A stretch of DNA of 64,000 nt from NCBI RefSeq assembly GCF_005796205.1, contig NZ_VAHN01000005.1, positions 62,001 through 126,000 of the forward strand, given 5' to 3'. The notes below the pieces were generated by a model. That model searched no databases, was not told where the DNA came from, and saw only the letters and a list, made by a program, of their open reading frames with translations. Positions 1 to 64,000 of this stretch are shown in pieces (positions within the stretch are counted from its first letter, which is position 1; the number at the start of each line of letters is the position of its first letter). Both the position numbers and the translations under genes were made by a program. The DNA is from Pseudarthrobacter sp. NamE2. Its GTDB lineage: Bacteria > Actinomycetota > Actinomycetes > Actinomycetales > Micrococcaceae.

Positions 1-503
1 ATAATGACACCACCAAGGCCGTTGCCCGCCTGGTGGAGCTGCACATGCGTTTCTATGGCTACGGCGACGCCGGCTGGACCGACTCCGCCGTCCGCCGGTA
101 TGTCACCGACGCCGGACCCTTGCTGGAACGCCTGCACCGCCTGACCCGCTCCGACGTGACCACCCGGAACCAGCGCAAGGCGGAACGGCTGGCCTTTGCC
201 TATGACGACCTGGAAGCGCGCATCACCGCACTCAAGGAACAGGAATCCCTGGAGGCCGTTCGGCCGGACCTGGACGGAGCGCAAATCATGGCGCTGCTCG
301 GCCTTAAGCCAGGCCCCGTCGTGGGCAGGGCGTACAAGTTCCTCCTCAATGAGCGGATGGAGAACGGGCCGCTGCCACGGGAAGAGGCAGAGGCGCGGCT
401 GCTCGACTGGTGGGCCGGACAACCTGAATCCGCACCTGCCGCGGTGGAGCCTGAAGAGTCTCCCGACGCCGTCGAACCTTCCCCTGCCAAGGAGTCCAAG
501 TGA
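1..503 (+). CDS. CCA tRNA nucleotidyltransferase, C-terminal part (5' end outside window)
   Basis: This is the end of a gene that starts before the window; the frame is open from base 3 and closes with TGA at 501-503. The visible 166 residues match the C-terminal RNA-binding region of actinobacterial CCA-adding enzymes, which add or repair the CCA end of tRNAs in the cytoplasm. Recognisable stretches are NDTTKAVARLVELH, WTDSAVRRYV and LTRSDVTTRN, followed by a GLKPGPVVGRAYKFL-type helix near the end. The catalytic nucleotidyltransferase head lies upstream and cannot be seen. The tail after about residue 140 is Pro/Glu/Ala rich. The stop overlaps the next gene's GTG by 4 bases (GTGA), so the two are probably co-translated. 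The GTG at 33 is internal, not the start. Confidence 0.85.
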   Translation, partial: NDTTKAVARLVELHMRFYGYGDAGWTDSAVRRYVTDAGPLLERLHRLTRSDVTTRNQRKAERLAFAYDDLEARITALKEQESLEAVRPDLDGAQIMALLGLKPGPVVGRAYKFLLNERMENGPLPREEAEARLLDWWAGQPESAPAAVEPEESPDAVEPSPAKESK

Positions 504-1084
504 CCTACCCTGCACTCGCCCCCCGCCCCCAGCTCTGGATCCTGCGCCACGGTGAAACGGAATGGTCCAAGAGCGGTCAGTACACGGGCCTGACGGACCT
601 GCCGCTGACAGTGGAGGGTGAGCAGCAGGCAGTGGAAGCGCGGAAGGTGCTCGACGGCGTCGACTTCGACCTGGTGCTTACCTCGCCGCTGCGGCGTGCC
701 CGGCGGACGGCGGAACTGGCCGGCTTCCCGGACGCGCAGCACGAGCCCCTGGCGGTGGAGTGGAACTACGGTGACTACGAAGGCATCAGCTCGGACCTGA
801 TCCGCAAGGACAACCCGGACTACCTCATCTGGACGCACGGCGTTCCTAACGGGGAGACGCTGGACGAGGTGGCGGCCAGGGCCGACAAGATCATTGGCAG
901 GGTCCTGGAGTCCGGGATGGACAATGTCCTGATCGTGGCGCATGGCCACTTTTCCCGCATCCTGACCGCCCGTTGGCTGGAAATGCCGCCTACCGAAGGT
1001 CGGCATTTCATCCTCGGGACAGCCAAGGTCTGCACCTTGGGCTGGGACAAAAGGACTCCCGCTATTGTCCGCTGGGGACTGTAA
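500..1084 (+). CDS. Histidine phosphatase family protein
   Basis: A 194-residue protein of the phosphoglycerate mutase/histidine phosphatase superfamily. The signature LRHGETEW places the phospho-accepting histidine at residue 17, and the second catalytic histidine is at about 148 in VAHGHFSRIL. An SPLRRARRTAEL stretch supplies the usual phosphate-binding arginines. It is a soluble cytosolic enzyme that removes phosphate from a small molecule; the substrate cannot be told from sequence. The GTG start overlaps the end of the CCA enzyme gene by 4 bases, indicating an operon. A T-rich tract follows the stop directly. Confidence 0.88.
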   Translation: MTYPALAPRPQLWILRHGETEWSKSGQYTGLTDLPLTVEGEQQAVEARKVLDGVDFDLVLTSPLRRARRTAELAGFPDAQHEPLAVEWNYGDYEGISSDLIRKDNPDYLIWTHGVPNGETLDEVAARADKIIGRVLESGMDNVLIVAHGHFSRILTARWLEMPPTEGRHFILGTAKVCTLGWDKRTPAIVRWGL

Positions 1085-1439
1085 GAATTTTTTATTTTTG
1101 TTTCTTTTTGGTTTTTCTCCAGGATTAACTGGCCAGCCGGTAATTGTTGGTGCACCCGGCCTCGGCGCACAACGCGCCCCTGTCCTGGTGCCAGCTGGGC
1201 TGGCCGCTTTCCGCACATAAACTTGCAGCCCGCTGTGGGGAACTGTATCGCCCGGCCGTGCCGGATGTTCCTAAGCCCAGGCGTGCACGCATCCCGTTGA
1301 TGGTCCGGAACCTGCTGGAGCAGCAGCGCGATGACGTCTACGTCCTGCTGCACCAGCAGCCGGGCGGCCTGCGGTGACCCGGACATGCGCTGCGGGACCA
1401 CGGGCATCATCCATAAGGCACACCGGTAAGCTCGTCTGC
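1085..1439. other. Intergenic region with T-rich tract
   Basis: This 355-base gap between the phosphatase and the next membrane protein has no gene I can support. It opens with a strongly pyrimidine-rich low-GC tract (about 1085-1122, runs of T broken by single A, G or C), which is unusual in this GC-rich DNA and may help end transcription. A stop-free frame at 1144-1377 would encode 77 residues, but I recognise no family in it and see no good ribosome binding site. Confidence 0.5.
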
Positions 1440-2900
1440 ATGGAGGAGACCCAGCCCCCGGGGCGCCGAGGCCGGTCCCGACTGGTGGTGCCGAGCCGCA
1501 GCGACGTGCTGCTGCGGAATTTCACGGAGGTCATCGGCGGACCCCTCGGCCGCCGGTCCGAGCCCGGCGTCGTCTCCCCGGGACTCTTCACCGTGGAACG
1601 GGTCCTGGTCCTCCTCACCGTCATCGCGGCATTCGTCGGGATCCTGGTAAAGGGCTATTGCCGTGTAAACGGCTGGGAGTCCCCCACGCAGTTCTACGCC
1701 ACCTGCTATTCGGACTTTCCCGATCTCTTCCGCAACCGCGGGCTGGCGGAGGGCGTTTTTCCCGTCCTGGGCAGCCAGTTCGAATATCCGGTCGTCACAG
1801 CGCTGGTGGCCGGACTGACCGCCTGGCTGGTCCCGGGAAGCGGCGTGACGGAGGGTCGGGTGCTGGCGTACTTCGACGTCAACGCGGCACTGTTGGCCTG
1901 CGCCGTGATCGTGACCGTGCTCGCTACGGCCAGAACGTCGGCCCGCCGTCCCTGGGACGCCGCGATGGTGGCACTTGCACCGGGAATCATCTTTGCCGGG
2001 ACCATCAACTGGGACCTCTGGACGGTCTGCCTTGTCGCCGTCGGCATGTACTTTTTCGCCCGGCAGCGGCTGGTGCCCGCCGGCGCCCTGATCGGCGTGG
2101 CCGCCGCAACGAATGTGTATCCACTGCTGGTGCTGGCGGGTATTGCGCTGCTGAGCGTGCGCACCGGCAGGATTCGCCCCCTGATGGTAACGGGAGGGTC
2201 AGCCGCTGCGGCCTGGATCGGAGTCAACCTGCCTTTTGCAGCCGCGAACTTCAGCGGATGGGCCTACTATTTCCAGTTCGCAGCCGGCCGGGATGCCGGC
2301 TACGGTTCGCCGTGGTTTGCCTACAACCTGGTGGCCGGAAGGCTTCGCCGGCCCGGGCTCAGTCCGGAAGCGGTGGACGTGCTGTCGCCGGCCCTTTTTG
2401 CGGTGCTGTGCGCGGCGATCGCTGTTATGGCGCTCAGTGCACCGCGGCGGCCGCGCCTGGCCCAGCTGGCTTTCCTTCTGGTGGCCGCATTCATCCTGAC
2501 CGGCAAGGCGTATTCGCCCCAGTTCGTGGTGTGGCTGGTTCCTCTGCTGGCCCTGGCCCGGCCGCGGTGGCGGGACTTCCTCATCTGGCAGGGCGTGGAA
2601 AGCCTCCACTGGGCCGCAGTGTGGATGTACCTTGGTCAGGTGACGAGTTCCGGCTCATCCCAGCACAACCTTGACATGCCGTACTACGTCCTGGCCGTGG
2701 TTGCCCACATGTTCGCTGTGGCCTATCTGATGGCGCGAATCACCTGGGACATCTACGACCCCCGCTACGATCCCATCCGGCGCCACCACCTTGATGACCC
2801 CCACGGCGGGCCCTTCGACGGCGCCCCTGACAGGCTCGCGTGGAAACTTGGCAGCCCCGCATTTTTGAACCGACGACGGAAGGACCTTTTCCATGCCTGA
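1440..2900 (+). CDS. Multi-pass membrane glycosyltransferase, GT87/DUF2029-like
   Basis: A 486-residue integral membrane protein with about ten hydrophobic segments from residue 50 onward and a soluble Arg/His/Asp-rich tail. Long periplasm-side loops with aromatic residues (FYATCYSDFPDLF, GSQFEYPVV, YFDVNAAL) and the TINWDLW stretch resemble the GT-C type polyprenyl-phosphate-mannose-dependent glycosyltransferases (GT87, DUF2029) of actinobacteria, which build lipoglycans on the outer face of the membrane. The frame opens at 1374, but ATG 1440 gives a normal cytoplasmic N-terminus. The 3' end overlaps the next gene by 8 bases, so they are likely co-expressed. The exact sugar acceptor is unknown. 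Confidence 0.72.
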   Translation: MEETQPPGRRGRSRLVVPSRSDVLLRNFTEVIGGPLGRRSEPGVVSPGLFTVERVLVLLTVIAAFVGILVKGYCRVNGWESPTQFYATCYSDFPDLFRNRGLAEGVFPVLGSQFEYPVVTALVAGLTAWLVPGSGVTEGRVLAYFDVNAALLACAVIVTVLATARTSARRPWDAAMVALAPGIIFAGTINWDLWTVCLVAVGMYFFARQRLVPAGALIGVAAATNVYPLLVLAGIALLSVRTGRIRPLMVTGGSAAAAWIGVNLPFAAANFSGWAYYFQFAAGRDAGYGSPWFAYNLVAGRLRRPGLSPEAVDVLSPALFAVLCAAIAVMALSAPRRPRLAQLAFLLVAAFILTGKAYSPQFVVWLVPLLALARPRWRDFLIWQGVESLHWAAVWMYLGQVTSSGSSQHNLDMPYYVLAVVAHMFAVAYLMARITWDIYDPRYDPIRRHHLDDPHGGPFDGAPDRLAWKLGSPAFLNRRRKDLFHA

Positions 2901-4350
2901 CGTAGCCGTGGTGGGGGCCGGTCCCAACGGGCTGGCCGCGGCAGCGGTCATGGCCCGTGCCGGCCTGTCCGTTGAGGTCTTCGAAGCGTCTCCCTCGATT
3001 GGTGGCGGGACACGGACCACCGAGCTGATGCAGCCCGGGCATTTCCACGACGTGTGCTCGGCGGTCCACCCCATGGCCCTGGCCTCGCCCTTCTTCCGGG
3101 CATTCGAGCTGGCCCGAAGGGTACAGCTGGTCAGCCCCGACATCTCGTACGCCTCGCCCCTGGATGGCGGACGGGCCGCCATCGCATACCGGTCGCTGGA
3201 CCGCACTGCTTTCGAGCTCGGCCGGGACGGGGCAGCGTACCGGAAGCTTTTCGCGCCTCTCGTCAGACATATCGACGGCGTCATGGACTTCACGCAGAAC
3301 CAGCTGTTCCGGATTCCCCGCAGCACGCTCGCCGCCGGAATCTTCGGACTGCGGACGGTGGAGCAGGGAACACCGGTGTGGAACGCAAGGTTCCGGGAGG
3401 ATCTGGCCCCTGCCCTGCTGAGCGGGGTTACCTCCCACGCCATCTCCCACCAGCCCTCCCTCGCCGCTTCAGGTGCGGGATTGATGTTGGGCGCACTGGG
3501 CCATGCCCAGGGATGGCCCATCCCGATAGGCGGTTCGATTGCCATCTCCACAGCACTAGCGGAGGACATTCGCGCGCACGGAGGCGTCATCCACACCGAC
3601 GCTCCCATAAACCGGCTCGAGGAACTTCCCCCGGTCCGCGCCACGCTGCTCAATGTGTCGCCCCGGGGCCTGGGCGCCATGGCGGGTGACTCGTTGCCTG
3701 CCCGCTACCGCTCGTCGCTGGAGTCGTTCCGCTACGGGAACGGTTCCTGCAAGGTGGACTTCATCCTGTCGGGTCCCGTTCCCTGGGCCGCTCCCGGATT
3801 GGCCGACGCCGGCACGGTCCACCTGGGCGGCACCCGGGAGGAGTTGGCGCATGCCGAAAATGAAGTACACGCCGGGCGGCACCCGGACAGGCCCTACGTC
3901 CTGGTGGCCCAGCCCTCACGCTTCGATCCCGGCCGGGCGCCGGCGGGACGGCATACCCTGTGGACCTACTGCCATGTCCCCGCCGGTTCGACGAGGGACA
4001 TGACCGAGGCCATCACCGCCCAGTTGGAGCGCTTCGCGCCGGGCTTCCGCGACCTTATTGTCCAGTCGAATGTGGTCACCGCCGCCGGGCTGGCGGAGTA
4101 CAACCGGAACTACATCGGCGGCGATTTCAGTGTGGGCACCATGGACCTGCGGGGCCTGGTGCAAAGGCCGGTGGTTTCCACCGTGCCGTGGCGGACTCCG
4201 CTGCCCGGGGTGTACCTGTGTTCGTCTGCCACACCTCCCGGGCCCGGCGTCACAGGGATGCCAGGGCTGCATGCGGCGACATATGCGCTAAAGGACATAT
4301 TCAGGCTTCCGGTGCCTCCACTGGGAGCAACGGCCACCGGCGGAAGCTGA
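2893..4350 (+). CDS. FAD-dependent oxidoreductase, phytoene dehydrogenase-like
   Basis: A 485-residue flavoprotein of the COG1233 phytoene desaturase/carotenoid isomerase-like group. An N-terminal dinucleotide-binding motif, VVGAGPNGLAAA, occupies residues 6-17, followed by the acidic strand end VEVFEAS and the GGGTRTTE turn that contacts FAD. Near the C-terminus the PGPGVTGMPGLHAA stretch matches the second FAD-binding region of the family. No carotenoid synthesis genes are nearby, so the substrate is open; an unsaturated lipid or isoprenoid is possible. ATG 2893 lies inside the end of the upstream membrane glycosyltransferase gene (8-base overlap), which hints at a shared lipid or glycolipid role. 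Confidence 0.82.
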   Translation: MPDVAVVGAGPNGLAAAAVMARAGLSVEVFEASPSIGGGTRTTELMQPGHFHDVCSAVHPMALASPFFRAFELARRVQLVSPDISYASPLDGGRAAIAYRSLDRTAFELGRDGAAYRKLFAPLVRHIDGVMDFTQNQLFRIPRSTLAAGIFGLRTVEQGTPVWNARFREDLAPALLSGVTSHAISHQPSLAASGAGLMLGALGHAQGWPIPIGGSIAISTALAEDIRAHGGVIHTDAPINRLEELPPVRATLLNVSPRGLGAMAGDSLPARYRSSLESFRYGNGSCKVDFILSGPVPWAAPGLADAGTVHLGGTREELAHAENEVHAGRHPDRPYVLVAQPSRFDPGRAPAGRHTLWTYCHVPAGSTRDMTEAITAQLERFAPGFRDLIVQSNVVTAAGLAEYNRNYIGGDFSVGTMDLRGLVQRPVVSTVPWRTPLPGVYLCSSATPPGPGVTGMPGLHAATYALKDIFRLPVPPLGATATGGS

Positions 4351-4409
4351 CGTGCAGCAGGGGCCGCAACATGGCAAAAGGGCCAACAAAAGCGGGGCAT
4401 AATGGCGCG

Positions 4410-6395
4410 ATGGGGAAAATTACAAAAATTTCGGCTGCCCTAGCTGCACTCTCGCTCGGAACATCGCTTGCAGCCTGCGATGACGGCCGCAGCGGCGCAG
4501 AGGCCGCAGCCACGCAGCTCGCCGGCGCTGTCTCGGCCCTGGACATCGCGTCCGTGCCTTTTGACGGCAAGGACGCCGGTGCCGCGAACGAGCAGCTGAA
4601 GAACGTATTTGCCGCGCTTGAGCCCCAAAAGCCCGTTGTGGAAGCCGGTGATGTCAGCCTCGACGGCGACAGGGCCTCCGCACCCCTGAACTACACCTGG
4701 AAGTTCGGGGAGGCAGAGTGGAAGTACACCGTTTCAGCCAAGTTCAAGAAGTCCGGTGACAAATGGCTGACCGTCTGGGATCCCGCCACGCTGGCGCCGG
4801 GTCTGGCAGACTCCGAAATCCTGAGCATGGGATCCCAGTCACCGCCGCGTGCCGACATCCTCGGCGCCGGCGACGCTCCGCTGGTGACCTACCGGCCCGT
4901 GGTGAATGTCGGTATCGACAAGCCGCAGCTCGGTGGTGCCGATCCCGCTGATTCCGCCGGCAAGCTCGCAGCCCTGGTAGGAATTGATCCTGCCGCCTAC
5001 ACGGAACAGGTCAAGGCCTCGGGCGCACAGGCCTTCGTCCAGGCAATCACGCTGCGTGAGGAGGGCCGCACCATCACGGACGAGCAGATCTCGGCAATTC
5101 CGGGCGCGCGCGCCATCAAGGCAACCATGCCGCTGGCGCCCAGCCGCACCTTTGCCCGTGCTGTGCTCGGTTCGGTAGGCGAGGCCAGTGCGGAACAGAT
5201 TAAAGCATCGGAAGGGGCCCTGTCCCCCGGTGACGTCACGGGCATCGGCGGGCTGCAGCAGCAGTACGATGAACAGCTCCGCGGCACGGACGCCGTCGTC
5301 ATCCGTGCCCAGCGCGCAGACCTGACCCGCGAGCAGATCCAGTCCTCTGCCACTGATCCGCGCCGGGTGCTGTTCGAGGTGGCGCCCACTCCGGGCACCC
5401 CGCTCAAGACCACGCTGGACCCCAGATTGCAGACGTTGGCGGAGGCGACCCTCGCCGAGGTTGACCCCGCTTCTGCCATTGTCGCCCTGCGTCCCTCGAC
5501 GGGAGCCGTCCTGGCTGTGGCATCCGGGCCCGGCAGCAACGGCTACAACACAGCAATGCTGGGCCAGTACGCGCCGGGGTCGATCTTCAAGATGGTCGAC
5601 TCCCTGGCAATGTTCCGCAATGGCCTCACGCCGGACTCGAAGGTGGAATGCACACCGACGCTCACGGTGGACGGCAGGACCTTCAAGAACGCCGAAGGAT
5701 ATCCGGAAGGTTCCCTGGGATCGGTGACCCTCCGGGATGCCTTCGCACACTCCTGCAACACGGCCTTTATTGCTGCCCGGGATGACGTTTCACAGCAACA
5801 GCTTGAGTCTGCCGCCATGGCCATGGGCCTGGCTGTGGAGGCGCCAACGCTGGGAGCTGAAGCGTTCCTGGGTTCCGTTCCCGGCGAAGCCGCCGGCACG
5901 GAACACGCTGCCTCCATGATCGGCCAGGGCAAGGTCCTGCTTTCCCCGCTGGCGGCGGCCATGATGGCGGGTTCTGTTGCCAAGGGCGCACCCGTGTCTC
6001 CGCAGCTGGTCTTGAACCCCGACGGCGGTGCTGCCGCCGGGACCACCAGCGGTTCCACGGCGCCGGCCGCCCAGCCCTCCGCGACAGCCACCGCTGAAGC
6101 TCCCGCAGCTGCCTCGGACCAACCCATCACAGCGGAAGAAGCCGCCTCGCTCCGGGACATGATGCGCGCCGTCGTCACCTCAGGGCACGCCGGCTTCCTC
6201 TCGTCCGTACCGGGCGAACCCGTAGGTGCCAAGACCGGAACAGCAGAGTTCGGCAACGAGAATCCGCCCAAGACCCACGCCTGGATCGTTGCCGTGCACG
6301 GCGACCTTGCCGTGGCCGTGTTCGTCGAGGACGGCGGACTGGGAGCCACCACCTCCGGGCCGCTGCTAAAGGAGTTCCTCACCGCCGCCGGCTAG
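4410..6395 (+). CDS. Lipoprotein penicillin-binding transpeptidase (MecA-N-like domain)
   Basis: A 661-residue cell-wall enzyme that cross-links peptidoglycan on the outer membrane face. The N-terminus MGKITKISAALAALSLG is a lipoprotein signal with lipobox LAAC and acylated Cys23. Residues 30-140 resemble the NTF2-like MecA N-terminal domain, followed by a dimerisation-type region and a transpeptidase domain. Active-site motifs are all present: SIFK at 391-394, SCN at 448-450 and KTG at 608-610. An Ala/Thr/Pro-rich insert (about 545-570) lies between SCN and KTG. ATG 4410 is chosen because it begins the signal peptide; an in-frame ATG at 4371 would add 13 residues. A perfect inverted repeat follows the stop. 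Confidence 0.88.
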   Translation: MGKITKISAALAALSLGTSLAACDDGRSGAEAAATQLAGAVSALDIASVPFDGKDAGAANEQLKNVFAALEPQKPVVEAGDVSLDGDRASAPLNYTWKFGEAEWKYTVSAKFKKSGDKWLTVWDPATLAPGLADSEILSMGSQSPPRADILGAGDAPLVTYRPVVNVGIDKPQLGGADPADSAGKLAALVGIDPAAYTEQVKASGAQAFVQAITLREEGRTITDEQISAIPGARAIKATMPLAPSRTFARAVLGSVGEASAEQIKASEGALSPGDVTGIGGLQQQYDEQLRGTDAVVIRAQRADLTREQIQSSATDPRRVLFEVAPTPGTPLKTTLDPRLQTLAEATLAEVDPASAIVALRPSTGAVLAVASGPGSNGYNTAMLGQYAPGSIFKMVDSLAMFRNGLTPDSKVECTPTLTVDGRTFKNAEGYPEGSLGSVTLRDAFAHSCNTAFIAARDDVSQQQLESAAMAMGLAVEAPTLGAEAFLGSVPGEAAGTEHAASMIGQGKVLLSPLAAAMMAGSVAKGAPVSPQLVLNPDGGAAAGTTSGSTAPAAQPSATATAEAPAAASDQPITAEEAASLRDMMRAVVTSGHAGFLSSVPGEPVGAKTGTAEFGNENPPKTHAWIVAVHGDLAVAVFVEDGGLGATTSGPLLKEFLTAAG

Positions 6396-6397
6396 GG

Positions 6398-6454
6398 TTT
6401 TTGGGCAGATATGCGGACTTCCGGGCTATTTTGGACTGCATATCTGCCCAAAAA
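6398..6454. repeat. Perfect 17-bp inverted repeat, 23-base loop
   Basis: The arms TTTTTGGGCAGATATGC (6398-6414) and its exact complement (6438-6454) flank 23 bases. The element starts 3 bases after the transpeptidase stop and ends 23 bases before the ABC-F gene. Because each arm carries its T-run outside and the right arm ends in A5, neither strand has the U-tract that should follow a rho-independent hairpin, so a REP-like or mobile palindrome is as likely as a terminator. Confidence 0.75.
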
Positions 6455-6477
6455 CTCCAGGGGCGGGGCGTGGGAAG

Positions 6478-8169
6478 ATGGAGCCCGTGGCCCATATTGA
6501 TGTTTCCGGAATCGACTATTTCCTCTCTGACGGCACCCAGCTGCTGAACGGGGTGACCTTCAAGGTTCCGGACGGCACCAAAACCGCGCTGATCGGGCCC
6601 AACGGGACCGGCAAGACCACCCTCTTCCGAATCATCGCCGGCGATATCACCGCCGACGACGGCGTCATCGGCCGGTCAGGGAACATGGGAATCATGCGCC
6701 AGTTCGTGGGGCAGGTCCGGGATGAATCGACCGTGCGCGACCTGCTGGTGTCCGCGGCTCCGCCCGCCCTGGCTGCCGCTGCCCGCGAAGTGGACCAGGC
6801 GGAAATGGCCATGATGGAGCACGACGACGAGCCCACCCAGATGAGGTACGCCCAGTCCATCGTTGACTGGGGTGATGCCGGGGGATACGACGTCGAAACC
6901 GTCTGGGACGAAGTGTGCATGGCTGCGCTGGGACTCCCCTATGACCGCGCGCAGCACCGGGCGGCGTCAAGCCTTTCGGGCGGTGAGCAGAAGCGGCTGG
7001 TCCTTGAGGCACTCTTCGCCGGCCCGGACGACCTGCTGCTGCTCGATGAGCCGGACAACTATTTGGACGTGCCGGGCAAGCGCTGGCTCGAGGAGAAGCT
7101 CAACGGGTCCAGCAAGACCGTCTTCTTCATCAGCCACGACCGCGAATTATTGAACAACGCCGCCGGACGCATCGTGACGCTGGAACCGGGAATCAACGGT
7201 GCCTCCGCATGGATCCACGGCGGCGGCTTCGGTTCCTATGTGGAGGCCCGCGCCGACCGCAACGCCCGCTTCGAGGAACTCCGCAAGCGCTGGGACGAGG
7301 AGCACATCAAGCTCAAGGAACTCGTCAACATGTACAAGAACAAGGCCGCGTTCCGCTCCGACATGGCCAACCGCTACCATGCAGCCCAGACCAGGCTGGC
7401 GAAGTTCCTGGAAGCCGGGCCGCCAGAGGCACTGCCCATCGAACAGAACGTCCACATGAGGCTCAGGGGCGGCAGGACGGCAAAACGCGCCATTGTTGCC
7501 GAGCGGCTGGAACTGACCGGGCTCATGAAGCCGTTCTCCACCGAGGTGTGGTTCGGCGACAGGGTGGGAGTCCTCGGATCCAACGGTTCGGGAAAGTCAC
7601 ACTTCCTGCGGCTGCTGGCTACCGGCGGCACAGACCCTGAACGCGGGCACCTGCCGGTTTCCGATGTGCAGATCGCCGAGGTTCCGCACGAAGGGACGGT
7701 AAAGCTGGGTGCCCGCATCCGCCCGGGATTCTTCGCACAGACCCACGTACGGCCCGACCTCATGGGCAAGACGCTGCTGGAGATCCTGCACCGCGGTGAC
7801 GAACACCGATCAGGGCTCGGCCGGGAAGCGGCTGCCGGGGCACTGGACGGCTACGGGCTGGCGGGGCAGTCGGAGCAAAAATACGAGTCCCTGTCTGGCG
7901 GCCAGCAGGCACGGTTCCAGATCCTGCTGCTCCAGCTCAGCGGAGCCACGCTGCTGTTGCTGGATGAGCCAACAGACAACCTGGACCTGCATTCAGCAGA
8001 GGCACTTGAGCGCGCCATCGACCACTTCGAGGGAACAGTCCTCGCGGTGACCCATGACCGCTGGTTTGCCCGCACGTTCGACCGTTTTTTCGTGTTCGGT
8101 TCCGACGGCCGGGTCTACGAGTCCCCCGAGCCGGTCTGGGATGAAAAGCGGGTGGAAAGGGCCCGGTGA
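6478..8169 (+). CDS. ABC-F family ATP-binding protein
   Basis: A 563-residue protein with two ABC ATPase domains and no membrane segments, typical of ABC-F proteins that act on ribosomes (translation factors or antibiotic protection) or DNA (Uup type). Domain 1 has Walker A GPNGTGKTT (40-48), signature SLSGGEQKR and Walker B LLLLDEPDNYLD. A charged linker, rich in Lys/Arg/Glu, follows at about 245-320. Domain 2 has GSNGSGKSH, SLSGGQQAR and LLLLDEPTDNLD. The GKSH in place of GKST or GKTT in the second Walker A is slightly unusual. ATG 6478 is close behind its only purine-rich stretch; GTG 6487 is an alternative start. Which ABC-F subgroup it belongs to cannot be settled by eye. Confidence 0.87.
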   Translation: MEPVAHIDVSGIDYFLSDGTQLLNGVTFKVPDGTKTALIGPNGTGKTTLFRIIAGDITADDGVIGRSGNMGIMRQFVGQVRDESTVRDLLVSAAPPALAAAAREVDQAEMAMMEHDDEPTQMRYAQSIVDWGDAGGYDVETVWDEVCMAALGLPYDRAQHRAASSLSGGEQKRLVLEALFAGPDDLLLLDEPDNYLDVPGKRWLEEKLNGSSKTVFFISHDRELLNNAAGRIVTLEPGINGASAWIHGGGFGSYVEARADRNARFEELRKRWDEEHIKLKELVNMYKNKAAFRSDMANRYHAAQTRLAKFLEAGPPEALPIEQNVHMRLRGGRTAKRAIVAERLELTGLMKPFSTEVWFGDRVGVLGSNGSGKSHFLRLLATGGTDPERGHLPVSDVQIAEVPHEGTVKLGARIRPGFFAQTHVRPDLMGKTLLEILHRGDEHRSGLGREAAAGALDGYGLAGQSEQKYESLSGGQQARFQILLLQLSGATLLLLDEPTDNLDLHSAEALERAIDHFEGTVLAVTHDRWFARTFDRFFVFGSDGRVYESPEPVWDEKRVERAR

Positions 8170-8183
8170 CCGTCAGAAGCAAC

Positions 8184-8223
8184 TTTGATCAAATAATCAG
8201 GAGTCCGTTTCATTTGATCATTT
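8184..8223. promoter_or_regulatory. Pair of palindromic operators before the DeoR-type regulator
   Basis: TTTGATCAAA (8184-8193) is a perfect palindrome, and ATTTGATCATTT (8212-8223) shares the TTTGATCA core. The two GATC centres are 29 bases apart, close to three helical turns. They fill the short gap before the regulator gene, so autoregulation is the natural reading. Operator identity is inferred from symmetry and position. Confidence 0.6.
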
Positions 8224-8240
8224 GCTGTTAGTCTTGCCGT

Positions 8241-9014
8241 GTGAAAACGGAGGAACGGCACCGCGCCATCGCGAAAATCCTGCGGGAGCGCCCGGAGGTC
8301 AGCGTCGAGGAGTTGACGCTCGCCTGTGACGCCTCCGGAGCCACGATCCGCCGCGACCTGGAGGTGCTGGCGGCGAACGGTGTCCTCCGGCGTGTGCACG
8401 GCGGCGCCCGGAGCCTGATCGCACGCGGTGAAAATCCCGGCTACGGCCAGCGCGAACTGGAGGACCGGGACGTCAAGCGGCGGATCGCGGCCGCCGTTTC
8501 CGCTTTGCTCCGGGACCAGGAACACGTCTGGCTGGACAGCGGGAGCACGGCCACGGAAGTGGCGCGTACGCTGGCGGGCAGGGACCTGACGGTCATGCCC
8601 ATGTCCTTGCGCTCCTTGAACGCGGCGGCCGGTCCTGAAGGTTTGGCAGGCATCCGACCCGGACTCCTGCTGCCCGGCGGAAGCCTCATCCCCGGGGAAC
8701 TGTGCTTTCGTGGGCCCCTTGCCGAAGCGAACATCCGCTCCCTCCGCTTTGATACCGCCGTCGTCACGCCCTGTGCCGTCAGCACCCGTGACGGACTGCT
8801 GGCCCACGACCTTGAGGACGCCGCCGTGAAGCGCGCCGGCATTGAATCCGGGGCGCGGGTGGTGCTTGCGGCTGCGGCAGCAAAATGGCACGCACAGGCG
8901 CGGGTGCTGGTGGCCTCGCTGGAGCGGGTGGATGTGATGGTGACGGACAAGGAATTCAGCGCCGAAGAACGTGCGCAACTCGATGAATACTCAGTGGAAG
9001 TAGTAAACGTATGA
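8241..9014 (+). CDS. DeoR/GlpR-family transcriptional regulator
   Basis: A 257-residue repressor-type protein. Residues 1-58 form the DeoR winged helix: ERHRAIAKILRERPEVSVEE, then the recognition helix region CDASGATIRRDLEVL and the wing GVLRRVHGGA. The remainder is the DeoR C-terminal sugar-phosphate sensor domain, with DSGSTATEVAR near 95-105, which binds the phosphate of the effector. It most likely controls itself and the downstream MFS transporter, whose ATG overlaps its stop by 4 bases. Two TTTGATCA-type palindromes sit upstream. The effector, perhaps a phosphorylated sugar, is unknown. GTG start at 8241. Confidence 0.88.
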   Translation: MKTEERHRAIAKILRERPEVSVEELTLACDASGATIRRDLEVLAANGVLRRVHGGARSLIARGENPGYGQRELEDRDVKRRIAAAVSALLRDQEHVWLDSGSTATEVARTLAGRDLTVMPMSLRSLNAAAGPEGLAGIRPGLLLPGGSLIPGELCFRGPLAEANIRSLRFDTAVVTPCAVSTRDGLLAHDLEDAAVKRAGIESGARVVLAAAAAKWHAQARVLVASLERVDVMVTDKEFSAEERAQLDEYSVEVVNV

Positions 9015-10216
9015 GCACAAACACCGGCACAGCCCAGCACACAGGATTGACCGCTGCCGCTGCGGCCACATTCGTGGTCTTCGGCATTAATGGCCTGGTT
9101 TTCGCCAGCTGGGCTGCCCGGATCCCGGCAGTGACAGAGACCCTCAACATTACCTCTGGCCAGATGGGCACCCTGCTGCTGTGCACAGCCATCGGTTCGC
9201 TCCTGGCGCTGCCTACGGCAGGGCTGGTGGTCGGCAGGATCGGGACAGCCAACGCCGTCCGCTTCGGCGGCGTGCTCGCAGCCATGGCAGGCGTGGGCAT
9301 CGCACTGTCCCTCTCGGCAGAATCGATACCGGGCACCGCCGTTTCCCTGTTCTTCTTCGGCATCGCCATCGGCTTGTGGGACGTGAGCCAGAATATTGAA
9401 GGAGCCGACGTCGAGCACAAGCTCCGGCGGACCATCATGCCGCAGTTCCACGCGGCCTTCAGTGGCGGAGCCTTTGTTGGTGCGCTCATCGGCGCCGTAC
9501 TCTCGAACCTCGGCGTGGACCTGCCGCTGCACCTGGTGGTCATCGCCGGCATCGTGGTCCTGGTGACGTTGATCGCCCCCCGCTACTTCCTCCCCCATGT
9601 GTCCACAGCCACCGCCAAGGGCGAAGCGGCGGCCGAGAGGGGACCGTCTGCCTGGCGGGACAGCCGAACTGTCCTCATCGGCATTGTGGTGCTTGGCGCA
9701 ACGCTCACCGAGGGCGCAGGCAATGACTGGATCGCCAAGGCCTCAGTGGACGGAATCGGCACCACGGAATCCACCGGTGCCCTGATGTTCGCCCTCTTTG
9801 TCCTCGCCATGACAGCCATGCGGTTCCTTGGCGGCCGCGTGATCGACAAGTATGGCCGCGTCGCCGTACTCCGTGCCAGCATGGCCGCCGCCGCCGCAGG
9901 TCTTGGGCTCTTTGTCCTTGCGGGAAACGTCTGGCTTGCGGCAGTGGGCGCGGCCCTTTGGGGAATCGGCGCTGCACTTGCGTTTCCCATGGGGATGTCC
10001 GCTGCCGCAGATGACCCGGAGCACGCACCCGCCAGGGTGTCTGTTGTATCAACGCTGGGCTACATATCGTTCCTCGCCGGTCCGCCGCTGCTGGGCTACC
10101 TGGGCGACCTCACCGGCATCCATCTGGCCCTGCTGGCCATCATGGCACCGATTGTGCTGGCACTGCTGCTGGCGGGCGCGGCGAAACCCCTTAACCGGCA
10201 GACGGACAACGCATAA
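9011..10216 (+). CDS. MFS transporter
   Basis: A 401-residue major facilitator protein with twelve predicted membrane segments. The first half contains the FASWAARIPAVTETL stretch common to the YbjJ-like group, and the cytoplasmic loop after helix 2 reads GLVVGRIGTANAVR, a variant of motif A; helix 5 region carries QFHAAFSGGAFVGALIG. It is co-translated with the DeoR regulator (ATGA overlap), which suggests that the regulator senses the transported compound or a product of it. Direction and substrate are not visible; uptake of a sugar or sugar-like compound, or efflux, are both possible. Confidence 0.83.
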   Translation: MSTNTGTAQHTGLTAAAAATFVVFGINGLVFASWAARIPAVTETLNITSGQMGTLLLCTAIGSLLALPTAGLVVGRIGTANAVRFGGVLAAMAGVGIALSLSAESIPGTAVSLFFFGIAIGLWDVSQNIEGADVEHKLRRTIMPQFHAAFSGGAFVGALIGAVLSNLGVDLPLHLVVIAGIVVLVTLIAPRYFLPHVSTATAKGEAAAERGPSAWRDSRTVLIGIVVLGATLTEGAGNDWIAKASVDGIGTTESTGALMFALFVLAMTAMRFLGGRVIDKYGRVAVLRASMAAAAAGLGLFVLAGNVWLAAVGAALWGIGAALAFPMGMSAAADDPEHAPARVSVVSTLGYISFLAGPPLLGYLGDLTGIHLALLAIMAPIVLALLLAGAAKPLNRQTDNA

Positions 10217-10235
10217 CACCCCGCCGAGGTAGGGT

Positions 10236-11738
10236 ATGCACATGGGGAGCACTTGGGGCAAAAGCCATCGGTGGATTGGCCAGCTGGATAAATATCTGGT
10301 GAAGCATATTTCGGATCTTCCCGGCGGCAACCACGATGACTTCTTCCGCCGTCTTTCGGCATCTGCCAACCACGGGAAGCTTTGGATGGGAGTGGCAGCC
10401 GTCATGGTGGCCTTTCCCGGAAAGACGCGGCGGGCGGCCCTGCACGGCCTGATAGCCCAGGCAGTGGCCTCAGCTGTCACCAATGGCGTTTTCAAGACGC
10501 TCCTGCCCAGGAGCCGTCCGCTTCCTGAGCATCTACCTGTGTTCCGGTTCGTAAACCCGCAGCCCACCAGCTCGTCCATGCCCTCCGGGCACTCCGCATC
10601 GGCCCTCGCTTTTGCCACTGGAGTGGGTTTGGTCCGGCCCACGCTGGGCGCCGCCCTGGCACCGGCTGCTTTGGGAGTGGCGTACTCGCGCGTTCACACG
10701 GGTGCGCACTGGCCCTCGGATGTTGTCTTCGGTTCCGCTCTCGGTGCCGGGGCAGCGCTGGTCACGCGCAAGTGGTGGCCCGTCCGGCCGCCTTACCCAA
10801 AACCCGCCAGGACGTGGACATCGGCGCCTGAACTTCCGGAAGGCGAAGGACTCAGCGTCGTGGTGAACACACTGGGCGGGTCGTTCAGGGACAAGACAGC
10901 GGACGCCCTCCGAGAAGTATTCCCAAAAGCGTACATAACTACTGTCCTGCCGGAGGACGACTTGGTCGCGGACATCCAAGCCGCCGCTGACAGGCCGGGG
11001 ACGGTCGCCCTCGGTGTATGGGGCGGTGACGGGACAGTCAATGCAGCGGCCGCCGCCGCCGTCGAACGGTCAATCCCGCTCCTCGTGCTGCCCGGAGGGA
11101 CGCTGAACCACTTTGCCCGCGACGCGGGAACCGGAAGCCTTAAGGAAGCCCTGGCGGCGGCTTCGCGCGGCGAGGCGGCCCTGGCGGACGTTGGGCTGGT
11201 GACCGTGGAACGCGGCCTTGCCGGGAGCCCGGAAACCGCCGTATTGACCATGCTGAACACATCCAGCGTCGGCCTCTACCCGGACCTGGTGCGACGGCGG
11301 GAGCACCTCCAGCCGGCCCTCGGGAAGCCGCTGGCCGGTGTGGTGGCCATGTTCCGGACCTTCGCTGCCGGTACGCCGCTGACGCTCCACGTGGACGGTG
11401 TGCTGCACAAGGTATGGATCGCCTATGTGGGGCGCGGGCGGTACTACCCCCGGGACCATGCTCCGCTGCTGCGTCCGGTGATGGACGACGGCGTGCTGGA
11501 CCTGCGGCTGATCACGGCCGATGAATCGTTCGCCAGGTTGCGGCTCCTGTGGTCCGTGCTCACCGGAACGGTGGCAAGCTCGACCATCACCCACCTTAGG
11601 GAGGCCACGGAGGTGCGCATCGACGCAGGCGGTGCTCCGATGGCGCTGGCCGTCGACGGCGAGGCGCTGGCGGGAGTGCGCAGTGTGAAGTACCAGGTAC
11701 TCCCCCGGGCTTTAACCTACTACTCGCCCCGGCCCTAG
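10236..11738 (+). CDS. PAP2 phosphatase - diacylglycerol kinase fusion
   Basis: A 500-residue two-domain protein. Residues 1-180 form a PAP2 lipid phosphatase with the three family motifs: KTLLPRSRP (motif 1), PSGHSAS (motif 2) and SRVHTGAHWPSD (motif 3). Residues about 205-500 form a DAGK-catalytic/sphingosine kinase-like domain with GVWGGDGTVNAAA and LPGGTLNHFARD. The pairing of a phosphatase and a lipid kinase suggests turnover of phosphatidic acid and diacylglycerol or of polyprenyl phosphates at the membrane. This fusion is known in actinobacteria. ATG 10236 is used; ATG 10242 is better spaced from the GAGG at about 10225. Confidence 0.88.
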   Translation: MHMGSTWGKSHRWIGQLDKYLVKHISDLPGGNHDDFFRRLSASANHGKLWMGVAAVMVAFPGKTRRAALHGLIAQAVASAVTNGVFKTLLPRSRPLPEHLPVFRFVNPQPTSSSMPSGHSASALAFATGVGLVRPTLGAALAPAALGVAYSRVHTGAHWPSDVVFGSALGAGAALVTRKWWPVRPPYPKPARTWTSAPELPEGEGLSVVVNTLGGSFRDKTADALREVFPKAYITTVLPEDDLVADIQAAADRPGTVALGVWGGDGTVNAAAAAAVERSIPLLVLPGGTLNHFARDAGTGSLKEALAAASRGEAALADVGLVTVERGLAGSPETAVLTMLNTSSVGLYPDLVRRREHLQPALGKPLAGVVAMFRTFAAGTPLTLHVDGVLHKVWIAYVGRGRYYPRDHAPLLRPVMDDGVLDLRLITADESFARLRLLWSVLTGTVASSTITHLREATEVRIDAGGAPMALAVDGEALAGVRSVKYQVLPRALTYYSPRP

Positions 11739-11897
11739 GACCGCAGCACCTGCCCGGTCATCCAAGGGGACTACCCTCATTGCTCCCTGAATCATCCCTG
11801 ACAGGCGAAAAGCGGCTGCGGCGTCGGTAGCGTAAGGGATACACCAGCCAGCTGAACCCATCTGCAGCCCTGCGCTGCCAGCCAGAAGGAACATTCC

Positions 11898-12866
11898 ATG
11901 ATTGAGGCACGCGACCTGGCCAAGGTCTATGGCGGCAAGACCGCCGTGGCAGGGGTCAGTTTCACCGTCAGGGCAGGCCAGGTCACCGGTTTCCTGGGGC
12001 CGAACGGTGCCGGCAAGTCCACCACCATGCGCATGATCATGGGACTCGACCGTCCGACGTCGGGCTCGGTCACCGTGAACGGCCGCCCTTACGCCGACCA
12101 TAAAGCGCCTCTGCACGAGGTAGGCGCCCTGCTGGACGCCAAGGCCGTGCACACGAGCCGCAGCGCGTACAACCACCTCCTCGCGATGGCCGCCACGCAC
12201 GGCATCCCGAAAGCACGCGTGCACGAGGTCATCGAAATGACCGGACTCGAAGCCGTGGCACGGAAGAAGGCGGGCGGCTTCTCCCTGGGCATGGGCCAGC
12301 GGCTGGGGATAGCCGCCGCGCTGCTGGGTGACCCGCAGACACTCATCCTGGACGAGCCGGTCAACGGCTTGGACCCCGAGGGCGTCCTGTGGGTCCGCAA
12401 CCTGGTCCGGTACCTGGCAAACCAGGGCAAAACAATCTTCCTGTCCTCCCACCTCATGAGTGAAATGGCGCAGACCGCGGACCACCTGATCGTCATTGGC
12501 CGGGGCCGCATCATCGCCGATGCCCCGGTGAAGGGGATCATCGCCGGCACCCGCCAGGCCAGGACGCTGGTCCGCACCGACGCAGCGGCGCACCTGTCCC
12601 GCCTGCTCGCCAGGGATGGCGTCACCGTTGACCAGAGCGAACCGGAAGCACTCACGGTGACCGGCCTGGACCCGCGCGGGATAGCCCAGGTTGCGCTGGC
12701 CAACGGCGTCCTGGTCTACGAGCTCACCCCCCAAATGTCGTCCCTTGAGGACGCATACTTTGATCTCACCAAGGACGAAGTGGAATACCACTCGCACCTC
12801 ACCGGCGGACCCGCTGCGGCTGCCCGGGAAACCGCTCCGGCAACGGCAGGAAAGTACGGACGATGA
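11898..12866 (+). CDS. ABC-2 type exporter, ATP-binding subunit
   Basis: A 322-residue ABC ATPase. Walker A is GPNGAGKST (about 35-43), the signature is FSLGMGQRLG, Walker B is LILDEPVNGLDPEG and the switch histidine is in SSHLMSEM. The SLGMGQ signature in place of LSGGQ is common in exporters of the BcrA/CcmA-like group. The C-terminal 100 residues are a regulatory extension. Its stop overlaps the ATG of the permease gene by 4 bases, so the two form one transporter. The substrate may be a drug, bacteriocin or lipid and cannot be decided from sequence. GAAGGAA precedes the ATG. Confidence 0.88.
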   Translation: MIEARDLAKVYGGKTAVAGVSFTVRAGQVTGFLGPNGAGKSTTMRMIMGLDRPTSGSVTVNGRPYADHKAPLHEVGALLDAKAVHTSRSAYNHLLAMAATHGIPKARVHEVIEMTGLEAVARKKAGGFSLGMGQRLGIAAALLGDPQTLILDEPVNGLDPEGVLWVRNLVRYLANQGKTIFLSSHLMSEMAQTADHLIVIGRGRIIADAPVKGIIAGTRQARTLVRTDAAAHLSRLLARDGVTVDQSEPEALTVTGLDPRGIAQVALANGVLVYELTPQMSSLEDAYFDLTKDEVEYHSHLTGGPAAAARETAPATAGKYGR

Positions 12867-13759
12867 GCACCCGGACAACAACCCCTGCCGCACGCATTTC
12901 CTCCTCCGCCGGATCCCGTGGCGTCACCTTCGCCGGTGTCCTGCGGTCCGAATGGATCAAGCTCTGGTCCCTGATGTCGACCCGCATCCTGTTGCTGTTG
13001 ACCCTCGCGGCCATCGTGGGCGTGGGCGCCCTGGCCGTCCTCATCAGGTACACCTACCTGGATGAGATCGCACGCAACGCCCGGGAACAGGGGCAAACCA
13101 TGACTCCGGAGATGATGGAACAGTCCTTCCCGCCCGGATCCGGCTTCGAGCTCTACAATTTGCCCAACGCCGGGCTGCAGATTGGCATCCTGGTCCTGGG
13201 CTCCCTGGCGGTCCTGTTCATATCCTCCGAATACGCCACGGGCATGATCCGTTCCACCATGAACGCCGTTCCGCGCCGCACACCGGCGTTTGCGGCCAAG
13301 GCCATCATCCTGGTGGTGATCTCCTACGTCATCACCACCCTTGCGGGGGCAGCCACCTTCCTGATCGCCATGCCGGTGTTCCAGGGCATCGGCTTCGACC
13401 TGGACTGGTCCACGGACGGCGTGCTGTACAGCATCTCCACAGGCGGCCTCTACGTGGCAGGCGTGGCGCTGATCGGGCTCTCACTCGGAACCCTGCTGCG
13501 CAACTCCGCCGGCGGCATCACCGTCCTGGTGGGCATTTTCTTCGTCCTGTCCATCGCGGCAAGCTTCCTCACGCTCATCCCTGGCGAGTTCTGGAAGTAC
13601 GTTCCGCAGTACATCCCCAGCGAGGCCGGCGGCCGGTTCCTGTCCATCGGACATACGGACGGCGTAATCGATCCGTGGCAGGGCGGCCTGCTCTTCCTAG
13701 GCTACGTGCTGCTGTTCCTGGTTCCGGCCATGATCCTGCTCAAGAAGCGGGACGTCTGA
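12863..13759 (+). CDS. ABC-2 type exporter, permease subunit
   Basis: A 298-residue membrane protein with six likely transmembrane segments: one near residue 45, then clusters at about 110-130, 150-180, 195-225, 230-245 and 275-292. The SEYATGMIRSTMNAVPRR sequence after the second segment is the typical coupling region of ABC-2 permeases. A long extracytoplasmic loop (about 70-105) includes EMMEQSFPPGSGFELYNL. It pairs with the ATPase encoded directly upstream through a 4-base overlap. The last residues, LLKKRDV, are a cytoplasmic tail. Confidence 0.85.
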   Translation: MSTRTTTPAARISSSAGSRGVTFAGVLRSEWIKLWSLMSTRILLLLTLAAIVGVGALAVLIRYTYLDEIARNAREQGQTMTPEMMEQSFPPGSGFELYNLPNAGLQIGILVLGSLAVLFISSEYATGMIRSTMNAVPRRTPAFAAKAIILVVISYVITTLAGAATFLIAMPVFQGIGFDLDWSTDGVLYSISTGGLYVAGVALIGLSLGTLLRNSAGGITVLVGIFFVLSIAASFLTLIPGEFWKYVPQYIPSEAGGRFLSIGHTDGVIDPWQGGLLFLGYVLLFLVPAMILLKKRDV

Positions 13760-14056
13760 CCAGCATCGCCACCGGCGCCACGATTACGCTGTCCAACATC
13801 ATCGCCACCGGCATCGGCAATGGCGTCAAGCAGCGGCGGCAGCATGAACAGGAGGTGGCGGCCTGGACGGCCCGGACCAGCCGCCGGGCCCTAGCGAAGT
13901 TCCTTGCCGCGGGGCGTGGCCGTGATGCGCCGGAACACCCTGCAGTCGGACAGTGTGTTCCGGAACGACGGCGGCATTACCAGCTGGCCATGATGAGCGG
14001 ATCTGCAGCGGAGGGTTACACGGCCAGGCTGAACGTCACCCTCTAGACTCGGGAGC
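13760..14056. other. Intergenic region, no recognised gene
   Basis: These 297 bases separate the exporter permease from the aminopeptidase. One frame stays open across most of the gap and reads partly protein-like (ATITLSNIIATGIG, later YTARLNVTL ending near 14046), but it has no clear start codon or ribosome binding site after the permease stop. I do not recognise it; it could be a relic or chance. Confidence 0.4.
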
Positions 14057-15358
14057 ATGCCTATCGAATCCTCCGCCGCAGACCACATCCGGGACCTCGG
14101 CGCGTACGTGACCGCGTCGCCGTCGAGCTTCCACGCGGTGCACGAAGCGGGCAGGCGGCTGGCGGAAGCGGGCTTTGTCCGCCTGGACGAGCAGGAGCCC
14201 TGGGAGGGCGGCGCAGGATCCTTTTTCATCATCCGGGACGGCGCGCTGATCGCCTGGGTGGTTCCGGAAGGCGCCGGGCCTGGGACCGGCTTCAACATTT
14301 TGGGCGCCCACACGGATTCGCCGTCCTTCAAGCTCAAGCCCAAGCCCACCACCGGCGCGCACGGCTGGCTGCAGGCCGGGGTGGAGGTGTACGGCGGCCC
14401 GCTGATCAACTCCTGGCTGGACCGGGAACTGCAGCTGGCGGGCCGGCTGGTGATGCTTGACGGGACGGAGCACCTGACGGCGACCGGCCCCCTGCTCCGG
14501 TTCCCCCAGCTGGCGATCCACCTGGACCGGTCCGTCAATGAGGGGCTCACCCTGGACAAGCAGCGGCACATGAATCCGGTGTGGGGGCTGGGGAATCCGG
14601 CTGACTTCGACCTGCTGGAGGTCCTGGCGGAGTCCGTCGCCGGCGCGTCCGTCGATCCTGCGCAGGTCGGCGGGTACGACGTCGTCGTTGCGGACACGCA
14701 GGCGCCCGCGGTTTTCGGGGGCAAGGGTGAGTTCTTCGCATCCGGGCGGCTGGACAACCTTTCGTCCACCCATGCGGGCCTGGTTGCACTGATAGCCCAC
14801 GCTTCTTCCGGTGCCCCCGCCGGCCCCGTCGCAGTACTCGCGGCCTTCGACCACGAGGAGATCGGCTCCAACTCGCGCTCGGGTGCCTGCGGGCCCATCC
14901 TCGAGGACGTCCTGGTGCGCATCTCCGACGGGCTTGGGGCTTCGGAAAGCCAGCGACGGCAGGCGGTATCGGCGTCGTTCTGTGTTTCTGCCGACGCCGG
15001 CCACGCCGTCCACCCGAACTACCCCGAGCGGCACGATCCTGCCAACCACCCTGTGCTCAACGGCGGTCCGCTGCTTAAGATAAATGCGAACCAGCGCTAC
15101 GCAACGGACGCCCATGGGGCCGCCCTGTGGGCGCGGCTGTGCGGTGAGGCCGGGGTGCCTTACCAGGAGTTCGTGTCCAACAATGCGATCCCCTGCGGGT
15201 CCACGATCGGTCCCCTCACCGCCACCCGCCTGGGAATCCGGACGGTGGACGTCGGCGTGCCGCTGCTGTCCATGCATTCGGCACGCGAACTGTGCGGCAT
15301 GGAGGACCCGCGGCGGCTGGCTGCCGTGACCGAGGTGTTCTTCCGCACGCACGTGTAG
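14057..15358 (+). CDS. M18 family aminopeptidase
   Basis: A 433-residue cytosolic metallopeptidase of the aspartyl aminopeptidase family (M18), which removes acidic or other N-terminal residues from peptides in large oligomeric cages. Zinc-binding stretches are visible: NILGAHTDSPSFKL (about 78-90), AFDHEEIGSNSRSG (about 265-278) and, near the C-terminus, VPLLSMHSARE. The PINSW-like GGPLINSWLDRE and VSNNAIPCGSTIGP segments are also characteristic. Length and motif order agree with apeB-like enzymes. It appears to be a single-gene unit, and a hairpin follows its stop. Confidence 0.9.
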   Translation: MPIESSAADHIRDLGAYVTASPSSFHAVHEAGRRLAEAGFVRLDEQEPWEGGAGSFFIIRDGALIAWVVPEGAGPGTGFNILGAHTDSPSFKLKPKPTTGAHGWLQAGVEVYGGPLINSWLDRELQLAGRLVMLDGTEHLTATGPLLRFPQLAIHLDRSVNEGLTLDKQRHMNPVWGLGNPADFDLLEVLAESVAGASVDPAQVGGYDVVVADTQAPAVFGGKGEFFASGRLDNLSSTHAGLVALIAHASSGAPAGPVAVLAAFDHEEIGSNSRSGACGPILEDVLVRISDGLGASESQRRQAVSASFCVSADAGHAVHPNYPERHDPANHPVLNGGPLLKINANQRYATDAHGAALWARLCGEAGVPYQEFVSNNAIPCGSTIGPLTATRLGIRTVDVGVPLLSMHSARELCGMEDPRRLAAVTEVFFRTHV

Positions 15359-15378
15359 GATCAGCGCCCTTGGCCGTT

Positions 15379-15404
15379 GGAACCCCCTACCTACCCGGGG
15401 TTCC
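15379..15404 (+). terminator. Hairpin after the aminopeptidase gene
   Basis: GGAACCCC (15379-15386) and GGGGTTCC (15397-15404) form a perfect 8-bp stem with a 10-base loop, 20 bases after the aminopeptidase stop. There is no U-run after it, so a rho-independent terminator is only a possibility. Confidence 0.4.
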
Positions 15405-15666
15405 CCCTGAGTTAATCCCCTATCCCTAACGATTTCACCCTCCGTTAACCCCGTTACTTACGCAACGACGCTATTGGTGCCGACGAAAAATCGAGTACCA
15501 ACTACTGGTGATACCTGTCAGGAGCCCACATAGGCTCTTCGTCACGGACAAGTCGTTGGCTGTGTGTGGCTGGGGCCTAAGACCAGACCTTGACCGGAAA
15601 GAGCGCCTGGCGCAATCACCACAAGTGGACGCGCCACCGTCCCAATTCCGTCGATGTCAAGAAGTG
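15405..15666 (+). promoter_or_regulatory. Leader region of the glycan operon
   Basis: The DNA before the first glycosyltransferase is lower in GC than its surroundings around 15412-15480 (runs such as GTTAATCCCCTATCCC and CCGTTAACCCCGTTACTTACG) and probably carries the promoter of the whole polysaccharide run. I could not fix convincing -35 and -10 boxes. The glycosyltransferase frame stays open back to 15508, so the exact leader length is uncertain. Confidence 0.35.
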
Positions 15667-16527
15667 GTGAAGTCTTTGTCTATCTCGACCCAGTTTTCGA
15701 GCATGTTTTCCGAGCCCTCGGTAGCAATCACGCAAGCCTCGGTGAGCGTTGTTATTCCGACCCTCAACGAAGAGAAGAACCTTCCATGGGTTCTGCGCCG
15801 GATGCCTTCCTACGTGGACGAGGTCATCATCGTGGATGGCCGCTCCCAGGACAACACAGTTGGTGTAGCGCGGGCGCTCCGTGACGATGTTGTGATCGTG
15901 GAGGAGAAACGCAAGGGCAAGGGCGTCGCCTTGCGCGCAGGTTTCGCCGCTGCTTCCGGCGACATCATCGTCATGCTGGATGCGGACGGCAGCATGGACC
16001 CCCAGGAAATTGGATGGTTCGTTTCCCCCCTCCAACACGATTATGACTTCGTCAAAGGGTCCCGTTACGTCACGGGAGGCGGTTCCGAGGACCTGACCTG
16101 GCTGCGGCGGACGGGCAACCGGGCGCTCACGGGACTGGCCAACACCATCCTGCGCAGTAACTACTCCGACCTTTGCTACGGCTACATCGCTTTCCGGCGC
16201 GAATGCCTCGAAGTCCTGGAGCTGGAATCCGACGGTTTCGAGATTGAGACGGAGCTGATTGTGCGCGCCGCCCGCGCCGGTCTCCGGATTGCGGAAGTGC
16301 CCAGTATCGAACTGGACCGGATTTCCGGGGCATCCAACCTGCAGACCTTCCGTGACGGCTGGCGGGTCCTCCGGACGATGGCGCGGGAGTGCGCACTGTG
16401 GGAGGCACCCACGGCCGGCGCCCGCCCCGAAGCGCTGCGCCGGGTCAAGTACGCCTACGCGAACGTCCGGTTCCCCAGGATCCCGGTTGATCCGCAAAGC
16501 CTCCTTTCCCTCCGGGAAGCGGCGTGA
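15667..16527 (+). CDS. Glycosyltransferase family 2, polyprenyl-phosphate sugar transferase-like
   Basis: About 286 residues with a GT-A fold of family 2, close to dolichol-phosphate-mannose synthase-like enzymes. The opening strand SVVIPTLNEEKNL, the nucleotide-binding EVIIVDGRSQDNT and the metal-binding IIVMLDADGSMDP (the DXD-type motif) are clear. There is no transmembrane tail, so it works at the inner membrane face, loading sugar from a nucleotide donor onto a lipid carrier or growing glycan. First gene of the polysaccharide run; the next ATG begins one base after its stop. The start is uncertain: GTG 15667 follows a weak AAGAAG, ATG 15703 is also in frame, and the frame is open from 15508. 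Confidence 0.8.
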   Translation: MKSLSISTQFSSMFSEPSVAITQASVSVVIPTLNEEKNLPWVLRRMPSYVDEVIIVDGRSQDNTVGVARALRDDVVIVEEKRKGKGVALRAGFAAASGDIIVMLDADGSMDPQEIGWFVSPLQHDYDFVKGSRYVTGGGSEDLTWLRRTGNRALTGLANTILRSNYSDLCYGYIAFRRECLEVLELESDGFEIETELIVRAARAGLRIAEVPSIELDRISGASNLQTFRDGWRVLRTMARECALWEAPTAGARPEALRRVKYAYANVRFPRIPVDPQSLLSLREAA

Positions 16528-16528
16528 C

Positions 16529-17527
16529 ATGAAACATTTTCCAACCTGCACGGTCACTGTGGTGATCTGCGCCTACACCACCGACCGCTGGGCAAATCTG
16601 CTCGACGTCATTGAATCAGTGCGTGCACAAACCGTGAGTCCTGAGGAAATCGTGGTTGTTATCGACCACAACACCGAGCTGTACGAGCGGCTCGTTGCAG
16701 TGGTGGACGACGTGAGAGTCGTCGAAAACATGGGACCGAAGGGCCTCTCAGGCGCACGCAACACCGGCGTCAGCCTCTCAGACACGGACATTGTCGCCTT
16801 CCTGGATGACGATGCCGAGGCCGCTCCGGACTGGCTGCAGCACCTGGTGGCACTGTACGACGACCCCGACGTCCTGGGCGTCGGCGGCCGGGTGGTACCG
16901 GTCTGGGAAACGGGCCGGCCGAGCTACTTCGGTGAAGAACTCGACTGGATTGTGGGATGCAGCCATCGCGGCATGCCGCGGGTAGCCTCCGAGGTCAGGA
17001 ACGTCATTGGTGCAAACATGTCGTTCCGACTGGAGGTCCTGCGCCAGGTGGGGGGGTTTAACCACTCCCTTGGACGCCGGGGGAGCATCCCGCTGGGTTG
17101 CGAGGAAACGGAAATCTGCATCCGCTCCAGGATGGGGTCGCCCGGCTCCCGTATCGTCTATGAGCCTGCGGCAGTGGTGCGGCACCACGTACCGGCCAGC
17201 AGGGCAACGCTCCGTTACATGCTCTCAAGGTCCTGGTCCGAGGGGCTTTCCAAGGCCCAGGTCAGCCAGATCGTCGGGCACAAGAGAGCACTGGGACCCG
17301 AACGGCGGTACGTGCGCAGTGTGCTGCCCCGTGCTGTGATGACCGGACTGTATGACTTCGGCCGGGCAGGCAATCCCGGCGGCCTCGGCCGCGCCGGCGC
17401 GGTGATGGCCGTCCTTACCTGTACCGCCGCCGGATATTTCCGCGGCCGCCGGCTGAACTTCCCGACGGCGGCGAAGACACCCAAGACCTCCCTGCAGCCA
17501 GCCTTGCCCTGGAGGAAAGTCCAGTGA
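16529..17527 (+). CDS. Glycosyltransferase family 2
   Basis: A 332-residue GT2 enzyme. The N-terminal strand TVTVVICAYTTDRWANL is followed by EEIVVVIDHN and GLSGARNTGVSLSDTDIVAFLDDDAEAAPDW, whose DDD supplies the metal-binding motif. The acceptor half has GANMSFRLEVLRQVGGF and a GCEETEICIR stretch containing the likely catalytic acid pair. A weakly hydrophobic segment at about 290-315 may touch the membrane. It probably adds one sugar to the repeat unit of the polymer made by this operon. ATG 16529 comes one base after the previous stop; the upstream open frame is only shadow. Confidence 0.83.
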   Translation: MKHFPTCTVTVVICAYTTDRWANLLDVIESVRAQTVSPEEIVVVIDHNTELYERLVAVVDDVRVVENMGPKGLSGARNTGVSLSDTDIVAFLDDDAEAAPDWLQHLVALYDDPDVLGVGGRVVPVWETGRPSYFGEELDWIVGCSHRGMPRVASEVRNVIGANMSFRLEVLRQVGGFNHSLGRRGSIPLGCEETEICIRSRMGSPGSRIVYEPAAVVRHHVPASRATLRYMLSRSWSEGLSKAQVSQIVGHKRALGPERRYVRSVLPRAVMTGLYDFGRAGNPGGLGRAGAVMAVLTCTAAGYFRGRRLNFPTAAKTPKTSLQPALPWRKVQ

Positions 17528-17624
17528 CAAAGGAGCCGGGGAGGGGACACCGTTGACCAGGCCAGCAGCATCAAGATCCGCAGCACCATCCGATCCACAC
17601 AACAGCTCGACAAGGGGACAAAAC

Positions 17625-18716
17625 ATGCGTACCAGGCAGACCAAAGCGTTGAACTTCGACATCCACGGCCGCGTCACGATCAGCGTCGACGCAGAAGCAC
17701 CGGCGGCTCATCAGCTCAAGACCATGTTGGCGTGCTTCGCCACCGACGCCGAACGGCCCGCCCAGATCGTGGTGGATGACCGGCCGGAGCCGATGCCGGA
17801 TGCAGGCCTGCTGGAGCACGATCTTGCGTACACGGAGGCCAGCGTGCGCTTCAACGCCGACCGGGTCCAGGTGGTGAGGGACGCGGACCAGTGGCGTATT
17901 CATGGCCCAGGCGAGCTGTTGACCTCCGTGGTACCTGTCCTCGACGCGGCCATGGTGGAACGGGGCGCCGCAATGATTCATGCCGCAACCATGGCCTACA
18001 AGGGCCACGCCGTGGCACTGCCTGCTGCAGGCGGGACCGGCAAGACGAGCACCGCCGCCAAGCTGATGCGCCGCGAGGGGTGGTCATTCATGGGCGACGA
18101 CTGGGCTTTCCTCGCCGAGGACGCCACCCTGCTGGGCTACGCAAAGCCGATGTTCATTAAGCCGCACCACCGCGCCATCTATCCCCACCTGTTCGAAGGT
18201 GTCCGCAAGCCCCTCGTCCCGTCCCGGCTCTCGCACAGCGTCGGCCGGCTCACCACGGTGGTGCACCCGTACGTCATCCGCTATCCCCGGCTGGCCGATT
18301 TCTCCCGCAAATGGTCGCCGGAGCACCGCATGGTTGACGCATCCGCCGCCTTCCCGGGACGGGCAGTGACCACCTCGGCTCCGCTCGCCGCCGCCGTCTA
18401 CGTCGAACGCTACGAGGGCTCACGCACCCGGATCGTCGAAAAGACGAACGACTGGATGGTCGACCGCATGATCGGCAACTTCCATATCGAGATGGCGGGC
18501 TTCTCTCAGCGCGTTGTGACGGGCCTGGCGGCGACGTCCGTTGTGCCATGGCGCGAGCACTTCGCAGCCAAGGGGCTTGTGCTGGACAAAGCGCTGGACG
18601 GCCGTCCGTGCCACCTGCTCCAGGTTCCCTCCGCATACTCTGCGGACGAGGCGTCGGACGACATTGTCCGGCATCTTGAGGAACTGTTGCCGTCGATCCT
18701 TGACGACCAGGCCTGA
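17625..18716 (+). CDS. HPr kinase/phosphorylase-like P-loop protein
   Basis: A 363-residue soluble protein. The central P-loop PAAGGTGKTSTAAKL (Lys140) followed by FMGDDWAFL (Asp158-Asp159) matches the HprK catalytic layout, in which a Walker A is followed by a DD motif. The N-terminal 120 residues are not the classic HprK N-domain. No ptsH or PTS genes are nearby, so HPr is an unlikely substrate; a lipid carrier, sugar or protein of the glycan pathway is possible. ATG 17625 is chosen because AAGGGG sits 7 bases before it; an in-frame ATG-less extension reaches back to 17553. It lies between glycosyltransferase genes in one run and is likely a regulator or modifying kinase. Confidence 0.68.
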   Translation: MRTRQTKALNFDIHGRVTISVDAEAPAAHQLKTMLACFATDAERPAQIVVDDRPEPMPDAGLLEHDLAYTEASVRFNADRVQVVRDADQWRIHGPGELLTSVVPVLDAAMVERGAAMIHAATMAYKGHAVALPAAGGTGKTSTAAKLMRREGWSFMGDDWAFLAEDATLLGYAKPMFIKPHHRAIYPHLFEGVRKPLVPSRLSHSVGRLTTVVHPYVIRYPRLADFSRKWSPEHRMVDASAAFPGRAVTTSAPLAAAVYVERYEGSRTRIVEKTNDWMVDRMIGNFHIEMAGFSQRVVTGLAATSVVPWREHFAAKGLVLDKALDGRPCHLLQVPSAYSADEASDDIVRHLEELLPSILDDQA

Positions 18717-18729
18717 GGGGTGAGGCACA

Positions 18730-19542
18730 GTGGGTTACAGCCCTGCCAACGTCACCGCCGTCGTTCCGGCCCGTAACGCCGAACACCTGCTCCCGGAGTG
18801 CCTGGATGCCCTGCGCCGGACCGGTGTTGCGGAAATCATCGTGGTGGACGGCTTGTCCACCGACCGTACAGTCGAGATCGCCCGATCCGCCGGTGCGCGG
18901 GTCCTGAGCGATGAGGGACGCGGCCTCCCGTGGGCCAGGACCCTGGGAGTGAAAAACAGCAACACCCCGTGGGTCCTGCTCGTCGACGCCGACGTCGTGT
19001 TCAGCCCCACCGGTGTGGCGGAACTGCTCGCTGAACTGGAGGAAGACGGCTACGACGCCCTCCAGGCCGGTCTCGAGAGCGTCGCCGGGCCGGGTTACTG
19101 GGGACAGGCACTTGCCCATCACCACCGCACCGGCCGGAGCCGCAACTGGTTCGGGCTGGTGGCCACAATCGTGGACCGCGAACTCATGCTGAGCCTGGGC
19201 TTCGACGACTCGTTCAAGTCGGGCGAGGACATCGAGCTGCGCTGGCGGATGCGGAACTCGGGGCTGCGGACAGGTGTGTCGCGGCGGGTGGCCGTCGAAC
19301 ACCGCTTCGCCGCAGATGACTTCGACTTTGCCCTCGACCAGTTCATGATGGACGGCACGGGACTGGGCAAAATGATCCGCAAGCACGGCTGGCGTGGCGC
19401 AAGACTTGCCTTGCTTCCGGCCGCTGCGGCAGTCCGGGGAAGTGCCCTGAGCCTGGTCAAGGGCCAACCCCGCTGGTTGCGTTACTACGCTGCCTTCTGC
19501 TGGTACAACTACGCGGGCGTGGTCAAGGGCATCTCCTCGTGA
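18730..19542 (+). CDS. Glycosyltransferase family 2
   Basis: A 270-residue GT2 enzyme: VTAVVPARNAEHLLPECLDAL at the N-terminus, AEIIVVDGLSTDRT, then VLLVDADVVFSP with the DAD metal-binding motif. GEDIELRWRMRNSG near residue 160 holds the ED-type catalytic base region. The C-terminal part (about 215-260) has hydrophobic, amphipathic helices that may lie on the membrane. Third glycosyltransferase of the run. GTG start at 18730; its 3' end overlaps the flippase gene by 4 bases (GTGA). Confidence 0.83.
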   Translation: MGYSPANVTAVVPARNAEHLLPECLDALRRTGVAEIIVVDGLSTDRTVEIARSAGARVLSDEGRGLPWARTLGVKNSNTPWVLLVDADVVFSPTGVAELLAELEEDGYDALQAGLESVAGPGYWGQALAHHHRTGRSRNWFGLVATIVDRELMLSLGFDDSFKSGEDIELRWRMRNSGLRTGVSRRVAVEHRFAADDFDFALDQFMMDGTGLGKMIRKHGWRGARLALLPAAAAVRGSALSLVKGQPRWLRYYAAFCWYNYAGVVKGISS

Positions 19543-20822
19543 GCATCGTCAGAGGAAAACCCGATGTGGATGGCATGCCCGTCCGCCACTCTCCACTGCG
19601 GAGCTCCTTTGGCCTCATCCTGGCGAAAGGAGCGCAGACGGGCTCGGGTTTCGCCTTCTGGGTAGTGGCCGCACACGCGGCGTCGGACCGAGAGGTCGGG
19701 CTCACCACGGCCGCGGTTTCGGCGGTGTTGATCTGTGCCCAGCTTGCGGTGCTGGGCGCCGGGTCGGCAGTGATCGTTTCGGTGGGGCGGGGGGAACCTC
19801 CGGCGCGGGTGCTGGATGCTGCGATCGCCATCGTGGCGGTAGCCAGTACTGTTCTTGCCCTCGGCTATCTCCTGCTGGAGTTGGTCGTGGCTCCGGTCAC
19901 GGCATCGGTCTCGGTGCTCTTCTGGCTGATGTTTGTCTTTGCCGCCGTCACCGGGACGCTGGGCACCGTACTGGACCAGGCGCTGGTGGCCCTGGGCCGC
20001 GGTGCCACTGCCACCCTGAGGTACACGCTGGGCGGTTTGGTGTCACTCGCGGCTGTGTCATTTGTGGCCTGGCAGTGGCACGGCGCCTCGGCCGACGTGC
20101 TGCTGGCCTGCTGGACCATCGGCAACGCCCTCACGTGCATCGTTGGTCTGGTCCAGTTGAGGAGGCTCGTGGGCTACCGGCCCCGGCCGTCACTGCACCC
20201 GGCGCGCGGACGTCCGCTGCTGGCAGTGGGCATTCCAAACCAGCTCCTCACCCTGACCGAGCGCGCCCCGGGCCTGCTGTTACCGCCCCTGCTTGCGCAC
20301 ATGGTGGCGCCCGAGGCCGCGGCCTACTGGTATCCGGCATGGATGATGGCATGGGCGGCTTACACCGCCCCAATGCTTATGGGCATAGTCCAGTTCTCGG
20401 AGGGTGTCCGCGAGCCTGGCCGCCTCGTGGCCACCACGTGGTCGACCCTTCGGTGGTCGCTCGCCATCGGAGGCCTCGCCGCCGTCGTCCTCATTGTCTT
20501 CGCCCGCCCGCTGCTCCACCTGTTGGGCCACCGTTACGCCGAAGCCTCCACCGGCGCCCTGCGGTGGTTGGCGGCCGGTGTGATTGCTTATGCCGTACTG
20601 CAGGCCTACAACGCCGTGTGCCGCGCGCGCCGCCGCTATGCGGAAGCCATCACGGTGGGCGTGGTCCTCGCAGTCGCCCTCTGCACCGCAGCGCTCTCGG
20701 CCGCCGAAAGGGGTGCCAGTGATATGGCGCTGACGTGGCTGGTTGTGCTCTCAACAGGAGCCCTGGCTGTGGGCATTCGGTTGCTCGCCATCCTCCGGCG
20801 CGTCAAAAAGGAGATGACATGA
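19539..20822 (+). CDS. Polysaccharide flippase, Wzx/MOP-like
   Basis: A 427-residue membrane protein with about twelve hydrophobic segments and few motifs, as expected for MOP-superfamily flippases (Wzx, oligosaccharide flippase), which move lipid-linked repeat units across the membrane. The N-terminal LRSSFGLILAKGAQTGSGF and the C-terminal RYAEASTGALRWLAAGVI region fit this group. It begins with a GTG overlapping the preceding glycosyltransferase and ends in an ATGA overlap with the next gene. The assignment rests on topology and operon context more than on a diagnostic motif. Confidence 0.7.
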   Translation: MSIVRGKPDVDGMPVRHSPLRSSFGLILAKGAQTGSGFAFWVVAAHAASDREVGLTTAAVSAVLICAQLAVLGAGSAVIVSVGRGEPPARVLDAAIAIVAVASTVLALGYLLLELVVAPVTASVSVLFWLMFVFAAVTGTLGTVLDQALVALGRGATATLRYTLGGLVSLAAVSFVAWQWHGASADVLLACWTIGNALTCIVGLVQLRRLVGYRPRPSLHPARGRPLLAVGIPNQLLTLTERAPGLLLPPLLAHMVAPEAAAYWYPAWMMAWAAYTAPMLMGIVQFSEGVREPGRLVATTWSTLRWSLAIGGLAAVVLIVFARPLLHLLGHRYAEASTGALRWLAAGVIAYAVLQAYNAVCRARRRYAEAITVGVVLAVALCTAALSAAERGASDMALTWLVVLSTGALAVGIRLLAILRRVKKEMT

Positions 20823-22597
20823 CCAGTACGCTCGTTCCAACCACCCGCACTGATAAACGGCTGAAGCTACGCGATGTATGGTGCGCCCTTGCCGGCCTTG
20901 CGTCGCTGGTCCTCGCCGTCGGGGCCGCTGCCAGCGTGGTTCTGCCCGTTAACAGCGACCTGGGGCTCGTGGCAGTACTTCCCTACCCGTACTGGGTCGG
21001 GCTACTTCTTCTGAACGTCACCTTCGTTGTGGCGCTGCGGGGCGACGCCACGGGACCCGCGAGCCGGCCGGTGATGATGTGGCTCCTCGCGGTGCAGGTG
21101 CTCGTGCTCTTTGGAGCCGCAGCGTTCGTAACGGATGTTCCGCGCGGTGAGGTCGCATTCCGGCACCTTGGCATCGCAGACGCCCTCGGGGGCACGGGGG
21201 CAGTGGATCCGAACATCGACGCCTACTTCAACTGGCCCGGCTTCTTTGCCCTCCTGGCGACGGTGCTCCAGGCAACCGGCCTCGATCCCCTGACCGTTGC
21301 CCTTTGGGCACCTGTGTTCAACGTGGGTCTGTGGCTCGTAGCTGTGGCAGTGCTGATGCGCTACCTGACGCAGGACCCGCGACGACGCTGGCTCGTGTTG
21401 TGGATATTCTGCCTCGGAAACTGGCAGGACCAGGACTACCTGTCCCCCCAGGCCTTCGGCTTCTTCCTGTACCTCGTTGTGGCCGTGCTGTTGATCGGTC
21501 CGTTGGCTGCGCGGCCTTCGAGGTTCCGGGGATTCCGGCCATCGGATCTTGCGGCGTGGTGGCGGGAGCGCTCGCCTTCGGAACACCGGCCAGGGTTCCG
21601 CGTGGGCGCCCTCGCGGCAGTAATCCTGCTCGTCACGGTGATCTGCGCCAGCCACCAGCTGACGCCATTCATGTTGCTCATCACCATTACCGTGCTCACC
21701 CTCAGCGGACGGGTGTGGCCCGGCCGGCTGCCCCTGATCACCGCTATTTTGCTGGTACTTTGGCTGGTCTATCCCGCGAGCACGTACCTTATCGGGCACC
21801 CGCCGATGGAGGACGCAGGACTGTCGGCCGCAGTCGAGTCGAACGTCGCTGAGCGCGTGAGCGGAACCCCCGGGCACGTCTTTGTGGTACAGGTCCGGGT
21901 AGTGCTCACAGTCCTGCTGTGGCTCCTCGCCCTTGCGGGTGCCGTGCGGGACTGGCGCAGGAGGCGGCTCGACATCCGGGTAGTCCTCTTCGCCGTCAGC
22001 CCGATGCTGCTCTTCCCGTCGCAAATGTACGGAGGGGAGATGCTCATCCGCGTGTCGCTGTTCGCACTGCCTTTCATCGCGCTGCTCGCGTCTTCAGCCT
22101 TGCTTCCCAAACAGTGCAGCACCCGCCCCTCCTTCAAGACCGCAGGGGCCCTGGTGCTTATCTTTTGCCTGCTGGCTGCGATGACGGTGACGGGCCGGTT
22201 CGGGAACGCGCGGTATGACGTCTTCACGGACAATGAGATGGCAGCTATTGCCGCCGCGGAAAGCATGGCGCCACCTGGAGCGGCAATCCTCTCGGCTGCC
22301 CACCCGACGCCCTGGCGCACTGGGACTTACCTTGAGCACCAGCACCGGGCGATCGAAGACCTGTGCCGGCAGGACCTCACCGCGGCAACCTGCGGCCCGA
22401 CCTTCTACAACTACGCACGAAATAACCCTGCGGGCGGGTTTGTAGTGCTCATGCGTTCAACAGAGGCAAGCCTGGTGCTCCAGGGTGACAGCACCACCAA
22501 CAACATGCAGGAGATGGAACAGTGGTTCAAAGCCCAGGACGGCGTGGAACTGGTCTTGAGCAACGCCGACGCACGCGTATACCGGGTAGTGCCATGA
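20819..22597 (+). CDS. Large multi-pass membrane protein, candidate glycan polymerase or GT-C glycosyltransferase
   Basis: A 592-residue membrane protein with roughly thirteen membrane segments and a 120-residue extracytoplasmic C-terminal domain (after about residue 470, containing TDNEMAAIAAAESMAPPGAAILSA-type sequence). Loops include VDPNIDAYFNWPGFF and GNWQDQDYLSPQAFG; the latter, acidic and aromatic, could be the catalytic outer loop. Topology is consistent with a Wzy-type polymerase or a GT-C enzyme that uses lipid-linked sugars. No family motif decides between them. ATG 20819 follows AAGGAG and overlaps the flippase stop by 4 bases. Confidence 0.62.
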   Translation: MTSTLVPTTRTDKRLKLRDVWCALAGLASLVLAVGAAASVVLPVNSDLGLVAVLPYPYWVGLLLLNVTFVVALRGDATGPASRPVMMWLLAVQVLVLFGAAAFVTDVPRGEVAFRHLGIADALGGTGAVDPNIDAYFNWPGFFALLATVLQATGLDPLTVALWAPVFNVGLWLVAVAVLMRYLTQDPRRRWLVLWIFCLGNWQDQDYLSPQAFGFFLYLVVAVLLIGPLAARPSRFRGFRPSDLAAWWRERSPSEHRPGFRVGALAAVILLVTVICASHQLTPFMLLITITVLTLSGRVWPGRLPLITAILLVLWLVYPASTYLIGHPPMEDAGLSAAVESNVAERVSGTPGHVFVVQVRVVLTVLLWLLALAGAVRDWRRRRLDIRVVLFAVSPMLLFPSQMYGGEMLIRVSLFALPFIALLASSALLPKQCSTRPSFKTAGALVLIFCLLAAMTVTGRFGNARYDVFTDNEMAAIAAAESMAPPGAAILSAAHPTPWRTGTYLEHQHRAIEDLCRQDLTAATCGPTFYNYARNNPAGGFVVLMRSTEASLVLQGDSTTNNMQEMEQWFKAQDGVELVLSNADARVYRVVP

Positions 22598-22953
22598 GCG
22601 GCGCTCTCAAAAGCCAGACCCTGGCGATCGGGCTCGCTGCCGTTGCACTGTCGCTGGTGACAATTGCCGGGCTGCCCGCGCCGCTGCAGGCCGTTGCCGC
22701 ACTGGGGGTCCTCATCCTGCTCCCGGGCGTGGCGCTGGCCCGGCTCCTGCCGGTGACCGACCCCGCACCCGCAGCGCTGCTGGCCTTGGCGCTCGGCCTC
22801 GCAACACTCACGGCGGTGTCGCTGGGAATGTTCTACCTGGCGGTGTGGTCCTGGCAGGCATGTGTCCTGGCCATGGGCCTGATCACAGTCCTCGCCTGTG
22901 TGGCGCGTGCCTGGCAGGATACGGCACGGACACGAAAGGAGGTTGCACAATGA
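22594..22953 (+). CDS. Small membrane protein of the glycan operon
   Basis: A 119-residue protein with about four hydrophobic segments (residues 8-28, 31-50, 62-80 and 85-105) and a short cytoplasmic tail, DTARTRKEVAQ. I recognise no family. It is translationally coupled on both sides (ATGA overlaps with the polymerase-like gene and the next small gene), which suggests that it works with the neighbouring membrane proteins, for example as an accessory subunit of export or polymerisation. Confidence 0.65.
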   Translation: MSGALKSQTLAIGLAAVALSLVTIAGLPAPLQAVAALGVLILLPGVALARLLPVTDPAPAALLALALGLATLTAVSLGMFYLAVWSWQACVLAMGLITVLACVARAWQDTARTRKEVAQ

Positions 22954-23153
22954 TCGAGTTGGCAGGACTGATCGCAGCTGGCATCCTGTTCTTCACCCTT
23001 GTTGCCCTCGAGGTCCAGTTTGTGGGACAGGACAGCACGCAGCCCGCACGCCCACGGCTCCTGGGTCTCACAATCAACCGCAAAGTTGTCGTCGTCCTGT
23101 GGGCAGTGTTCCTGCTCCTCTTCGTTCCACGCCTGCTGGATCTGCTCCTGTGA
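22950..23153 (+). CDS. Very small membrane protein of the glycan operon
   Basis: A 67-residue protein with two hydrophobic segments, IELAGLIAAGILFFTLVALE (residues 2-21) and VVVVLWAVFLLLFVPRLLDL (46-65), joined by a basic loop. AAAGGAGG lies 6 to 13 bases before ATG 22950, a strong ribosome binding site, and both ends overlap neighbouring genes by 4 bases. No family recognised. The good ribosome binding site and coupling argue that it is real despite its size. Confidence 0.65.
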   Translation: MIELAGLIAAGILFFTLVALEVQFVGQDSTQPARPRLLGLTINRKVVVVLWAVFLLLFVPRLLDLLL

Positions 23154-24202
23154 GCCCCGCAGTGCAGTGGTGGCTTGTCAGCGACCTCCACCTGGACAAC
23201 TCAGACGAGGACCCCAGGTCCCCGGGCAAAGTCCTTCCCGGTTTCCTGCAGCGGAACGTGCCCGCCGCTTCCGGTCCCGGGCAGCACGTCGTCTTTGTCG
23301 GAGACTCTTTCGAACTCGCCGGGCTGGGCGAGGATGAGAGCCTGGCCCGGCTGGAGTCCATTCTCAATTTCCATCAGGAGGCGCTCCGGGCACTGAGGGA
23401 GTGTACGGCACGCGGCGTCCAGCTCCACTTCATGTGCGGCAACCACGACGTGGAGCTGGCACGCCCCTCCGTGGCGGACCGCCTGTCGGTGTCGCTGTCA
23501 CCGGCCGACCCCGGCCGGGTCAGGGTGCACCCCTGGTTCCTGCACGTCCCCGGTGTGCTCGTGGCCGAACACGGGCATCAGCACCACGCGCTGCACCGGA
23601 TACCCGAGGTGCTCCGCACCGCCGTCAACGGCACTGACGAGCTGGGCCTCGCGCCGCTTGCCGCCTGGCATGCCCACGCAACCAAGCCGGCCCTGAGCCG
23701 TGCCGGAGCCCTTGCCCGGGCGTGCCTTCTATCCGAGCAGGCCGAGCGCCGTATCCGGGGACTCGCGTACGACGAGTTGCTGCAACTGGAGTCCGAGCGG
23801 CTCGGGCTTGACGGGGAGGCAGTCCGGGACCTCGCGCGCCTGTCCCGGTTCCGGACCGTCTCGGCGCTCCCTGTTGCCGCGACCCGTATGGCGCTGGCGG
23901 CGGCAGGCCGCAGCATCGCCAGGGAACATGCGCCGGCTGCAGCTGGCCGGGTCGCAAGGACACTGCAGTCGCATGGTGTGGCAGTGCCCTGGTATATCTC
24001 GGCCCACACCCACCGCGCCCTCGAATCGCCCCTTGAGGACTGCCCCACCCGGTACATCAACACCGGTACGTGGAGCTCGGACGTGCGCGGCCACGGGCCC
24101 GACCAGGCGGACCAGCGGGCGTTCCCGTATGCCCTGGTGGAGGTCGCGGAGGACGGCAGCATCAGTGGCGGTCTGCGGTACTGGCGGCCGGACGCGTGGT
24201 GA
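23150..24202 (+). CDS. Metallophosphoesterase
   Basis: A 350-residue calcineurin-like phosphoesterase. The metal-binding blocks are visible in order: WLVSDLHLDN (Asp12, His14), VFVGDSFELAG (the usual GDxxD reads GDSFE), MCGNHDVEL, AEHGHQHH and SAHTHRALES, ending with INTGTWSSD. A helical insert of about 120 residues separates the GHQHH and HTHR blocks. Last gene of the polysaccharide run, starting with GTG in a 4-base overlap. It may dephosphorylate a lipid carrier, nucleotide sugar or the product of the kinase-like protein in the same operon; the substrate is not shown by sequence. Confidence 0.8.
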   Translation: MSPAVQWWLVSDLHLDNSDEDPRSPGKVLPGFLQRNVPAASGPGQHVVFVGDSFELAGLGEDESLARLESILNFHQEALRALRECTARGVQLHFMCGNHDVELARPSVADRLSVSLSPADPGRVRVHPWFLHVPGVLVAEHGHQHHALHRIPEVLRTAVNGTDELGLAPLAAWHAHATKPALSRAGALARACLLSEQAERRIRGLAYDELLQLESERLGLDGEAVRDLARLSRFRTVSALPVAATRMALAAAGRSIAREHAPAAAGRVARTLQSHGVAVPWYISAHTHRALESPLEDCPTRYINTGTWSSDVRGHGPDQADQRAFPYALVEVAEDGSISGGLRYWRPDAW

Positions 24203-24408
24203 ACCTATAGCCTCCCGCGGTGCCACCGGAGCTGCCGCCGGGAGGTTTTCCACATAGCCGCGCGTGGGCACATGCCCGTCCCGAATAGCCGCTAGGCTCA
24301 AAGTCAAGCACAAATCGCCTAACCGGCCCAAATGCACTAAGATATTGAAGTCTGTGCTGCGTCCTGCCTCCATTCCGGCGGCGGGGCTTTGCACAGCATC
24401 GCAAATGA

Positions 24409-24453
24409 ACCTCCTGTTACGGAAAGACCGTAACCGCTTAGCCCAAAGGAGGT
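24409..24453 (+). promoter_or_regulatory. Candidate leader RNA controlling rpsF translation
   Basis: GTTACGG (24416-24422) and CCGTAAC (24428-24434) form a perfect 7-bp stem with loop AAAGA. Directly before it, ACCTCCT (24409-24415) is complementary to AGGAGGT (24447-24453), the rpsF ribosome binding site, so a longer helix could hide that site. Leaders bound by the S6:S18 complex are known before rpsF in many bacteria; whether this is that motif or a local structure is inferred from position and pairing. Confidence 0.5.
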
Positions 24454-24463
24454 GGGTTCACAT

Positions 24464-24769
24464 ATGCGTCCTTACGAATTGATGGTAATCATCGACCCCG
24501 AGGTCGAAGAGCGTACCGTTGAGCCGTCGCTTCAGAAGTTCCTGAACGTCATCACCAACGATGGTGGAACCATCGAAAAGGTTGACATCTGGGGCCGTCG
24601 CCGTCTGGCTTACGACATCAAGAAGAAGTCCGAAGGTATCTACGCCGTGGTTAACTTCACCGCCACGCCGGACACCGCCAAGGAACTTGACCGCCAGCTG
24701 TCTCTGAACGAGACCATCATGCGCACCAAGATCATCCGCCCCGAAGAGCAGAAGGTTGTTGCTGAGTAA
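24464..24769 (+). CDS. rpsF: 30S ribosomal protein S6
   Basis: A 101-residue S6 protein, a small-subunit component that binds 16S rRNA with S18. The start [17 protein letters not shown] and the central [23 protein letters not shown] are diagnostic. ATG 24464 has AAAGGAGGT about 10 bases upstream; the frame extends back to 24452 but MGSH would be spurious. First gene of the rpsF-ssb-rpsR-rplI cluster, a conserved bacterial order. A pairing RNA leader precedes it. Confidence 0.97.
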
Positions 24770-24846
24770 TCTCGGCGCCGAACTTCAATCTTTACCCCGC
24801 AGGAAACGCACTCTTCACCCATAAGGCTCGAACAAGGAGGCAGTAG

Positions 24847-25416
24847 ATGGCAGGCGAAACCACCATTACGGTCATCGGTAACCTCACCAATGACCCGGAA
24901 TTGCGGTTCACACCGTCCGGTTCGGCAGTAGCGAACTTCACCATCGCTTCCACTCCGCGCACCTTTGACCGACAGTCCAACGAGTGGAAGGACGGGGAAA
25001 CCCTGTTCCTCCGCGCTGCAGTCTGGCGTGAAGCTGCCGAGAACGTCGCGGAATCCCTGACCAAGGGCACACGCGTCATCGTGACCGGCCGGTTGAAGAG
25101 CCGTTCCTACGAAACCAAAGAAGGCGAAAAGCGCACTGTCATTGAGCTTGAGGTCGAAGAAATCGGCCCCAGCCTGCGCTACGCCAATGCCAAGGTAAAC
25201 CGCACCCAGCGCTCAGGCGGACAGGGCGGTTTTGGCGGCGGCAACAGCGGCGGTGGCTTCGGAGGCGGCAACCCTGGCGGAAACCAGGGCGGCAACTCCG
25301 GTGGGGGCTGGGGCGGCGGCAACCAGCAGGCTGCACAGGACGATCCCTGGGCTACGCCCGGCGTCTCCAGCGCAGGCGGCTGGGGCAACGGCCCCGATTC
25401 CGAACCTCCCTTCTAA
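24847..25416 (+). CDS. ssb: Single-stranded DNA-binding protein
   Basis: A 189-residue SSB that coats single-stranded DNA in replication and repair. Residues 1-110 form the OB fold, starting [20 protein letters not shown] and including ATPRTFDR-like [16 protein letters not shown] and the [12 protein letters not shown] strand. Residues 118-165 form a Gly/Gln/Asn-rich flexible linker, and the acidic tip DSEPPF is the protein-interaction tail. Located between rpsF and rpsR, the usual place. AAGGAGG precedes ATG 24847. Confidence 0.97.
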
Positions 25417-25500
25417 CAACCAATAACGGCCCGACGCCGGGACCGCAGCAGGCGCCTTACGGCACCTGGGCGGCTGCCGCCGTCGGACCACCACCATCCC

Positions 25501-25516
25501 GTGGATCACAATCCAC
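25501..25516 (+). promoter_or_regulatory. Short hairpin before rpsR
   Basis: GTGGAT (25501-25506), loop CACA and ATCCAC (25511-25516) form a perfect 6-bp stem 26 bases before the rpsR start. It could influence rpsR translation or mRNA processing; no further support is visible. Confidence 0.35.
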
Positions 25517-25542
25517 GGGCTCCAAAGAATAGGAGCTCCACG

Positions 25543-25782
25543 ATGGCTAAGGCTGAACTCCGTAAGCCCAAACCAAAGTCCAACCCCTTGAAGGCCGCTG
25601 ACATCACTGTCATCGACTACAAGGACGTAGCATTGCTGCGCAAGTTCATCTCCGACCGCGGCAAGATCCGCGCCCGTCGCGTCACCGGCGTCACGGTCCA
25701 GGAACAGCGCAAGATCGCCCAGGCAATCAAGAACGCCCGCGAAGTTGCTCTGCTGCCTTACTCCGGCGCTGGCCGCGGCTAA
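25543..25782 (+). CDS. rpsR: 30S ribosomal protein S18, cysteine-free form
   Basis: A 79-residue S18 protein, partner of S6 on the small subunit. The core [27 protein letters not shown]-type sequence is diagnostic, as is the end [10 protein letters not shown]. The N-terminal part [14 protein letters not shown] lacks the cysteines found in zinc-binding S18 proteins, so this is the zinc-free form. ATAGGAG lies 9 bases before ATG 25543; the longer frame from 25501 is not used. Seventeen bases separate it from rplI. Confidence 0.96.
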
Positions 25783-25799
25783 GGAAGGGATTAACTAAC

Positions 25800-26252
25800 A
25801 TGGCAAAGCTCATTCTGACCCACGAAGTAACCGGTCTCGGTGCTGCTGGCGATGTTGTCGAGGTCAAGGACGGTTACGCACGTAACTACCTGCTGCCCCG
25901 CAACTTCGCCCTGACCTGGTCGAAGGGCGGCGAGAAGCAGGTTGAGTCCATCAAGGCTGCCCGCGCTGCCCGCGAGCACGCTTCCCTGGAAGACGCTCAG
26001 AAGCAGGCCGCCGCACTGCAGTCCAAGCCTGTCCAGCTGGTCGTCAAGGCCGGCGAGACCGGACGCCTCTTCGGCACCGTCAAGCAGGGCGACGTCGCTG
26101 ACGCTGTTGAGGCCGCAGGCCTTGGCAAGATCGACAAGCGCAAGGTCGAGCTGCCTGCCCACATCAAGTCGGTTGGTACCTACCAGGCCAACGTCCGTCT
26201 GCACGAGGACGTCGCCGCGGTAATCGAGCTCGACGTGGTGGCTGGCAAGTAG
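25800..26252 (+). CDS. rplI: 50S ribosomal protein L9
   Basis: A 150-residue L9, a large-subunit protein with two globular domains joined by a long helix. The N-terminal domain [33 protein letters not shown] matches the L9 signature. The middle helix (about 40-75) is Lys/Ala/Glu rich, and the C-terminal domain contains [22 protein letters not shown] lies before ATG 25800. Last gene of the ribosomal cluster; a strong terminator follows. Confidence 0.97.
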
Positions 26253-26275
26253 TTTTTACTGCTGCTGCATAAGGA

Positions 26276-26312
26276 GACCCCCGCTGCCGGATTCCGGCGG
26301 CGGGGGTCTTTT
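26276..26312 (+). terminator. Rho-independent terminator after rplI
   Basis: GACCCCCGCTGCCGG (26276-26290) pairs with CCGGCGGCGGGGGTC (26294-26308) over 15 bp with one G-U pair and a 3-base loop, followed by TTTT (26309-26312). It lies 24 bases after the rplI stop and is the clearest terminator in the window. Confidence 0.88.
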
Positions 26313-26319
26313 GTGTCCG

Positions 26320-27029
26320 TGCCGTTGCCTTCGCGGCCGGTGGTAGCCTGCAGCGGTCCGAAAACACGTTCCTGCTGCCGCCTGCCGATTCCCGCGCCGA
26401 CTACCGCGTACGCATCTTCACCGGGAGCGAGGAGTTCCCCTTCGCCGGACATCCTACGCTGGGTTCTGCGCATGCCTGGCTTGATTCCGGCGGTAATCCG
26501 AGGGAGGAGGGCTACGTGGTGCAGGAATGCGGCGCAGGTCTGGTGCGGATAAAGCACGACGGCGGTCGGCTGGCTTTCGCAGCACCCCCGCTCACGCGGT
26601 ACGAACCGGTGGACGCTGTGCTGAAACGGCAGTTGGCTTAGGCGCTGTGCCTGTCCGAGGCGGATATCCTCGCTGCTTCATGGCTGGTGAACGGCCCCGA
26701 ATGGATCGGTGTGCTGCTGCGGTCCGCAGGCCAGGTCCTCGCCCTTGATCCGGACTTGGCGGCGATGGGCAAACTGAAGGTGGGGGTCATTGGCGCACAT
26801 GGGGCCGGGGGCGGACGCCGACTTTGAAGTGCGTGCGTTCATTCCCGGCGATGCAATGCTGGAGGACCCAGTGACCGGCAGCTTCAACGCCGGCAGGGCC
26901 CCGCGATTACGTGGCAGCGCAGGGATCTTTGCTTGGCCGGCCGGCCGGATCCACATCAAGGCCGACTCCGGCGGACTCAGGGTGGGCGGGAATTCCACCA
27001 CCTGCATCAGGGGAACGTTGAGGCTCTAG
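26320..27029 (+). pseudogene. Degraded PhzF-family isomerase gene
   Basis: Conceptual translation matches PhzF/phenazine-biosynthesis-like isomerases but in pieces. The first frame gives SENTFLLPPADSRADYRVRIF, then EEFPFAGHPTLGSAHAWL; the expected N-terminal 40-50 residues are almost gone. A TAG stops the frame at 26639-26641, after which the same frame resumes with LCLSEADILAASWLVNG. Near 26800 the homology shifts to another frame (ADFEVRAFIPGD, EDPVTGSFNAG) and ends at TAG 27027-27029. A further short deletion follows GSFNAG. PhzF enzymes isomerise or cyclise small substrates; this copy cannot be functional. It sits directly behind the rplI terminator. Confidence 0.82.
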
Positions 27030-27106
27030 GGCTGCCGCGGCTCCGCCCCTGGTGTGCCAGATCGGGGGCGGGAATACTTCCGCTGCACCCGCAGTTCAGA
27101 AGGTAG

Positions 27107-27118
27107 ATGCAAATGCAT
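27107..27118. promoter_or_regulatory. Inverted repeat before the FMN reductase gene
   Basis: ATGCA (27107-27111), AA, TGCAT (27114-27118) is a perfect short inverted repeat 33 bases before the reductase start. It may be an operator for a dimeric regulator; this is based on symmetry and position only. Confidence 0.3.
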
Positions 27119-27150
27119 GTACGATGATAAGCGAGCAATAGGAGAATGCC

Positions 27151-27777
27151 ATGGAAACCCGCCGCGTCACAGTCCTGTCCGCCGGTCTCGGCGTCCCCTC
27201 GTCAAGCCGCCTGTTGGCTGATCAGCTCGCGGCCTCCGCGCGGCGGCAGCTGGCGGCAGCGGGGTATGACGTGACGGTCGACGTCGTCGAACTCCGTGAC
27301 GTGGCCGTGGATATCGCCAACAACTTCGTAACCGGCTATGCCGCCCCCGGCCTCGCCGAGGTCATCGCCGGGGTGGAGGCCTCCGACGGCATCATCGCCG
27401 TCACGCCTGTCTTCAGCGCTTCCTACAGCGGCCTGTTCAAATCGTTCTTCGATGTCCTCGATCCCAAGTCCCTGGACGGCAAGGCAGTCCTGCTCGGCGC
27501 CACCGGCGGGACCGACCGCCACCAGATGGTCCTGGACTACGCCCTGAGGCCGCTCTTCAGCTACCTGCGCACACGCATCACAGCCACGGGTGTTTTCGCC
27601 GGTCCCCAGGATTGGGGCACGGCGGACGACGGCGGGTCCTTCCTTGCGGACCGCATCGAACGCGCGGCCGGCGAGTTCGCCGGGCTGCTCGACGGGCCGC
27701 AGCCCGGCCGCAAGCCCGCCCCCATGGAGTCCCTGCCCTTCGAACAGCTGCTGGCCGGGATTTCGGGCAACCGCTGA
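27151..27777 (+). CDS. NADPH-dependent FMN reductase-like flavoprotein
   Basis: A 208-residue flavodoxin-fold protein of the FMN_red family, in the form found in actinobacteria (CE1759 type). The N-terminal strand VTVLSAGLGVPSSSRLLADQL holds the phosphate-binding loop, and ITPVFSAS-like AVTPVFSASYSGLFKSFFDVLD is the family's second flavin-contact region. LLGATGGTDRHQMVLDYALRPLF follows. Such proteins transfer electrons from NAD(P)H to FMN, often feeding a partner monooxygenase; none is adjacent. AATAGGAGAATGCC gives a good ribosome binding site before ATG 27151. Confidence 0.85.
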   Translation: METRRVTVLSAGLGVPSSSRLLADQLAASARRQLAAAGYDVTVDVVELRDVAVDIANNFVTGYAAPGLAEVIAGVEASDGIIAVTPVFSASYSGLFKSFFDVLDPKSLDGKAVLLGATGGTDRHQMVLDYALRPLFSYLRTRITATGVFAGPQDWGTADDGGSFLADRIERAAGEFAGLLDGPQPGRKPAPMESLPFEQLLAGISGNR

Positions 27778-27827
27778 CGGTCGGCCTTTGAACGAACCAT
27801 CCGGACGCCCCGGTCGTTAGGCGGAAC

Positions 27828-28166
27828 ATGAAGTGTCCCGTGGATTCCGTGGACCTGCTCATGACCGAGCGCAGCGGGGTGGAAATCGACTACTGTCCGC
27901 AGTGCCGGGGTGTATGGCTGGACCGTGGCGAGCTGGACAAGATCCTGGACCGCGCCCAGGACATGATGCCTGGCCCCGCGCCCGCCCGGCCGGCAACGCC
28001 GGCCCCGGGCTCCACCCCGCCGCCGCTCTACCCCAACTTCGATCCCGGGCGGAGCCAGCCGCGCTATGACGACCGCAAGTACGGCAAGCAGGGGTACGAC
28101 CGGGACCATGACCGCCGCCGGCGCAAAAAGAATGAAGGCTGGCTGGGCGAGCTGTTCGACTTCTAG
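27828..28166 (+). CDS. Zinc-ribbon protein, zf-TFIIB type
   Basis: A 112-residue protein with an N-terminal zf-TFIIB-like ribbon: MKCPVD at the start and IDYCPQCRGVWLDRGELDKIL at about 20-40. The first knuckle has a single cysteine (Cys3), with Asp6 where a second Cys would be; the second has Cys23 and Cys26. The middle (50-75) is Pro/Ala rich and the tail is strongly charged (YDRDHDRRRRKKNEGWLGELFDF). Role unknown; it could bind a metal or nucleic acid. Convergent with the gene that follows on the minus strand. Confidence 0.75.
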   Translation: MKCPVDSVDLLMTERSGVEIDYCPQCRGVWLDRGELDKILDRAQDMMPGPAPARPATPAPGSTPPPLYPNFDPGRSQPRYDDRKYGKQGYDRDHDRRRRKKNEGWLGELFDF

Positions 28167-28188
28167 GTGCGGCAGGCCGCCGGCGCAC

Positions 28189-28758
28189 CTAGTCGTCCAG
28201 CAGCTCGATGAACTCCCGTGCCTGCTTCATTGAGATGTCCGAGTGCCTTGTCAGCGCCGTGGCTGCGGCTTCCCGGTCCCCGTTCCGGGCCAGGGTGCGG
28301 ATCCTGCCGTAGATCTCGTCGTTGAGCATGTTGCTGCTGACCTCACGGGTCACGTCGCCCTTGCTGGCGATGGCCCGGTAGCGGTACGGGAACCGCTGGG
28401 GCTCGTCGTCGTCATCCTCCTCCGGCGCCGCAGGGGTCTCAGGGCTCCGGTAGGGCTGGGGATGGGCCGCCAGCGCCCCGATGGCGTCGCGGGAGGCGCG
28501 CAGGCCGTCGCCAGTGATCTCGTAGTACAGCTTGATTGCGGCCATCGCCTGTCCCTGCGCGATGAGCGCGTAGAGCCGCCGGTGCTCGTTTTCGGACAAC
28601 TTGGCGGCTGCCGCCCGGGCCAGTTCCGCTGAGGTTGCCGCCGGCTGTACGGGTACGGCATCCCGCGTGGCCTTCCTTTTGCCCAGCACACGGACAGCCA
28701 GGGCGACGCCTGCAACCACGGCGAGGAGGATAAGGACAGGGACCACAAGCGATTCCAT
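28189..28758 (-). CDS. Membrane-anchored protein with L7/L12-like segment
   Basis: A 189-residue protein with one N-terminal membrane anchor (LVVPVLILLAVVAGVALAVRVL) and a cytoplasmic body. Residues about 70-95, IKLYYEITGDGLRASRDAIG, resemble the helix-turn of ribosomal L7/L12 C-terminal domains, where related bacterial proteins share EAIKLYREVTGLGLKEA. A run of Asp/Glu follows (APEEDDDDEPQ), then a C-terminal helical domain ending FIELLDD. Function unknown. ATG at 28758 is used; a TTG three codons further upstream is also in frame. Shares a strand and probably a transcript with the small membrane protein before it. Confidence 0.65.
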   Translation of the reverse strand: MESLVVPVLILLAVVAGVALAVRVLGKRKATRDAVPVQPAATSAELARAAAAKLSENEHRRLYALIAQGQAMAAIKLYYEITGDGLRASRDAIGALAAHPQPYRSPETPAAPEEDDDDEPQRFPYRYRAIASKGDVTREVSSNMLNDEIYGRIRTLARNGDREAAATALTRHSDISMKQAREFIELLDD

Positions 28759-28773
28759 CGTTCTCAAACCGTT

Positions 28774-29046
28774 CTATCTATGTTCCGGCCGGGGCCAGAC
28801 CTGGCTGCCCGTGTCATGTTGCGGGGCGTTGGGAGACCGGTGGGTCCTGGCCTCGATGCGGGCCCGTGCAGCCGTGGCGGCTTCGACCTGTGCTGCATAG
28901 TGCCTGGCCGACCGCTCGGCCAGGTCCCGCTGATACTTTTCCGCGTCGGACATGCCGGCGTCCCGCGGGCTCAAGGCCGTCATCAGACCCCAGATGAGCG
29001 CCACCAGGATAATTGCAGGCAACAGCACCAGCAGTAGTTCGCCCAT
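28774..29046 (-). CDS. Small membrane protein, unknown function
   Basis: A 90-residue protein with one N-terminal membrane segment (ELLLVLLPAIILVALIWGLM, about residues 3-22) followed by a helical, charged body (SDAEKYQRDLAERSARHYAA) and a polar tail. No family recognised. It is divergent from dnaB across a 656-base gap and lies 15 bases before the L7/L12-like gene, so both minus-strand genes are probably one unit whose promoter lies in the DnaA-box-rich region. Confidence 0.6.
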   Translation of the reverse strand: MGELLLVLLPAIILVALIWGLMTALSPRDAGMSDAEKYQRDLAERSARHYAAQVEAATAARARIEARTHRSPNAPQHDTGSQVWPRPEHR

Positions 29047-29702
29047 ACTTAGAGCTTATGCCACATCGACTTTATCCACAGCAATATTCGCCTGCCTGCA
29101 TGCAGGTTTAGTGAAGGCGTGGGATGGAGTCAGCACGTGGAATATGAGAATCGCCACTTCACCTCTTCGCGAGGCCTTGAATGAGTGCGTCATGGTGTCC
29201 CCGCTCCTCACCGGATCACAAGCCTGTGGATGAAATTCCACAGAAGAAATATTTACTCCACAGGGTGGAGGCAACGTTTTCGCAGGTCAGTGGGGGGTAA
29301 CAAGGGAAAGATTTTTTATATCCACAGGGTTCCGCACAGACTGTGCACAAGCTATGCCCTTTACTGCACAGGTTATCCACAAGCGCGCAGGTTTCCCGGC
29401 TTTGCGGCCGGGGCGTAGACAGTTAGCGTAGCGGGGTACCTGTTTTTGAGGCGGAAAAGGGAGCCCCGCCGGACGCGAAAACGCAACCGACGGCTGCCGG
29501 ATAACTCCCAAAAAGGGCTCCTGTGGAAAACCTGTGGACATTGGGGATAACTTCCACAAAGGCCTTGCGGGAACCGTTGCGGCAATGTCGGACCCGGCAG
29601 GTAGACCTGATGGGAAGGCGGAGCACGGACTACCGGGCGAGCCCCCGACAGGACGAATAGTTTCCGGGCAACCCAGCCCGGTACAAGTGGAGGACGGCAG
29701 CA
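29047..29702. other. Intergenic region with DnaA-box-like cluster before dnaB
   Basis: This 656-base divergent region has no gene I can support. It holds three exact matches to the DnaA-box consensus TTWTNCACA: TTATCCACA at 29072-29080 and 29373-29381 on the + strand, and TTTTCCACA at 29522-29530 on the minus strand. One-mismatch sites are TCATCCACA (29225-29233, minus), ATATCCACA (29318-29326), TTGTGCACA (29342-29350, minus) and TTATCCCCA (29542-29550, minus). AT-rich patches near 29245-29258 and 29311-29322 lie between them. It must also hold promoters for dnaB and the minus-strand genes. Confidence 0.65.
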
Positions 29703-31082
29703 TTGTCAATTGCGCATCTGGACCCGGTGGAGACTACCCGCGGATCAGACACAAGCCGGAAGCCACCCCAGGACATCGCTGCAGAGCAGTCAGTCCTCGG
29801 CGGCATGATGCTCTCTAAGGATGCCATTGCAGACGTAGTGGAAATTCTGCGCGGCCAGGACTTTTACCGGCCGGCGCACGAAACCATCTACGAAGCCGTC
29901 ATTGACCTGTACGGCCGGGGTGAGCCCGCAGATGCCGTCACTGTCTCCGATGAACTGACCAAGCGCGGGGAAATCAACAGGATCGGCGGGCCCGCTTACC
30001 TCCACGAACTGATCCAGACAGTTCCCACCGCTGCCAACGCCGGGTACTACGCCGAAATCGTGGCCGAGCGCGCCGTCCTTCGGCGCCTTGTGAACGCCGG
30101 CACCAAAATCGTACAGCTGGGCTACGGCTCAGACGGCGAGGTGGAGGACCTGGTCAACCAGGCCCAGGCCGAGGTCTACGCGGTGGCGGAACGGCGCACA
30201 GCCGAGGATTACGTTGTCCTCAAGGACGTCATGGAATCCACCGTGGACGAGATCGAGGCTTCCGGCCACCGCGGTGAAGGCATGGTGGGCGTCCCTACCG
30301 GGTTCTACGAGCTCGATGAACTGACCCACGGCCTGCATCCCGGCCAGATGATCGTCATCGCGGCGCGCCCCGCCGTCGGCAAGTCCACGTTCGCCCTGGA
30401 CTTTGCCCGTTCCGCTGCCATCAAGAACAACTTGGCCACTGTCATGTTTTCCCTCGAAATGGGCCGGAACGAGATTGCGATGCGCCTGCTGTCCGCGGAG
30501 GCCACCATCAGCCTCCAGGACCTCCGGAAGGGGACCATCAAGGACGAGCAATGGTCCAAGATCGCCACCACCATGGGGCGCATGAACGACGCTCCACTGT
30601 TCATTGACGACAGCCCCAACATGTCTCTCATGGAAATCCGGGCCAAATGCCGCCGCCTCAAGCAGCAGCATGACCTCAAGCTCGTGGTACTGGACTACCT
30701 GCAGCTGATGAGCTCCGGCAAGAAGGTAGAGTCCCGCCAGCAGGAAGTCTCCGAGTTTTCCCGTGCACTGAAGCTGCTGGCCAAGGAACTCCAGGTCCCG
30801 GTCATCGCCCTGTCCCAGCTGAACCGTGGCTCGGAGCAGCGCCAGGACAAGCGGCCCATGGTTTCGGACCTCCGCGAGTCCGGCTCCATCGAGCAGGACG
30901 CGGACATGGTGATCCTCCTCCACCGCGAGGACGTCTACGACAAGGAATCACCCCGCGCCGGGGAAGCCGACATCCTTGTGGCCAAGCACCGTAATGGCCC
31001 CACCAAGGACATTGTTGTCGCATTCCAGGGCCACTATTCGCGCTTTGCCAACATGGCCGGCGACACCGGCGGCGGCTTCTAG
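29703..31082 (+). CDS. dnaB: Replicative DNA helicase
   Basis: A 459-residue DnaB, the ring helicase that unwinds DNA at the replication fork and recruits primase. The N-terminal domain begins PPQDIAAEQSVLGGMMLSKDA; the RecA-like ATPase has Walker A ARPAVGKSTFALDFARSAA (Lys227), then FSLEMGRNEIAMRLLS, Walker B LKLVVLDYLQLM, and the ALSQLNRGSEQR and SGSIEQDADMVILLHR motifs. There is no sign of an intein. The TTG start at 29703 has GGAGG 9 bases upstream. Its stop overlaps the convergent thioesterase stop by 4 bases. Confidence 0.97.
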   Translation: MSIAHLDPVETTRGSDTSRKPPQDIAAEQSVLGGMMLSKDAIADVVEILRGQDFYRPAHETIYEAVIDLYGRGEPADAVTVSDELTKRGEINRIGGPAYLHELIQTVPTAANAGYYAEIVAERAVLRRLVNAGTKIVQLGYGSDGEVEDLVNQAQAEVYAVAERRTAEDYVVLKDVMESTVDEIEASGHRGEGMVGVPTGFYELDELTHGLHPGQMIVIAARPAVGKSTFALDFARSAAIKNNLATVMFSLEMGRNEIAMRLLSAEATISLQDLRKGTIKDEQWSKIATTMGRMNDAPLFIDDSPNMSLMEIRAKCRRLKQQHDLKLVVLDYLQLMSSGKKVESRQQEVSEFSRALKLLAKELQVPVIALSQLNRGSEQRQDKRPMVSDLRESGSIEQDADMVILLHREDVYDKESPRAGEADILVAKHRNGPTKDIVVAFQGHYSRFANMAGDTGGGF

Positions 31083-32068
31083 GAAACCTCGCCGGCCGCC
31101 GCCTGCTGAAGCAGATGGTTCGGTAGCCGGTTACCCGGCGCGGCCGCGCGGATTTCCAGCAGTTCGCGTGCATGCGCGTGCAGGCGCTTATCCTCGTCGC
31201 TGACCGGCACCCACGCGGGGATCGCCACCGACGTGCCCTCGTCGTCGCGCGCCACCATAACCGTGAGGCAGTACGTGGTGAGGTTCAGTTCGCGGCCCTT
31301 GGGGTCTCCTGAGCGGACGTGGACGGCGATGTGCATGCCCTTGGTGCCGGTATACACAAGCCTGGCCTCCACCTCCACCACGTGCCCGATCAGTAGCGGA
31401 CGGTAGAAGCGGACGCCGCCGGAGAAGACTGCCACGGTGTCCCTGCCGCAATAGCGGGATGCGCAGACGTAGGCGGCCTCATCGATCCATTTCATGACGA
31501 TCCCGCCGTGTACCTTGCCACCCCAGTTCACGTCCGTGGGCGCTGCCATGAACCGCAGCGTCACTCTTTCCGCCGTTCCCGCATCGGTATATTCCTGGCG
31601 GTTCATGGCTTCCACGATCTGTTCGCGAACCTTGATCCGGGCAAGGGCGTGGTCCCGCTGTTCAATCTCCGCCGGCGTGACGGGCTCGAACTGCGGCACG
31701 GGAATCGGCTTTCCGTCCTGCCCGACGGCCACGAAGATCACCATGCACTGGCTTCGCATAGTGGCTGGACCGCCCTTGGGATCTCCTGAGGACACCACCG
31801 TGTGGATATGCATGGAGGAACGGCCCGTGTACACGATGGTGGCCTCCACCTCCACCATGTCGCCGCTGTTGACGGGATCCGCGAAGTGGATGTTTCCCAC
31901 GTAGGCGGTGACGCAGTAGGACTTGGCCCATCCCACGGCCGCGGCATAGGCGGCCTTGTCCACCCACTCCAGCACGGTGCCGGCGTCAACGGACCCGCTG
32001 TGGCCCACGTCGGTGGGGGCGGCCAGGAATCGGAGGGTCACAGAGTTCGGGGTGCCGGTCCGGGTCAT
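31079..32068 (-). CDS. Acyl-CoA thioesterase with two hotdog domains
   Basis: A 329-residue cytosolic thioesterase that hydrolyses acyl-CoA. Two hotdog domains repeat: TLRFLAAPTDVGHSGSVDAG (about 11-30) and TLRFMAAPTDVNWGGKVHGG (about 170-190), each followed by a VEVEA strand and a TGRSSMHIHTVV or TGTKGMHIAVHV strand and a SGDPKG turn. The second domain carries the usual His-Gly-Gly motif; the first has Asp-Ala-Gly, so only one may be catalytic. ATG 32068 gives the natural N-terminus; the much longer open frame upstream is an artefact of GC-rich DNA. Stop codons of this gene and dnaB overlap. Confidence 0.85.
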   Translation of the reverse strand: MTRTGTPNSVTLRFLAAPTDVGHSGSVDAGTVLEWVDKAAYAAAVGWAKSYCVTAYVGNIHFADPVNSGDMVEVEATIVYTGRSSMHIHTVVSSGDPKGGPATMRSQCMVIFVAVGQDGKPIPVPQFEPVTPAEIEQRDHALARIKVREQIVEAMNRQEYTDAGTAERVTLRFMAAPTDVNWGGKVHGGIVMKWIDEAAYVCASRYCGRDTVAVFSGGVRFYRPLLIGHVVEVEARLVYTGTKGMHIAVHVRSGDPKGRELNLTTYCLTVMVARDDEGTSVAIPAWVPVSDEDKRLHAHARELLEIRAAAPGNRLPNHLLQQAAAGEVS

Positions 32069-32163
32069 GCTGCGATCATACTGGCGCTTTCGGTTACCGG
32101 CCGGTCGGGTTAAGCAGGCTGCCCTGCCCACCTGCAGGTGGACGGGAGCTCGGCCGGTGCGAA

Positions 32164-32420
32164 TTAGCGGGTGTAGACGATATCCGGCTGGGACGGGATC
32201 TCCATGCCTTCCCCGATGAAGAAGCCCGGGTGCGGCGGCTGGTTGTAGGAGATGTCTCCCTTGCCAGGGACAGCCGGTACACCGGATCGTGCATGAGCGT
32301 GCGTAGCCGCACGTCGGTACCTGCGGCGGTGGTGTAGATCCACAGTTCCGTGCTGTCGGACGAGGGCCACGCGATTTCTTTGCGCCAGTCACCCAGGAGG
32401 GCGGCCAAAATCCGCCGAAA
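32164..32420 (-). pseudogene. Remnant of a rhamnogalacturonan lyase gene
   Basis: On the minus strand, two frames together match the C-terminal end of a family 11-type rhamnogalacturonan lyase: LLGDWRKEIAWPSSDSTELW and IYTTAAGTDVRLRTLMHDPVYRLS in one frame, then ISYNQPPHPGFFIGEGMEIP and QPDIVYTR with a TAA stop at 32164-32166 in another. The frame changes near 32265-32270. Only about 85 codons survive of an enzyme normally over 600 residues, which degrades pectin. No catalytic core remains. The rest of the gap to the MATE gene holds nothing recognised. Confidence 0.7.
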
Positions 32421-32620
32421 ACGCCGGAAAGCTGCGGGATAGCTGTACCGGAACAGCGTCCCGGCACCGTTCCGGCGATTCGGGCGGTTGAAGCACGACG
32501 CGAAGACTCCCGCGGATGCGTGCACCAGGAACAGGGCGCCCAACATGTCGAGGGCGAGGAGTGCGGCCACCACGCGGGCCGCGACAGGCCGGCAGGACGG
32601 CGGACCGTTAAGCTGGCACG

Positions 32621-33973
32621 GTGCCCCAGCCTTCCACGTCCCTTCCCGTTGCGGGCGGCAAGAGCCACGCCCGGGAGATCCTCCGCCTCGCCGTCCCCGC
32701 TTTTGGTGCGCTCGTTGCCGAACCGCTGTTCCTGCTCGCGGATTCCGCCATCGTGGGGCACCTTGGGGTGGCGCAGCTCGCCGGCGTGGGGTTGGCATCG
32801 GCGGTGCTGCATACCGCCGTCGGGTTGATGGTTTTCCTGGCTTATTCCACCACCCCTGCCGTTGCACGGGCCATCGGGGACGGGCAGCTGGGCAAGGCCC
32901 TCGCGGCAGGGCGCGACGGCGTCTGGCTGGCGCTGCTGCTGGGTTTGGTTCTTGCAGTGGCCGGGTTCGCCGCCGCCGAGCCGCTGATCGGGCTGATGGG
33001 GGCGGAAGGCGAGGTGCGGGCCTTCGCCGTCGACTATTTGCGCTGGTCCATGCCCGGGCTGGTGGCCATGCTGCTCATCTTTGCCGGCACCGGTGTCCTC
33101 CGTGGCCTGCAGGACACCCGGACGCCGCTGGTGGTGGCAACCGCCGGTTTCGGACTCAACGTCGTCCTGAATTTCTGGCTGGTGTATGGCCTGGGCTGGT
33201 CCGTCACCGGTTCGGCCGTGGGAACCAGCGTGGCGCAGTGGGCCATGGCGGCTGTTTACCTGGTGATGGTCCGCCGCAACGCGGCCGCCCACGGAGTGAG
33301 CCTCCTGCCCAGCTGGCGGGGCATCCGCAGCATGACCAGGGTGGGTTCCTGGCTGATGCTGCGCACGCTGAGCCTGCGCGCCGCCATCCTGGTAACGGTG
33401 CTGGTGGTCACGGCGCAGGGCGCAGTCAACCTCGCGGCACACCAGCTGGCGATGACCATCTTTTCGTTCCTGGCCTTCGCCCTGGACGCCCTCGCGATTG
33501 CCGCGCAGGCCCTGATCGGCAAGGAACTGGGCGCGTCCAACGCTGCCAAAGCACGGGCATTGACCGGCACCATGATCCGCTGGGGGACCGGATTCGGCGT
33601 GATCACCGGAGTGCTCCTGGCCGTCGCCGCCCCCTGGGTGGGCGCGCTTTTCACCCCGGACCCCCAGGTGCAGGCTGTCCTGGCAGTGGCCCTGTGGGTC
33701 CTTGCCGCCGGGCAGCCGGTTGCCGGATATGTTTTTGTGCTCGACGGCGTCCTGATCGGCGCGGGGGATGCGAGGTACCTGGCCCTGGCAGGGCTGGTCA
33801 ACCTGGCGGTCTACTTGCCGCTGCTGGCCGCGGTGGCCTGGTCGGGCGCCGCAGGTGCTGCCGGCCTGGGCTGGCTCTGGGCCGCTTTTGCCGTGGGCTA
33901 CATGGCTGCTCGGGCGCTGACGCTGGGCATCCGTGCGCGGTCGGACAAATGGATGGTCCTCGGTTCCGCCTAG
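32621..33973 (+). CDS. MATE-family efflux transporter
   Basis: A 450-residue, twelve-helix multidrug and toxin extrusion transporter of the DinF-like group. The first half has LAVPAFGALVAEPLFLLADSAIVGHLG, the typical start with the conserved acidic residue in helix 1, and DYLRWSMPGLVAMLL; the second half has LAAHQLAMTIFSFLAFALDALAIAAQALIGKELG, the mirrored signature. It likely exports cationic or organic compounds by ion antiport. GTG start at 32621; a lone gene between the lyase relic and a DUF308-like gene. Confidence 0.88.
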   Translation: MPQPSTSLPVAGGKSHAREILRLAVPAFGALVAEPLFLLADSAIVGHLGVAQLAGVGLASAVLHTAVGLMVFLAYSTTPAVARAIGDGQLGKALAAGRDGVWLALLLGLVLAVAGFAAAEPLIGLMGAEGEVRAFAVDYLRWSMPGLVAMLLIFAGTGVLRGLQDTRTPLVVATAGFGLNVVLNFWLVYGLGWSVTGSAVGTSVAQWAMAAVYLVMVRRNAAAHGVSLLPSWRGIRSMTRVGSWLMLRTLSLRAAILVTVLVVTAQGAVNLAAHQLAMTIFSFLAFALDALAIAAQALIGKELGASNAAKARALTGTMIRWGTGFGVITGVLLAVAAPWVGALFTPDPQVQAVLAVALWVLAAGQPVAGYVFVLDGVLIGAGDARYLALAGLVNLAVYLPLLAAVAWSGAAGAAGLGWLWAAFAVGYMAARALTLGIRARSDKWMVLGSA

Positions 33974-34014
33974 CCGCTGGAACAGCCGGGACTGTCCGGC
34001 ACTAAACTGGACCG

Positions 34015-34605
34015 GTGACCCAACCGCTTAAGCCCGCAGGAGCCATGCCAGCAACCGCACCCCGCCCGGACCTTTGGAAGCCGGTTCTGCTTCGCTCGGC
34101 GGCTGCGCTTGTCTTTGGGGCGGTGACCATCTTCTGGCCGTCGCCCTCTATCCAGGTGATGGGCTGGGCGGGCGGACTGTACCTGCTCGCCACGGGCGTG
34201 GTGTTCCTTCGGGGTGTCCCCGCCACGGGTTTCCAGCGGGACTCGGCGCAGGGCAAGCTGCTTTCCGCGGCCGGTTCCGTTCTGGCCGGTGCCGGCTTCG
34301 CCCTGGTACTGCTGCACAGTGACCTGCTGTTCGCCGTCATCGCAGCGCTGGCTCTGGGCGCCGCCGGAGCCCTGGAACTGTGGTGCGGCCTGCGGAACCG
34401 CAGCCGCCACGTACTTGCCCGGGACTGGATCGCCTCGGGCATTATCGGCCTGGGAACCGCCGCGGTCCTGCCGTTCTTCGTCAGCCTGGGCGCCCACGCC
34501 CTTCTGGGCGTGGCAGGAGGCGGGGCGATCATTTCCGGTGTGCTGTGGATCCTCTCCGGCCTCACGCTAAGGCACGATGCCCGGAGCGGCGCCGAAAAGC
34601 CGTAA
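34015..34605 (+). CDS. DUF308/HdeD-like membrane protein
   Basis: A 196-residue membrane protein with six hydrophobic segments in three helical hairpins, as in HdeD/DUF308 proteins. Segment one, LLRSAAALVFGAVTIFWPSPS, is followed by a short loop and repeated GxG-rich segments (AAGSVLAGAGFALVLLH, VAGGGAIISGVLWILSGL). HdeD is linked to acid resistance in enterobacteria; the role here is unknown. GTG start at 34015. A small membrane protein gene follows 104 bases downstream. Confidence 0.75.
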   Translation: MTQPLKPAGAMPATAPRPDLWKPVLLRSAAALVFGAVTIFWPSPSIQVMGWAGGLYLLATGVVFLRGVPATGFQRDSAQGKLLSAAGSVLAGAGFALVLLHSDLLFAVIAALALGAAGALELWCGLRNRSRHVLARDWIASGIIGLGTAAVLPFFVSLGAHALLGVAGGGAIISGVLWILSGLTLRHDARSGAEKP

Positions 34606-34709
34606 ACTAGGAAGGCGCGGTTCTACCCAGTGTAGAAAATTTGGCCGGGCGTACCACCACCAACGCACACCAGGACGGCCGGCATGCCGCCCTGCAGGGA
34701 GGATCTACC

Positions 34710-35069
34710 GTGGCAGACCAGCATCCAGGAAAACCGCGCAAGCTGCGGACCTCGGTGAAGGGGCCGCTGATGTTCTCCGCGTTCTGGGCCGCGGTCACGT
34801 TCGTCGCCGTGCTCATCTTCGCATCCGGCGGCAGCGCCAAGGTGCCGCGCTTCGACCTTGCCTTCACCGGCGCCGGGATCGCGTTCATTGTCACCCTGGT
34901 GATCGCCGCCATGCTGTCCATGAGCTACAAGGAGAACGCCGAGCACCTGGGCAAGGGATCGGGCGTCAACCTGAGCTCGGCGAAGAGGCCGTCGCACGGC
35001 TTTGGTGCCCCCGGTTCCCAGAACCCGCCAGCGTCCGACGCCGGCCCTGAGGGTTCCGCGGACCGCTGA
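34710..35069 (+). CDS. Small two-helix membrane protein
   Basis: A 119-residue protein with two hydrophobic segments (about residues 22-40 and 51-71), a basic N-terminus and a polar C-terminal tail. Its pattern VKGPLMFSAFWAAVTFVAVLIF then AFTGAGIAFIVTLVIAAMLSMSYKEN is found in uncharacterised actinobacterial proteins. GTG 34710 follows AGGGAGGA; the frame extends upstream to 34641 without a better start. Convergent with the zinc-finger gene on the other strand. Confidence 0.65.
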   Translation: MADQHPGKPRKLRTSVKGPLMFSAFWAAVTFVAVLIFASGGSAKVPRFDLAFTGAGIAFIVTLVIAAMLSMSYKENAEHLGKGSGVNLSSAKRPSHGFGAPGSQNPPASDAGPEGSADR

Positions 35070-35089
35070 CCCCGGGTGCCGTCCCCGTC

Positions 35090-35635
35090 CTAGTTCGCCG
35101 CCGCCTGCCGGGCTCGGTAGGCAGCCACGTGCGCCCGGTTGGCGCAGTTTCCGGTATCGCAGTAGCGCTTGGATCTGTTCCGCGTCAGGTCCAGGACCGC
35201 CGCATTGCAGTCCTCCGCCTCGCACGTCCGCAGCCGGTCCATCTCCTTGCTGCGGATCACGTCCGCCAGGGCCATTGCCGCCTCGGTGCTCATCCTGTCC
35301 GCAAGCGGGGCCTCGGGCGCGGTGGCGTGCAGGTGCCAGTCCCAGTTGTCGTGCTTAACCAGCTGGGGGAGGGCGTTCGCCTCCCGCAGCAGCCGGTTCA
35401 CCGTGTCCACCGCCGCGTCCTCATTGGCCGTCCAAAGCTCGGCGAGCCGGCTCCGCAGGGCACGCACGCTGTCCAGCTCAGCCGCATTCCGGGTCCGTGA
35501 ACCGGAGAAACCTTCGGCCGCGAGGAACGCGTCAAGATCAGCCTGCGTGGCCAGTTCCTCCCTGCCGTTCGCTGCGGAATTGATGAGATCCACCACGGAC
35601 CGCAGCGCCACCTCAGTGTCAGGGGCAAAAACCAT
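35090..35635 (-). CDS. CGNR zinc-finger transcription-factor-like protein
   Basis: A 181-residue protein with an N-terminal helical domain of the stress-associated ABATE type (residues 1-130: VALRSVVDLINSAANGREEL, LRSRLAELW) and a C-terminal CGNR zinc finger: CEAEDCNAAVLDLTRNRSKRYC and CANRAHVAAYRARQ. The name-giving CGNR reads CANR here. These proteins are likely DNA-binding regulators in actinobacteria and proteobacteria. Divergent from the EamA transporter 72 bases away, which is a plausible target of its control. Confidence 0.85.
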   Translation of the reverse strand: MVFAPDTEVALRSVVDLINSAANGREELATQADLDAFLAAEGFSGSRTRNAAELDSVRALRSRLAELWTANEDAAVDTVNRLLREANALPQLVKHDNWDWHLHATAPEAPLADRMSTEAAMALADVIRSKEMDRLRTCEAEDCNAAVLDLTRNRSKRYCDTGNCANRAHVAAYRARQAAAN

Positions 35636-35706
35636 CTTGACTCCTTACAGCTCCCGGCGGTACTGTCATGACCATTACCCCACTTTACCCCTGACAGGAG
35701 GCGACG

Positions 35707-36768
35707 GTGCCTGCCGCCAAGAACAAGACACAGAGCCGTTCCGCACCGGCGTCCCCGCGGGGATTCATGGCGTCCGGCCTGGGCGTCGCGCTTCTTTCCA
35801 CCGCGGTATTCGGGCTTTCCGGCTCGTTCGCCAAAGCACTGCTGGAAACCGGCTGGTCCACCGGAGCGGCCGTGACCATGCGGCTCACGGGCGCCGCCCT
35901 GATCCTCGCCATCCCCGCCCTGTTGGCATTGCGGGGGCGCTGGCACCAGCTCCGGGATAACTGGCTGACCATCGTACTTTTCGGCCTGATCGGCGTGGCC
36001 GCCTGCCAGCTGTTCTACTTCAACGCGGTGGCCCGCCTGTCCGTCGGCGTGGCACTCCTGCTCGAGTACCTGGCGCCTGTGCTCATCGTGCTGTGGCTTT
36101 GGGCCGCCAGCCGGAAGCGGCCGCGTGTGCTGACGCTCGGCGGAACCCTGCTCTCCCTGGCCGGGCTGGTGCTGGTCCTCGACCTCACCGGTGCGGTCAA
36201 GGTGGACCCTGTGGGAGTGCTCTGGGGCATCGCGGCGGCAGTCTGCCTTGCCATGTACTTCTTCATCACGGCCAGGGAGAACGACACCCTGCCGCCCATC
36301 GTGCTGGCCTCGGGAGGCCTGATGGTGGGCGCAGCGGTGATGTGGCTCGCCGCAGCCACCGGCCTGCTGCCCATGGCCTTCAGTACCGCGGACACCAGGC
36401 TGGGGCCCTGGGTCACCCCGTGGTGGGTTCCCCTCGCCGGACTCGTCATCCTGGCCACAGTCCTCGCTTACGTTTCGGGCATCATGGCCGCCCGCGCCCT
36501 CGGTTCCAAGGTGGCGTCCTTTGTGTCGCTGACCGAGGTCCTCTTCGCCGTCGTCTGGGCCTGGTTGCTGCTGGGCGAGCTGCCCGGCGCCATCCAACTG
36601 CTGGGCGGGGTGCTCATTGTGGGCGGTGTCATCCTGGTCCGGCTTGATGAACTCCGGGCCCCGGCCAGCCGGGCCGGTGCGTACGCCGGCGGCAGCGGGC
36701 AAGCCGCGGCGGCTCCCAGGGCGCCGTCACCGCTGGAGCACGCGAACGACGTCGAACCCGTCCCCTAA
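35707..36768 (+). CDS. EamA-family transporter
   Basis: A 353-residue member of the drug/metabolite transporter superfamily with ten membrane segments in two EamA repeats: LLSTAVFGLSGSFAKALLETGWSTGAA at the start, then GLIGVAACQLFYFNAVARLSVGVALLLEYLAPVLIVLW (end of repeat 1); the second repeat ends in ALGSKVASFVSLTEVLFAVVWAWLLLGE. The last 40 residues are a cytoplasmic tail. It probably exports or imports a small metabolite, unknown here. GTG 35707 has AGGAGG 5 to 10 bases upstream. Confidence 0.85.
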   Translation: MPAAKNKTQSRSAPASPRGFMASGLGVALLSTAVFGLSGSFAKALLETGWSTGAAVTMRLTGAALILAIPALLALRGRWHQLRDNWLTIVLFGLIGVAACQLFYFNAVARLSVGVALLLEYLAPVLIVLWLWAASRKRPRVLTLGGTLLSLAGLVLVLDLTGAVKVDPVGVLWGIAAAVCLAMYFFITARENDTLPPIVLASGGLMVGAAVMWLAAATGLLPMAFSTADTRLGPWVTPWWVPLAGLVILATVLAYVSGIMAARALGSKVASFVSLTEVLFAVVWAWLLLGELPGAIQLLGGVLIVGGVILVRLDELRAPASRAGAYAGGSGQAAAAPRAPSPLEHANDVEPVP

Positions 36769-36825
36769 GTGCCCCGGCAGTTCCGGAAGTTCCTGAATCC
36801 GGCTGTGCGAGCCTGGTAGAACGTG

Positions 36826-36861
36826 GCAGGGCCCGGGCACCGCGTGGTGTCCGGGCCCTGC
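36826..36861. terminator. Strong hairpin between convergent genes
   Basis: GCAGGGCCCGGGCACC (36826-36841) pairs with GGTGTCCGGGCCCTGC (36846-36861) over 16 bp with one G-U pair and a 4-base loop. It sits between the ends of the EamA gene (+) and the WXG100 gene (-) and can serve both, although neither side has a long U-run. Confidence 0.7.
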
Positions 36862-36880
36862 GGGCTTCATTAACCGGTGG

Positions 36881-37144
36881 TTAGCGGGAAGCCTGGGTCT
36901 GCTCTTCGGCGTTCCGCTTGGCCTGGTTGCCGGCTTCCTTCAGCGCTTCAGCAACCTTGGTCAGCATGGTGGAGTGGGTACCGGACCATTCCTGGCGGAA
37001 CTTGTCCGCGTCCGGGCCCTTCCAGTCGGTGCTGCTCAAAACCTTGGTGAGAGTGGATTTCTGCGTCTCGATCTCGGACGCACCTGCCTGAAGCTTGCTG
37101 CCGAGCTGGCGAAGCTGCTCAACGTCTGCACCCCAAATAGCCAT
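36881..37144 (-). CDS. WXG100-family protein
   Basis: An 87-residue helical hairpin of the ESAT-6/WXG100 type, small proteins secreted by type VII systems as dimers. The turn motif is TDWKGPDA with Trp41-Lys-Gly43, and the family's C-terminal helix follows (KFRQEWSGTHSTMLTKVAEAL). AAGGAG lies 6 bases before ATG 37144; an in-frame extension to 37222 is not used. No EccC, EccB or other secretion gene is in the window, so it is an orphan here and its export machine must be elsewhere. Confidence 0.88.
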   Translation of the reverse strand: MAIWGADVEQLRQLGSKLQAGASEIETQKSTLTKVLSSTDWKGPDADKFRQEWSGTHSTMLTKVAEALKEAGNQAKRNAEEQTQASR

Positions 37145-37356
37145 CAGTTTCTCCTTGTGTGGATCGTGGATCCGAACCTGGTCGGCTCCCCAGCGGCCCC
37201 CCGGCTCATCCGGAAGATCCATTGCCTAAAACCTACCCCGCCCTTAAAACAGCGTCGATGGGCACCCCTGCCCATGCCGGACTCCCCATCGACTAGTGTC
37301 CGCTAAGCTGCGCAGGAGGGGTCGATCCCAGGCGCTCCAGAGCCTAGCATGGCCAT

Positions 37357-37629
37357 ATGTGCCGGAATATCCGAACCCTCCACAACTTCGAGCCGCACGC
37401 CACCTCCGAGGAAGTGCACGCCGCCGCCCTGCAGTACGTGCGCAAGATCAGCGGCAGCACCAAGCCTTCGAAGGCCAACCAGGAAGCGTTCGATGAGGCG
37501 GTCCACGAGATCGCCCACATCACCCAGCACCTCCTGGACTCCCTGGTTAGCTCGGCGCCGCCCAAGGACCGGGAGGTCGAAGCGGCCAAGGCCAAGGCCC
37601 GCGCGGCTGTCCGGTACGGCGCGGCCTGA
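37357..37629 (+). CDS. DUF2277 family protein
   Basis: A 90-residue cytosolic protein whose start, MCRNIRTLHNFEPHATSEEV, and middle, AALQYVRKISGSTKPSKANQ, are typical of DUF2277, a small conserved family in many bacteria with no known function. It appears to be a single gene; its stop converges with the end of copA 25 bases downstream. Confidence 0.83.
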   Translation: MCRNIRTLHNFEPHATSEEVHAAALQYVRKISGSTKPSKANQEAFDEAVHEIAHITQHLLDSLVSSAPPKDREVEAAKAKARAAVRYGAA

Positions 37630-37653
37630 CCGCCGCCTTCCCGGAGCAGGCTG

Positions 37654-39927
37654 CTACTTGCCGAAGGTCCGCAGCCGCAGCGAGTTCGCCACCACCAGGA
37701 CAGAGCTGGCCGCCATCGCGGCGCCGGCAATCATGGGATTCAGCAGCCCCAGCGAGGCAACCGGAATGCCCACCGCATTGTAGAAGAAGGCCCAGAACAG
37801 ATTGGTCTTGATGGTCGAGAGGGTCTTCCGGGACAGCTCGATGGCCTGTGCCACCTGGCCGAGGTCGTTGCCCATTACCGTCAGGTCGGCGGCTTCGATA
37901 GCCACGTCCGTGCCGGAGCCCATCGCGATGCCAAGATCCGCCTGCGCCAGGGCGGCGGCGTCATTGACGCCGTCGCCGGCCATGGCGACGGTGGCGCCGC
38001 CGGCCTGCAGCTTCCGCACCGCCTCGACTTTTCCTTCCGGCAGGACTCCGGCGTAGACATCCTGCGGATCAATCCCGACGGCGGCAGCCACCTGGGCGGC
38101 CACGGCTGCGTTGTCTCCGGTCAGCAGGATGGGACGGAGTCCCAGGTGCTTGAGCCGCGCCACGGCCGCGGCGGAGCCTTCCTTGATGGTGTCGCGCAGG
38201 CTGATGACACCGGCGGGAGTGCCGTCCACGGCAACCCAGACAGCGGTGGCGCCGGCCGCTTCCGCGGCCTCGAGCACAGCATGCTGCCCGCTGCCAGGCT
38301 GGATGCCGTTCTGCTGCAGCCAGCCGATGCGGCCCGCCACCACCAGCCGCCCCTCGACGGTGCCCCGGACTCCGCCGCCCGGAGCGGAACGGAAGCCTGT
38401 GACGGAAGGAAGGGCGCCGCCGTCGTACCGTGCTTCGGCTTCCCTTGCCGACGCCGCAATGGCGTGCGCCACCGGATGCTCGGAGGCCGCTTCCACCGCC
38501 CCGGCCAGCCGCAGGACATCACGGTCCGTGAAGCCGTCGAACGCGGTGGTGCCGTCCACGGCCAGGACGCCGGTGGTCACAGTGCCGGTCTTGTCCAGCA
38601 GGATGGTGTCCACGGTGCGGGTGTCCTCGAGGACCTGTGGCCCCTTGATGAGGATGCCCAGTTGGGCGCCCCGGCCGGTGCCGGTCAGCAGGCCCACCGG
38701 AGTGGCCAGGCCCAGTGCGCAGGGGCAGGCAATGACCAGGACGGCGACGGCGGCGGTAAAGGCCGCACGTAGCTCCCCGCTTGTTATGGACGGGCCCGCG
38801 AACAGGAGCCACAGGATGAACGTAGCCGCCGCAATGGCCAGGACCACCGGAACGAACACGGCGCTGATGCGGTCCGCCAGCCGGGCGATGGGGGCCTTGC
38901 CGGTCTGGGCCTGGGACACCAGGCGGGCCATCTGGGCCAGCGTGGTCCCGGACCCCACCCGGGTTGCTTTGACCAGGAGCCGGCCGGACGTATTGATGGT
39001 GGCACCCGTGACGGCCGTGCCGGGCCCGGCTTCCACCGGGACGGATTCGCCGGTGACCAGGGACGTGTCCACCGCGGAGTTTCCGTCCACAACCACGCCG
39101 TCGGTGGCGATTTTTTCACCAGGCCGGACGACAATGAGGTCACCCACCTGCAGCCGGTCCGCGGGGACGCGGTGCTCCACGCCGTCGCGCACCACCGTGG
39201 CGTCCTTGGCGCCGAGGTTGAGGAGGGCCTGCAGGGCGCTGCCGGCGCGCTGTTTGGCGCGGGCTTCGAGGTACCGGCCGAGGAGCAGGAACGTGGTGAC
39301 AACGGCGGCCACCTCGAAGTAGAGGCCGCCGGTTCCCATGCCCTCCATGCCGGGGTGCTCCGTCATCCGGGGATCGGCCGCGAGCTGCCAGGCCGAGAAC
39401 AGGTATGCCGCGGCCACCCCGAGGGACACCAGGGTGTCCATTGTGGAAGCAAGGTGGCGGGCGTTGACGGCTGCGGCGCGGTGGAACGGCCAGGCGGCCC
39501 ACGTCACGACGGGCAGGGACAGGGCGGCCGCAACCCAGCCCCAGTTGGGAAACTGGAACCCGGGGAGCATGGAGATCAGGAACACGGGCACGGTGAGGAC
39601 TGCGGCGACCATCAAGCGCGGACGGAGGCGCGCTGCGGCGTGGGCGTCCGCTTCTTCCAGGGATCCGGCCTCCGCCGGTGGCTGCGGTGCACGGACGGTT
39701 GCCTTGTAGCCCGCGGCGTTGACGGTGTCCACCAGTTGGTCATCGGTGATGCCGTCGGGGACCGTTACGTAGGCGGACTCGAGTGGCAGGTTGACCGAGG
39801 CGGCCACGCCTGCGAGCTTGCCGAGCTTCTTTTCCACCCGGTTCACGCAGGAGGCGCAGGTCATGCCCTCAATGTCCAGCTCCACCACCCGGGTGCCCGC
39901 AGGGTGGAGCAGTTCCTGATGACTCAT
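37654..39927 (-). CDS. copA: Copper-translocating P-type ATPase
   Basis: A 757-residue P1B-type ATPase that pumps Cu(I) out of the cell. The N-terminal metal-binding domain has GMTCASC (Cys24, Cys27). The transporter core follows: six membrane segments before the actuator loop (VTGESVPVE), the metal-site IACPCALGLATPVG, the phosphorylation motif DKTGT, the EHPVAHAI histidine-proline site, the hinge TGDNA and MAGDGVNDAAALAQADLGIAMG, with two last membrane segments. The CPC motif marks monovalent copper or silver specificity. It is the third gene after csoR and copZ on the same strand, with 21 bases between copZ and copA, and presumably induced by copper through CsoR. Confidence 0.95.
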   Translation of the reverse strand: MSHQELLHPAGTRVVELDIEGMTCASCVNRVEKKLGKLAGVAASVNLPLESAYVTVPDGITDDQLVDTVNAAGYKATVRAPQPPAEAGSLEEADAHAAARLRPRLMVAAVLTVPVFLISMLPGFQFPNWGWVAAALSLPVVTWAAWPFHRAAAVNARHLASTMDTLVSLGVAAAYLFSAWQLAADPRMTEHPGMEGMGTGGLYFEVAAVVTTFLLLGRYLEARAKQRAGSALQALLNLGAKDATVVRDGVEHRVPADRLQVGDLIVVRPGEKIATDGVVVDGNSAVDTSLVTGESVPVEAGPGTAVTGATINTSGRLLVKATRVGSGTTLAQMARLVSQAQTGKAPIARLADRISAVFVPVVLAIAAATFILWLLFAGPSITSGELRAAFTAAVAVLVIACPCALGLATPVGLLTGTGRGAQLGILIKGPQVLEDTRTVDTILLDKTGTVTTGVLAVDGTTAFDGFTDRDVLRLAGAVEAASEHPVAHAIAASAREAEARYDGGALPSVTGFRSAPGGGVRGTVEGRLVVAGRIGWLQQNGIQPGSGQHAVLEAAEAAGATAVWVAVDGTPAGVISLRDTIKEGSAAAVARLKHLGLRPILLTGDNAAVAAQVAAAVGIDPQDVYAGVLPEGKVEAVRKLQAGGATVAMAGDGVNDAAALAQADLGIAMGSGTDVAIEAADLTVMGNDLGQVAQAIELSRKTLSTIKTNLFWAFFYNAVGIPVASLGLLNPMIAGAAMAASSVLVVANSLRLRTFGK

Positions 39928-39948
39928 GTCCTTGTCCCGGTTGCCTTT

Positions 39949-40188
39949 CTAGGCTTCGTTGGCGACGACCAGGTATCCGGCTTCTGCCACGGCTTCCCCG
40001 ATTTCGGCAGGTGCGAGTTCCTTGGTGGAGGTGATGGTGACCGTGGAGATGCCGCCGGCGTTCAGTTCAACGTCAACGGCCTCCACTCCTGCGAGGGCCT
40101 CGAGTTCCTCGCTGACGGCGGAGACGCAGTGCCCGCAGGTCATGCCGGAGACGTTGACGGTAGTGGTGGTGGGGGAGGTGGTGCTCAT
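39949..40188 (-). CDS. copZ: Heavy-metal-associated copper chaperone
   Basis: A 79-residue HMA-domain protein with GMTCGHC (Cys18, Cys21 region), the MxCxxC site that binds Cu(I). Such chaperones hand copper to the ATPase, here encoded next. The N-terminal ten residues are Ser/Thr/Pro rich. AGGAGCC lies before ATG 40188. It lies 51 bases after csoR on the minus strand and 21 bases before copA, a compact copper-resistance operon. Confidence 0.93.
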   Translation of the reverse strand: MSTTSPTTTTVNVSGMTCGHCVSAVSEELEALAGVEAVDVELNAGGISTVTITSTKELAPAEIGEAVAEAGYLVVANEA

Positions 40189-40239
40189 GGCTGGCTCCTC
40201 GTGTTGTGCCGGCGGTAACCGGCGTGGATGGGTATTGTT

Positions 40240-40584
40240 CTAGCGCAGCAGCCGGCCGATGGCATCAGCGGCTTCCTTGACCTTGGCATCGATGGCTTCA
40301 GCGCGGGCGGCGGGGTCCGGCTCGGAGGCGGCTCCCACCACGCAGTGGCCGATATGCTCTTCCACCAGCCCCAGGCTCACCGCATGCAGCGCCTTGGTGA
40401 CGGCGGAAACCTGGGTAAGGATGTCGATGCAGTACTTGTCCTCGTCCACCATCCGCGCGATGCCCCGCACCTGGCCTTCAATCCGCTTCAGACGGCGCAG
40501 GTAGGCGTCCTTGTTGCCGGTGTAGCCGTGGTCCGCAGCCTCTTCCCCTGCAGGCAGGGAGACCGCTTCTTCCATGGGGTTCAT
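40240..40584 (-). CDS. csoR: CsoR-family copper-sensing repressor
   Basis: A 114-residue all-helical repressor. Its Cu(I) ligands are Cys52 (KYCIDIL), His77 and Cys81 (EEHIGHC), the classic Cys-His-Cys triad; LKRIEGQVRGIARMVDED is the DNA-contact helix region. Copper binding releases the protein from DNA. Two palindromic operators directly precede the start (40596-40614 and 40623-40637), so the whole csoR-copZ-copA unit is probably autoregulated. Both candidate starts, ATG 40584 and ATG 40575, lack a good ribosome binding site, hinting at a leaderless mRNA. Confidence 0.93.
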   Translation of the reverse strand: MNPMEEAVSLPAGEEAADHGYTGNKDAYLRRLKRIEGQVRGIARMVDEDKYCIDILTQVSAVTKALHAVSLGLVEEHIGHCVVGAASEPDPAARAEAIDAKVKEAADAIGRLLR

Positions 40585-40595
40585 GGTTCTAAAGG

Positions 40596-40637
40596 TATAC
40601 CCCCAAGGGGTATAGGCGCAACTACCCCCAGGGGGTA
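40596..40637 (-). promoter_or_regulatory. Two CsoR operators
   Basis: Site 1 is TATACCCC-CAA-GGGGTATA (40596-40614) and site 2 is TACCCCC-A-GGGGGTA (40623-40637), both perfect inverted repeats, with centres 25 bases apart. GC-rich CCCC/GGGG-type sites with TA flanks are what CsoR proteins bind. Site 1 ends 12 bases before the csoR start, so the promoter must overlap it. Confidence 0.8.
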
Positions 40638-40661
40638 TGGCAGTGCGCTGCGAAAGGGCAC

Positions 40662-40706
40662 AAAAAAGCTCCGGAGTGCGTTATTGGGGGATACGCACTC
40701 CGGAGC
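40662..40706 (-). terminator. Rho-independent terminator downstream of the stress protein gene
   Basis: Read on the minus strand, GCTCCGGAGTGCGT (40706-40693) pairs perfectly over 14 bp with its complement (40681-40668), loop 11 bases, followed by six T (complement of 40667-40662). It ends transcription of the universal stress protein gene, 155 bases after its stop, and separates it from csoR. Confidence 0.85.
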
Positions 40707-40860
40707 GGCCTTTGGGCAGTCCAGCCTCCACGCGGCGTGGTGCCTGGCTTGCGTAAATCAGCTTACTGGCTGGTACTTGCCACCGCCAGCACCGCGAATA
40801 ACTACTTTCACTTTATTTTCCGGGCTTCTTTCCGGCGTCCCGAAAAACGTGAGGACGGCG

Positions 40861-41379
40861 TCAGGGCCGGTCTTCGTGGGCCGGCATCCGGTAGGGGACC
40901 ACCAGTACCGGCCTGCTCTGATGGTGGCTGAGCCAGGCCCCCACCGAGCCGTTGAGCGCTTCCGCAAGCCGGTGGGAAAAACCCCGTTCAGAGGTACCCA
41001 CAATGATCATGGGTGCGTTGGCCTCGGCCGCCAAGCGGCCCAGTGCGCGTGCGGGGTCCCCGGAGAGGGTGCGCAGCGTCCACTCCACCCGTCCGCTTCC
41101 GGAAGGAAGCTCATCCACGGCAGCCTGCACGGCCGTTTTGAGTTCCGTGGTCAGGGTCCGGATTTCCGTGTCATCAGCATCCGGATGGAGTGACAGGCGG
41201 TGCGCCGAGCGGGCCGGGTCCCACTCCACCAGGTAGCTGGCTTCATCCACATACGCGCAGAGCAGGGGAGTGCCGAGCCGGGCAGCAAGGGACGTGGCAG
41301 TCTGCAGAACCTCGGGATGCTGCCTGGGCATGATCCCGACCAGCAGCGGGGCAGTCCCGCTGAAGCGTTCCGATGTCAT
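40861..41379 (-). CDS. Universal stress protein
   Basis: A 172-residue UspA-fold protein. The ATP-binding signature appears as IIVGTSERGFSHRLAEALNGSVGAWLSHH (about 126-154), close to the G-2x-G-9x-G(S/T) pattern, ending PVLVVPYR. The start PLLVGIMPRQHPEVLQTATSLAARL is the first beta strand and helix. Such proteins help survival under stress or starvation. The 155-base 3' untranslated part, ending in a strong terminator, is conserved-looking and may hold a small RNA. Confidence 0.85.
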   Translation of the reverse strand: MTSERFSGTAPLLVGIMPRQHPEVLQTATSLAARLGTPLLCAYVDEASYLVEWDPARSAHRLSLHPDADDTEIRTLTTELKTAVQAAVDELPSGSGRVEWTLRTLSGDPARALGRLAAEANAPMIIVGTSERGFSHRLAEALNGSVGAWLSHHQSRPVLVVPYRMPAHEDRP

Positions 41380-41434
41380 AGCTCATTGTCCGCCCATGCA
41401 GGGGGCGATGAACAGGTAACCGGCGGTTGCCGGA

Positions 41435-42178
41435 CTAAGAAACCGCAGGTGAGGCCGTGATAACCACGTTCTTGCCCCAGGGGTCCTCCGTGTAGCAGCT
41501 GATGAGGACCAGTCGGTTGGGCACGATGTCCCAGACGGGGCTGTCCTTTAAACCTGATTTCACATAGGTGGTCACGTTGTCCACCTGGTAGGCGATGGTC
41601 CCGGCCGTGGTATCCACTTCCAAGCGGTCTCCCACGCGCGACGACGAACTGAGGTGGTTGAACGGCGCCTCTGCCCCGTCCCAGCTGTGGCCGATGACGT
41701 AGGTGGTGTTGGCGGAGCCCCCGCCGGGTATCCCGAACGGGGTCAGCCAGTAACCGTCCCTGGTTTCCGGCGGCACGATGGTCTGGCTGGCCCGGGCTGC
41801 GCCGTCCAGCTCCAGCGGGTACACCGGCACATCGAAGCCGGCCGAGGGGTAGCGGATACGCACAGGTGCTGCGGCCGGCGGAAGCACAGCGGCTGGTGCC
41901 TGCCGGACAGCCGGGGTGGCTGGCGCCGTCGTCGTGTCCGGGGCCTTCCTCGAGCCGGTAACCGCGATGGGTTCCGGCACCACCAGGGAGGCAGCGGAGG
42001 GAACGGAGCCGGCGCTGCTTCCGACGGCGGCCGGCTGGGGCTGGGTGAGCAGGGGCACACCGAACGTGATGGCCAGGAAGGCCGCAACGCCGGCAAGCAG
42101 AATGGCAAGGTCTCCGCGGTTCCAGCGCCGCCGCGCGCGCTGTGGCTGCGCCGCGTGCCGGCTCCGTTCCTGGGACAT
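41435..42178 (-). CDS. Class F sortase
   Basis: A 247-residue membrane-bound transpeptidase that joins secreted proteins to the cell wall. The N-terminal part has a basic stretch and one membrane segment (LAILLAGVAAFLAITFGVPLL, about 24-44), a Pro/Ala/Thr spacer, then the sortase barrel with the catalytic triad His164 (YVIGHSWDG), Cys228 (VLISCYTED) and Arg222. The LISC-type Cys context is that of actinobacterial class F. The next gene upstream on the same strand encodes the likely substrate. A hairpin lies between the two genes. Confidence 0.88.
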   Translation of the reverse strand: MSQERSRHAAQPQRARRRWNRGDLAILLAGVAAFLAITFGVPLLTQPQPAAVGSSAGSVPSAASLVVPEPIAVTGSRKAPDTTTAPATPAVRQAPAAVLPPAAAPVRIRYPSAGFDVPVYPLELDGAARASQTIVPPETRDGYWLTPFGIPGGGSANTTYVIGHSWDGAEAPFNHLSSSSRVGDRLEVDTTAGTIAYQVDNVTTYVKSGLKDSPVWDIVPNRLVLISCYTEDPWGKNVVITASPAVS

Positions 42179-42213
42179 GCTGCTCCTCGGCGGTTGCGGG
42201 TTGAAGTTAGGGA

Positions 42214-42250
42214 GGAAGGCGCCCTGCCGGGCACTGGCAGGACGCCTTCC
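42214..42250 (-). terminator. Hairpin between wall-protein and sortase genes
   Basis: GGAAGGCG-CC-CTGCC (42214-42228) faces GGCAG-GA-CGCCTTCC (42236-42250): two perfect stems of 8 and 5 bp around a small internal loop. Lying after the wall-protein stop and before the sortase start, it may reduce read-through so that substrate is made in excess over sortase. Confidence 0.6.
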
Positions 42251-42289
42251 TTGTCACGCGGCCGCTGGCTGCGGCGCAGGTTTCCGGGA

Positions 42290-42991
42290 TCAGCCGGCCA
42301 TGGAACCGGCGGACCGGCGGCGTACTGCAACGGCTGCTCCAGCCGCCACCAGCGCACCAAGGCCGCCAAGCCAGGCGGAGGAACCCTCGGCTCCACTGAC
42401 GGCGGTCTGTGCGTTATATCCCTGGTTGGTACCTAGGCTGGCGGTGGCGGAAGCGGCGGTGCCGGTGCGGACCGGGGCCTGCGGTGCGGGTGCGGCGGTT
42501 TGTGCCTGCGGCGCCACGGCGCCTGCCGCCGGTGCCACCAACGGCTGCTGGACCACGGGCGCGGCTGGCGGTTCGACGACGGCGGCTGGCGGTTCGACGA
42601 CGGGTGCTACCACCGGCGTTTCGACCGCCGGAGATTCACCCCCGGGCGGGTTGACGACGGGCGGGTTGACGACCGGCGGGTTCACCACCGGCTCTTCCGC
42701 TACCGGATCGTCCACGTCCACACATCCGGCGGCGTGGATAGCCGCGCCGCTGCCCCAGTTCTGCCCGTTGCTCAGGAACTCGTTGGGCGGAATGATGTCC
42801 TCCGGGTGGTGGTCGTGGCCGTGCAGCCCGTTGACATCAATCATGATCGGACTGTACGTTCCGGCATTCTTGCCGGAACCCGCGTGGCAGATCATGATTG
42901 CGTTGTCGTTGCCGCGGTCGGCTGATGCAGGAGCCGCTACCACCAAAGCGGCGAGTCCCACCACCCCCAACGTGGCGAAAGTACGTTTCAT
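42290..42991 (-). CDS. Secreted proline-rich surface protein, likely sortase substrate
   Basis: A 233-residue exported protein. Signal peptide: MKRTFATLGVVGLAALVVAA followed by a PASA cleavage site near residue 24. A small folded domain follows (about 25-95: MICHAGSGKNAGTYSPIMID, GLHGHDHHPEDIIPPNEFL), rich in His, then a long Pro/Val/Ala linker with repeats of NPPVV and EPPAA units. The C-terminus is a sorting-like tail: GYNAQTAVSG (192-200), a membrane stretch (about 207-223) and RRR. There is no LPXTG; NAQTA may take its place. Adjacent to the class F sortase gene, which suggests that the sortase anchors it. The domain's function is unknown. Confidence 0.75.
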   Translation of the reverse strand: MKRTFATLGVVGLAALVVAAPASADRGNDNAIMICHAGSGKNAGTYSPIMIDVNGLHGHDHHPEDIIPPNEFLSNGQNWGSGAAIHAAGCVDVDDPVAEEPVVNPPVVNPPVVNPPGGESPAVETPVVAPVVEPPAAVVEPPAAPVVQQPLVAPAAGAVAPQAQTAAPAPQAPVRTGTAASATASLGTNQGYNAQTAVSGAEGSSAWLGGLGALVAAGAAVAVRRRSAGSMAG

Positions 42992-43268
42992 TTGTTGTCT
43001 CCCCAGTTCGTGTGAAACGGACCATGTGCAGGGAGGGCCAGCGTCTTGCCGTATGCCCCAGCAGCACGGTCAGCTTGCTTGAGGTTTCAGGCTAGGAGCG
43101 GTGGCAGGGGCAGGTCCTGAGTAGGAGGTACTCGACTTTTGAGGGCGGCCCGCCGACGGGTTACTTGTGGGTACGCGCCCGGCTGCCCCGGCTACTGGAC
43201 CTGGCAATCCACCCTTGTCCGGCCAAGACGCCGCGCCTAACGTTGGAGCTGAACGAAAGGTGGGCGTC

Positions 43269-43469
43269 ATGGAAATCTACATGTGGTGGCTGGACCTGGA
43301 CCTCGACTCCAAGGAGTGGCTGCGCGAGAACCTCCGCGCGGAGGAGCTGCCGCTTCACGTTATCCAGGGCATCGCCGAAGCCGGCGGACCCCACCCTGAA
43401 AATCCGGCCGCCGTGCTCACCGACGCCGACTGGGACTTTATCGAAACCCAGTCCGAGTTCGTGGACTGA
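43269..43469 (+). CDS. Small acidic protein, unknown function
   Basis: A 66-residue protein beginning MEIYMWWLDLDLDSKEWL and ending in TDADWDFIETQSEFVD, very rich in Asp, Glu and Trp. GAAAGG precedes ATG 43269 by 8 to 13 bases. No family recognised. It lies 52 bases before the propeller protein gene on the same strand and may be co-transcribed with it. Confidence 0.55.
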   Translation: MEIYMWWLDLDLDSKEWLRENLRAEELPLHVIQGIAEAGGPHPENPAAVLTDADWDFIETQSEFVD

Positions 43470-43521
43470 CCCGGCGGTTCAGGGCCCCAAACCGTTGCGG
43501 GCTCCGGACCGCAGTGGTTGC

Positions 43522-44628
43522 ATGGTGCGCATGGCATCCGCAGAGAGTTTTGTCTTGGCGATCGGGACCAAAAAAGGCCTTTGGCTGGCCACCAGCCAGG
43601 ACAGGCGCGAATGGTCCTTCACCGGCCCCCACTTCCTGATGAGTGAGATCCCCAGCATCGGGATCGACACCAGGGACGGCCGCACCCGCATCATGGTCGG
43701 CGTGCGGAGCGAGCATTGGGGGCCCACTGTTGCGCACTCCGATGATCTCGGGGCCACCTGGTCGGAGCCCGAGCAGGGGGCAATCAAGTTCCCGGAAGAT
43801 ACCGGCGCGGCGGTTGAACGCGTCTGGCAGATCTACCCGGACGTGGCCTCCAGGCCGGGCGTCGTCTGGGCAGGAGCGGAACCCATTTCCCTGTGGAAGT
43901 CCACGGACGGCGGTGAGCACTTCGAGCTGAACCGCGGGCTTTGGGACCACCCGCACCGCAGCGAGTGGGGTGCGGGCTACGGTGGTGCAGCGGCGCACTC
44001 GATCGTGGTCCACCCGGCGGGGGAGACTGTCCATGTCGCCATGAGCACGGGCGGCGTTTACCGTTCGCTCGACGGCGGCAGCTCCTGGGAGCCGCGCAAC
44101 AAGGGGATTTCGGCGTACTTCATGCCGGACCCCAACCCGGAATTCGGGCAGTGCGTGCACAAGATCGCCGCCGATCCCGCCGTCGAGGGACGCCTCTATG
44201 CGCAGAACCACCACGGTGTCTACCGCACAGATGACAACGCGGACACGTGGAAGTCCATCGCGGAGGGCCTGCCGGCAGATTTCGGCTTCGTGATGCTTAC
44301 GCACCCCCGGCGGGAGGGGACTGCGTGGGTCATCCCGTTGAAGGCGGACGGGGAGCGTATTCCACCCAACGGCGAGCTGGCGGTCCACCGCACGGACGAC
44401 GCCGGCTCCACCTGGAAACGGATGGCCTTCGGGCTGCCAAGGGGCGAGTACAACAGCGTCCTGCGCGATGCTGCCTCGGTGGATACGGCGGAACCGGCCG
44501 GGGTGTACTTCGGTACCCGGGGCGGCACGGTTTACGCCAGTGCCGACGAGGGTGAGACGTTCAGGGAAGTGGCAGCACACCTGCCGGACGTCCTGTGCGT
44601 GCGGGCGGCCGTGGTGGCCGGTGCCTGA
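43522..44628 (+). CDS. Sialidase/BNR-type beta-propeller protein
   Basis: A 368-residue predicted cytosolic beta-propeller of the exo-alpha-sialidase/VPS10-like superfamily, without signal peptide. Asp-box-like repeats are visible: SDDLGATWSEP, STDGGEHFEL, SLDGGSSWEP, TDDNADTWKS, TDDAGSTWKR and SADEGETFRE, each closing a blade. These repeats stabilise the fold and do not prove sialidase activity; the catalytic Arg triad and Glu/Tyr pair are not evident. It overlaps the ThiS/MoaD-like gene by 8 bases, a pairing that suggests a joint role. ATG 43522 is used; ATG 43531 is nearby in frame. Confidence 0.8.
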   Translation: MVRMASAESFVLAIGTKKGLWLATSQDRREWSFTGPHFLMSEIPSIGIDTRDGRTRIMVGVRSEHWGPTVAHSDDLGATWSEPEQGAIKFPEDTGAAVERVWQIYPDVASRPGVVWAGAEPISLWKSTDGGEHFELNRGLWDHPHRSEWGAGYGGAAAHSIVVHPAGETVHVAMSTGGVYRSLDGGSSWEPRNKGISAYFMPDPNPEFGQCVHKIAADPAVEGRLYAQNHHGVYRTDDNADTWKSIAEGLPADFGFVMLTHPRREGTAWVIPLKADGERIPPNGELAVHRTDDAGSTWKRMAFGLPRGEYNSVLRDAASVDTAEPAGVYFGTRGGTVYASADEGETFREVAAHLPDVLCVRAAVVAGA

Positions 44629-44908
44629 CATCGCCGTGGTGCTCCCCAGCGTGCTGCAGCCGCTGGCCGGCGGGCAGTCCGTGCTGACTGCGCCCGCCGA
44701 CGGGCCGGTGACGGTGGGAAAGCTGCTGGACGCCGTCACGTCCGACTTTGCGGTGCTCGCCAGGCGGCTGCGGGATGAAACGGGCGCCCTGCGGCGGTTC
44801 GTGAACATTTACGTGGACGGCGACGAGGTGCGCCGGCTGCAGGGGCTGGAGACCGTGGTGGCACCCGGGCAGGAGGTTTTGGTCATCCAGTCGGTGGCCG
44901 GAGGCTGA
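44621..44908 (+). CDS. MoaD/ThiS-like ubiquitin-fold protein
   Basis: A 95-residue beta-grasp protein. The start DIAVVLPSVLQPLAGG, the RRFVNIYVDGDEVRRLQGLETVV region and the C-terminal VLVIQSVAGG, ending exactly in Gly-Gly, fit sulfur carriers such as MoaD and ThiS, in which the last glycine is activated as a thiocarboxylate. No ThiF/MoeB activating enzyme is in the window. GTG 44621 lies inside the end of the propeller gene, so translation is coupled. It could supply sulfur or act as a protein modifier. Confidence 0.78.
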   Translation: MPDIAVVLPSVLQPLAGGQSVLTAPADGPVTVGKLLDAVTSDFAVLARRLRDETGALRRFVNIYVDGDEVRRLQGLETVVAPGQEVLVIQSVAGG

Positions 44909-44998
44909 ACCCGCCGGTACCGCGGCCGCGGGCAGTCCTTACTGACTACGCCCGCCGCCGCGGCTGGTGATGCTGCAGGCCCCAGCCGAGGAGGATGC

Positions 44999-45232
44999 TC
45001 AGGCGACCCGCCAGACGCTGCATTCGTCCGTATTGATTGCTTTCCGGAGGCCCGTGATCCGGTCCATGATCCAGACGACGCCGATGCCCGGCGCTGTTTC
45101 CTGGACGCTGCCGCGGCGGATCACCACATCATCGTAGGAGGGCCCGACGGAGAGGCGGGCTTCAATTTCGTCACCCCGGTGGAGCTGGTCCAGGGCGCGG
45201 ACTCTGGTTACATGCGGGGTCGCTTTCTTCAT
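44999..45232 (-). CDS. Small protein, unknown function
   Basis: A 77-residue protein, MKKATPHVTRVRALDQLHRG at the start, with beta-rich, basic sequence (EIEARLSVGPSYDDVVIRRG, GIGVVWIMDRITG). No family recognised. AGGAGG lies 9 to 14 bases before ATG 45232; the GTG three bases further upstream at 45235 is an alternative start. It stands alone between the MoaD-like gene and a divergent small membrane protein gene. Confidence 0.6.
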   Translation of the reverse strand: MKKATPHVTRVRALDQLHRGDEIEARLSVGPSYDDVVIRRGSVQETAPGIGVVWIMDRITGLRKAINTDECSVWRVA

Positions 45233-45415
45233 CACGGCGGGGCCTCCTGGCTGGAGCTGGTGCCGGCTCTTTGCCGGCAGTAACCAGTGTGGAGGGGCAA
45301 TGTTGCAGGACGGTTTCCCGGCGGTTAGGTGCCGGTTAGTTGTTTGATCCCGCGCTGTTTCCGCCGGGCGTTGACGCTGCCGGGAACTGTGGGAGGCGGC
45401 ACCTAAGGTAGGGGC

Positions 45416-45829
45416 ATGGAGATCGTGCAGGGGATCTGGGCCGCGGTGGCCGGGGCGGCGGCCCTTGCGCCGCTGGCGACGTTCGGCGTCGTGCTTGTTG
45501 CTTACCTGGCGTACCGGCAGAAGGACCGCGCGGACCGCCGGGACCAGTGGTGGAAGCGCGCCGAATGGGCAATCGACTCGGCGCTCAACGACGCCGATCC
45601 GCAGCGCCGGCTGGCCGGACTGAAGGTGCTCGTGCAGCTGATCGGCAGCGACCTGGCCACGGCGGAGGACGCCGACCTGATGAGCGCCCTCGCGGTGGGC
45701 ATCCTGCAGAAGGAAGGCGCAGCGGATGCCAGGCGCAGCGCAGCAGCCGCCGCCTCCAACGCTGACTGGATTGTGCGCGAGGCCCAGCGGCTGCTGGAGG
45801 CGGCTGCCGCCAGGAGCCGGTCCGCCTAG
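45416..45829 (+). CDS. Membrane-anchored helical protein, unknown function
   Basis: A 137-residue protein with one N-terminal membrane segment (about 8-33: WAAVAGAAALAPLATFGVVLVAYLAYRQKD) and a soluble helical body that may fold as a short repeat (WAIDSALNDADPQRRLAGLKVLVQLI). I recognise no family. Its stop codon overlaps the stop of the convergent aminotransferase gene by 4 bases. Confidence 0.65.
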   Translation: MEIVQGIWAAVAGAAALAPLATFGVVLVAYLAYRQKDRADRRDQWWKRAEWAIDSALNDADPQRRLAGLKVLVQLIGSDLATAEDADLMSALAVGILQKEGAADARRSAAAAASNADWIVREAQRLLEAAAARSRSA

Positions 45830-47052
45830 GCCGCGCCGCGGCTGCGGTAGCCGGCCAGGAACGTGGCGATCCGCTCTACTGCCTCCTCGATGTCCAGGAC
45901 GGACGGGAGGATCACAAACCGGAAGTGGTCCGGTGTGGGCCAGTTGAACGCTGTGCCGTGGGAGACGAGGATCTTTTGCTCCTGCAGGAGGTCCAGCACG
46001 AACTTTTCATCGTTCGTGATGGGGTACAGGTCCGGGTCCAGGCGCGGGAACAGGTACATGGCGCCCGCCGCCGGCACGCAGGTGACTCCGGGAATGGCGG
46101 TGAGGAGCTTGTGGGCGAGGTCGCGCTGCTCGCGCAACCGTCCGCCTGGCTTCACCAGTGCCTCGATGCTCTGGTAGCCGCCCAGGCAGGTCTGGATGGC
46201 GTGCTGGGCGGGGACGTTGGCGCAGAGACGGAGCGAGGCGAGCAGCTCCAGGGCTTCGCGGTAGCCGGCAGTGGCGGCGAGGGGGCCGGTGACGGCCACC
46301 CAGCCGGCGCGGTAGCCGGGCATGCGGTAGGCCTTGGACAGGCCGCTGAAGGTGAGGCAGCAAATGTCCTCGGCCACGGATGCGGTATGGATGTGTTTGG
46401 CGTCCTCGTAAAGGACCTTTTCGTAGATCTCGTCGGAGAACAGGACCAGGTTGTGCTTGCGGGCCAGGGCGGCGAACTGCTCCAGGATGTGCCGGGGGTA
46501 CACCGCGCCGGTGGGGTTGTTCGGGTTGATGATCACGATGCCTTTGGTGCGGCTGGTGATCTTGGCTTCAACGTCGGCCATGTCCGGCCACCAGTTCTCC
46601 GCCTCGTCGCAGAGGTAGTGGACTGGTTGGCCGCCGGTCAGGGTCACGGCGGCGGTCCAGAGCGGATAGTCCGGTGCGGGGACCAGGATCTCGTCACCGT
46701 TCTCCATGAATGCCTGCAGGCACATGGAGATCAGTTCGCTGACGCCGTTCCCGATGACGATGTCCTCGACGCCGATGTTCATCAGTCCGCGGGTCTGGTA
46801 GTACTGCGAGATGGCCGTGCGGGCGGTGAAGATGCCCTTGGAGTCGCTGTAGCCCTGGGCGCCGCGCAGGTGGTGGATCATGTCCACCACCACCGACTCC
46901 GGCGCCTCCAGCCCGAACGGTGCGGTGTCCCCGAGGTTCATCTTCAGGATTCGGTGCCCTTCGGCCTCCATGTTCTTGGCCGCCTGGAGGATGGGTCCCC
47001 GGAGTTCGTACCGGACGTTCTGGAGTTTGCTGGAAAATTGCATGGCGCGCAT
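45826..47052 (-). CDS. Pyridoxal phosphate aminotransferase, alanine transaminase-like
   Basis: A 408-residue class I/II aminotransferase, probably making alanine from pyruvate and glutamate (AlaA type). The PLP lysine lies in LTFSGLSKAYRMPGYRAGW, preceded by INPNNPTGAVYPRHILEQ and by LFSDEIYEKVLYED, which holds the Asp and Tyr that contact PLP. The ending GTAFNWPTPDHFRFVILP supplies the substrate-binding arginine. ATG 47052 begins MRAMQFSSKLQ, the usual start of the family; the frame upstream to 47211 is not used. Its stop overlaps that of the convergent gene. Confidence 0.9.
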   Translation of the reverse strand: MRAMQFSSKLQNVRYELRGPILQAAKNMEAEGHRILKMNLGDTAPFGLEAPESVVVDMIHHLRGAQGYSDSKGIFTARTAISQYYQTRGLMNIGVEDIVIGNGVSELISMCLQAFMENGDEILVPAPDYPLWTAAVTLTGGQPVHYLCDEAENWWPDMADVEAKITSRTKGIVIINPNNPTGAVYPRHILEQFAALARKHNLVLFSDEIYEKVLYEDAKHIHTASVAEDICCLTFSGLSKAYRMPGYRAGWVAVTGPLAATAGYREALELLASLRLCANVPAQHAIQTCLGGYQSIEALVKPGGRLREQRDLAHKLLTAIPGVTCVPAAGAMYLFPRLDPDLYPITNDEKFVLDLLQEQKILVSHGTAFNWPTPDHFRFVILPSVLDIEEAVERIATFLAGYRSRGAA

Positions 47053-47211
47053 GGTTGATCTTTTCACAAAGCACGACGGCGGGAGGCCGGGTTGCGGGAG
47101 CCCCCCGTTGTCCACACTCCCAGGGGGAATGCGGTTCCGACGCCGAACCATGACGGCAGACCCACGCCCTTCCTGTTGCGGTTCTTCAGCCTGCGGACGC
47201 CAGCTGTGCAT

Positions 47212-47509
47212 GGGATGACTCTGCTACAAACCAGACTGACTGGTCGGTTTTATCGGAACTTCGGGCAGGACCCTCTGCCGCCCTTGAATTCGAGTTCCGG
47301 TTCAATGGCCTTATAAGGGGATCATCCATTTCGCATTAGGTATAGGTGTTTTCACCAGTCCCAAAAATTTGGGTATAGGGGATCGATTGCCCGCGATTTT
47401 GCCCGGGTCTACGCTTTGAAGTAGCTCGCATTCAGCCGTCGTTGTTTCTGGGTCGGCGCTGGCTCAGGCAGCCGGACACATTACTTTCCCAGTAGGAACA
47501 GCGATAGAC
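47212..47509 (+). promoter_or_regulatory. Upstream region of the GH16 gene with palindromes and repeats
   Basis: The gap before the GH16 gene is lower in GC than its surroundings. It contains the palindrome CCTTATAAGG (47309-47318), a direct repeat GGTATAGG (47339-47346 and 47372-47379, 33 bases apart), a hairpin GGTG-TTTT-CACC (47345-47356) and CCCAAA-AA-TTTGGG (47360-47373). They are good candidates for regulator binding; no protein can be named. Confidence 0.45.
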
Positions 47510-48778
47510 ATGGAATCTACGAGCGTTCAGCCGTTGCCCACCCAGCGGAACCGACGCGGCATGATGTTCAGGCGCAGATACTTGGCCGTTGCGTCGACAA
47601 TTCTGTTTCTGTGCGCAGTTATCACTCCGACAACCGCAGGTTCCGCCGCGACTACCTCTTTACTTATGGACACGTACGTGCAGGCGGACAGGGCGACTAC
47701 GAATTTTGGATCCAGCGTCCGTTTGTCCACAGAAGGCCGTGCGTACATCTGGCGGAATTCGCTCCTGCGGTTCTCCGTGCAGGTTCCCCCGGGTGAACAT
47801 GTTGTTTCAGCCAAACTTCGGGCGTATTCCGAGGCGTCTGCAACGTCCACTGAGTTTGTGGATGTCTTTACTACGTCTGGGGGCTGGACCGAGCGGGGCG
47901 TGACCTGGAATAACGCGCCGGCACGCGGGACATGGCTCGGTAAGGCTGGCGGGTTCGCCGCCGGCTCGTGGGTTGAATGGGATGTGACCAAGGGCGTCAA
48001 CGCGAAGGGCGGCGAGCAAAACTTCAAGCTGGAAAGCAACGCGCAGAAGTGGATCGGGTTCAAGGCAAAGGAATCGTCGAACTCAGCCCTGCGCCCAAGG
48101 CTGGTGGTGACCACCGCGCCAGACACGGTTATTTCCACTGAGGCCGCCGTGGTTCATGGGTGGGGCACGCGGGTAGCTGGGGATGAGTTCAATTATGCTG
48201 GCGCGCCCGATGCCATGAAGTGGAATGTCTATAACAGTGCCGGCCACGCGGGCAACGGTATCCGGAGTCCCGGGCAAGTTACCGTAGACGGTTCCAAGAT
48301 GGTCATCAATGGAACGCCGGATGGCACGACCGCCGGTATGGGCGCGAAGTTTGCAAACCAGAAGTATGGCCGGTGGGAAGTTCGGGCGGCCGGGTCTGGT
48401 GATGACGAATACCATATGGTGTCCATCTTGTGGCCCGATAGTGAAAATTGGCCGTGTGACGGTGAGATCGACTACGCGGAGACGACTGGCGACTGGAGCG
48501 TCATCAAGTTCTTCCACCACTATGGATGTTCGAACCTGCAGACGTCCGCGTACAAGCCCGTGGACGTGACCCAGTTCCACAACTATGCGCTTGACTGGTC
48601 CCCGCGCGGGATCGTGGGCTATGTCGATGGGGTGAAATGGTTTGAAGACACCGATCCCGCGCATCAGCCTCCCGGTCCGATGCACCAGACGTTACAACTG
48701 GACTGGTTCCCTGACAGCACTGCCAACGGCGCCGGCGAAATGCGGGTGGATTGGGTGCGGGTGTACGCGGCGGGTTGA
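47510..48778 (+). CDS. Secreted GH16 glycoside hydrolase with DNRLRE domain
   Basis: A 422-residue exported enzyme. Signal peptide: a basic start followed by YLAVASTILFLCAVITPTTAGSAA (about 24-47). Residues 50-205 form a DNRLRE/CBM96-like beta domain (DTYVQADRATTNFGSSVRLS, GWTERGVTWNNAPARG). The C-terminal 210 residues form a GH16 jelly roll with the catalytic motif GEIDYAE (Glu319, Asp321, Glu324), WGTRVAGDEFN at its start and FHNYALDWSPRGIVGYVDG near its end. GH16 enzymes cut beta-glucans, carrageenan, xyloglucan or similar; the specificity is not clear, and a self-made polysaccharide is possible. Confidence 0.87.
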   Translation: MESTSVQPLPTQRNRRGMMFRRRYLAVASTILFLCAVITPTTAGSAATTSLLMDTYVQADRATTNFGSSVRLSTEGRAYIWRNSLLRFSVQVPPGEHVVSAKLRAYSEASATSTEFVDVFTTSGGWTERGVTWNNAPARGTWLGKAGGFAAGSWVEWDVTKGVNAKGGEQNFKLESNAQKWIGFKAKESSNSALRPRLVVTTAPDTVISTEAAVVHGWGTRVAGDEFNYAGAPDAMKWNVYNSAGHAGNGIRSPGQVTVDGSKMVINGTPDGTTAGMGAKFANQKYGRWEVRAAGSGDDEYHMVSILWPDSENWPCDGEIDYAETTGDWSVIKFFHHYGCSNLQTSAYKPVDVTQFHNYALDWSPRGIVGYVDGVKWFEDTDPAHQPPGPMHQTLQLDWFPDSTANGAGEMRVDWVRVYAAG

Positions 48779-49515
48779 ACCCCATAAGAACCCGGACGGT
48801 TTCCTGACCTGCATCTGAATGGTGTAAACACCGCGTTGGTCGTCGAAGTTCTCGAATAGTTTTGCCGTCCCGGTGAGGAAAGCGGGAAACCACCGTTCCT
48901 GACGGGGGCGTAACACCCCGCCGACAAGATGCCTCAATCGGCGGACCCTGGACCTCTCGCCATGCCGGGCCTTCCTGTCACCGCTAGACGGCATAAAAGG
49001 TCGAAAAGAATAGGAATCCGGCGATGGTAATCAGAAGTTCCCGTAGGGGAGGCGAAGCCAGCGAAAGCAGGAGCCTTGATCCCGGCAAGGTCAGCATCAC
49101 CACCGTGAATGCGACCTGAACGCCTAAGACGGTTATCAGCAAGTGGCTGCCCACAAAGGACAGAAACCTCTTCCAGTACGATTCCGGTATTTGTTTTCCC
49201 CCTAAACAAAGCTAAACGTTCCATAACCAACATTTTTAAGAAAGGGGATTTGGCATCCCTCAGTGATTCGCTCCAGCCATTGCACGCAGACATGCAGTCC
49301 CCGGCCAGGGATGCTGCACCCCTGCCCGCGACATGAAAGCTCAGCGGAACCTGTTGCTGTTCCTAGCACATCTCTTTCAGGCTTCCGGCATCACCGATGC
49401 TCCTATAGCGGTCAAATTGCTCTTGGCTTCCCCGCACCAGTCGAATAGGAGCTCAACCTCTCGGGCTCCTACGCAGTACTTGCTTTTGCCCTGACGCAGC
49501 ACGGCTTGGAGGTCA
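48779..49515. other. 737-base gene-poor region with relics
   Basis: No intact gene is supported between the GH16 gene and nirD. Base composition is lower in GC and several frames contain short protein-like stretches. One is listed separately (48984-49211, minus). Another, 49333-49494 on the plus strand, would encode 53 residues (KAQRNLLLFLAHLFQASGIT at the start) and is not recognised. The region looks like decayed DNA. Confidence 0.5.
48984..49211 (-). pseudogene. Possible membrane-protein C-terminal fragment
   Basis: Read on the minus strand, the frame closing with TAG at 48984-48986 encodes two hydrophobic helices: FVGSHLLITVLGVQVAFTVV and LRELLITIAGFLFFSTFYAV, separated by MLTLPGSRLLLSLASPP. 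The frame is closed upstream by a TAG at 49212-49214 and has no start codon, so it looks like the tail of a lost membrane protein. The last helices of cation-transporting ATPases resemble this, but I cannot name it. Confidence 0.35.
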
Positions 49516-49848
49516 TCAACCAGGCGGGAACGCAATCACAATATTCCCGCTGTCGTCGAGAGACGCGTGGTAGGTCCGCAGCGGCCCGGCCCCTGTGCTC
49601 GAGCAGCCGCTGTCCAGCGAGAAGGCATGCTGATGGAGCGGACAGATGACCTCCTGTCGGTCGAGAGTGCCGTCGGCGATCGGCCCGCCCCGATGGGAGC
49701 AGACCGCGGACAGGGCCCGCAGGGAACCGTCACGGAGGCGGAACACCGCAACCTGGTCACCGTCCACCACGAACGCGCGCCCTTCGCCGACCGGAACCTG
49801 GTCCACCGGACCAAGCAGGTGGCCGCCCGTGGCCGCATGCGTGCTCAT
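49516..49848 (-). CDS. nirD: Nitrite reductase small subunit (Rieske-like)
   Basis: A 110-residue Rieske-type protein. The 2Fe-2S ligands are Cys50 and His52 (VCSHRGGP) and Cys69 and His72 (ICPLHQHAF), with the rest of the fold around DGDQVAVFRLRDG and SGNIVIAFPPG. It partners NirB in the NADH-dependent cytosolic nitrite reductase that makes ammonium. The stop of the nirB C-terminal part overlaps its ATG by 4 bases, so both are translated together on the minus strand. Confidence 0.9.
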   Translation of the reverse strand: MSTHAATGGHLLGPVDQVPVGEGRAFVVDGDQVAVFRLRDGSLRALSAVCSHRGGPIADGTLDRQEVICPLHQHAFSLDSGCSSTGAGPLRTYHASLDDSGNIVIAFPPG

Positions 49849-51908
49849 CGGGTGACCCTGAGGTCGCCGGCTTCCCTGCCTGCCTCAGTCTGAGGCATGG
49901 GCTGGCCGTCGGCCCTTACCGGTACTTGGGGGAGAACCTCGAGCGGCAGAGCCGTACGGAACTGTCCTGGAGTGAACGGATCCGCCCGCTCCCTCCAGGG
50001 ATCCACGTAGTCCTCGATGGACGCCTGCATTGCCGCATCCAGCTGTTCGCCCAAGCCCTCTGCGTCGTCGACAATCACCGAGCGGAGGTGTTCTATGCCC
50101 ACGCGCGGAACGAACGCATAGGTGCGCTCGAGCCAATTGGCGTTCTCACGGTAATACTGCATGAAGCGGCCCGTCAGCAGCTTGACGGTCTCCGGATCAT
50201 CCACAGTGGCAAGCAGGTCCCCCTTGCGGATATGTGCTCCCGCCGCGCCGCCCACATAAATCTCCCAGCGGCCACCGTCGATCGCGACGACGCCGACGTC
50301 CTTGACCAGCGACTCGGCACAGTTACGCGGGCAACCGGAAACGGCAAGCTTCATCTTCGCGGGCGACTCGATGCCCTGAAACGTGGACTCGATTTCCACA
50401 CCGAGCTTCGTCGAATCACCGGTGCCGAAACGGCAGAATTCCTGTCCCACGCAGGTCTTCACCGTGCGGAAGCTTTTGCCGTAGGCGTAGCCGGATGGCA
50501 TATCGAGGTCCGCCCATACTTTGGGCAGGTCCTCCTTTGGAACACCCAACAGGTCGATGCGTTGCCCACCCGTCAGCTTCACCATTGGGATCCGGTATTT
50601 CTCCGCCACGTCGGCAATGCGCCGCAACTGCTGGGGAGAGGTAACCCCTCCCTTCATCTGCGGCACCACGGAGAACGTGCCGTCCCGCTGGATGTTGGCG
50701 TGCACCCGGTCGTTGACGAACCGTGCGTCACGCTCGTCGATGTACTCGCCGGCAAGCATCATCTTCATCAGGGAGGCAAGTCCCATCTTCGATCGTGCGT
50801 CCTCACGCCCTCCGGGTGCCAGCGCCGCGAATACCTGCGACACTGACCGCAAACCCTGATCCCGGATGGCCTTCATCAACGCGGGCTTGTCCAGGGGAAT
50901 GCCGGGAACGTAGTAGGTTGCCGATGGTTCCTCTTCGACGGTACCGTCGGCAGCCCACTCCACGATCTGCTTCACCATGAGTTTGCAGGAGCCGCAGCCT
51001 TTGCCTGCACGGGTGGCGTCCATAACGCCGGAGACCGTCTTGAAGCCGCCTCTGACGGCGTCGACCAGTTTCCCTTTGCTCACTCCGTTGCAGTTGCAGA
51101 CCTGCGCATCGTTGGCCAGTTCCGCAGCACCCGCCTCCTCAGAGGGCCCTCCGACGTCGAACATCAGCGAGATCCGCTCCTCCGGGAGCGGCAATCCCCG
51201 GTCGAATGCCTGCGTCAGGTAGGCCACCTTTCGGCTATCCCCGAGCAGCGTCGCACCTACCACCTTCTCGTTCCGGATCACGATCGACTTGAAGACGCCC
51301 CGACTCGGTTCCGAGAACACAATGTGCTCGTCCGTGTCCCGCTCCGGGCCCTGCAGGCCCATGGAGGCGACCTCCACCCCGGCCACCTTCAGTTTGGTGG
51401 CTGTGCGCGACCCGAGATACATGGAAGTGGGGTTGGCGCCGGTCACCTGATCCGCCAGCACGGCGGCCTGCTCCCACAGTGGTGCCACCAAGCCGTACAC
51501 CTCGCCGCGATGCTGCACACACTCGCCGACCGCATAGATGTCCTCCTCGTCCTGGACGCGCATGTAGTCGTCCACCACTATCGCGCGTTCGACGGCCAGC
51601 CCGCTGGACACGGCGACGTCCACATTGGGTCTGATACCCGCGGCGACCACGACCATGTGGCACGCCAGATCAGGTTTGTCCCGCAGCCGTACGCCACGGA
51701 CCTTATCCCGTCCCAGAATCGCCGTGGTACGGCTGCCGGTATGCACGCCGATACCCAGCGCTTCCACGCTGCGGCGCAGGACCGCACCGCCCTCCGGCCC
51801 CATCTGCGCATTCATCAGGTGTCCACCGGAATGAACGACGTCGACTCCCACTCCATGAGACTGCAGCCCGCGGGCCGCTTCCAGACCGAGCAGGCCCCCG
51901 CCGATCAC
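49845..51908 (-). CDS. nirB: Nitrite reductase large subunit, C-terminal part (split by frameshift)
   Basis: The 687 residues cover most of NirB. They start in the NADH-binding loop IGGGLLGLEAARGLQSHG, followed by the rest of the FAD/NAD domain, a 2Fe-2S BFD-like domain (QVCNCNGVSKGKLVDAVRGG and GKGCGSCKLM) and the sulfite/nitrite reductase ferredoxin-like and catalytic domains, with siroheme and 4Fe-4S ligands in TCVGQEFCRFGTGDST and VSGCPRNCAES. The GTG start overlaps the N-terminal part by 4 bases. In normal NirB these are one polypeptide, and here the reading frame shifts at 51905-51925. All cluster cysteines remain. Confidence 0.85.
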   Translation of the reverse strand: MIGGGLLGLEAARGLQSHGVGVDVVHSGGHLMNAQMGPEGGAVLRRSVEALGIGVHTGSRTTAILGRDKVRGVRLRDKPDLACHMVVVAAGIRPNVDVAVSSGLAVERAIVVDDYMRVQDEEDIYAVGECVQHRGEVYGLVAPLWEQAAVLADQVTGANPTSMYLGSRTATKLKVAGVEVASMGLQGPERDTDEHIVFSEPSRGVFKSIVIRNEKVVGATLLGDSRKVAYLTQAFDRGLPLPEERISLMFDVGGPSEEAGAAELANDAQVCNCNGVSKGKLVDAVRGGFKTVSGVMDATRAGKGCGSCKLMVKQIVEWAADGTVEEEPSATYYVPGIPLDKPALMKAIRDQGLRSVSQVFAALAPGGREDARSKMGLASLMKMMLAGEYIDERDARFVNDRVHANIQRDGTFSVVPQMKGGVTSPQQLRRIADVAEKYRIPMVKLTGGQRIDLLGVPKEDLPKVWADLDMPSGYAYGKSFRTVKTCVGQEFCRFGTGDSTKLGVEIESTFQGIESPAKMKLAVSGCPRNCAESLVKDVGVVAIDGGRWEIYVGGAAGAHIRKGDLLATVDDPETVKLLTGRFMQYYRENANWLERTYAFVPRVGIEHLRSVIVDDAEGLGEQLDAAMQASIEDYVDPWRERADPFTPGQFRTALPLEVLPQVPVRADGQPMPQTEAGREAGDLRVTR

Positions 51909-52441
51909 GACGGCGTGGCGTGGTGCTCGTGCTGGGCATAGGTAACCATGTTGCGGGTGTCGTCGATGGTGCGGAAGGCGAATACACCGGGCAGCAGTGA
52001 ACCGTCCTCCATATACAGCCCGTCCATCGTGGGCATGAACGAGCGGCTGCCGGTGGCAATGATGAGCACGTCGTACGGCGTCTGCCGGCCGTCGTCCGAG
52101 AACACCGCCTTGGCATACGGATCGATCTTCTCTACACGCACGCCGGCATGGAGGGTTATTCCGTTCTCCTCATACCAGGGCAGGGAATTGAGGAAGATGT
52201 CCGCATCGCTCTCCTCCCCGGAAAGCACATGGCTGAGCATGATCCGGTTGTAGTTGCCGTACGGTTCGTCGCCGAACATGATGACCTGAAACTGCTCGCC
52301 TCCGCCCCGGGCCAGAATCTCCTCGACGGCACGGGCCCCCGCCATCCCGTTGCCGATCACCACCAGGCGGCGCCGGCTGTCATTACCCGTGGCGGCACCG
52401 GAGCGGCTCACTTCGGGGGAACGTTCCAGTACGGAAGTCAT
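51905..52441 (-). CDS. nirB: Nitrite reductase large subunit, N-terminal part (split by frameshift)
   Basis: These 178 residues are the start of NirB: the FAD-binding fold with LVVIGNGMAGARAVEEIL (about 26-43), FGDEPYGNYNRIMLSHVL and IIATGSRSFMP. The frame ends in TYAQHEHHATPS and a TGA just where the NAD-binding loop VVIGGGLLGLEAA should begin in another frame. The expected continuous protein requires a shift inside the repeated ACGCCACGCC sequence near 51912-51921. It is either a real mutation, a sequencing error or, less likely, two cooperating chains. ATG 52441 overlaps the upstream gene's stop by one base. Confidence 0.82.
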   Translation of the reverse strand: MTSVLERSPEVSRSGAATGNDSRRRLVVIGNGMAGARAVEEILARGGGEQFQVIMFGDEPYGNYNRIMLSHVLSGEESDADIFLNSLPWYEENGITLHAGVRVEKIDPYAKAVFSDDGRQTPYDVLIIATGSRSFMPTMDGLYMEDGSLLPGVFAFRTIDDTRNMVTYAQHEHHATPS

Positions 52442-52788
52442 CAGTGTTCCACCATCCCGAGATCGACCACGACGGACCCGTTGACACCGGCCTCCGCGAA
52501 CAGCCGCAACTCGATCATCGAACCTCCTTCAATGTCCTCCACCACCCGCAGCGGCACATTCACATCGCCTTTGGCGCCCATGGGGAAATACCGCATCGGC
52601 ACGCCGTCGCGTACCAGCACGACGGTGACCAGTTCCGCCGAGGTGTTGCCGCCGCGGAAGTACAGCGGCTGATTGATCGCCCCATCAGGAACCACCCGGG
52701 CGAGATCGGAGTGGATGGTCACCGGTGTGCTGAGGCCCGCCCCCTCGAACGGGAAGACGCCTTGCAGAAAGATATTCTTCGAGATCAT
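52441..52788 (-). CDS. Unknown small protein coupled to nirB
   Basis: A 115-residue protein with a beta-sheet-rich pattern (LYFRGGNTSAELVTVVLVRD, GDVNVPLRVVEDIEGGSMIE, GSVVVDLGMVEH) and no cysteines. No family recognised. It is the first gene of the nitrite reductase run: its stop shares a base with the nirB ATG (TGATG), and AAAGGA lies 9 bases before ATG 52788. The context suggests a role in nitrite reductase assembly, but nothing proves it. Confidence 0.6.
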   Translation of the reverse strand: MISKNIFLQGVFPFEGAGLSTPVTIHSDLARVVPDGAINQPLYFRGGNTSAELVTVVLVRDGVPMRYFPMGAKGDVNVPLRVVEDIEGGSMIELRLFAEAGVNGSVVVDLGMVEH

Positions 52789-52881
52789 GTGGGGATCCTT
52801 TCGCCGGGTGGTTGACGGAGCACACGCCTATCCTCCACGACGCGTGTTACGGGGGTGGGAAGTCAATGGTTACGTCGGGAT

Positions 52882-52923
52882 AACCGGCTCCTCACCGTTG
52901 CCCACCGGAACCGTGAGCCGGTT
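52882..52923. promoter_or_regulatory. Inverted repeat upstream of the nitrite genes
   Basis: AACCGGCTC (52882-52890) and GAGCCGGTT (52915-52923) are perfect 9-bp complements, 94 to 135 bases before the first gene of the nir run. The shape could be a regulator site or a leader hairpin; no regulator is identified. Confidence 0.4.
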
Positions 52924-53037
52924 CTAATGTGCGGCAGGCGCAAATTAGTTACACGACCGCAATGACCGGGAGACGATGCTGAAACCCCGCGACGTCAGGC
53001 TGAATCGACCAGGTTCTAATCCCAGTTCGAACACAAG

Positions 53038-55085
53038 GTGCCGCGCACATGCATTCCACCCAATCAGGCGGTTGCGGATTCCGCGCTGCTGAGCAATTCC
53101 CTTCCGCCGCGCCTCCTTCGGGCATTCGTGCCGTCGGATGCCGCCGGTGAGGGTGTCTCGCCGCTTCTCCTGACGGAACTGAAGATGTTGGCACGCACCC
53201 CAAGTCTGCTGGTTGCCTGCAACTACGGAGGAACTCTCTGCGCGGCGGAGGGAATTTCGACTGAAACCTTGCCCCTCGGCAGCGCCGCAGTGGCGCTCCG
53301 GGCTCTGGCTGCGCTGCCGAATACCCATGCGGCCGTGAATTCGGGGCGTTCCCTGCGGGGCCTTGCCGCCGTGTCACGGTTGCCGGCAGAGGTTCATCTG
53401 GTCGGTTCGCACGCGCCCGGCGGCACCTGACGTCGTCGCTTCTGTCACGAAGCGGGCGGAGAAAATCGCGCGCATGTACGGTCGAACCGGTCAAACAATC
53501 CCAGGTGTTGGGGCAACGGTAGGTGGAGAACACCATGATCGTTGAGACCTGATGGGCGGACGTCACGGTAACTGATTACCTGGAACCTTCCCCCGCCGGA
53601 ATCACCAGCCTGGTTCGGGTCCTCACGGGCGCTGGCGCCGCGCGGATCACATTTGCACCCAGGCCGGATTACGCCAACGCGCCGTTCAGAATGGAGGTGC
53701 GCGGTCATGAAGTGCACGTTGTCGGCACCTCCGATCCCATCATTCTGACGGCTACCAATGTGACCTTCTCCGTCAGCACCGACGGCCGCCGCGCCACGGC
53801 CACAGCCGATGTGAATCTGCACAATGGTCCGGTAGTCCTGAATCTACGGTGCGGCGACACCGACCACAGGCCCGCGGACCCCCCATGGCGAGAGCGCCCG
53901 GCGTGCCGCGGTTGCCTCCAGTTCCCGCGAGTGGGTGCGAACGCTCGACATTCCGGGGGTGAAACCGTCATTGGTGCAGCGGTCTGCGTTGGTGCTGCGG
54001 TCGCTCGTTTACGAACCGACAGGCGCGGTATTGGCCGCGCCCACGACTTCCCTGCCTGGGGGAGGGGGTACCCGCAACTGGGACTACCGGTACTGCTGGT
54101 TGCGTGACGGCGCCATGACAGTTAGGTCACTGCTCGACCTTGGTTCCCGGATGAGGCCGAGGGATTTCTTTGCTGGCTGGCCAGGATCCTCGAGAGCACG
54201 CCGGGTCCGGAGTGGCTGCACCCGTTGTACTCAGTGTCCGGCGCACCCATGGCGACTGAAGCCACCATCGAAAATCTGCCAGGGTACGCCGGCTCCCGTC
54301 CAGTCCGCATCGGAAACGCGGCCGACCATCAGGTTCAGCTTGATGTGTTCGGACCGATAGCAGACCTGATCTACGGGTTGGGGGAACACCATGGGCTGCT
54401 GACCGACCTCCAATGGGATCTGCTCAGCAAGATGGCGTCCGCGGTAATTGCCCGCTGGCAGGAGCCCGACCACGGGATCTGGGAGGCCAGGCTGCCGCCG
54501 CGGCACCACGCCTACACCAAGGTCATGTGCTGGGTGACCCTCGACCGTGCCCTCCGTACAGCGCAACGGCATGGTCGCGCGCCGGAACCGGAATGGGAGC
54601 CGATCGCCACAGCAATCCGGGAGGAGGTGCTTGACCAGGGTTGGGATCATGGTGCATCCTCCTACACCGTCGCCTACGGCAGCCCGGACCTGGATGCTGC
54701 CCTGCTGCACATCGGCCTCTCGGGCCTGCTGGATGTTGCGGACCAGCGGTTCCTAAACACCGTCGACGCCGTCGAATGGGAACTGCGGGCGGGACCCGCG
54801 GTGTTCCGGTACCGGTACGACGACGGCCTCCCCGGTTTGGAGGGCGGGTTCCACATCTGCACCACATGGCTGATCGAGGCCTATATCGCGGTCGGCAGGT
54901 TCGATGACGCACGCACCCTGTTCGCGCAGCTCGTCACCCTCATCGGACCCACGGGCCTGCTGCCCGAGGAGTACGACCCAATGACCGAAACGCACCTGGG
55001 CAACCACCCGCAGGCTTACTCACATCTCGGGTTCATCCGGTGCGCCCAGCTGCTCGACCGCCATCGTGCGGTGCAGGAAGCGTAA
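53038..55085 (+). pseudogene. Broken trehalose-phosphatase/GH15 fusion gene
   Basis: Actinobacteria often fuse an OtsB-type trehalose-6-phosphate phosphatase to a GH15 glucoamylase/trehalase. Pieces of both remain. The first frame (53038-53430) gives the phosphatase start, LTELKMLARTPSLLVA, but the catalytic DYDGTL reads NYGGTL, and most of the HAD domain after GSHAPGG is missing. GH15 sequence resumes near 53502 with two stop codons (GQR-stop, then VET-stop-WADVTVTDYLEPSPAG), runs to about 53860, shifts frame for RTLDIPGVKPSLVQRSALVL and NWDYRYCWLRDGAMTVRSLL, then shifts again after about 54150. The gene cannot give a working enzyme. Confidence 0.85.
54225..55085 (+). pseudogene. Surviving open frame of the GH15 domain
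   Basis: The last 286 codons of the broken fusion are still open: YSVSGAPMATEATIENLPGY, RIGNAADHQVQLDVFGPIADLIYGLG, then RHHAYTKVMCWVTLDRAL, GGFHICTTWLIEAYIAVGRF and LLPEEYDPMTETHLGNHPQAYSHLG, which carries the general-base glutamate region of GH15. Without the upstream half of the barrel it is unlikely to be active. Confidence 0.7.
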
Positions 55086-55272
55086 CGGCAGTGGGTGGCG
55101 GACCCTGGCCCCCAGTGCCGGCTGAGTGCGATAAACAGGATCCCGACGACAGGGTGGGTAGAAATTAACGCGGTGGTGCCCTAAGGAAACTTGGCCGAAA
55201 TGTCTCACAGATACTGTGTTTCCCATGCTGGCCAGCCCAGACCGTATGAAAGCCGACCTGGAGTCTATCCCT

Positions 55273-56145
55273 ATGTCCTATGTGAAGCCCAGTGATCTGA
55301 TCACGACGATGATCGACGCTGGTGAGTCGAAGGTATTCATGTCCACCCGGGATACGGTGATACGCGCGGCGATGGCCGGTGCACTGCTCTCCCTGGCGGC
55401 CGCGTTCGCCGTCACGGTGAGCGTGACCACCGGGATCCCGCTGGCGGGGGCAATCCTTTTCCCGGTCGGGTTCATCCTGCTGTACCTGCTCGGCTACGAC
55501 CTGCTGACCGGGGTGTTCGTCCTGACACCCCTGGCGCTGCTGGATAAGCGACCCGGCGTGACCGTCCGCGGCGTCCTGCGCAACTGGGGGCTGGTGTTCG
55601 TCGGAAACTTCATCGGAGCGTTCACGGTGGCCCTGCTGATGGCGGTCGTCGTGACCTACGGTTTCGCCCTCCCGCCGAATGAGGTTGGTGTCGCCATCGG
55701 TCACATCGGCGAGGGACGCACCCTCGGTTATGCCGAGCACGGCGCAGCCGGGATGCTGACGCTGTTCGTCCGCGGAATGTTGTGTAACTGGATGGTGTCG
55801 ATCGGCGTGGCCGGCGCCATGATCGCCAAGGACGTCCCCGGGAAAGTGATCGTGATGTGGATGCCGATCATGCTGTTTTTCTTCATGGGCTTCGAGCACT
55901 CGATCGTTAACATGTTCCTGTTCCCGTCGGGCCTGCTGCTCGGCGGGCAGTTCACCATTCTGGACTACCTGGTCTGGAACGAAATCCCGACGGTGCTAGG
56001 TAACCTCGTCGGTGGCCTGCTGTTCACCGCGCTTCCCCTCTACGTCACCCACGCCCGGACTAAGGCGCCCTCCAACGCCCTCGGAAATTTCGAGCTCCCG
56101 GCGGGAGAAGACGTCGCACGCACCGAACCTGGAATCCGCCACTAG
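55273..56145 (+). CDS. nirC: Formate/nitrite transporter
   Basis: A 290-residue FNT-family channel, which passes nitrite or formate as a pentamer. Six membrane segments are clear: AAMAGALLSLAAAFAVTVSV, LFPVGFILLYLLGYDLLTG with the family's FxxGxxLxxLxGxDLxTG-like signature, GLVFVGNFIGAFTVALLMAV, FVRGMLCNWMVSIGVAGAMI, VIVMWMPIMLFFFMGFEHSI and LVGGLLFTALPLYVTH. The N-terminal part has YVKPSDLITTMIDAGESK. ATG 55273 (GGAG 9-10 bases upstream) is chosen; GTG 55216 and ATG 55246 are also in frame. Proximity to nirBD supports nitrite. Confidence 0.88.
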   Translation: MSYVKPSDLITTMIDAGESKVFMSTRDTVIRAAMAGALLSLAAAFAVTVSVTTGIPLAGAILFPVGFILLYLLGYDLLTGVFVLTPLALLDKRPGVTVRGVLRNWGLVFVGNFIGAFTVALLMAVVVTYGFALPPNEVGVAIGHIGEGRTLGYAEHGAAGMLTLFVRGMLCNWMVSIGVAGAMIAKDVPGKVIVMWMPIMLFFFMGFEHSIVNMFLFPSGLLLGGQFTILDYLVWNEIPTVLGNLVGGLLFTALPLYVTHARTKAPSNALGNFELPAGEDVARTEPGIRH

Positions 56146-56149
56146 GGTT

Positions 56150-56278
56150 GTTGCTAAAGCTGGCTCCTAGCCAAGCGAGCGACGCTGCGAGCTGAGCAGC
56201 GGCCAGGAAATTACGGGCAGTCAACGATTGCCCACCACATCAGACAACCGCATCCGGACCTCAAAGGGGTTTAGCAAC
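56150..56278. repeat. 9-bp inverted repeat flanking 111 bases
   Basis: GTTGCTAAA (56150-56158) and TTTAGCAAC (56270-56278) are exact complements, starting a few bases after the nirC stop. The internal DNA has its own small hairpin (GCTGC-GAGCTGA-GCAGC). It could be the footprint of a small mobile element or a structured 3' end. No transposase is present. Confidence 0.35.
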
Positions 56279-56296
56279 CACACCCTGGCACCAAAG

Positions 56297-57241
56297 TCAC
56301 CTGCTGTGGGCGAGTCTTTCCACGGCGGCGGTCAGGGCAGCCATGGATTCGGGGCCGCCATGGCCTTCGTTTTCCATGATCACAAGCTGGCTCGTTTCCC
56401 AGCGCTGGTGGAGCTTCCAGGGGGTGATGACAGGGCCGCTGATATCCCTGCGGCCATGGATCAGGTATCCAGGAATGCCGTTCAGCTCGTGGATCCGGGC
56501 CAGGATTTCATGTCCGTCAGTGAGGAAACCATGATTCGACCAATAGTGGGTTACCAGGGTCGCGAACGTGATCCGCTCCCGTTCATCCGGAACCCTTGAT
56601 CCGGGCTGCCACATCGGATCAAGGGATACATGGGTGGACTCCCACCGGTCCCATGCCAGTGCCGCAGCGCGGGCGTCTTCCCGGTCCGGACCCGCCAGTC
56701 TGCGGGCATACGCATCTACTACCCGCTCTCCCGGCCCGCAGCGGGCTGATACCGCGAAGTCAGCCCAGGCTTCCGGGAATATGCATCGGACACCTTCGGT
56801 GATCCACTCGACTTCCTCGCGGCTCGTGGTGGTTACCGCGACCAGCGCTATGCCCATGACCCGGTGGGGATGCTGCAACGCATAGGCGAGGGCAAGCGTG
56901 CTGCCCCAGGATCCGCCGGTCACAATCCACTTGTCGATCCCCAGGTGCCGGCGCAACTCTTCAATGTCCTGAATCAGGGTCGTCGTGTTGTTGAGCGCCA
57001 GCCGGGACAGATCATCCTGGACCAGGGGAGTGCTTTTGCCGCAGCCCCGCTGGTCGAGACCAATTGTCCAGAACTTGTCCGGATCATGCCGCTTCCGGTA
57101 GCCCCCGGAGCCGAGTGATCCTCCAGGTCCGCCGTGGAGGAACAGGACGGGCATCCCAGACGGATTGCCTGAAGCCTCCCAGTAGATCCGGGCGTGCGGA
57201 ACATCCAGCCAACCGTGCGTCGTTCCGGCGTTATTTCCCAT
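56297..57241 (-). CDS. Proline iminopeptidase, alpha/beta hydrolase
   Basis: A 314-residue cytosolic peptidase of family S33 that releases N-terminal proline. The oxyanion-hole motif LFLHGGPGGSLGSGGYRKRHD, the DQRGCGKSTP motif, the nucleophile elbow TGGSWGSTLALAYALQHP, the acid in IHGRRDISGP and the base in ENEGHGGPESM appear in the right order. ATG 57241 gives the usual N-terminus MGNNAGTTHGWLDVPHARIY; the frame is open to 57493 but the extra sequence is not family-like. Minus strand, tail-to-head with the next gene. Confidence 0.9.
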   Translation of the reverse strand: MGNNAGTTHGWLDVPHARIYWEASGNPSGMPVLFLHGGPGGSLGSGGYRKRHDPDKFWTIGLDQRGCGKSTPLVQDDLSRLALNNTTTLIQDIEELRRHLGIDKWIVTGGSWGSTLALAYALQHPHRVMGIALVAVTTTSREEVEWITEGVRCIFPEAWADFAVSARCGPGERVVDAYARRLAGPDREDARAAALAWDRWESTHVSLDPMWQPGSRVPDERERITFATLVTHYWSNHGFLTDGHEILARIHELNGIPGYLIHGRRDISGPVITPWKLHQRWETSQLVIMENEGHGGPESMAALTAAVERLAHSR

Positions 57242-57305
57242 CCGTACAACACTAGTTGTCCCGAAAAAATCCAGTACCGGCATGATGCACGGCGGCATGG
57301 CAGAT

Positions 57306-58181
57306 TCAGCCGGAGCAGTCCTGCGGAACCCGGGACTTTTCAGGTGCCAGGCCCATTCCGGAGAGCTGCGCCGGAATCCGCCACATCCCTCCGCCCACTG
57401 AATCCAGCCACCCCCGGGCCCGGCCCGGGTCATCGGCTGTTCCCCAGTCGGCGGCGAGATCCAGAGCCAGGCACACGTCGTCGAAGCAGGCAAGGGGCCA
57501 GACGTGCACGTCGATCCCGGCCCGGTGCAGCCGGTCCACCTGCAGGGCTGTCAGGTTGCGGAAGCCGCAGTAGAGCGTGGTGGCTCCGGTGGCCGCGAGG
57601 GTGGCCGTCACACCCTCCTGTCCCGTCGGAGTGGCCGGGAACTCGGCAAGGATCAGGCCCCGGGGGACATGGGGCAGGCTCCGCTGCAACTGGGTCAGCG
57701 CCTCGGGCAGGAAACTGCTGAACCGGATACACGGCAGCGGGCCCGGGTGGCTGTTGACCAAGGTTGCAACTGCAGGGACGGCAGCCGGGTCCTTAATCTC
57801 CGCCTGCACCGGAACTCCTATGGCGTCCAGTGCCTCGGCCAGCGTCAGGACCGGCTGACCGGAGGCAAGCGGCACGGCCTGCAGTTCCGCCAGGGGAAGT
57901 TCCCGGGCCGGCTTGTCCGCCAGCGGATGCGGTCCTGCCGCCAGACGCTCCAGCGTCGGGTCATGCAGGACAATGGGGACGCCGTCGGCGGTCACCCGCA
58001 CGTCCAGCTCAACCTCATCGGCCGTGCGTGCCGCCAGATCGAAGGACAAGGCACTGTTCTCCGGTGCCAAGGCCATCGCACCACGGTGGCCGGTGATGGT
58101 GAAGACCCACGGCTTCGGGTCCCGGAAAGGACCTGCCGCCACCTGCTCCTGCGGGAAGGAAAGAACCTGGTTGCTGGTCAC
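57306..58181 (-). CDS. Glycerophosphodiester phosphodiesterase
   Basis: A 291-residue GDPD-fold enzyme that cleaves glycerophosphodiesters to glycerol-3-phosphate and an alcohol. The conserved start ITGHRGAMALAPENSALSF holds the catalytic histidine and the first metal Glu; DEVELDVRVTADGVPIVLHD holds the remaining metal ligands and the second histidine; QAEIKDPA is the later acidic site. No signal peptide is seen, so it works in the cytosol on deacylated lipids. Confidence 0.88.
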   Translation of the reverse strand: MTSNQVLSFPQEQVAAGPFRDPKPWVFTITGHRGAMALAPENSALSFDLAARTADEVELDVRVTADGVPIVLHDPTLERLAAGPHPLADKPARELPLAELQAVPLASGQPVLTLAEALDAIGVPVQAEIKDPAAVPAVATLVNSHPGPLPCIRFSSFLPEALTQLQRSLPHVPRGLILAEFPATPTGQEGVTATLAATGATTLYCGFRNLTALQVDRLHRAGIDVHVWPLACFDDVCLALDLAADWGTADDPGRARGWLDSVGGGMWRIPAQLSGMGLAPEKSRVPQDCSG

Positions 58182-58265
58182 GCCATGACGCTAGGCCGCC
58201 AAAACCAACAGGAGGACCACGCTGCCTTAACCCGGGACGAACAGCCTCCTAAGTGCCGGCACGGC

Positions 58266-59960
58266 TCACGGCGCCAGCCGGTCACCCTTGCGCTGCAGCC
58301 GGAACCACCGGTGCCCGTACCGCCCCAGCTCAAGGGAGAAACCACCGTCGGGGTCCAAAGCTACGTTGTCGCCGTCGAACAGGTCCAGCAGCATCGCATC
58401 CTTGTAGGCCTGGGCCGGCCCGTCCCCGCCGCCCAGCCTGGCACCGACCTTCACCGGATCCTCGCCGAAGTTATGCAGCAAAACCATCGTGCCGCCGTCG
58501 GAACTGCAGGTGTGGGCCAGGACTGCGGGCTCGGGCTGGTCGAGGACCTCAAACCCGCCCCAGCCCAGCTCGGGCGCCTCCCGGTACCGTGCGATCAGTG
58601 CGGACATAAAGGCGAACAGGGACCCGGGGTCACGTTTCGCGGCCGCTGCATTAACGTGCTCCGGCCCGTATTCGCCGCGCACCAGGGGCGCCACCAGGTC
58701 CGCAGTGTTGGCCGTGGAGAACCCGCCGTTCTTCCCGCTGGCCCACTGCATGGGCGTGCGCACGGCGGCGCGGCTTTTCTGCCGGAGGTCCTCGCCCATG
58801 CCGATCTCCTCGCCGTAGAACAGCACCGGCGTGCCCGGCAGCGAGAACATCAGCGAGTAGACCATGCGCAGGCGCTCCTGATCCCCGCCCAGCATGGGCG
58901 GCAGCCGCCTGCGAAGGCCCCGGCCGTAGATCTGCATGTTCTTTTCCGGACCGAACGCGGCGAACACCTCCTGGCGCTCGCCGTCGGTGAGCTTGTCCAG
59001 CGTAAGCTCGTCGTGGTTCCGCACGAACATGGCCCACTGGTTGTCCGGATGGATCGGCGGCCGGTTCTTCAGCGTCTCCACCAGCGGCCGGGCATCCTGC
59101 CGCGCCAGCGAAAGATAGATGTGCTGCATCGACATAAAGTCGAACTGCATGTGCAGCTCATTGCCCTCCGGCCCGCCGAAATACTCCAGCTGCTCCTTGT
59201 ACGGCAGGTTCACTTCACCCAGCAGCACCGCGCTGCCGTTGCGGCGGCTCACGAAGCTGCGCAGCGCGGCCAGGTAGCCGTGCGGGTCCAGGTTGGCTGC
59301 CTGGTCCTTGGGCTGGCCCCGCGTCTCCAGGAAAAACGGCACCGCGTCCAGCCGGAAACCGTCCAGTCCCAGCTCCAGCCACAGCCCCATCGCCTTGGCG
59401 ATCTGGTCCCGGACCCTCGGGTTGGTAACGTTCAGGTCCGGCTGGTGCCCGGCGAACATGTGCAGGTACCACTCGCCGGTGGCTTCGTCCCGGGTCCACA
59501 GCGAGTCCTCCTCGCCGGGGAACACCACCTCCGAGGAGGTGTCCGGCGGAGTGTCCTGCCGCCACACGTAGAAGTCCCGGTACGGGTTGTCCTTGGACTT
59601 CCGCGCCTCCACAAACCAGGGGTGCTGGTCCGAAGTGTGGTTGACCACGAAGTCCGCGATCACCCGCATGCCCCGGTCACGGGCGGCCCGGATGAATTCC
59701 ACCAGGTCCCCGAGCGTTCCCAGCCGTGAGCCCACGGTGAAAAAGTCGGTCACGTCGTAGCCGTCGTCCCGGTCCGGCGACGGGTAGAAAGGCATCAGCC
59801 AGATACAGGTCACGCCCAGCGAGGCGAGGTAGTCCACGCGCTGGGTGAGGCCGGTGAAATCACCGGTCCCGTCGCCGTCGTCGTCAAAAAACGTTTCTAC
59901 GTCCAGGCAGTAGATGACGGCGTTTTTCCACCACAGGTCCGACGTCTCCGCGAGCCTCAT
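58266..59960 (-). CDS. Alpha-amylase family (GH13) enzyme, trehalose synthase-like
   Basis: A 564-residue GH13 enzyme close to trehalose synthase and maltose-acting members. WWKNAVIYCLDVETFFDDDGDGTGDF begins the barrel; the family regions are DFVVNHTSDQHPWF (I), GLDGFRLDAVPFF with the nucleophile Asp (II), LLGEVN with the acid Glu (III) and FVRNHDELTL (IV). The C-terminal 80 residues form the usual beta domain. Substrate might be maltose, trehalose or an oligosaccharide. The stop of the LLM oxidoreductase gene overlaps its ATG by 4 bases. Confidence 0.87.
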   Translation of the reverse strand: MRLAETSDLWWKNAVIYCLDVETFFDDDGDGTGDFTGLTQRVDYLASLGVTCIWLMPFYPSPDRDDGYDVTDFFTVGSRLGTLGDLVEFIRAARDRGMRVIADFVVNHTSDQHPWFVEARKSKDNPYRDFYVWRQDTPPDTSSEVVFPGEEDSLWTRDEATGEWYLHMFAGHQPDLNVTNPRVRDQIAKAMGLWLELGLDGFRLDAVPFFLETRGQPKDQAANLDPHGYLAALRSFVSRRNGSAVLLGEVNLPYKEQLEYFGGPEGNELHMQFDFMSMQHIYLSLARQDARPLVETLKNRPPIHPDNQWAMFVRNHDELTLDKLTDGERQEVFAAFGPEKNMQIYGRGLRRRLPPMLGGDQERLRMVYSLMFSLPGTPVLFYGEEIGMGEDLRQKSRAAVRTPMQWASGKNGGFSTANTADLVAPLVRGEYGPEHVNAAAAKRDPGSLFAFMSALIARYREAPELGWGGFEVLDQPEPAVLAHTCSSDGGTMVLLHNFGEDPVKVGARLGGGDGPAQAYKDAMLLDLFDGDNVALDPDGGFSLELGRYGHRWFRLQRKGDRLAP

Positions 59961-60997
59961 GCTGACGCGTCCGACGCCGGCACGGCAGTTGCGCGGACAA
60001 GCTGCGGTTCAGCGGCGGTACCGGCAGCGGTGCCTCCAGGGGTGCGCAGCCGCGGCAGGACTTCCTCGGCGAACGTGTCGATGAAGGAGGACTGCCGCTG
60101 CCCCACGAAGTGCAGGTAGAGCTCGTCGAAGCCCAACTCAGCGTATTCGGACAGCCACTCGATGTGCTGCTGCAGGCTGGCCGAGATGTTGACCGTTGTG
60201 CGGACCTGCTCTTCGGTCACGTGCTCGCCCACGAGATCGAAGTGTTTGGCGGTGGGCAGGTCCCACGGGATGGGAGGCTGGTAGGTGTTGGTCCGCCACT
60301 GGTCCAGGGCGATTGCAACAGCCTCCTGCTCCGTTCCGGCCCAGGACAAGTGGACCTGCAGGACCGCCTTGCCGCGGCCGCCGGCGTCCCGGTAGGCGGC
60401 CAGCATCTCGCGCAGTTTTTCCGGCGGCTGGTTGACGGTGGCCAGGCCGTCAGCCCACGCACCGGCCCGCCGGGCGGTGTCCACGCTGACCGCCGGGGCG
60501 ATCAGCGGCGGAGGGGTTTCCGGAGCGTCCCAAATTCGCGCCTGCTCCACGGTCACCAGGCCGCGGTGCGTGACTTCCTCGCCGCGGTGCAGGCGCCGGA
60601 TGACATCCACGCACTCCTCCAGCCGGCGCTGGCGGATGTCCTTCGCCGGCCAGCCGTCCCCGGTAATGTGTTCATTCATGTTTTCCCCGCTGCCCGGGGC
60701 GAACCAGAACCTGCCCGGGAACATGGAGGCAAGCGTGGCGGAGGCATGCGCGATGATGGCCGGGTGGTAGCGCTGGCCGGGAGCTGTCACCACCCCGAAC
60801 CGGAGCTTTGTGGTGGCCAGGGCGGCGCCCAGCCAGGACCAGGCAAACCCCGAATGCCCTTGGCGTGCGGACCAGGGTTCGATGTGGTCCGAGCACATGG
60901 CCGCGTCAAAGCCTGCACGTTCCGCGTGCTGGACGTCCTTGAGCAGCTGGCCGGGACTGATTTGTTCATGCGATGCGTGAAAGCCGACGGTAACCAT
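59957..60997 (-). CDS. LLM-class flavin-dependent oxidoreductase
   Basis: A 346-residue luciferase-like monooxygenase-family protein (TIM barrel). TVGFHASHEQISPGQLLKDVQHAERAGFDAAMCSDHI begins the fold; LATTKLRFGVVTAPGQRYHPAIIAH and FPGRFWFAPGSGENMNEH follow. It probably uses FMN or F420. It is co-translated with the GH13 gene through an ATGA overlap, a pairing that is common in related genomes and hints at a joint role, still unknown. Confidence 0.85.
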   Translation of the reverse strand: MVTVGFHASHEQISPGQLLKDVQHAERAGFDAAMCSDHIEPWSARQGHSGFAWSWLGAALATTKLRFGVVTAPGQRYHPAIIAHASATLASMFPGRFWFAPGSGENMNEHITGDGWPAKDIRQRRLEECVDVIRRLHRGEEVTHRGLVTVEQARIWDAPETPPPLIAPAVSVDTARRAGAWADGLATVNQPPEKLREMLAAYRDAGGRGKAVLQVHLSWAGTEQEAVAIALDQWRTNTYQPPIPWDLPTAKHFDLVGEHVTEEQVRTTVNISASLQQHIEWLSEYAELGFDELYLHFVGQRQSSFIDTFAEEVLPRLRTPGGTAAGTAAEPQLVRATAVPASDASA

Positions 60998-61068
60998 CGT
61001 TAACCTCTATCGCCCCGGGCGGTGCCGTGTCGAGGGTTCGCGATCATCCGGTGCCGGCGCATGGTCAC

Positions 61069-61097
61069 TTGTCAGATAAGTTAGGGACTTGTAATAC
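61069..61097 (+). promoter_or_regulatory. Promoter before the AEC transporter gene
   Basis: TTGTCA (61069-61074) and TAATAC (61092-61097) are separated by 17 bases, a good match to the sigma-70-type spacing. The transporter ATG lies 53 bases after the -10 box. Confidence 0.55.
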
Positions 61098-61149
61098 CGC
61101 GTGCCGCCGAAGACGGTGGGGACGGGCGGGACGGGAAGGAAGTACCTCA

Positions 61150-62073
61150 ATGGGTGGCGTGCTGATCGGGCTGGCGGTGATCGGCGTCGTTATTGCCGTG
61201 GGATATCTGGCCGCCCGTTGCGGGCTGGGCGGAGAGCCCACCGTTTCGGCGCTGACCCGCACCGCGTTCTTCATCACCAACCCTGTCCTGCTGTTCACCG
61301 TGGTGCTGGAATCGGACCTCACGGTGGTGTTCTCCGCCTACGTGCCGCTGGCCCTGATCACCGCTGCAGCCACAGCGCTGCTGTATGTCGCCATCAGCCG
61401 TCTATGGTTCCGCCGGCCGCTTGCGGAAACGGCTGTAGGCGCCATGGCCAGCTCCTACGTCAACGCCAACAACATCGGCATCCCCATCACGCTTTACGCG
61501 CTGGGGGATGCCACCCCCGTGGCGCCCGTGCTGCTGGTCCAGCTGCTCCTCCTGGCACCGCTGGTCCTTACCCTGCTGGACCTCTCGGCCGCGGGCAGGT
61601 TCGCGCCGAAGCTGCTGCTCACCCAGCCCTTCCGCAACCCGATGATCATTGCGTCCCTCCTGGGTGTGCTCCTCGCCGCGTTCCGCGTGCAGCTGCCGGA
61701 ACCGGTGATGGCCCCGCTGACGCTGCTCGGCGGCGCAGCTGTGCCGGTGGTGCTGTTGGCCTTCGGCATGTCGCTGCGCGGCACCCGGATGCTCAGAAGC
61801 GGTGGGCACACGGCGGAAATCCTCACTGCCACGGCACTCAAGTCCGCGGTGATGCCTGCAGTGGCGTTCGTCGTCGGGCGTTTCCTCTTCAACCTGGACC
61901 AGCACATGCTCCTGGGCGTGGTGCTGATGGCGGCGCTGCCGTCCGCCCAAAACGTCTTCCTGTTTGCCGGCAAGTACGGGCGGGGAGTTGCCGTAGCCCG
62001 GGAAACCATCCTGCTCTCGACGGCGGCGGCGGCGCCGGTGCTGATCCTGATTGTCTGGCTGCTGGCCGGCTGA
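61150..62073 (+). CDS. AEC-family transporter
   Basis: A 307-residue membrane protein of the auxin efflux carrier family with ten membrane segments. Typical parts are LTRTAFFITNPVLLFTVVLESD, SYVNANNIGIPITLYALGD with the conserved Asn-Asn and Pro, and the second half LLGVVLMAALPSAQNVFLFAGKYG. It may export or import a carboxylate or a similar metabolite. GGAAGGAAG precedes ATG 61150; the frame continues back to 61027 without a better start. Divergent from the LLM oxidoreductase gene. Confidence 0.85.
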   Translation: MGGVLIGLAVIGVVIAVGYLAARCGLGGEPTVSALTRTAFFITNPVLLFTVVLESDLTVVFSAYVPLALITAAATALLYVAISRLWFRRPLAETAVGAMASSYVNANNIGIPITLYALGDATPVAPVLLVQLLLLAPLVLTLLDLSAAGRFAPKLLLTQPFRNPMIIASLLGVLLAAFRVQLPEPVMAPLTLLGGAAVPVVLLAFGMSLRGTRMLRSGGHTAEILTATALKSAVMPAVAFVVGRFLFNLDQHMLLGVVLMAALPSAQNVFLFAGKYGRGVAVARETILLSTAAAAPVLILIVWLLAG

Positions 62074-62124
62074 GCAGGCGCGCCGCTCTACCCCCGGAGC
62101 CGCCCGCCGGGCAAGAATGGGCAC

Positions 62125-63213
62125 ATGGAACTTCCCGTGATGCCGCCCGTCCCGCCCATGCTCGCCAAATCCGTCAGCGGCATTGACGGCATCCCGGCAG
62201 GAGGCGGCCTCAGCTACGAGCCCAAATGGGACGGCTTCCGCTCCATCATCTTCCGCGACGGTGATGACGTGGAGATCGGCAGCCGCAACGAAAAACCCAT
62301 GACGCGCTACTTCCCCGAACTCGTGGCGGCGTTCAAGGAGAACCTGCCGCCGCGGTGCGTGATCGACGGCGAGATCGTCCTGGTGGGTGCCTCCGGCGAC
62401 CGGCTGGACTTCGACGCCCTGCAGCAGCGCATCCACCCCGCCGCGAGCCGGGTCAAGCTCCTGGCCCAGCAGACCCCGGCGTCCTTCGTGGCGTTCGATC
62501 TCCTGGCGCTGGACGATGACGACTACACCGGCCGGCCCTTCTCGGAACGCCGGGCGGCGCTGGAAAAGGCGCTCGCAGCTTCCAAAGCCCCGATTCATTT
62601 GACGGCCGCCACCACGGATAAGGACACCGCCGGGCAGTGGTTCAACCAGTTCGAGGGCGCGGGGCTGGACGGCATCGTAGCCAAGCGCGTGGACGGCCGG
62701 TATGAGCCGGACAGGCGGGTGATGTTCAAGGTCAAGCATGAGCGCACCGCGGACTGCGTGGTGGCTGGTTACCGGCTGCACAAGAGCGGGCCGGACAGCA
62801 TCGGTTCGCTGCTCCTGGGTTTGTACAAGGACGACGGCGGCCTGGCCAGCGTGGGAGTGATCGGCGCCTTCCCGATGAAGAAGCGCAAGGAATTGTTCGA
62901 GCAGCTGCAGCCGCTGGTGACCGACTTTGAGGGGCACCCGTGGGCGTGGGGCAAGCAGGAGGAGGGCGAACGGACGCCGCGGAACGCCGAAGGCAGCCGC
63001 TGGAGCGCCGGAAAGGATCTGTCCTTCGTGCCGCTGCGGCCGGAGCTGGTGGTGGAGGTCCGGTACGACCACATGGAGGGCGACCGGTTCCGGCATACCG
63101 CCCAGTTCAACCGCTGGCGGCCGGACCGGGAACCCGAATCCTGCACCTACGCCCAGCTCGAGGAGCCGGTCAACTTCGACCTGGCCGAGGTGCTGGAGAC
63201 CGGGCGCCGCTAG
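62125..63213 (+). CDS. ATP-dependent DNA ligase
   Basis: A 362-residue ATP-dependent ligase of the LigC/LigD ligase-domain type. The adenylated lysine is Lys34 in YEPKWDGFR (motif I), then SRNEKPMTRYFPEL (motif III region), VIDGEIVLV (IIIa), GLDGIVAKRVDG (motif IV) and FKVKHERTADCVV (motif V), with an OB-fold domain to the end. It seals nicks in DNA repair and is not the replicative NAD-dependent ligase. No polymerase or Ku gene is adjacent. ATG 62125 gives MELPVMPPVPPMLAKS, which matches the family start. Confidence 0.9.
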   Translation: MELPVMPPVPPMLAKSVSGIDGIPAGGGLSYEPKWDGFRSIIFRDGDDVEIGSRNEKPMTRYFPELVAAFKENLPPRCVIDGEIVLVGASGDRLDFDALQQRIHPAASRVKLLAQQTPASFVAFDLLALDDDDYTGRPFSERRAALEKALAASKAPIHLTAATTDKDTAGQWFNQFEGAGLDGIVAKRVDGRYEPDRRVMFKVKHERTADCVVAGYRLHKSGPDSIGSLLLGLYKDDGGLASVGVIGAFPMKKRKELFEQLQPLVTDFEGHPWAWGKQEEGERTPRNAEGSRWSAGKDLSFVPLRPELVVEVRYDHMEGDRFRHTAQFNRWRPDREPESCTYAQLEEPVNFDLAEVLETGRR

Positions 63214-63226
63214 CTGTTCCCGCGCG

Positions 63227-64000
63227 TCAGTTTCCCCGCAGGGCCGGGTTCCTGGCGTCCAGCAGGGTCCACAGCCCGTCCGCCCGGCAGGGAATGGACG
63301 CATCCACGAGGGCCCGGCTGTGCGGGTGTTGGGGCGCCGCGAAGAAGTCGCGGGTTTCGGCGACTTCCACCACCTTGCCGTGCAGCAGGACCGCCACCCT
63401 GTCGCACATGTACCGCACCACGTCCATGTCGTGGGAAATAACGATCAGGGACAGGTTGTGCTCGCGCTGCAGGCGCAGCAGCAGGTTCAGGATGGTCCGC
63501 TGCGTCAGGGCATCCAGGGCCGAGGTGGCTTCGTCGCAAATCAGGACCTGCGGTTCCAGCAGCAGGGCGCGGGCGATGGTGGCACGCTGGAGCTGGCCGC
63601 CCGAGCACTGGCCCGGCCGCTTGTCCAGCAATAACGGGTCCAGTTCCACCTCCTGCAGGGCGGCCGCGATGCGTTCGTCCCGCTGGTCTGGGCTGAGGTC
63701 CCGGCGCGGGCGGAGGGGTGCTTGCAGGCTGGCGCGCAGCGTCATCCTCGGGTCGAAGGCGTTGTGCGGCTCCTGGAACACGAGCTGCACGGCGGTGGGC
63801 TGCCGTGTCCCGCCGTCGAACTGCCGGTTGATGGTCCCGCTGCTGGCCGCATCCAGGCCCACGATGGCCTTGGCCAGGGTGCTTTTCCCGGAGCCGGACT
63901 GGCCCAGGACACCCAGGATTTCGCCGCGGCGGAGGGACAGCGAGACGTCCTCGAGCACGGTGCCGGTCCGCTTCCGGCCGAAGCGCTTGCCCACCCTGTC
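63227..64000 (-). CDS. ABC transporter ATPase, oligopeptide/nickel-type (5' end outside window)
   Basis: The visible 257 residues are the C-terminal part of a DppF/OppF-type ATPase; the start lies beyond base 64000. The order is LGQSGSGKSTLAKAIVGLD (Walker A), the Q-loop in LVFQEPHNAFDPRM, the signature QCSGGQLQRATIARALL, Walker B VLICDEATSALDAL and the switch SHDMDVVRYMCD. FDPRMTL is typical of the peptide-transport group. The C-terminal ALVDASIPCRADG part may be the usual peptide-ATPase extension. Partners must be outside the window. Confidence 0.87.
   Translation of the reverse strand, partial: DRVGKRFGRKRTGTVLEDVSLSLRRGEILGVLGQSGSGKSTLAKAIVGLDAASSGTINRQFDGGTRQPTAVQLVFQEPHNAFDPRMTLRASLQAPLRPRRDLSPDQRDERIAAALQEVELDPLLLDKRPGQCSGGQLQRATIARALLLEPQVLICDEATSALDALTQRTILNLLLRLQREHNLSLIVISHDMDVVRYMCDRVAVLLHGKVVEVAETRDFFAAPQHPHSRALVDASIPCRADGLWTLLDARNPALRGN

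Follow-up and report, generated by a model that had tools for sequence, protein, structure and literature searches.

DnaA binding upstream of dnaB is already known in Mycobacterium, where DnaA was found at this place by affinity sequencing in M. tuberculosis and by ChIP in M. smegmatis, and where a DnaA mutant with reduced binding upstream of dnaB uniquely under-expresses dnaB (PMC7738170). The dnaB gene of Caulobacter crescentus also belongs to the DnaA regulon (Hottes et al. 2005, cited by PMC8203912 and PMC7738170). In the titles and abstracts of the open-access papers searched on DnaA with sites upstream of dnaB or with box clusters, a fixed, class-wide arrangement was not found. Here, we describe a cluster of DnaA boxes upstream of dnaB in Pseudarthrobacter sp. 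NamE2, in which boxes, spacing, a promoter-like sequence and their conservation are read directly from the DNA. The cluster is likely to be a dnaB promoter under the control of DnaA, probably activated by it, and conserved across the class; DnaA binding at these boxes, the start site and the sign of the regulation are what we infer from that arrangement. Since the box cluster stands at fixed distances before a promoter-like sequence in many actinobacteria, the initiator DnaA probably also controls the amount of helicase that is made. If true, initiator control of helicase supply would be a feature of a whole bacterial class and not of a single species.

The genome comprises 4,035,682 bases in 64 contigs, and the window (the whole stretch of 64,000 nucleotides that was analysed) corresponds to C45:62001-126000. 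The replicative helicase gene dnaB occupies positions 29703-31082 of the plus strand, has a TTG start preceded by GGAGG at 29689-29693, and is recognized by Pfam through PF00772 and PF03796; its closest named DnaB matches come from Arthrobacter strains, several of them with 95-98% identity. Divergent from dnaB, a small ORF of 90 aa (28774-29046, minus strand) encodes a hydrophobic N-terminus and has no Pfam match. The window's own contig also carries dnaA (C45:41591-43015) and the dnaA-dnaN intergenic region, the expected oriC (C45:41248-41590), at about 50 kb from dnaB. A single exact TTTTCCACA is found at 24246-24254 of the window, about 600 bp before ssb. Two other readings of the box region were discarded: ORFs as long as 140 aa run across it, but it is the boxes that agree across relatives while the rest drifts, and the four Rfam matches over 24000-32000, one of them inside the box region, are all under the gathering score for a structured RNA.

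The earlier note had claimed three exact TTWTNCACA matches and at least four sites with one mismatch within 29072-29550, AT-rich patches between them, and a rarity of such matches in DNA this rich in GC, and all of this is borne out. The exact matches lie at 29072 (plus), 29373 (plus) and 29522 (minus), and the one-mismatch sites at 29225 (minus), 29318 (plus), 29342 (minus) and 29542 (minus), with 20-mers of 75-80% AT within 29233-29255 and 29298-29327. The whole genome holds 74 TTWTNCACA, about one per 54.5 kb, as compared with 38 for the motif read backwards. The 479-bp cluster has a GC content of 54.1% vs 65.5% for the window, but local AT-richness does not explain it, because dinucleotide shuffles of the same 479 bp give means of 0.031 exact sites and 0.72 within one mismatch, and neither the three exact sites nor the seven within one mismatch were reached in 3000 shuffles (the largest number within one mismatch being six). 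The excess is local. Window-wide, 35 sites within one mismatch stand against 27.8 expected, a number reached in 9 of 100 shuffles and thus no clear enrichment; seven of these 35 fall in 29072-29550, and stretches of equal length started at each such site outside the cluster hold at most two. A comparison with the density in ordinary DNA of this genome, which the earlier note had proposed as a refuting test, does not refute the cluster. The region combines DnaA boxes at or near a promoter-like sequence beyond chance with the character of a DnaA-box cluster outside oriC, as in datA or DBC-like sites.

Upstream of dnaB, conservation is highest at the boxes in 18 close relatives, a set made up of the genome itself, 12 same-genus genomes and five named Arthrobacter loci, with no pair more than 87% identical in the region. 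In their alignment over the 680 bp before dnaB, column identity averages 0.64, against 0.96-1.0 at the boxes at 29072, 29225, 29342 and 29373. The first box, TTATCCACA at 29072-29080 (plus; identity 0.96), lies some 25 bp ahead of the divergent small ORF and at a distance from the core that differs among relatives, being 140-152 bp before position 29224 in 17 of them and not measurable in the other; this conserved box may sit in the promoter of the divergent 90-aa ORF. The rigid stretch opens with the DnaA-like box TCATCCACA at 29225-29233 (minus; identity 1.0), which reads CTGTGGATGA on the plus strand from 29224. A conserved motif unrelated to DnaA boxes, GTTTTCGCAGGTCAG at 29276-29290 (plus), follows at a fixed distance before the next boxes and contains GTCA at 29286-29289, which is kept in 17 of 18 family sequences and replaced by TTCA in one. 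A shared regulon marked by this motif was considered and rejected, the degenerate motif being found without mismatch once in the genome itself and with one mismatch at 11 further places (two for the reversed control). Further downstream come the DnaA-like box ATATCCACA at 29318-29326 (plus; identity 0.88), the DnaA-like box TTGTGCACA at 29342-29350 (minus; identity 0.99), which is TGTGCACA on the plus strand, the weak box-like TACTGCACA at 29362-29370 (plus), whose CACA is nearly invariant in the family, and the core DnaA box TTATCCACA at 29373-29381 (plus; identity 0.99). The putative -35 element TTTGCG (29401-29406, plus), which is often TTGG in other genera, and the putative -10 element TAGCGT (29424-29429, plus) would place the start site near 29436. 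Downstream of this predicted start lie a DnaA box, TTTTCCACA at 29522-29530 (minus; identity 0.84), and a DnaA-like box, TTATCCCCA at 29542-29550 (minus; identity 0.75). The core at 29282-29431 contains the GTCA element, DnaA boxes, TGTGCACA and TTATCCACA, together with a putative sigma-A promoter.

Within 29224-29381 the spacing hardly varies. From CTGTGGATGA at 29224 to TGTGCACA there are 118 bp in 17 of the 18 relatives and 119 bp in one, the next spacing is 20 bp in all 18, and a further one is 31 bp in 17, the remaining relative being scored at 20 bp by the script on account of an extra box and showing the usual 31 in the alignment. The distance from the TTATCCACA box to TANCGT, the -10 element, is 51 bp in 14 of the 18, 40 bp in three and 30 bp in one, where the 14 consist of 13 as scored and the relative with the extra box once this is allowed for, and where the box of one genome (G004) is TTTTCCACA. 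Each of these steps is near a whole number of helical turns, but few independent changes underlie them. From the -10 element to the start codon, the distance ranges from 241 to 317 bp. Boxes at fixed positions relative to the promoter are found in the relatives, the promoter itself being a prediction.

The same layout recurs within the family Micrococcaceae. The pattern CCACA-N15-TGTGCACA-N23-TTATCCACA, with up to two mismatches, matches 69 of 149 family genomes in 17 of 32 genera, while its reversed control gives no matches. Twenty of the 71 listed matches were fetched by choice, with all 17 genera represented, and dnaB lies downstream in 18 of them. When the window is stacked without gaps on 17 further sequences, one per genus and with its own genus among them (the two without dnaB downstream and G154 being omitted), parts of the boxes, TGTGCACA and the TCA within the GTCA element show little or no variation. 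In 16 of the 18 sequences a TANNNT begins 51 bp past the TTATCCACA box, in one (g13) 52 bp and in another (g37) 61 bp past it, and no other TANNNT occurs within 20-80 bp after the box in any of them.

Beyond the family, a sequence model recognizes the dnaB control region in the majority of the class genomes sampled. Among 80 named loci, of which 31 are from Streptomyces, the 600 bp preceding dnaB (48 kb in all) hold 171 TTDTNCACA vs 38 in the other 1.505 Mb, and the reversed motif gives 5 and 15, respectively. At least one site is present in these 600 bp in 72 of the 80 loci; counted by genus-level label, at least one occurs in 22 of 26 and at least two in 13 of 26. A family-trained profile matches upstream of dnaB in 74 of the 80 loci (E<=10 per locus), among them all 31 Streptomyces (best E 1.8e-21) and all five Nocardioides (best 3e-15). 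Its matches are strong (best E <=1e-13) in Streptomyces, Kitasatospora, Saccharothrix, Nocardioides, Pedococcus and Diaminobutyricibacter, and weak (best E 0.008-0.8) in Sinomonas, Cellulomonas, an Actinomycetales MAG, Blastococcus, Modestobacter and Bowdeniella; in Rothia, Sediminivirga, Brachybacterium and one uncultured actinobacterium no match is found within 700 bp before dnaB, even when E values up to 10 are admitted. Off the site or on the other strand, the family profile gives 41 matches, and among the best 10 of these, two are from Nesterenkonia and the others have E >=5e-4. In both Nesterenkonia loci (L082 and L090), the core lies 2.9 kb upstream of dnaB, with genes in between, one of them antisense, and there is no site near dnaB. 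With a sequence-only model of the core, 233 of 296 class genomes give a match at E<=0.01, covering 104 of 114 genera, and 63 genomes are left without one at this threshold under stricter filters. Of 50 class matches checked, comprising the 30 best and 20 chosen across families, 49 adjoin dnaB upstream, at 182-465 bp before its extrapolated start, and some of the remaining listed matches may be oriC. In the genome itself, the model at E<=0.01 matches the dnaB region only. Outside the class, 21 more genomes of the phylum match the model; the one examined (L295) has its match between dnaA and dnaN, so these out-of-class matches may be oriC.

The promoter assignment comes from a short and degenerate sequence. 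A strict E. coli-type sigma-70 consensus scan of the region did not find a promoter, and this result was set aside because such a consensus is taken to be too strict for actinobacterial promoters. A -35/-10 pair is found within 65 bp downstream of a box in only 31 of 49 class loci (one locus, L283, being left out as it lacks dnaB). With the commonest offset chosen in each group, a box stands 37-38 bp from a TANNNT in 32 of 32 loci of Streptomyces and Kitasatospora, and 39-40 bp from it in 14 of 15 Microbacteriaceae, L112 being the exception. In the window, the box at 29373-29381 ends 19 bp before the -35-like sequence and starts 51 bp before the -10, which would centre it near -59. Class I activators touch RNA polymerase close to this position. 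Activation is favoured on this ground, and also because the Mycobacterium mutant with less binding under-expresses dnaB, although the direction of regulation would be an analogy drawn from this one mutant.

We propose that DnaA binds several boxes in 29225-29381 and forms a complex of fixed geometry, with a partner protein perhaps sitting beside it at the GTCA element. When occupied by DnaA, this complex would most likely stimulate dnaB transcription, and the supply of helicase would thereby be coupled to initiator activity. The boxes at 29522-29550, behind the predicted start site, could repress dnaB when DnaA is high. The positions of the elements are precise enough for mutation, and the GTCA element would point to a second factor. 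A bolder and less probable version of this proposal is that of an ancient, class-level nucleoprotein switch, in which DnaA, a second protein at GTCA and RNA polymerase would come together on some 150 bp of core. This core would determine how much helicase is supplied and would also signal or tune the activity of DnaA close to the origin; such a dual role would explain why the core is retained even where dnaB has moved away.

At the same promoter DnaA could act instead as a repressor, with the boxes at 29522-29550 and 29373 blocking or trapping RNA polymerase when DnaA is abundant. Boxes do flank the predicted start site on both sides, and DnaA is known to act as activator or repressor and to bind and regulate its own promoter in several bacteria (PMC8203912). 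The best conserved boxes, however, lie upstream of the -35 and not over the promoter, the downstream boxes are the least conserved ones, and in Mycobacterium lower dnaB expression accompanies weaker DnaA binding (PMC7738170), which together make this reading rather unlikely.

Somewhat less likely still is a site near the origin that titrates or remodels DnaA, in the manner of datA, DARS or DBC, with the neighbourhood of dnaB being incidental or secondary. In S. coelicolor and B. subtilis, clusters of DnaA boxes keep initiation from occurring at the wrong time (PMC5742627). The cluster described here lies on the same contig as dnaA-dnaN, some 50 kb from it, and is among the few box clusters of the genome. 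Places with at least two TTWTNCACA within 500 bp, grouped by eye, are C1:455440-455793, near crgA (C45:22671-23742), dnaA-dnaN, the front of dnaA, beside parB (C45:50951-51371) and upstream of dnaB. In four closed same-genus genomes, pairs of TTATCCACA less than 500 bp apart occur only at dnaA-dnaN, near crgA (at a distance of 5.3 kb in G012), some 8-9 kb ahead of dnaA, which corresponds to the place beside parB, and upstream of dnaB, while random placement predicts 0.05-0.14 such pairs per genome; G010 has no pair at dnaB or dnaA-dnaN because each region holds a single exact TTATCCACA. Titration also draws some support from Nesterenkonia, whose core, kept 2.9 kb away from dnaB, may act apart from that gene. 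Titration alone, however, needs neither the fixed distance to a -10-like sequence nor the adjacency to dnaB of nearly all checked class matches, and the cluster near crgA, with more boxes, would titrate more.

That cluster (L031:5671-6742 in locus coordinates; outside the window) is the richest one seen, with 14 sites within one mismatch between crgA, which we take to be Rv0011c, and rhomboid/ppiA (by Pfam). Six to nine TTDTNCACA occur in the 5.2 kb beside crgA in 11 of 12 same-genus relatives, and G012 has three there and more just beyond. Judged by its neighbouring genes, the cluster corresponds to Rv0010c-Rv0011c, a DnaA site of mycobacteria for which an obvious counterpart in other species had not been seen (PMC7738170). 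In the closed relative G001, the minima of GC skew (+20.8 kb) and keto skew (+11.4 kb), with coding bias still included, lie closer to the crgA cluster (+17 to +18 kb) than to dnaA-dnaN. The DnaA boxes at C45:50927-51371, likewise beyond the window, are embedded among six TTTCACGTGAAA (parS-like) sites that form an array around parB, and G001 has eight such sites round the corresponding boxes.

An accessory replication origin is very improbable: several DnaA boxes and two short AT-rich patches do adjoin a helicase gene, and the keto skew of G001 passes through a shallow local minimum near -54 kb, with dnaB at -55 kb, but dnaA-dnaN is present with its own boxes, both main skew minima lie on the other side of dnaA from dnaB, and no clear turn of GC skew is found at dnaB in this one closed genome, over 360 kb round dnaA and with coding bias still included. 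Of the three readings offered by the earlier note, DnaA control of dnaB is thus favoured by the fixed geometry, the class-wide conservation and the binding in Mycobacterium, titration gains some support from Nesterenkonia, and the accessory origin finds no support in the GC skew.

Set beside known systems, the cluster shares with oriC its DnaA boxes and AT-rich patches, but it lies away from dnaA, at a place where the GC skew of a relative shows no clear turn, and it is the only place of the genome that the core model finds at E<=0.01. It is also like the box clusters of S. coelicolor and B. subtilis and like datA of E. coli in having several DnaA boxes outside oriC (PMC5742627); those clusters and datA limit initiation, whereas the core in the window adjoins dnaB and has a promoter-like sequence at a fixed distance. 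Caulobacter crescentus shares predicted DnaA boxes upstream of dnaB, and there dnaB responds to DnaA, but this organism belongs to another phylum, and the likeness covers the predicted boxes and the response to DnaA. The mycobacterial site upstream of dnaB is bound in vitro and in vivo (PMC7738170), whereas the site in the window is known from its sequence. A fixed layout, a putative promoter position and conservation beyond mycobacteria come from the present comparison. Three others of the five mycobacterial DnaA sites, namely oriC, rpmH-dnaA and Rv0010c-Rv0011c, likewise have box clusters in similar gene neighbourhoods of this genome.
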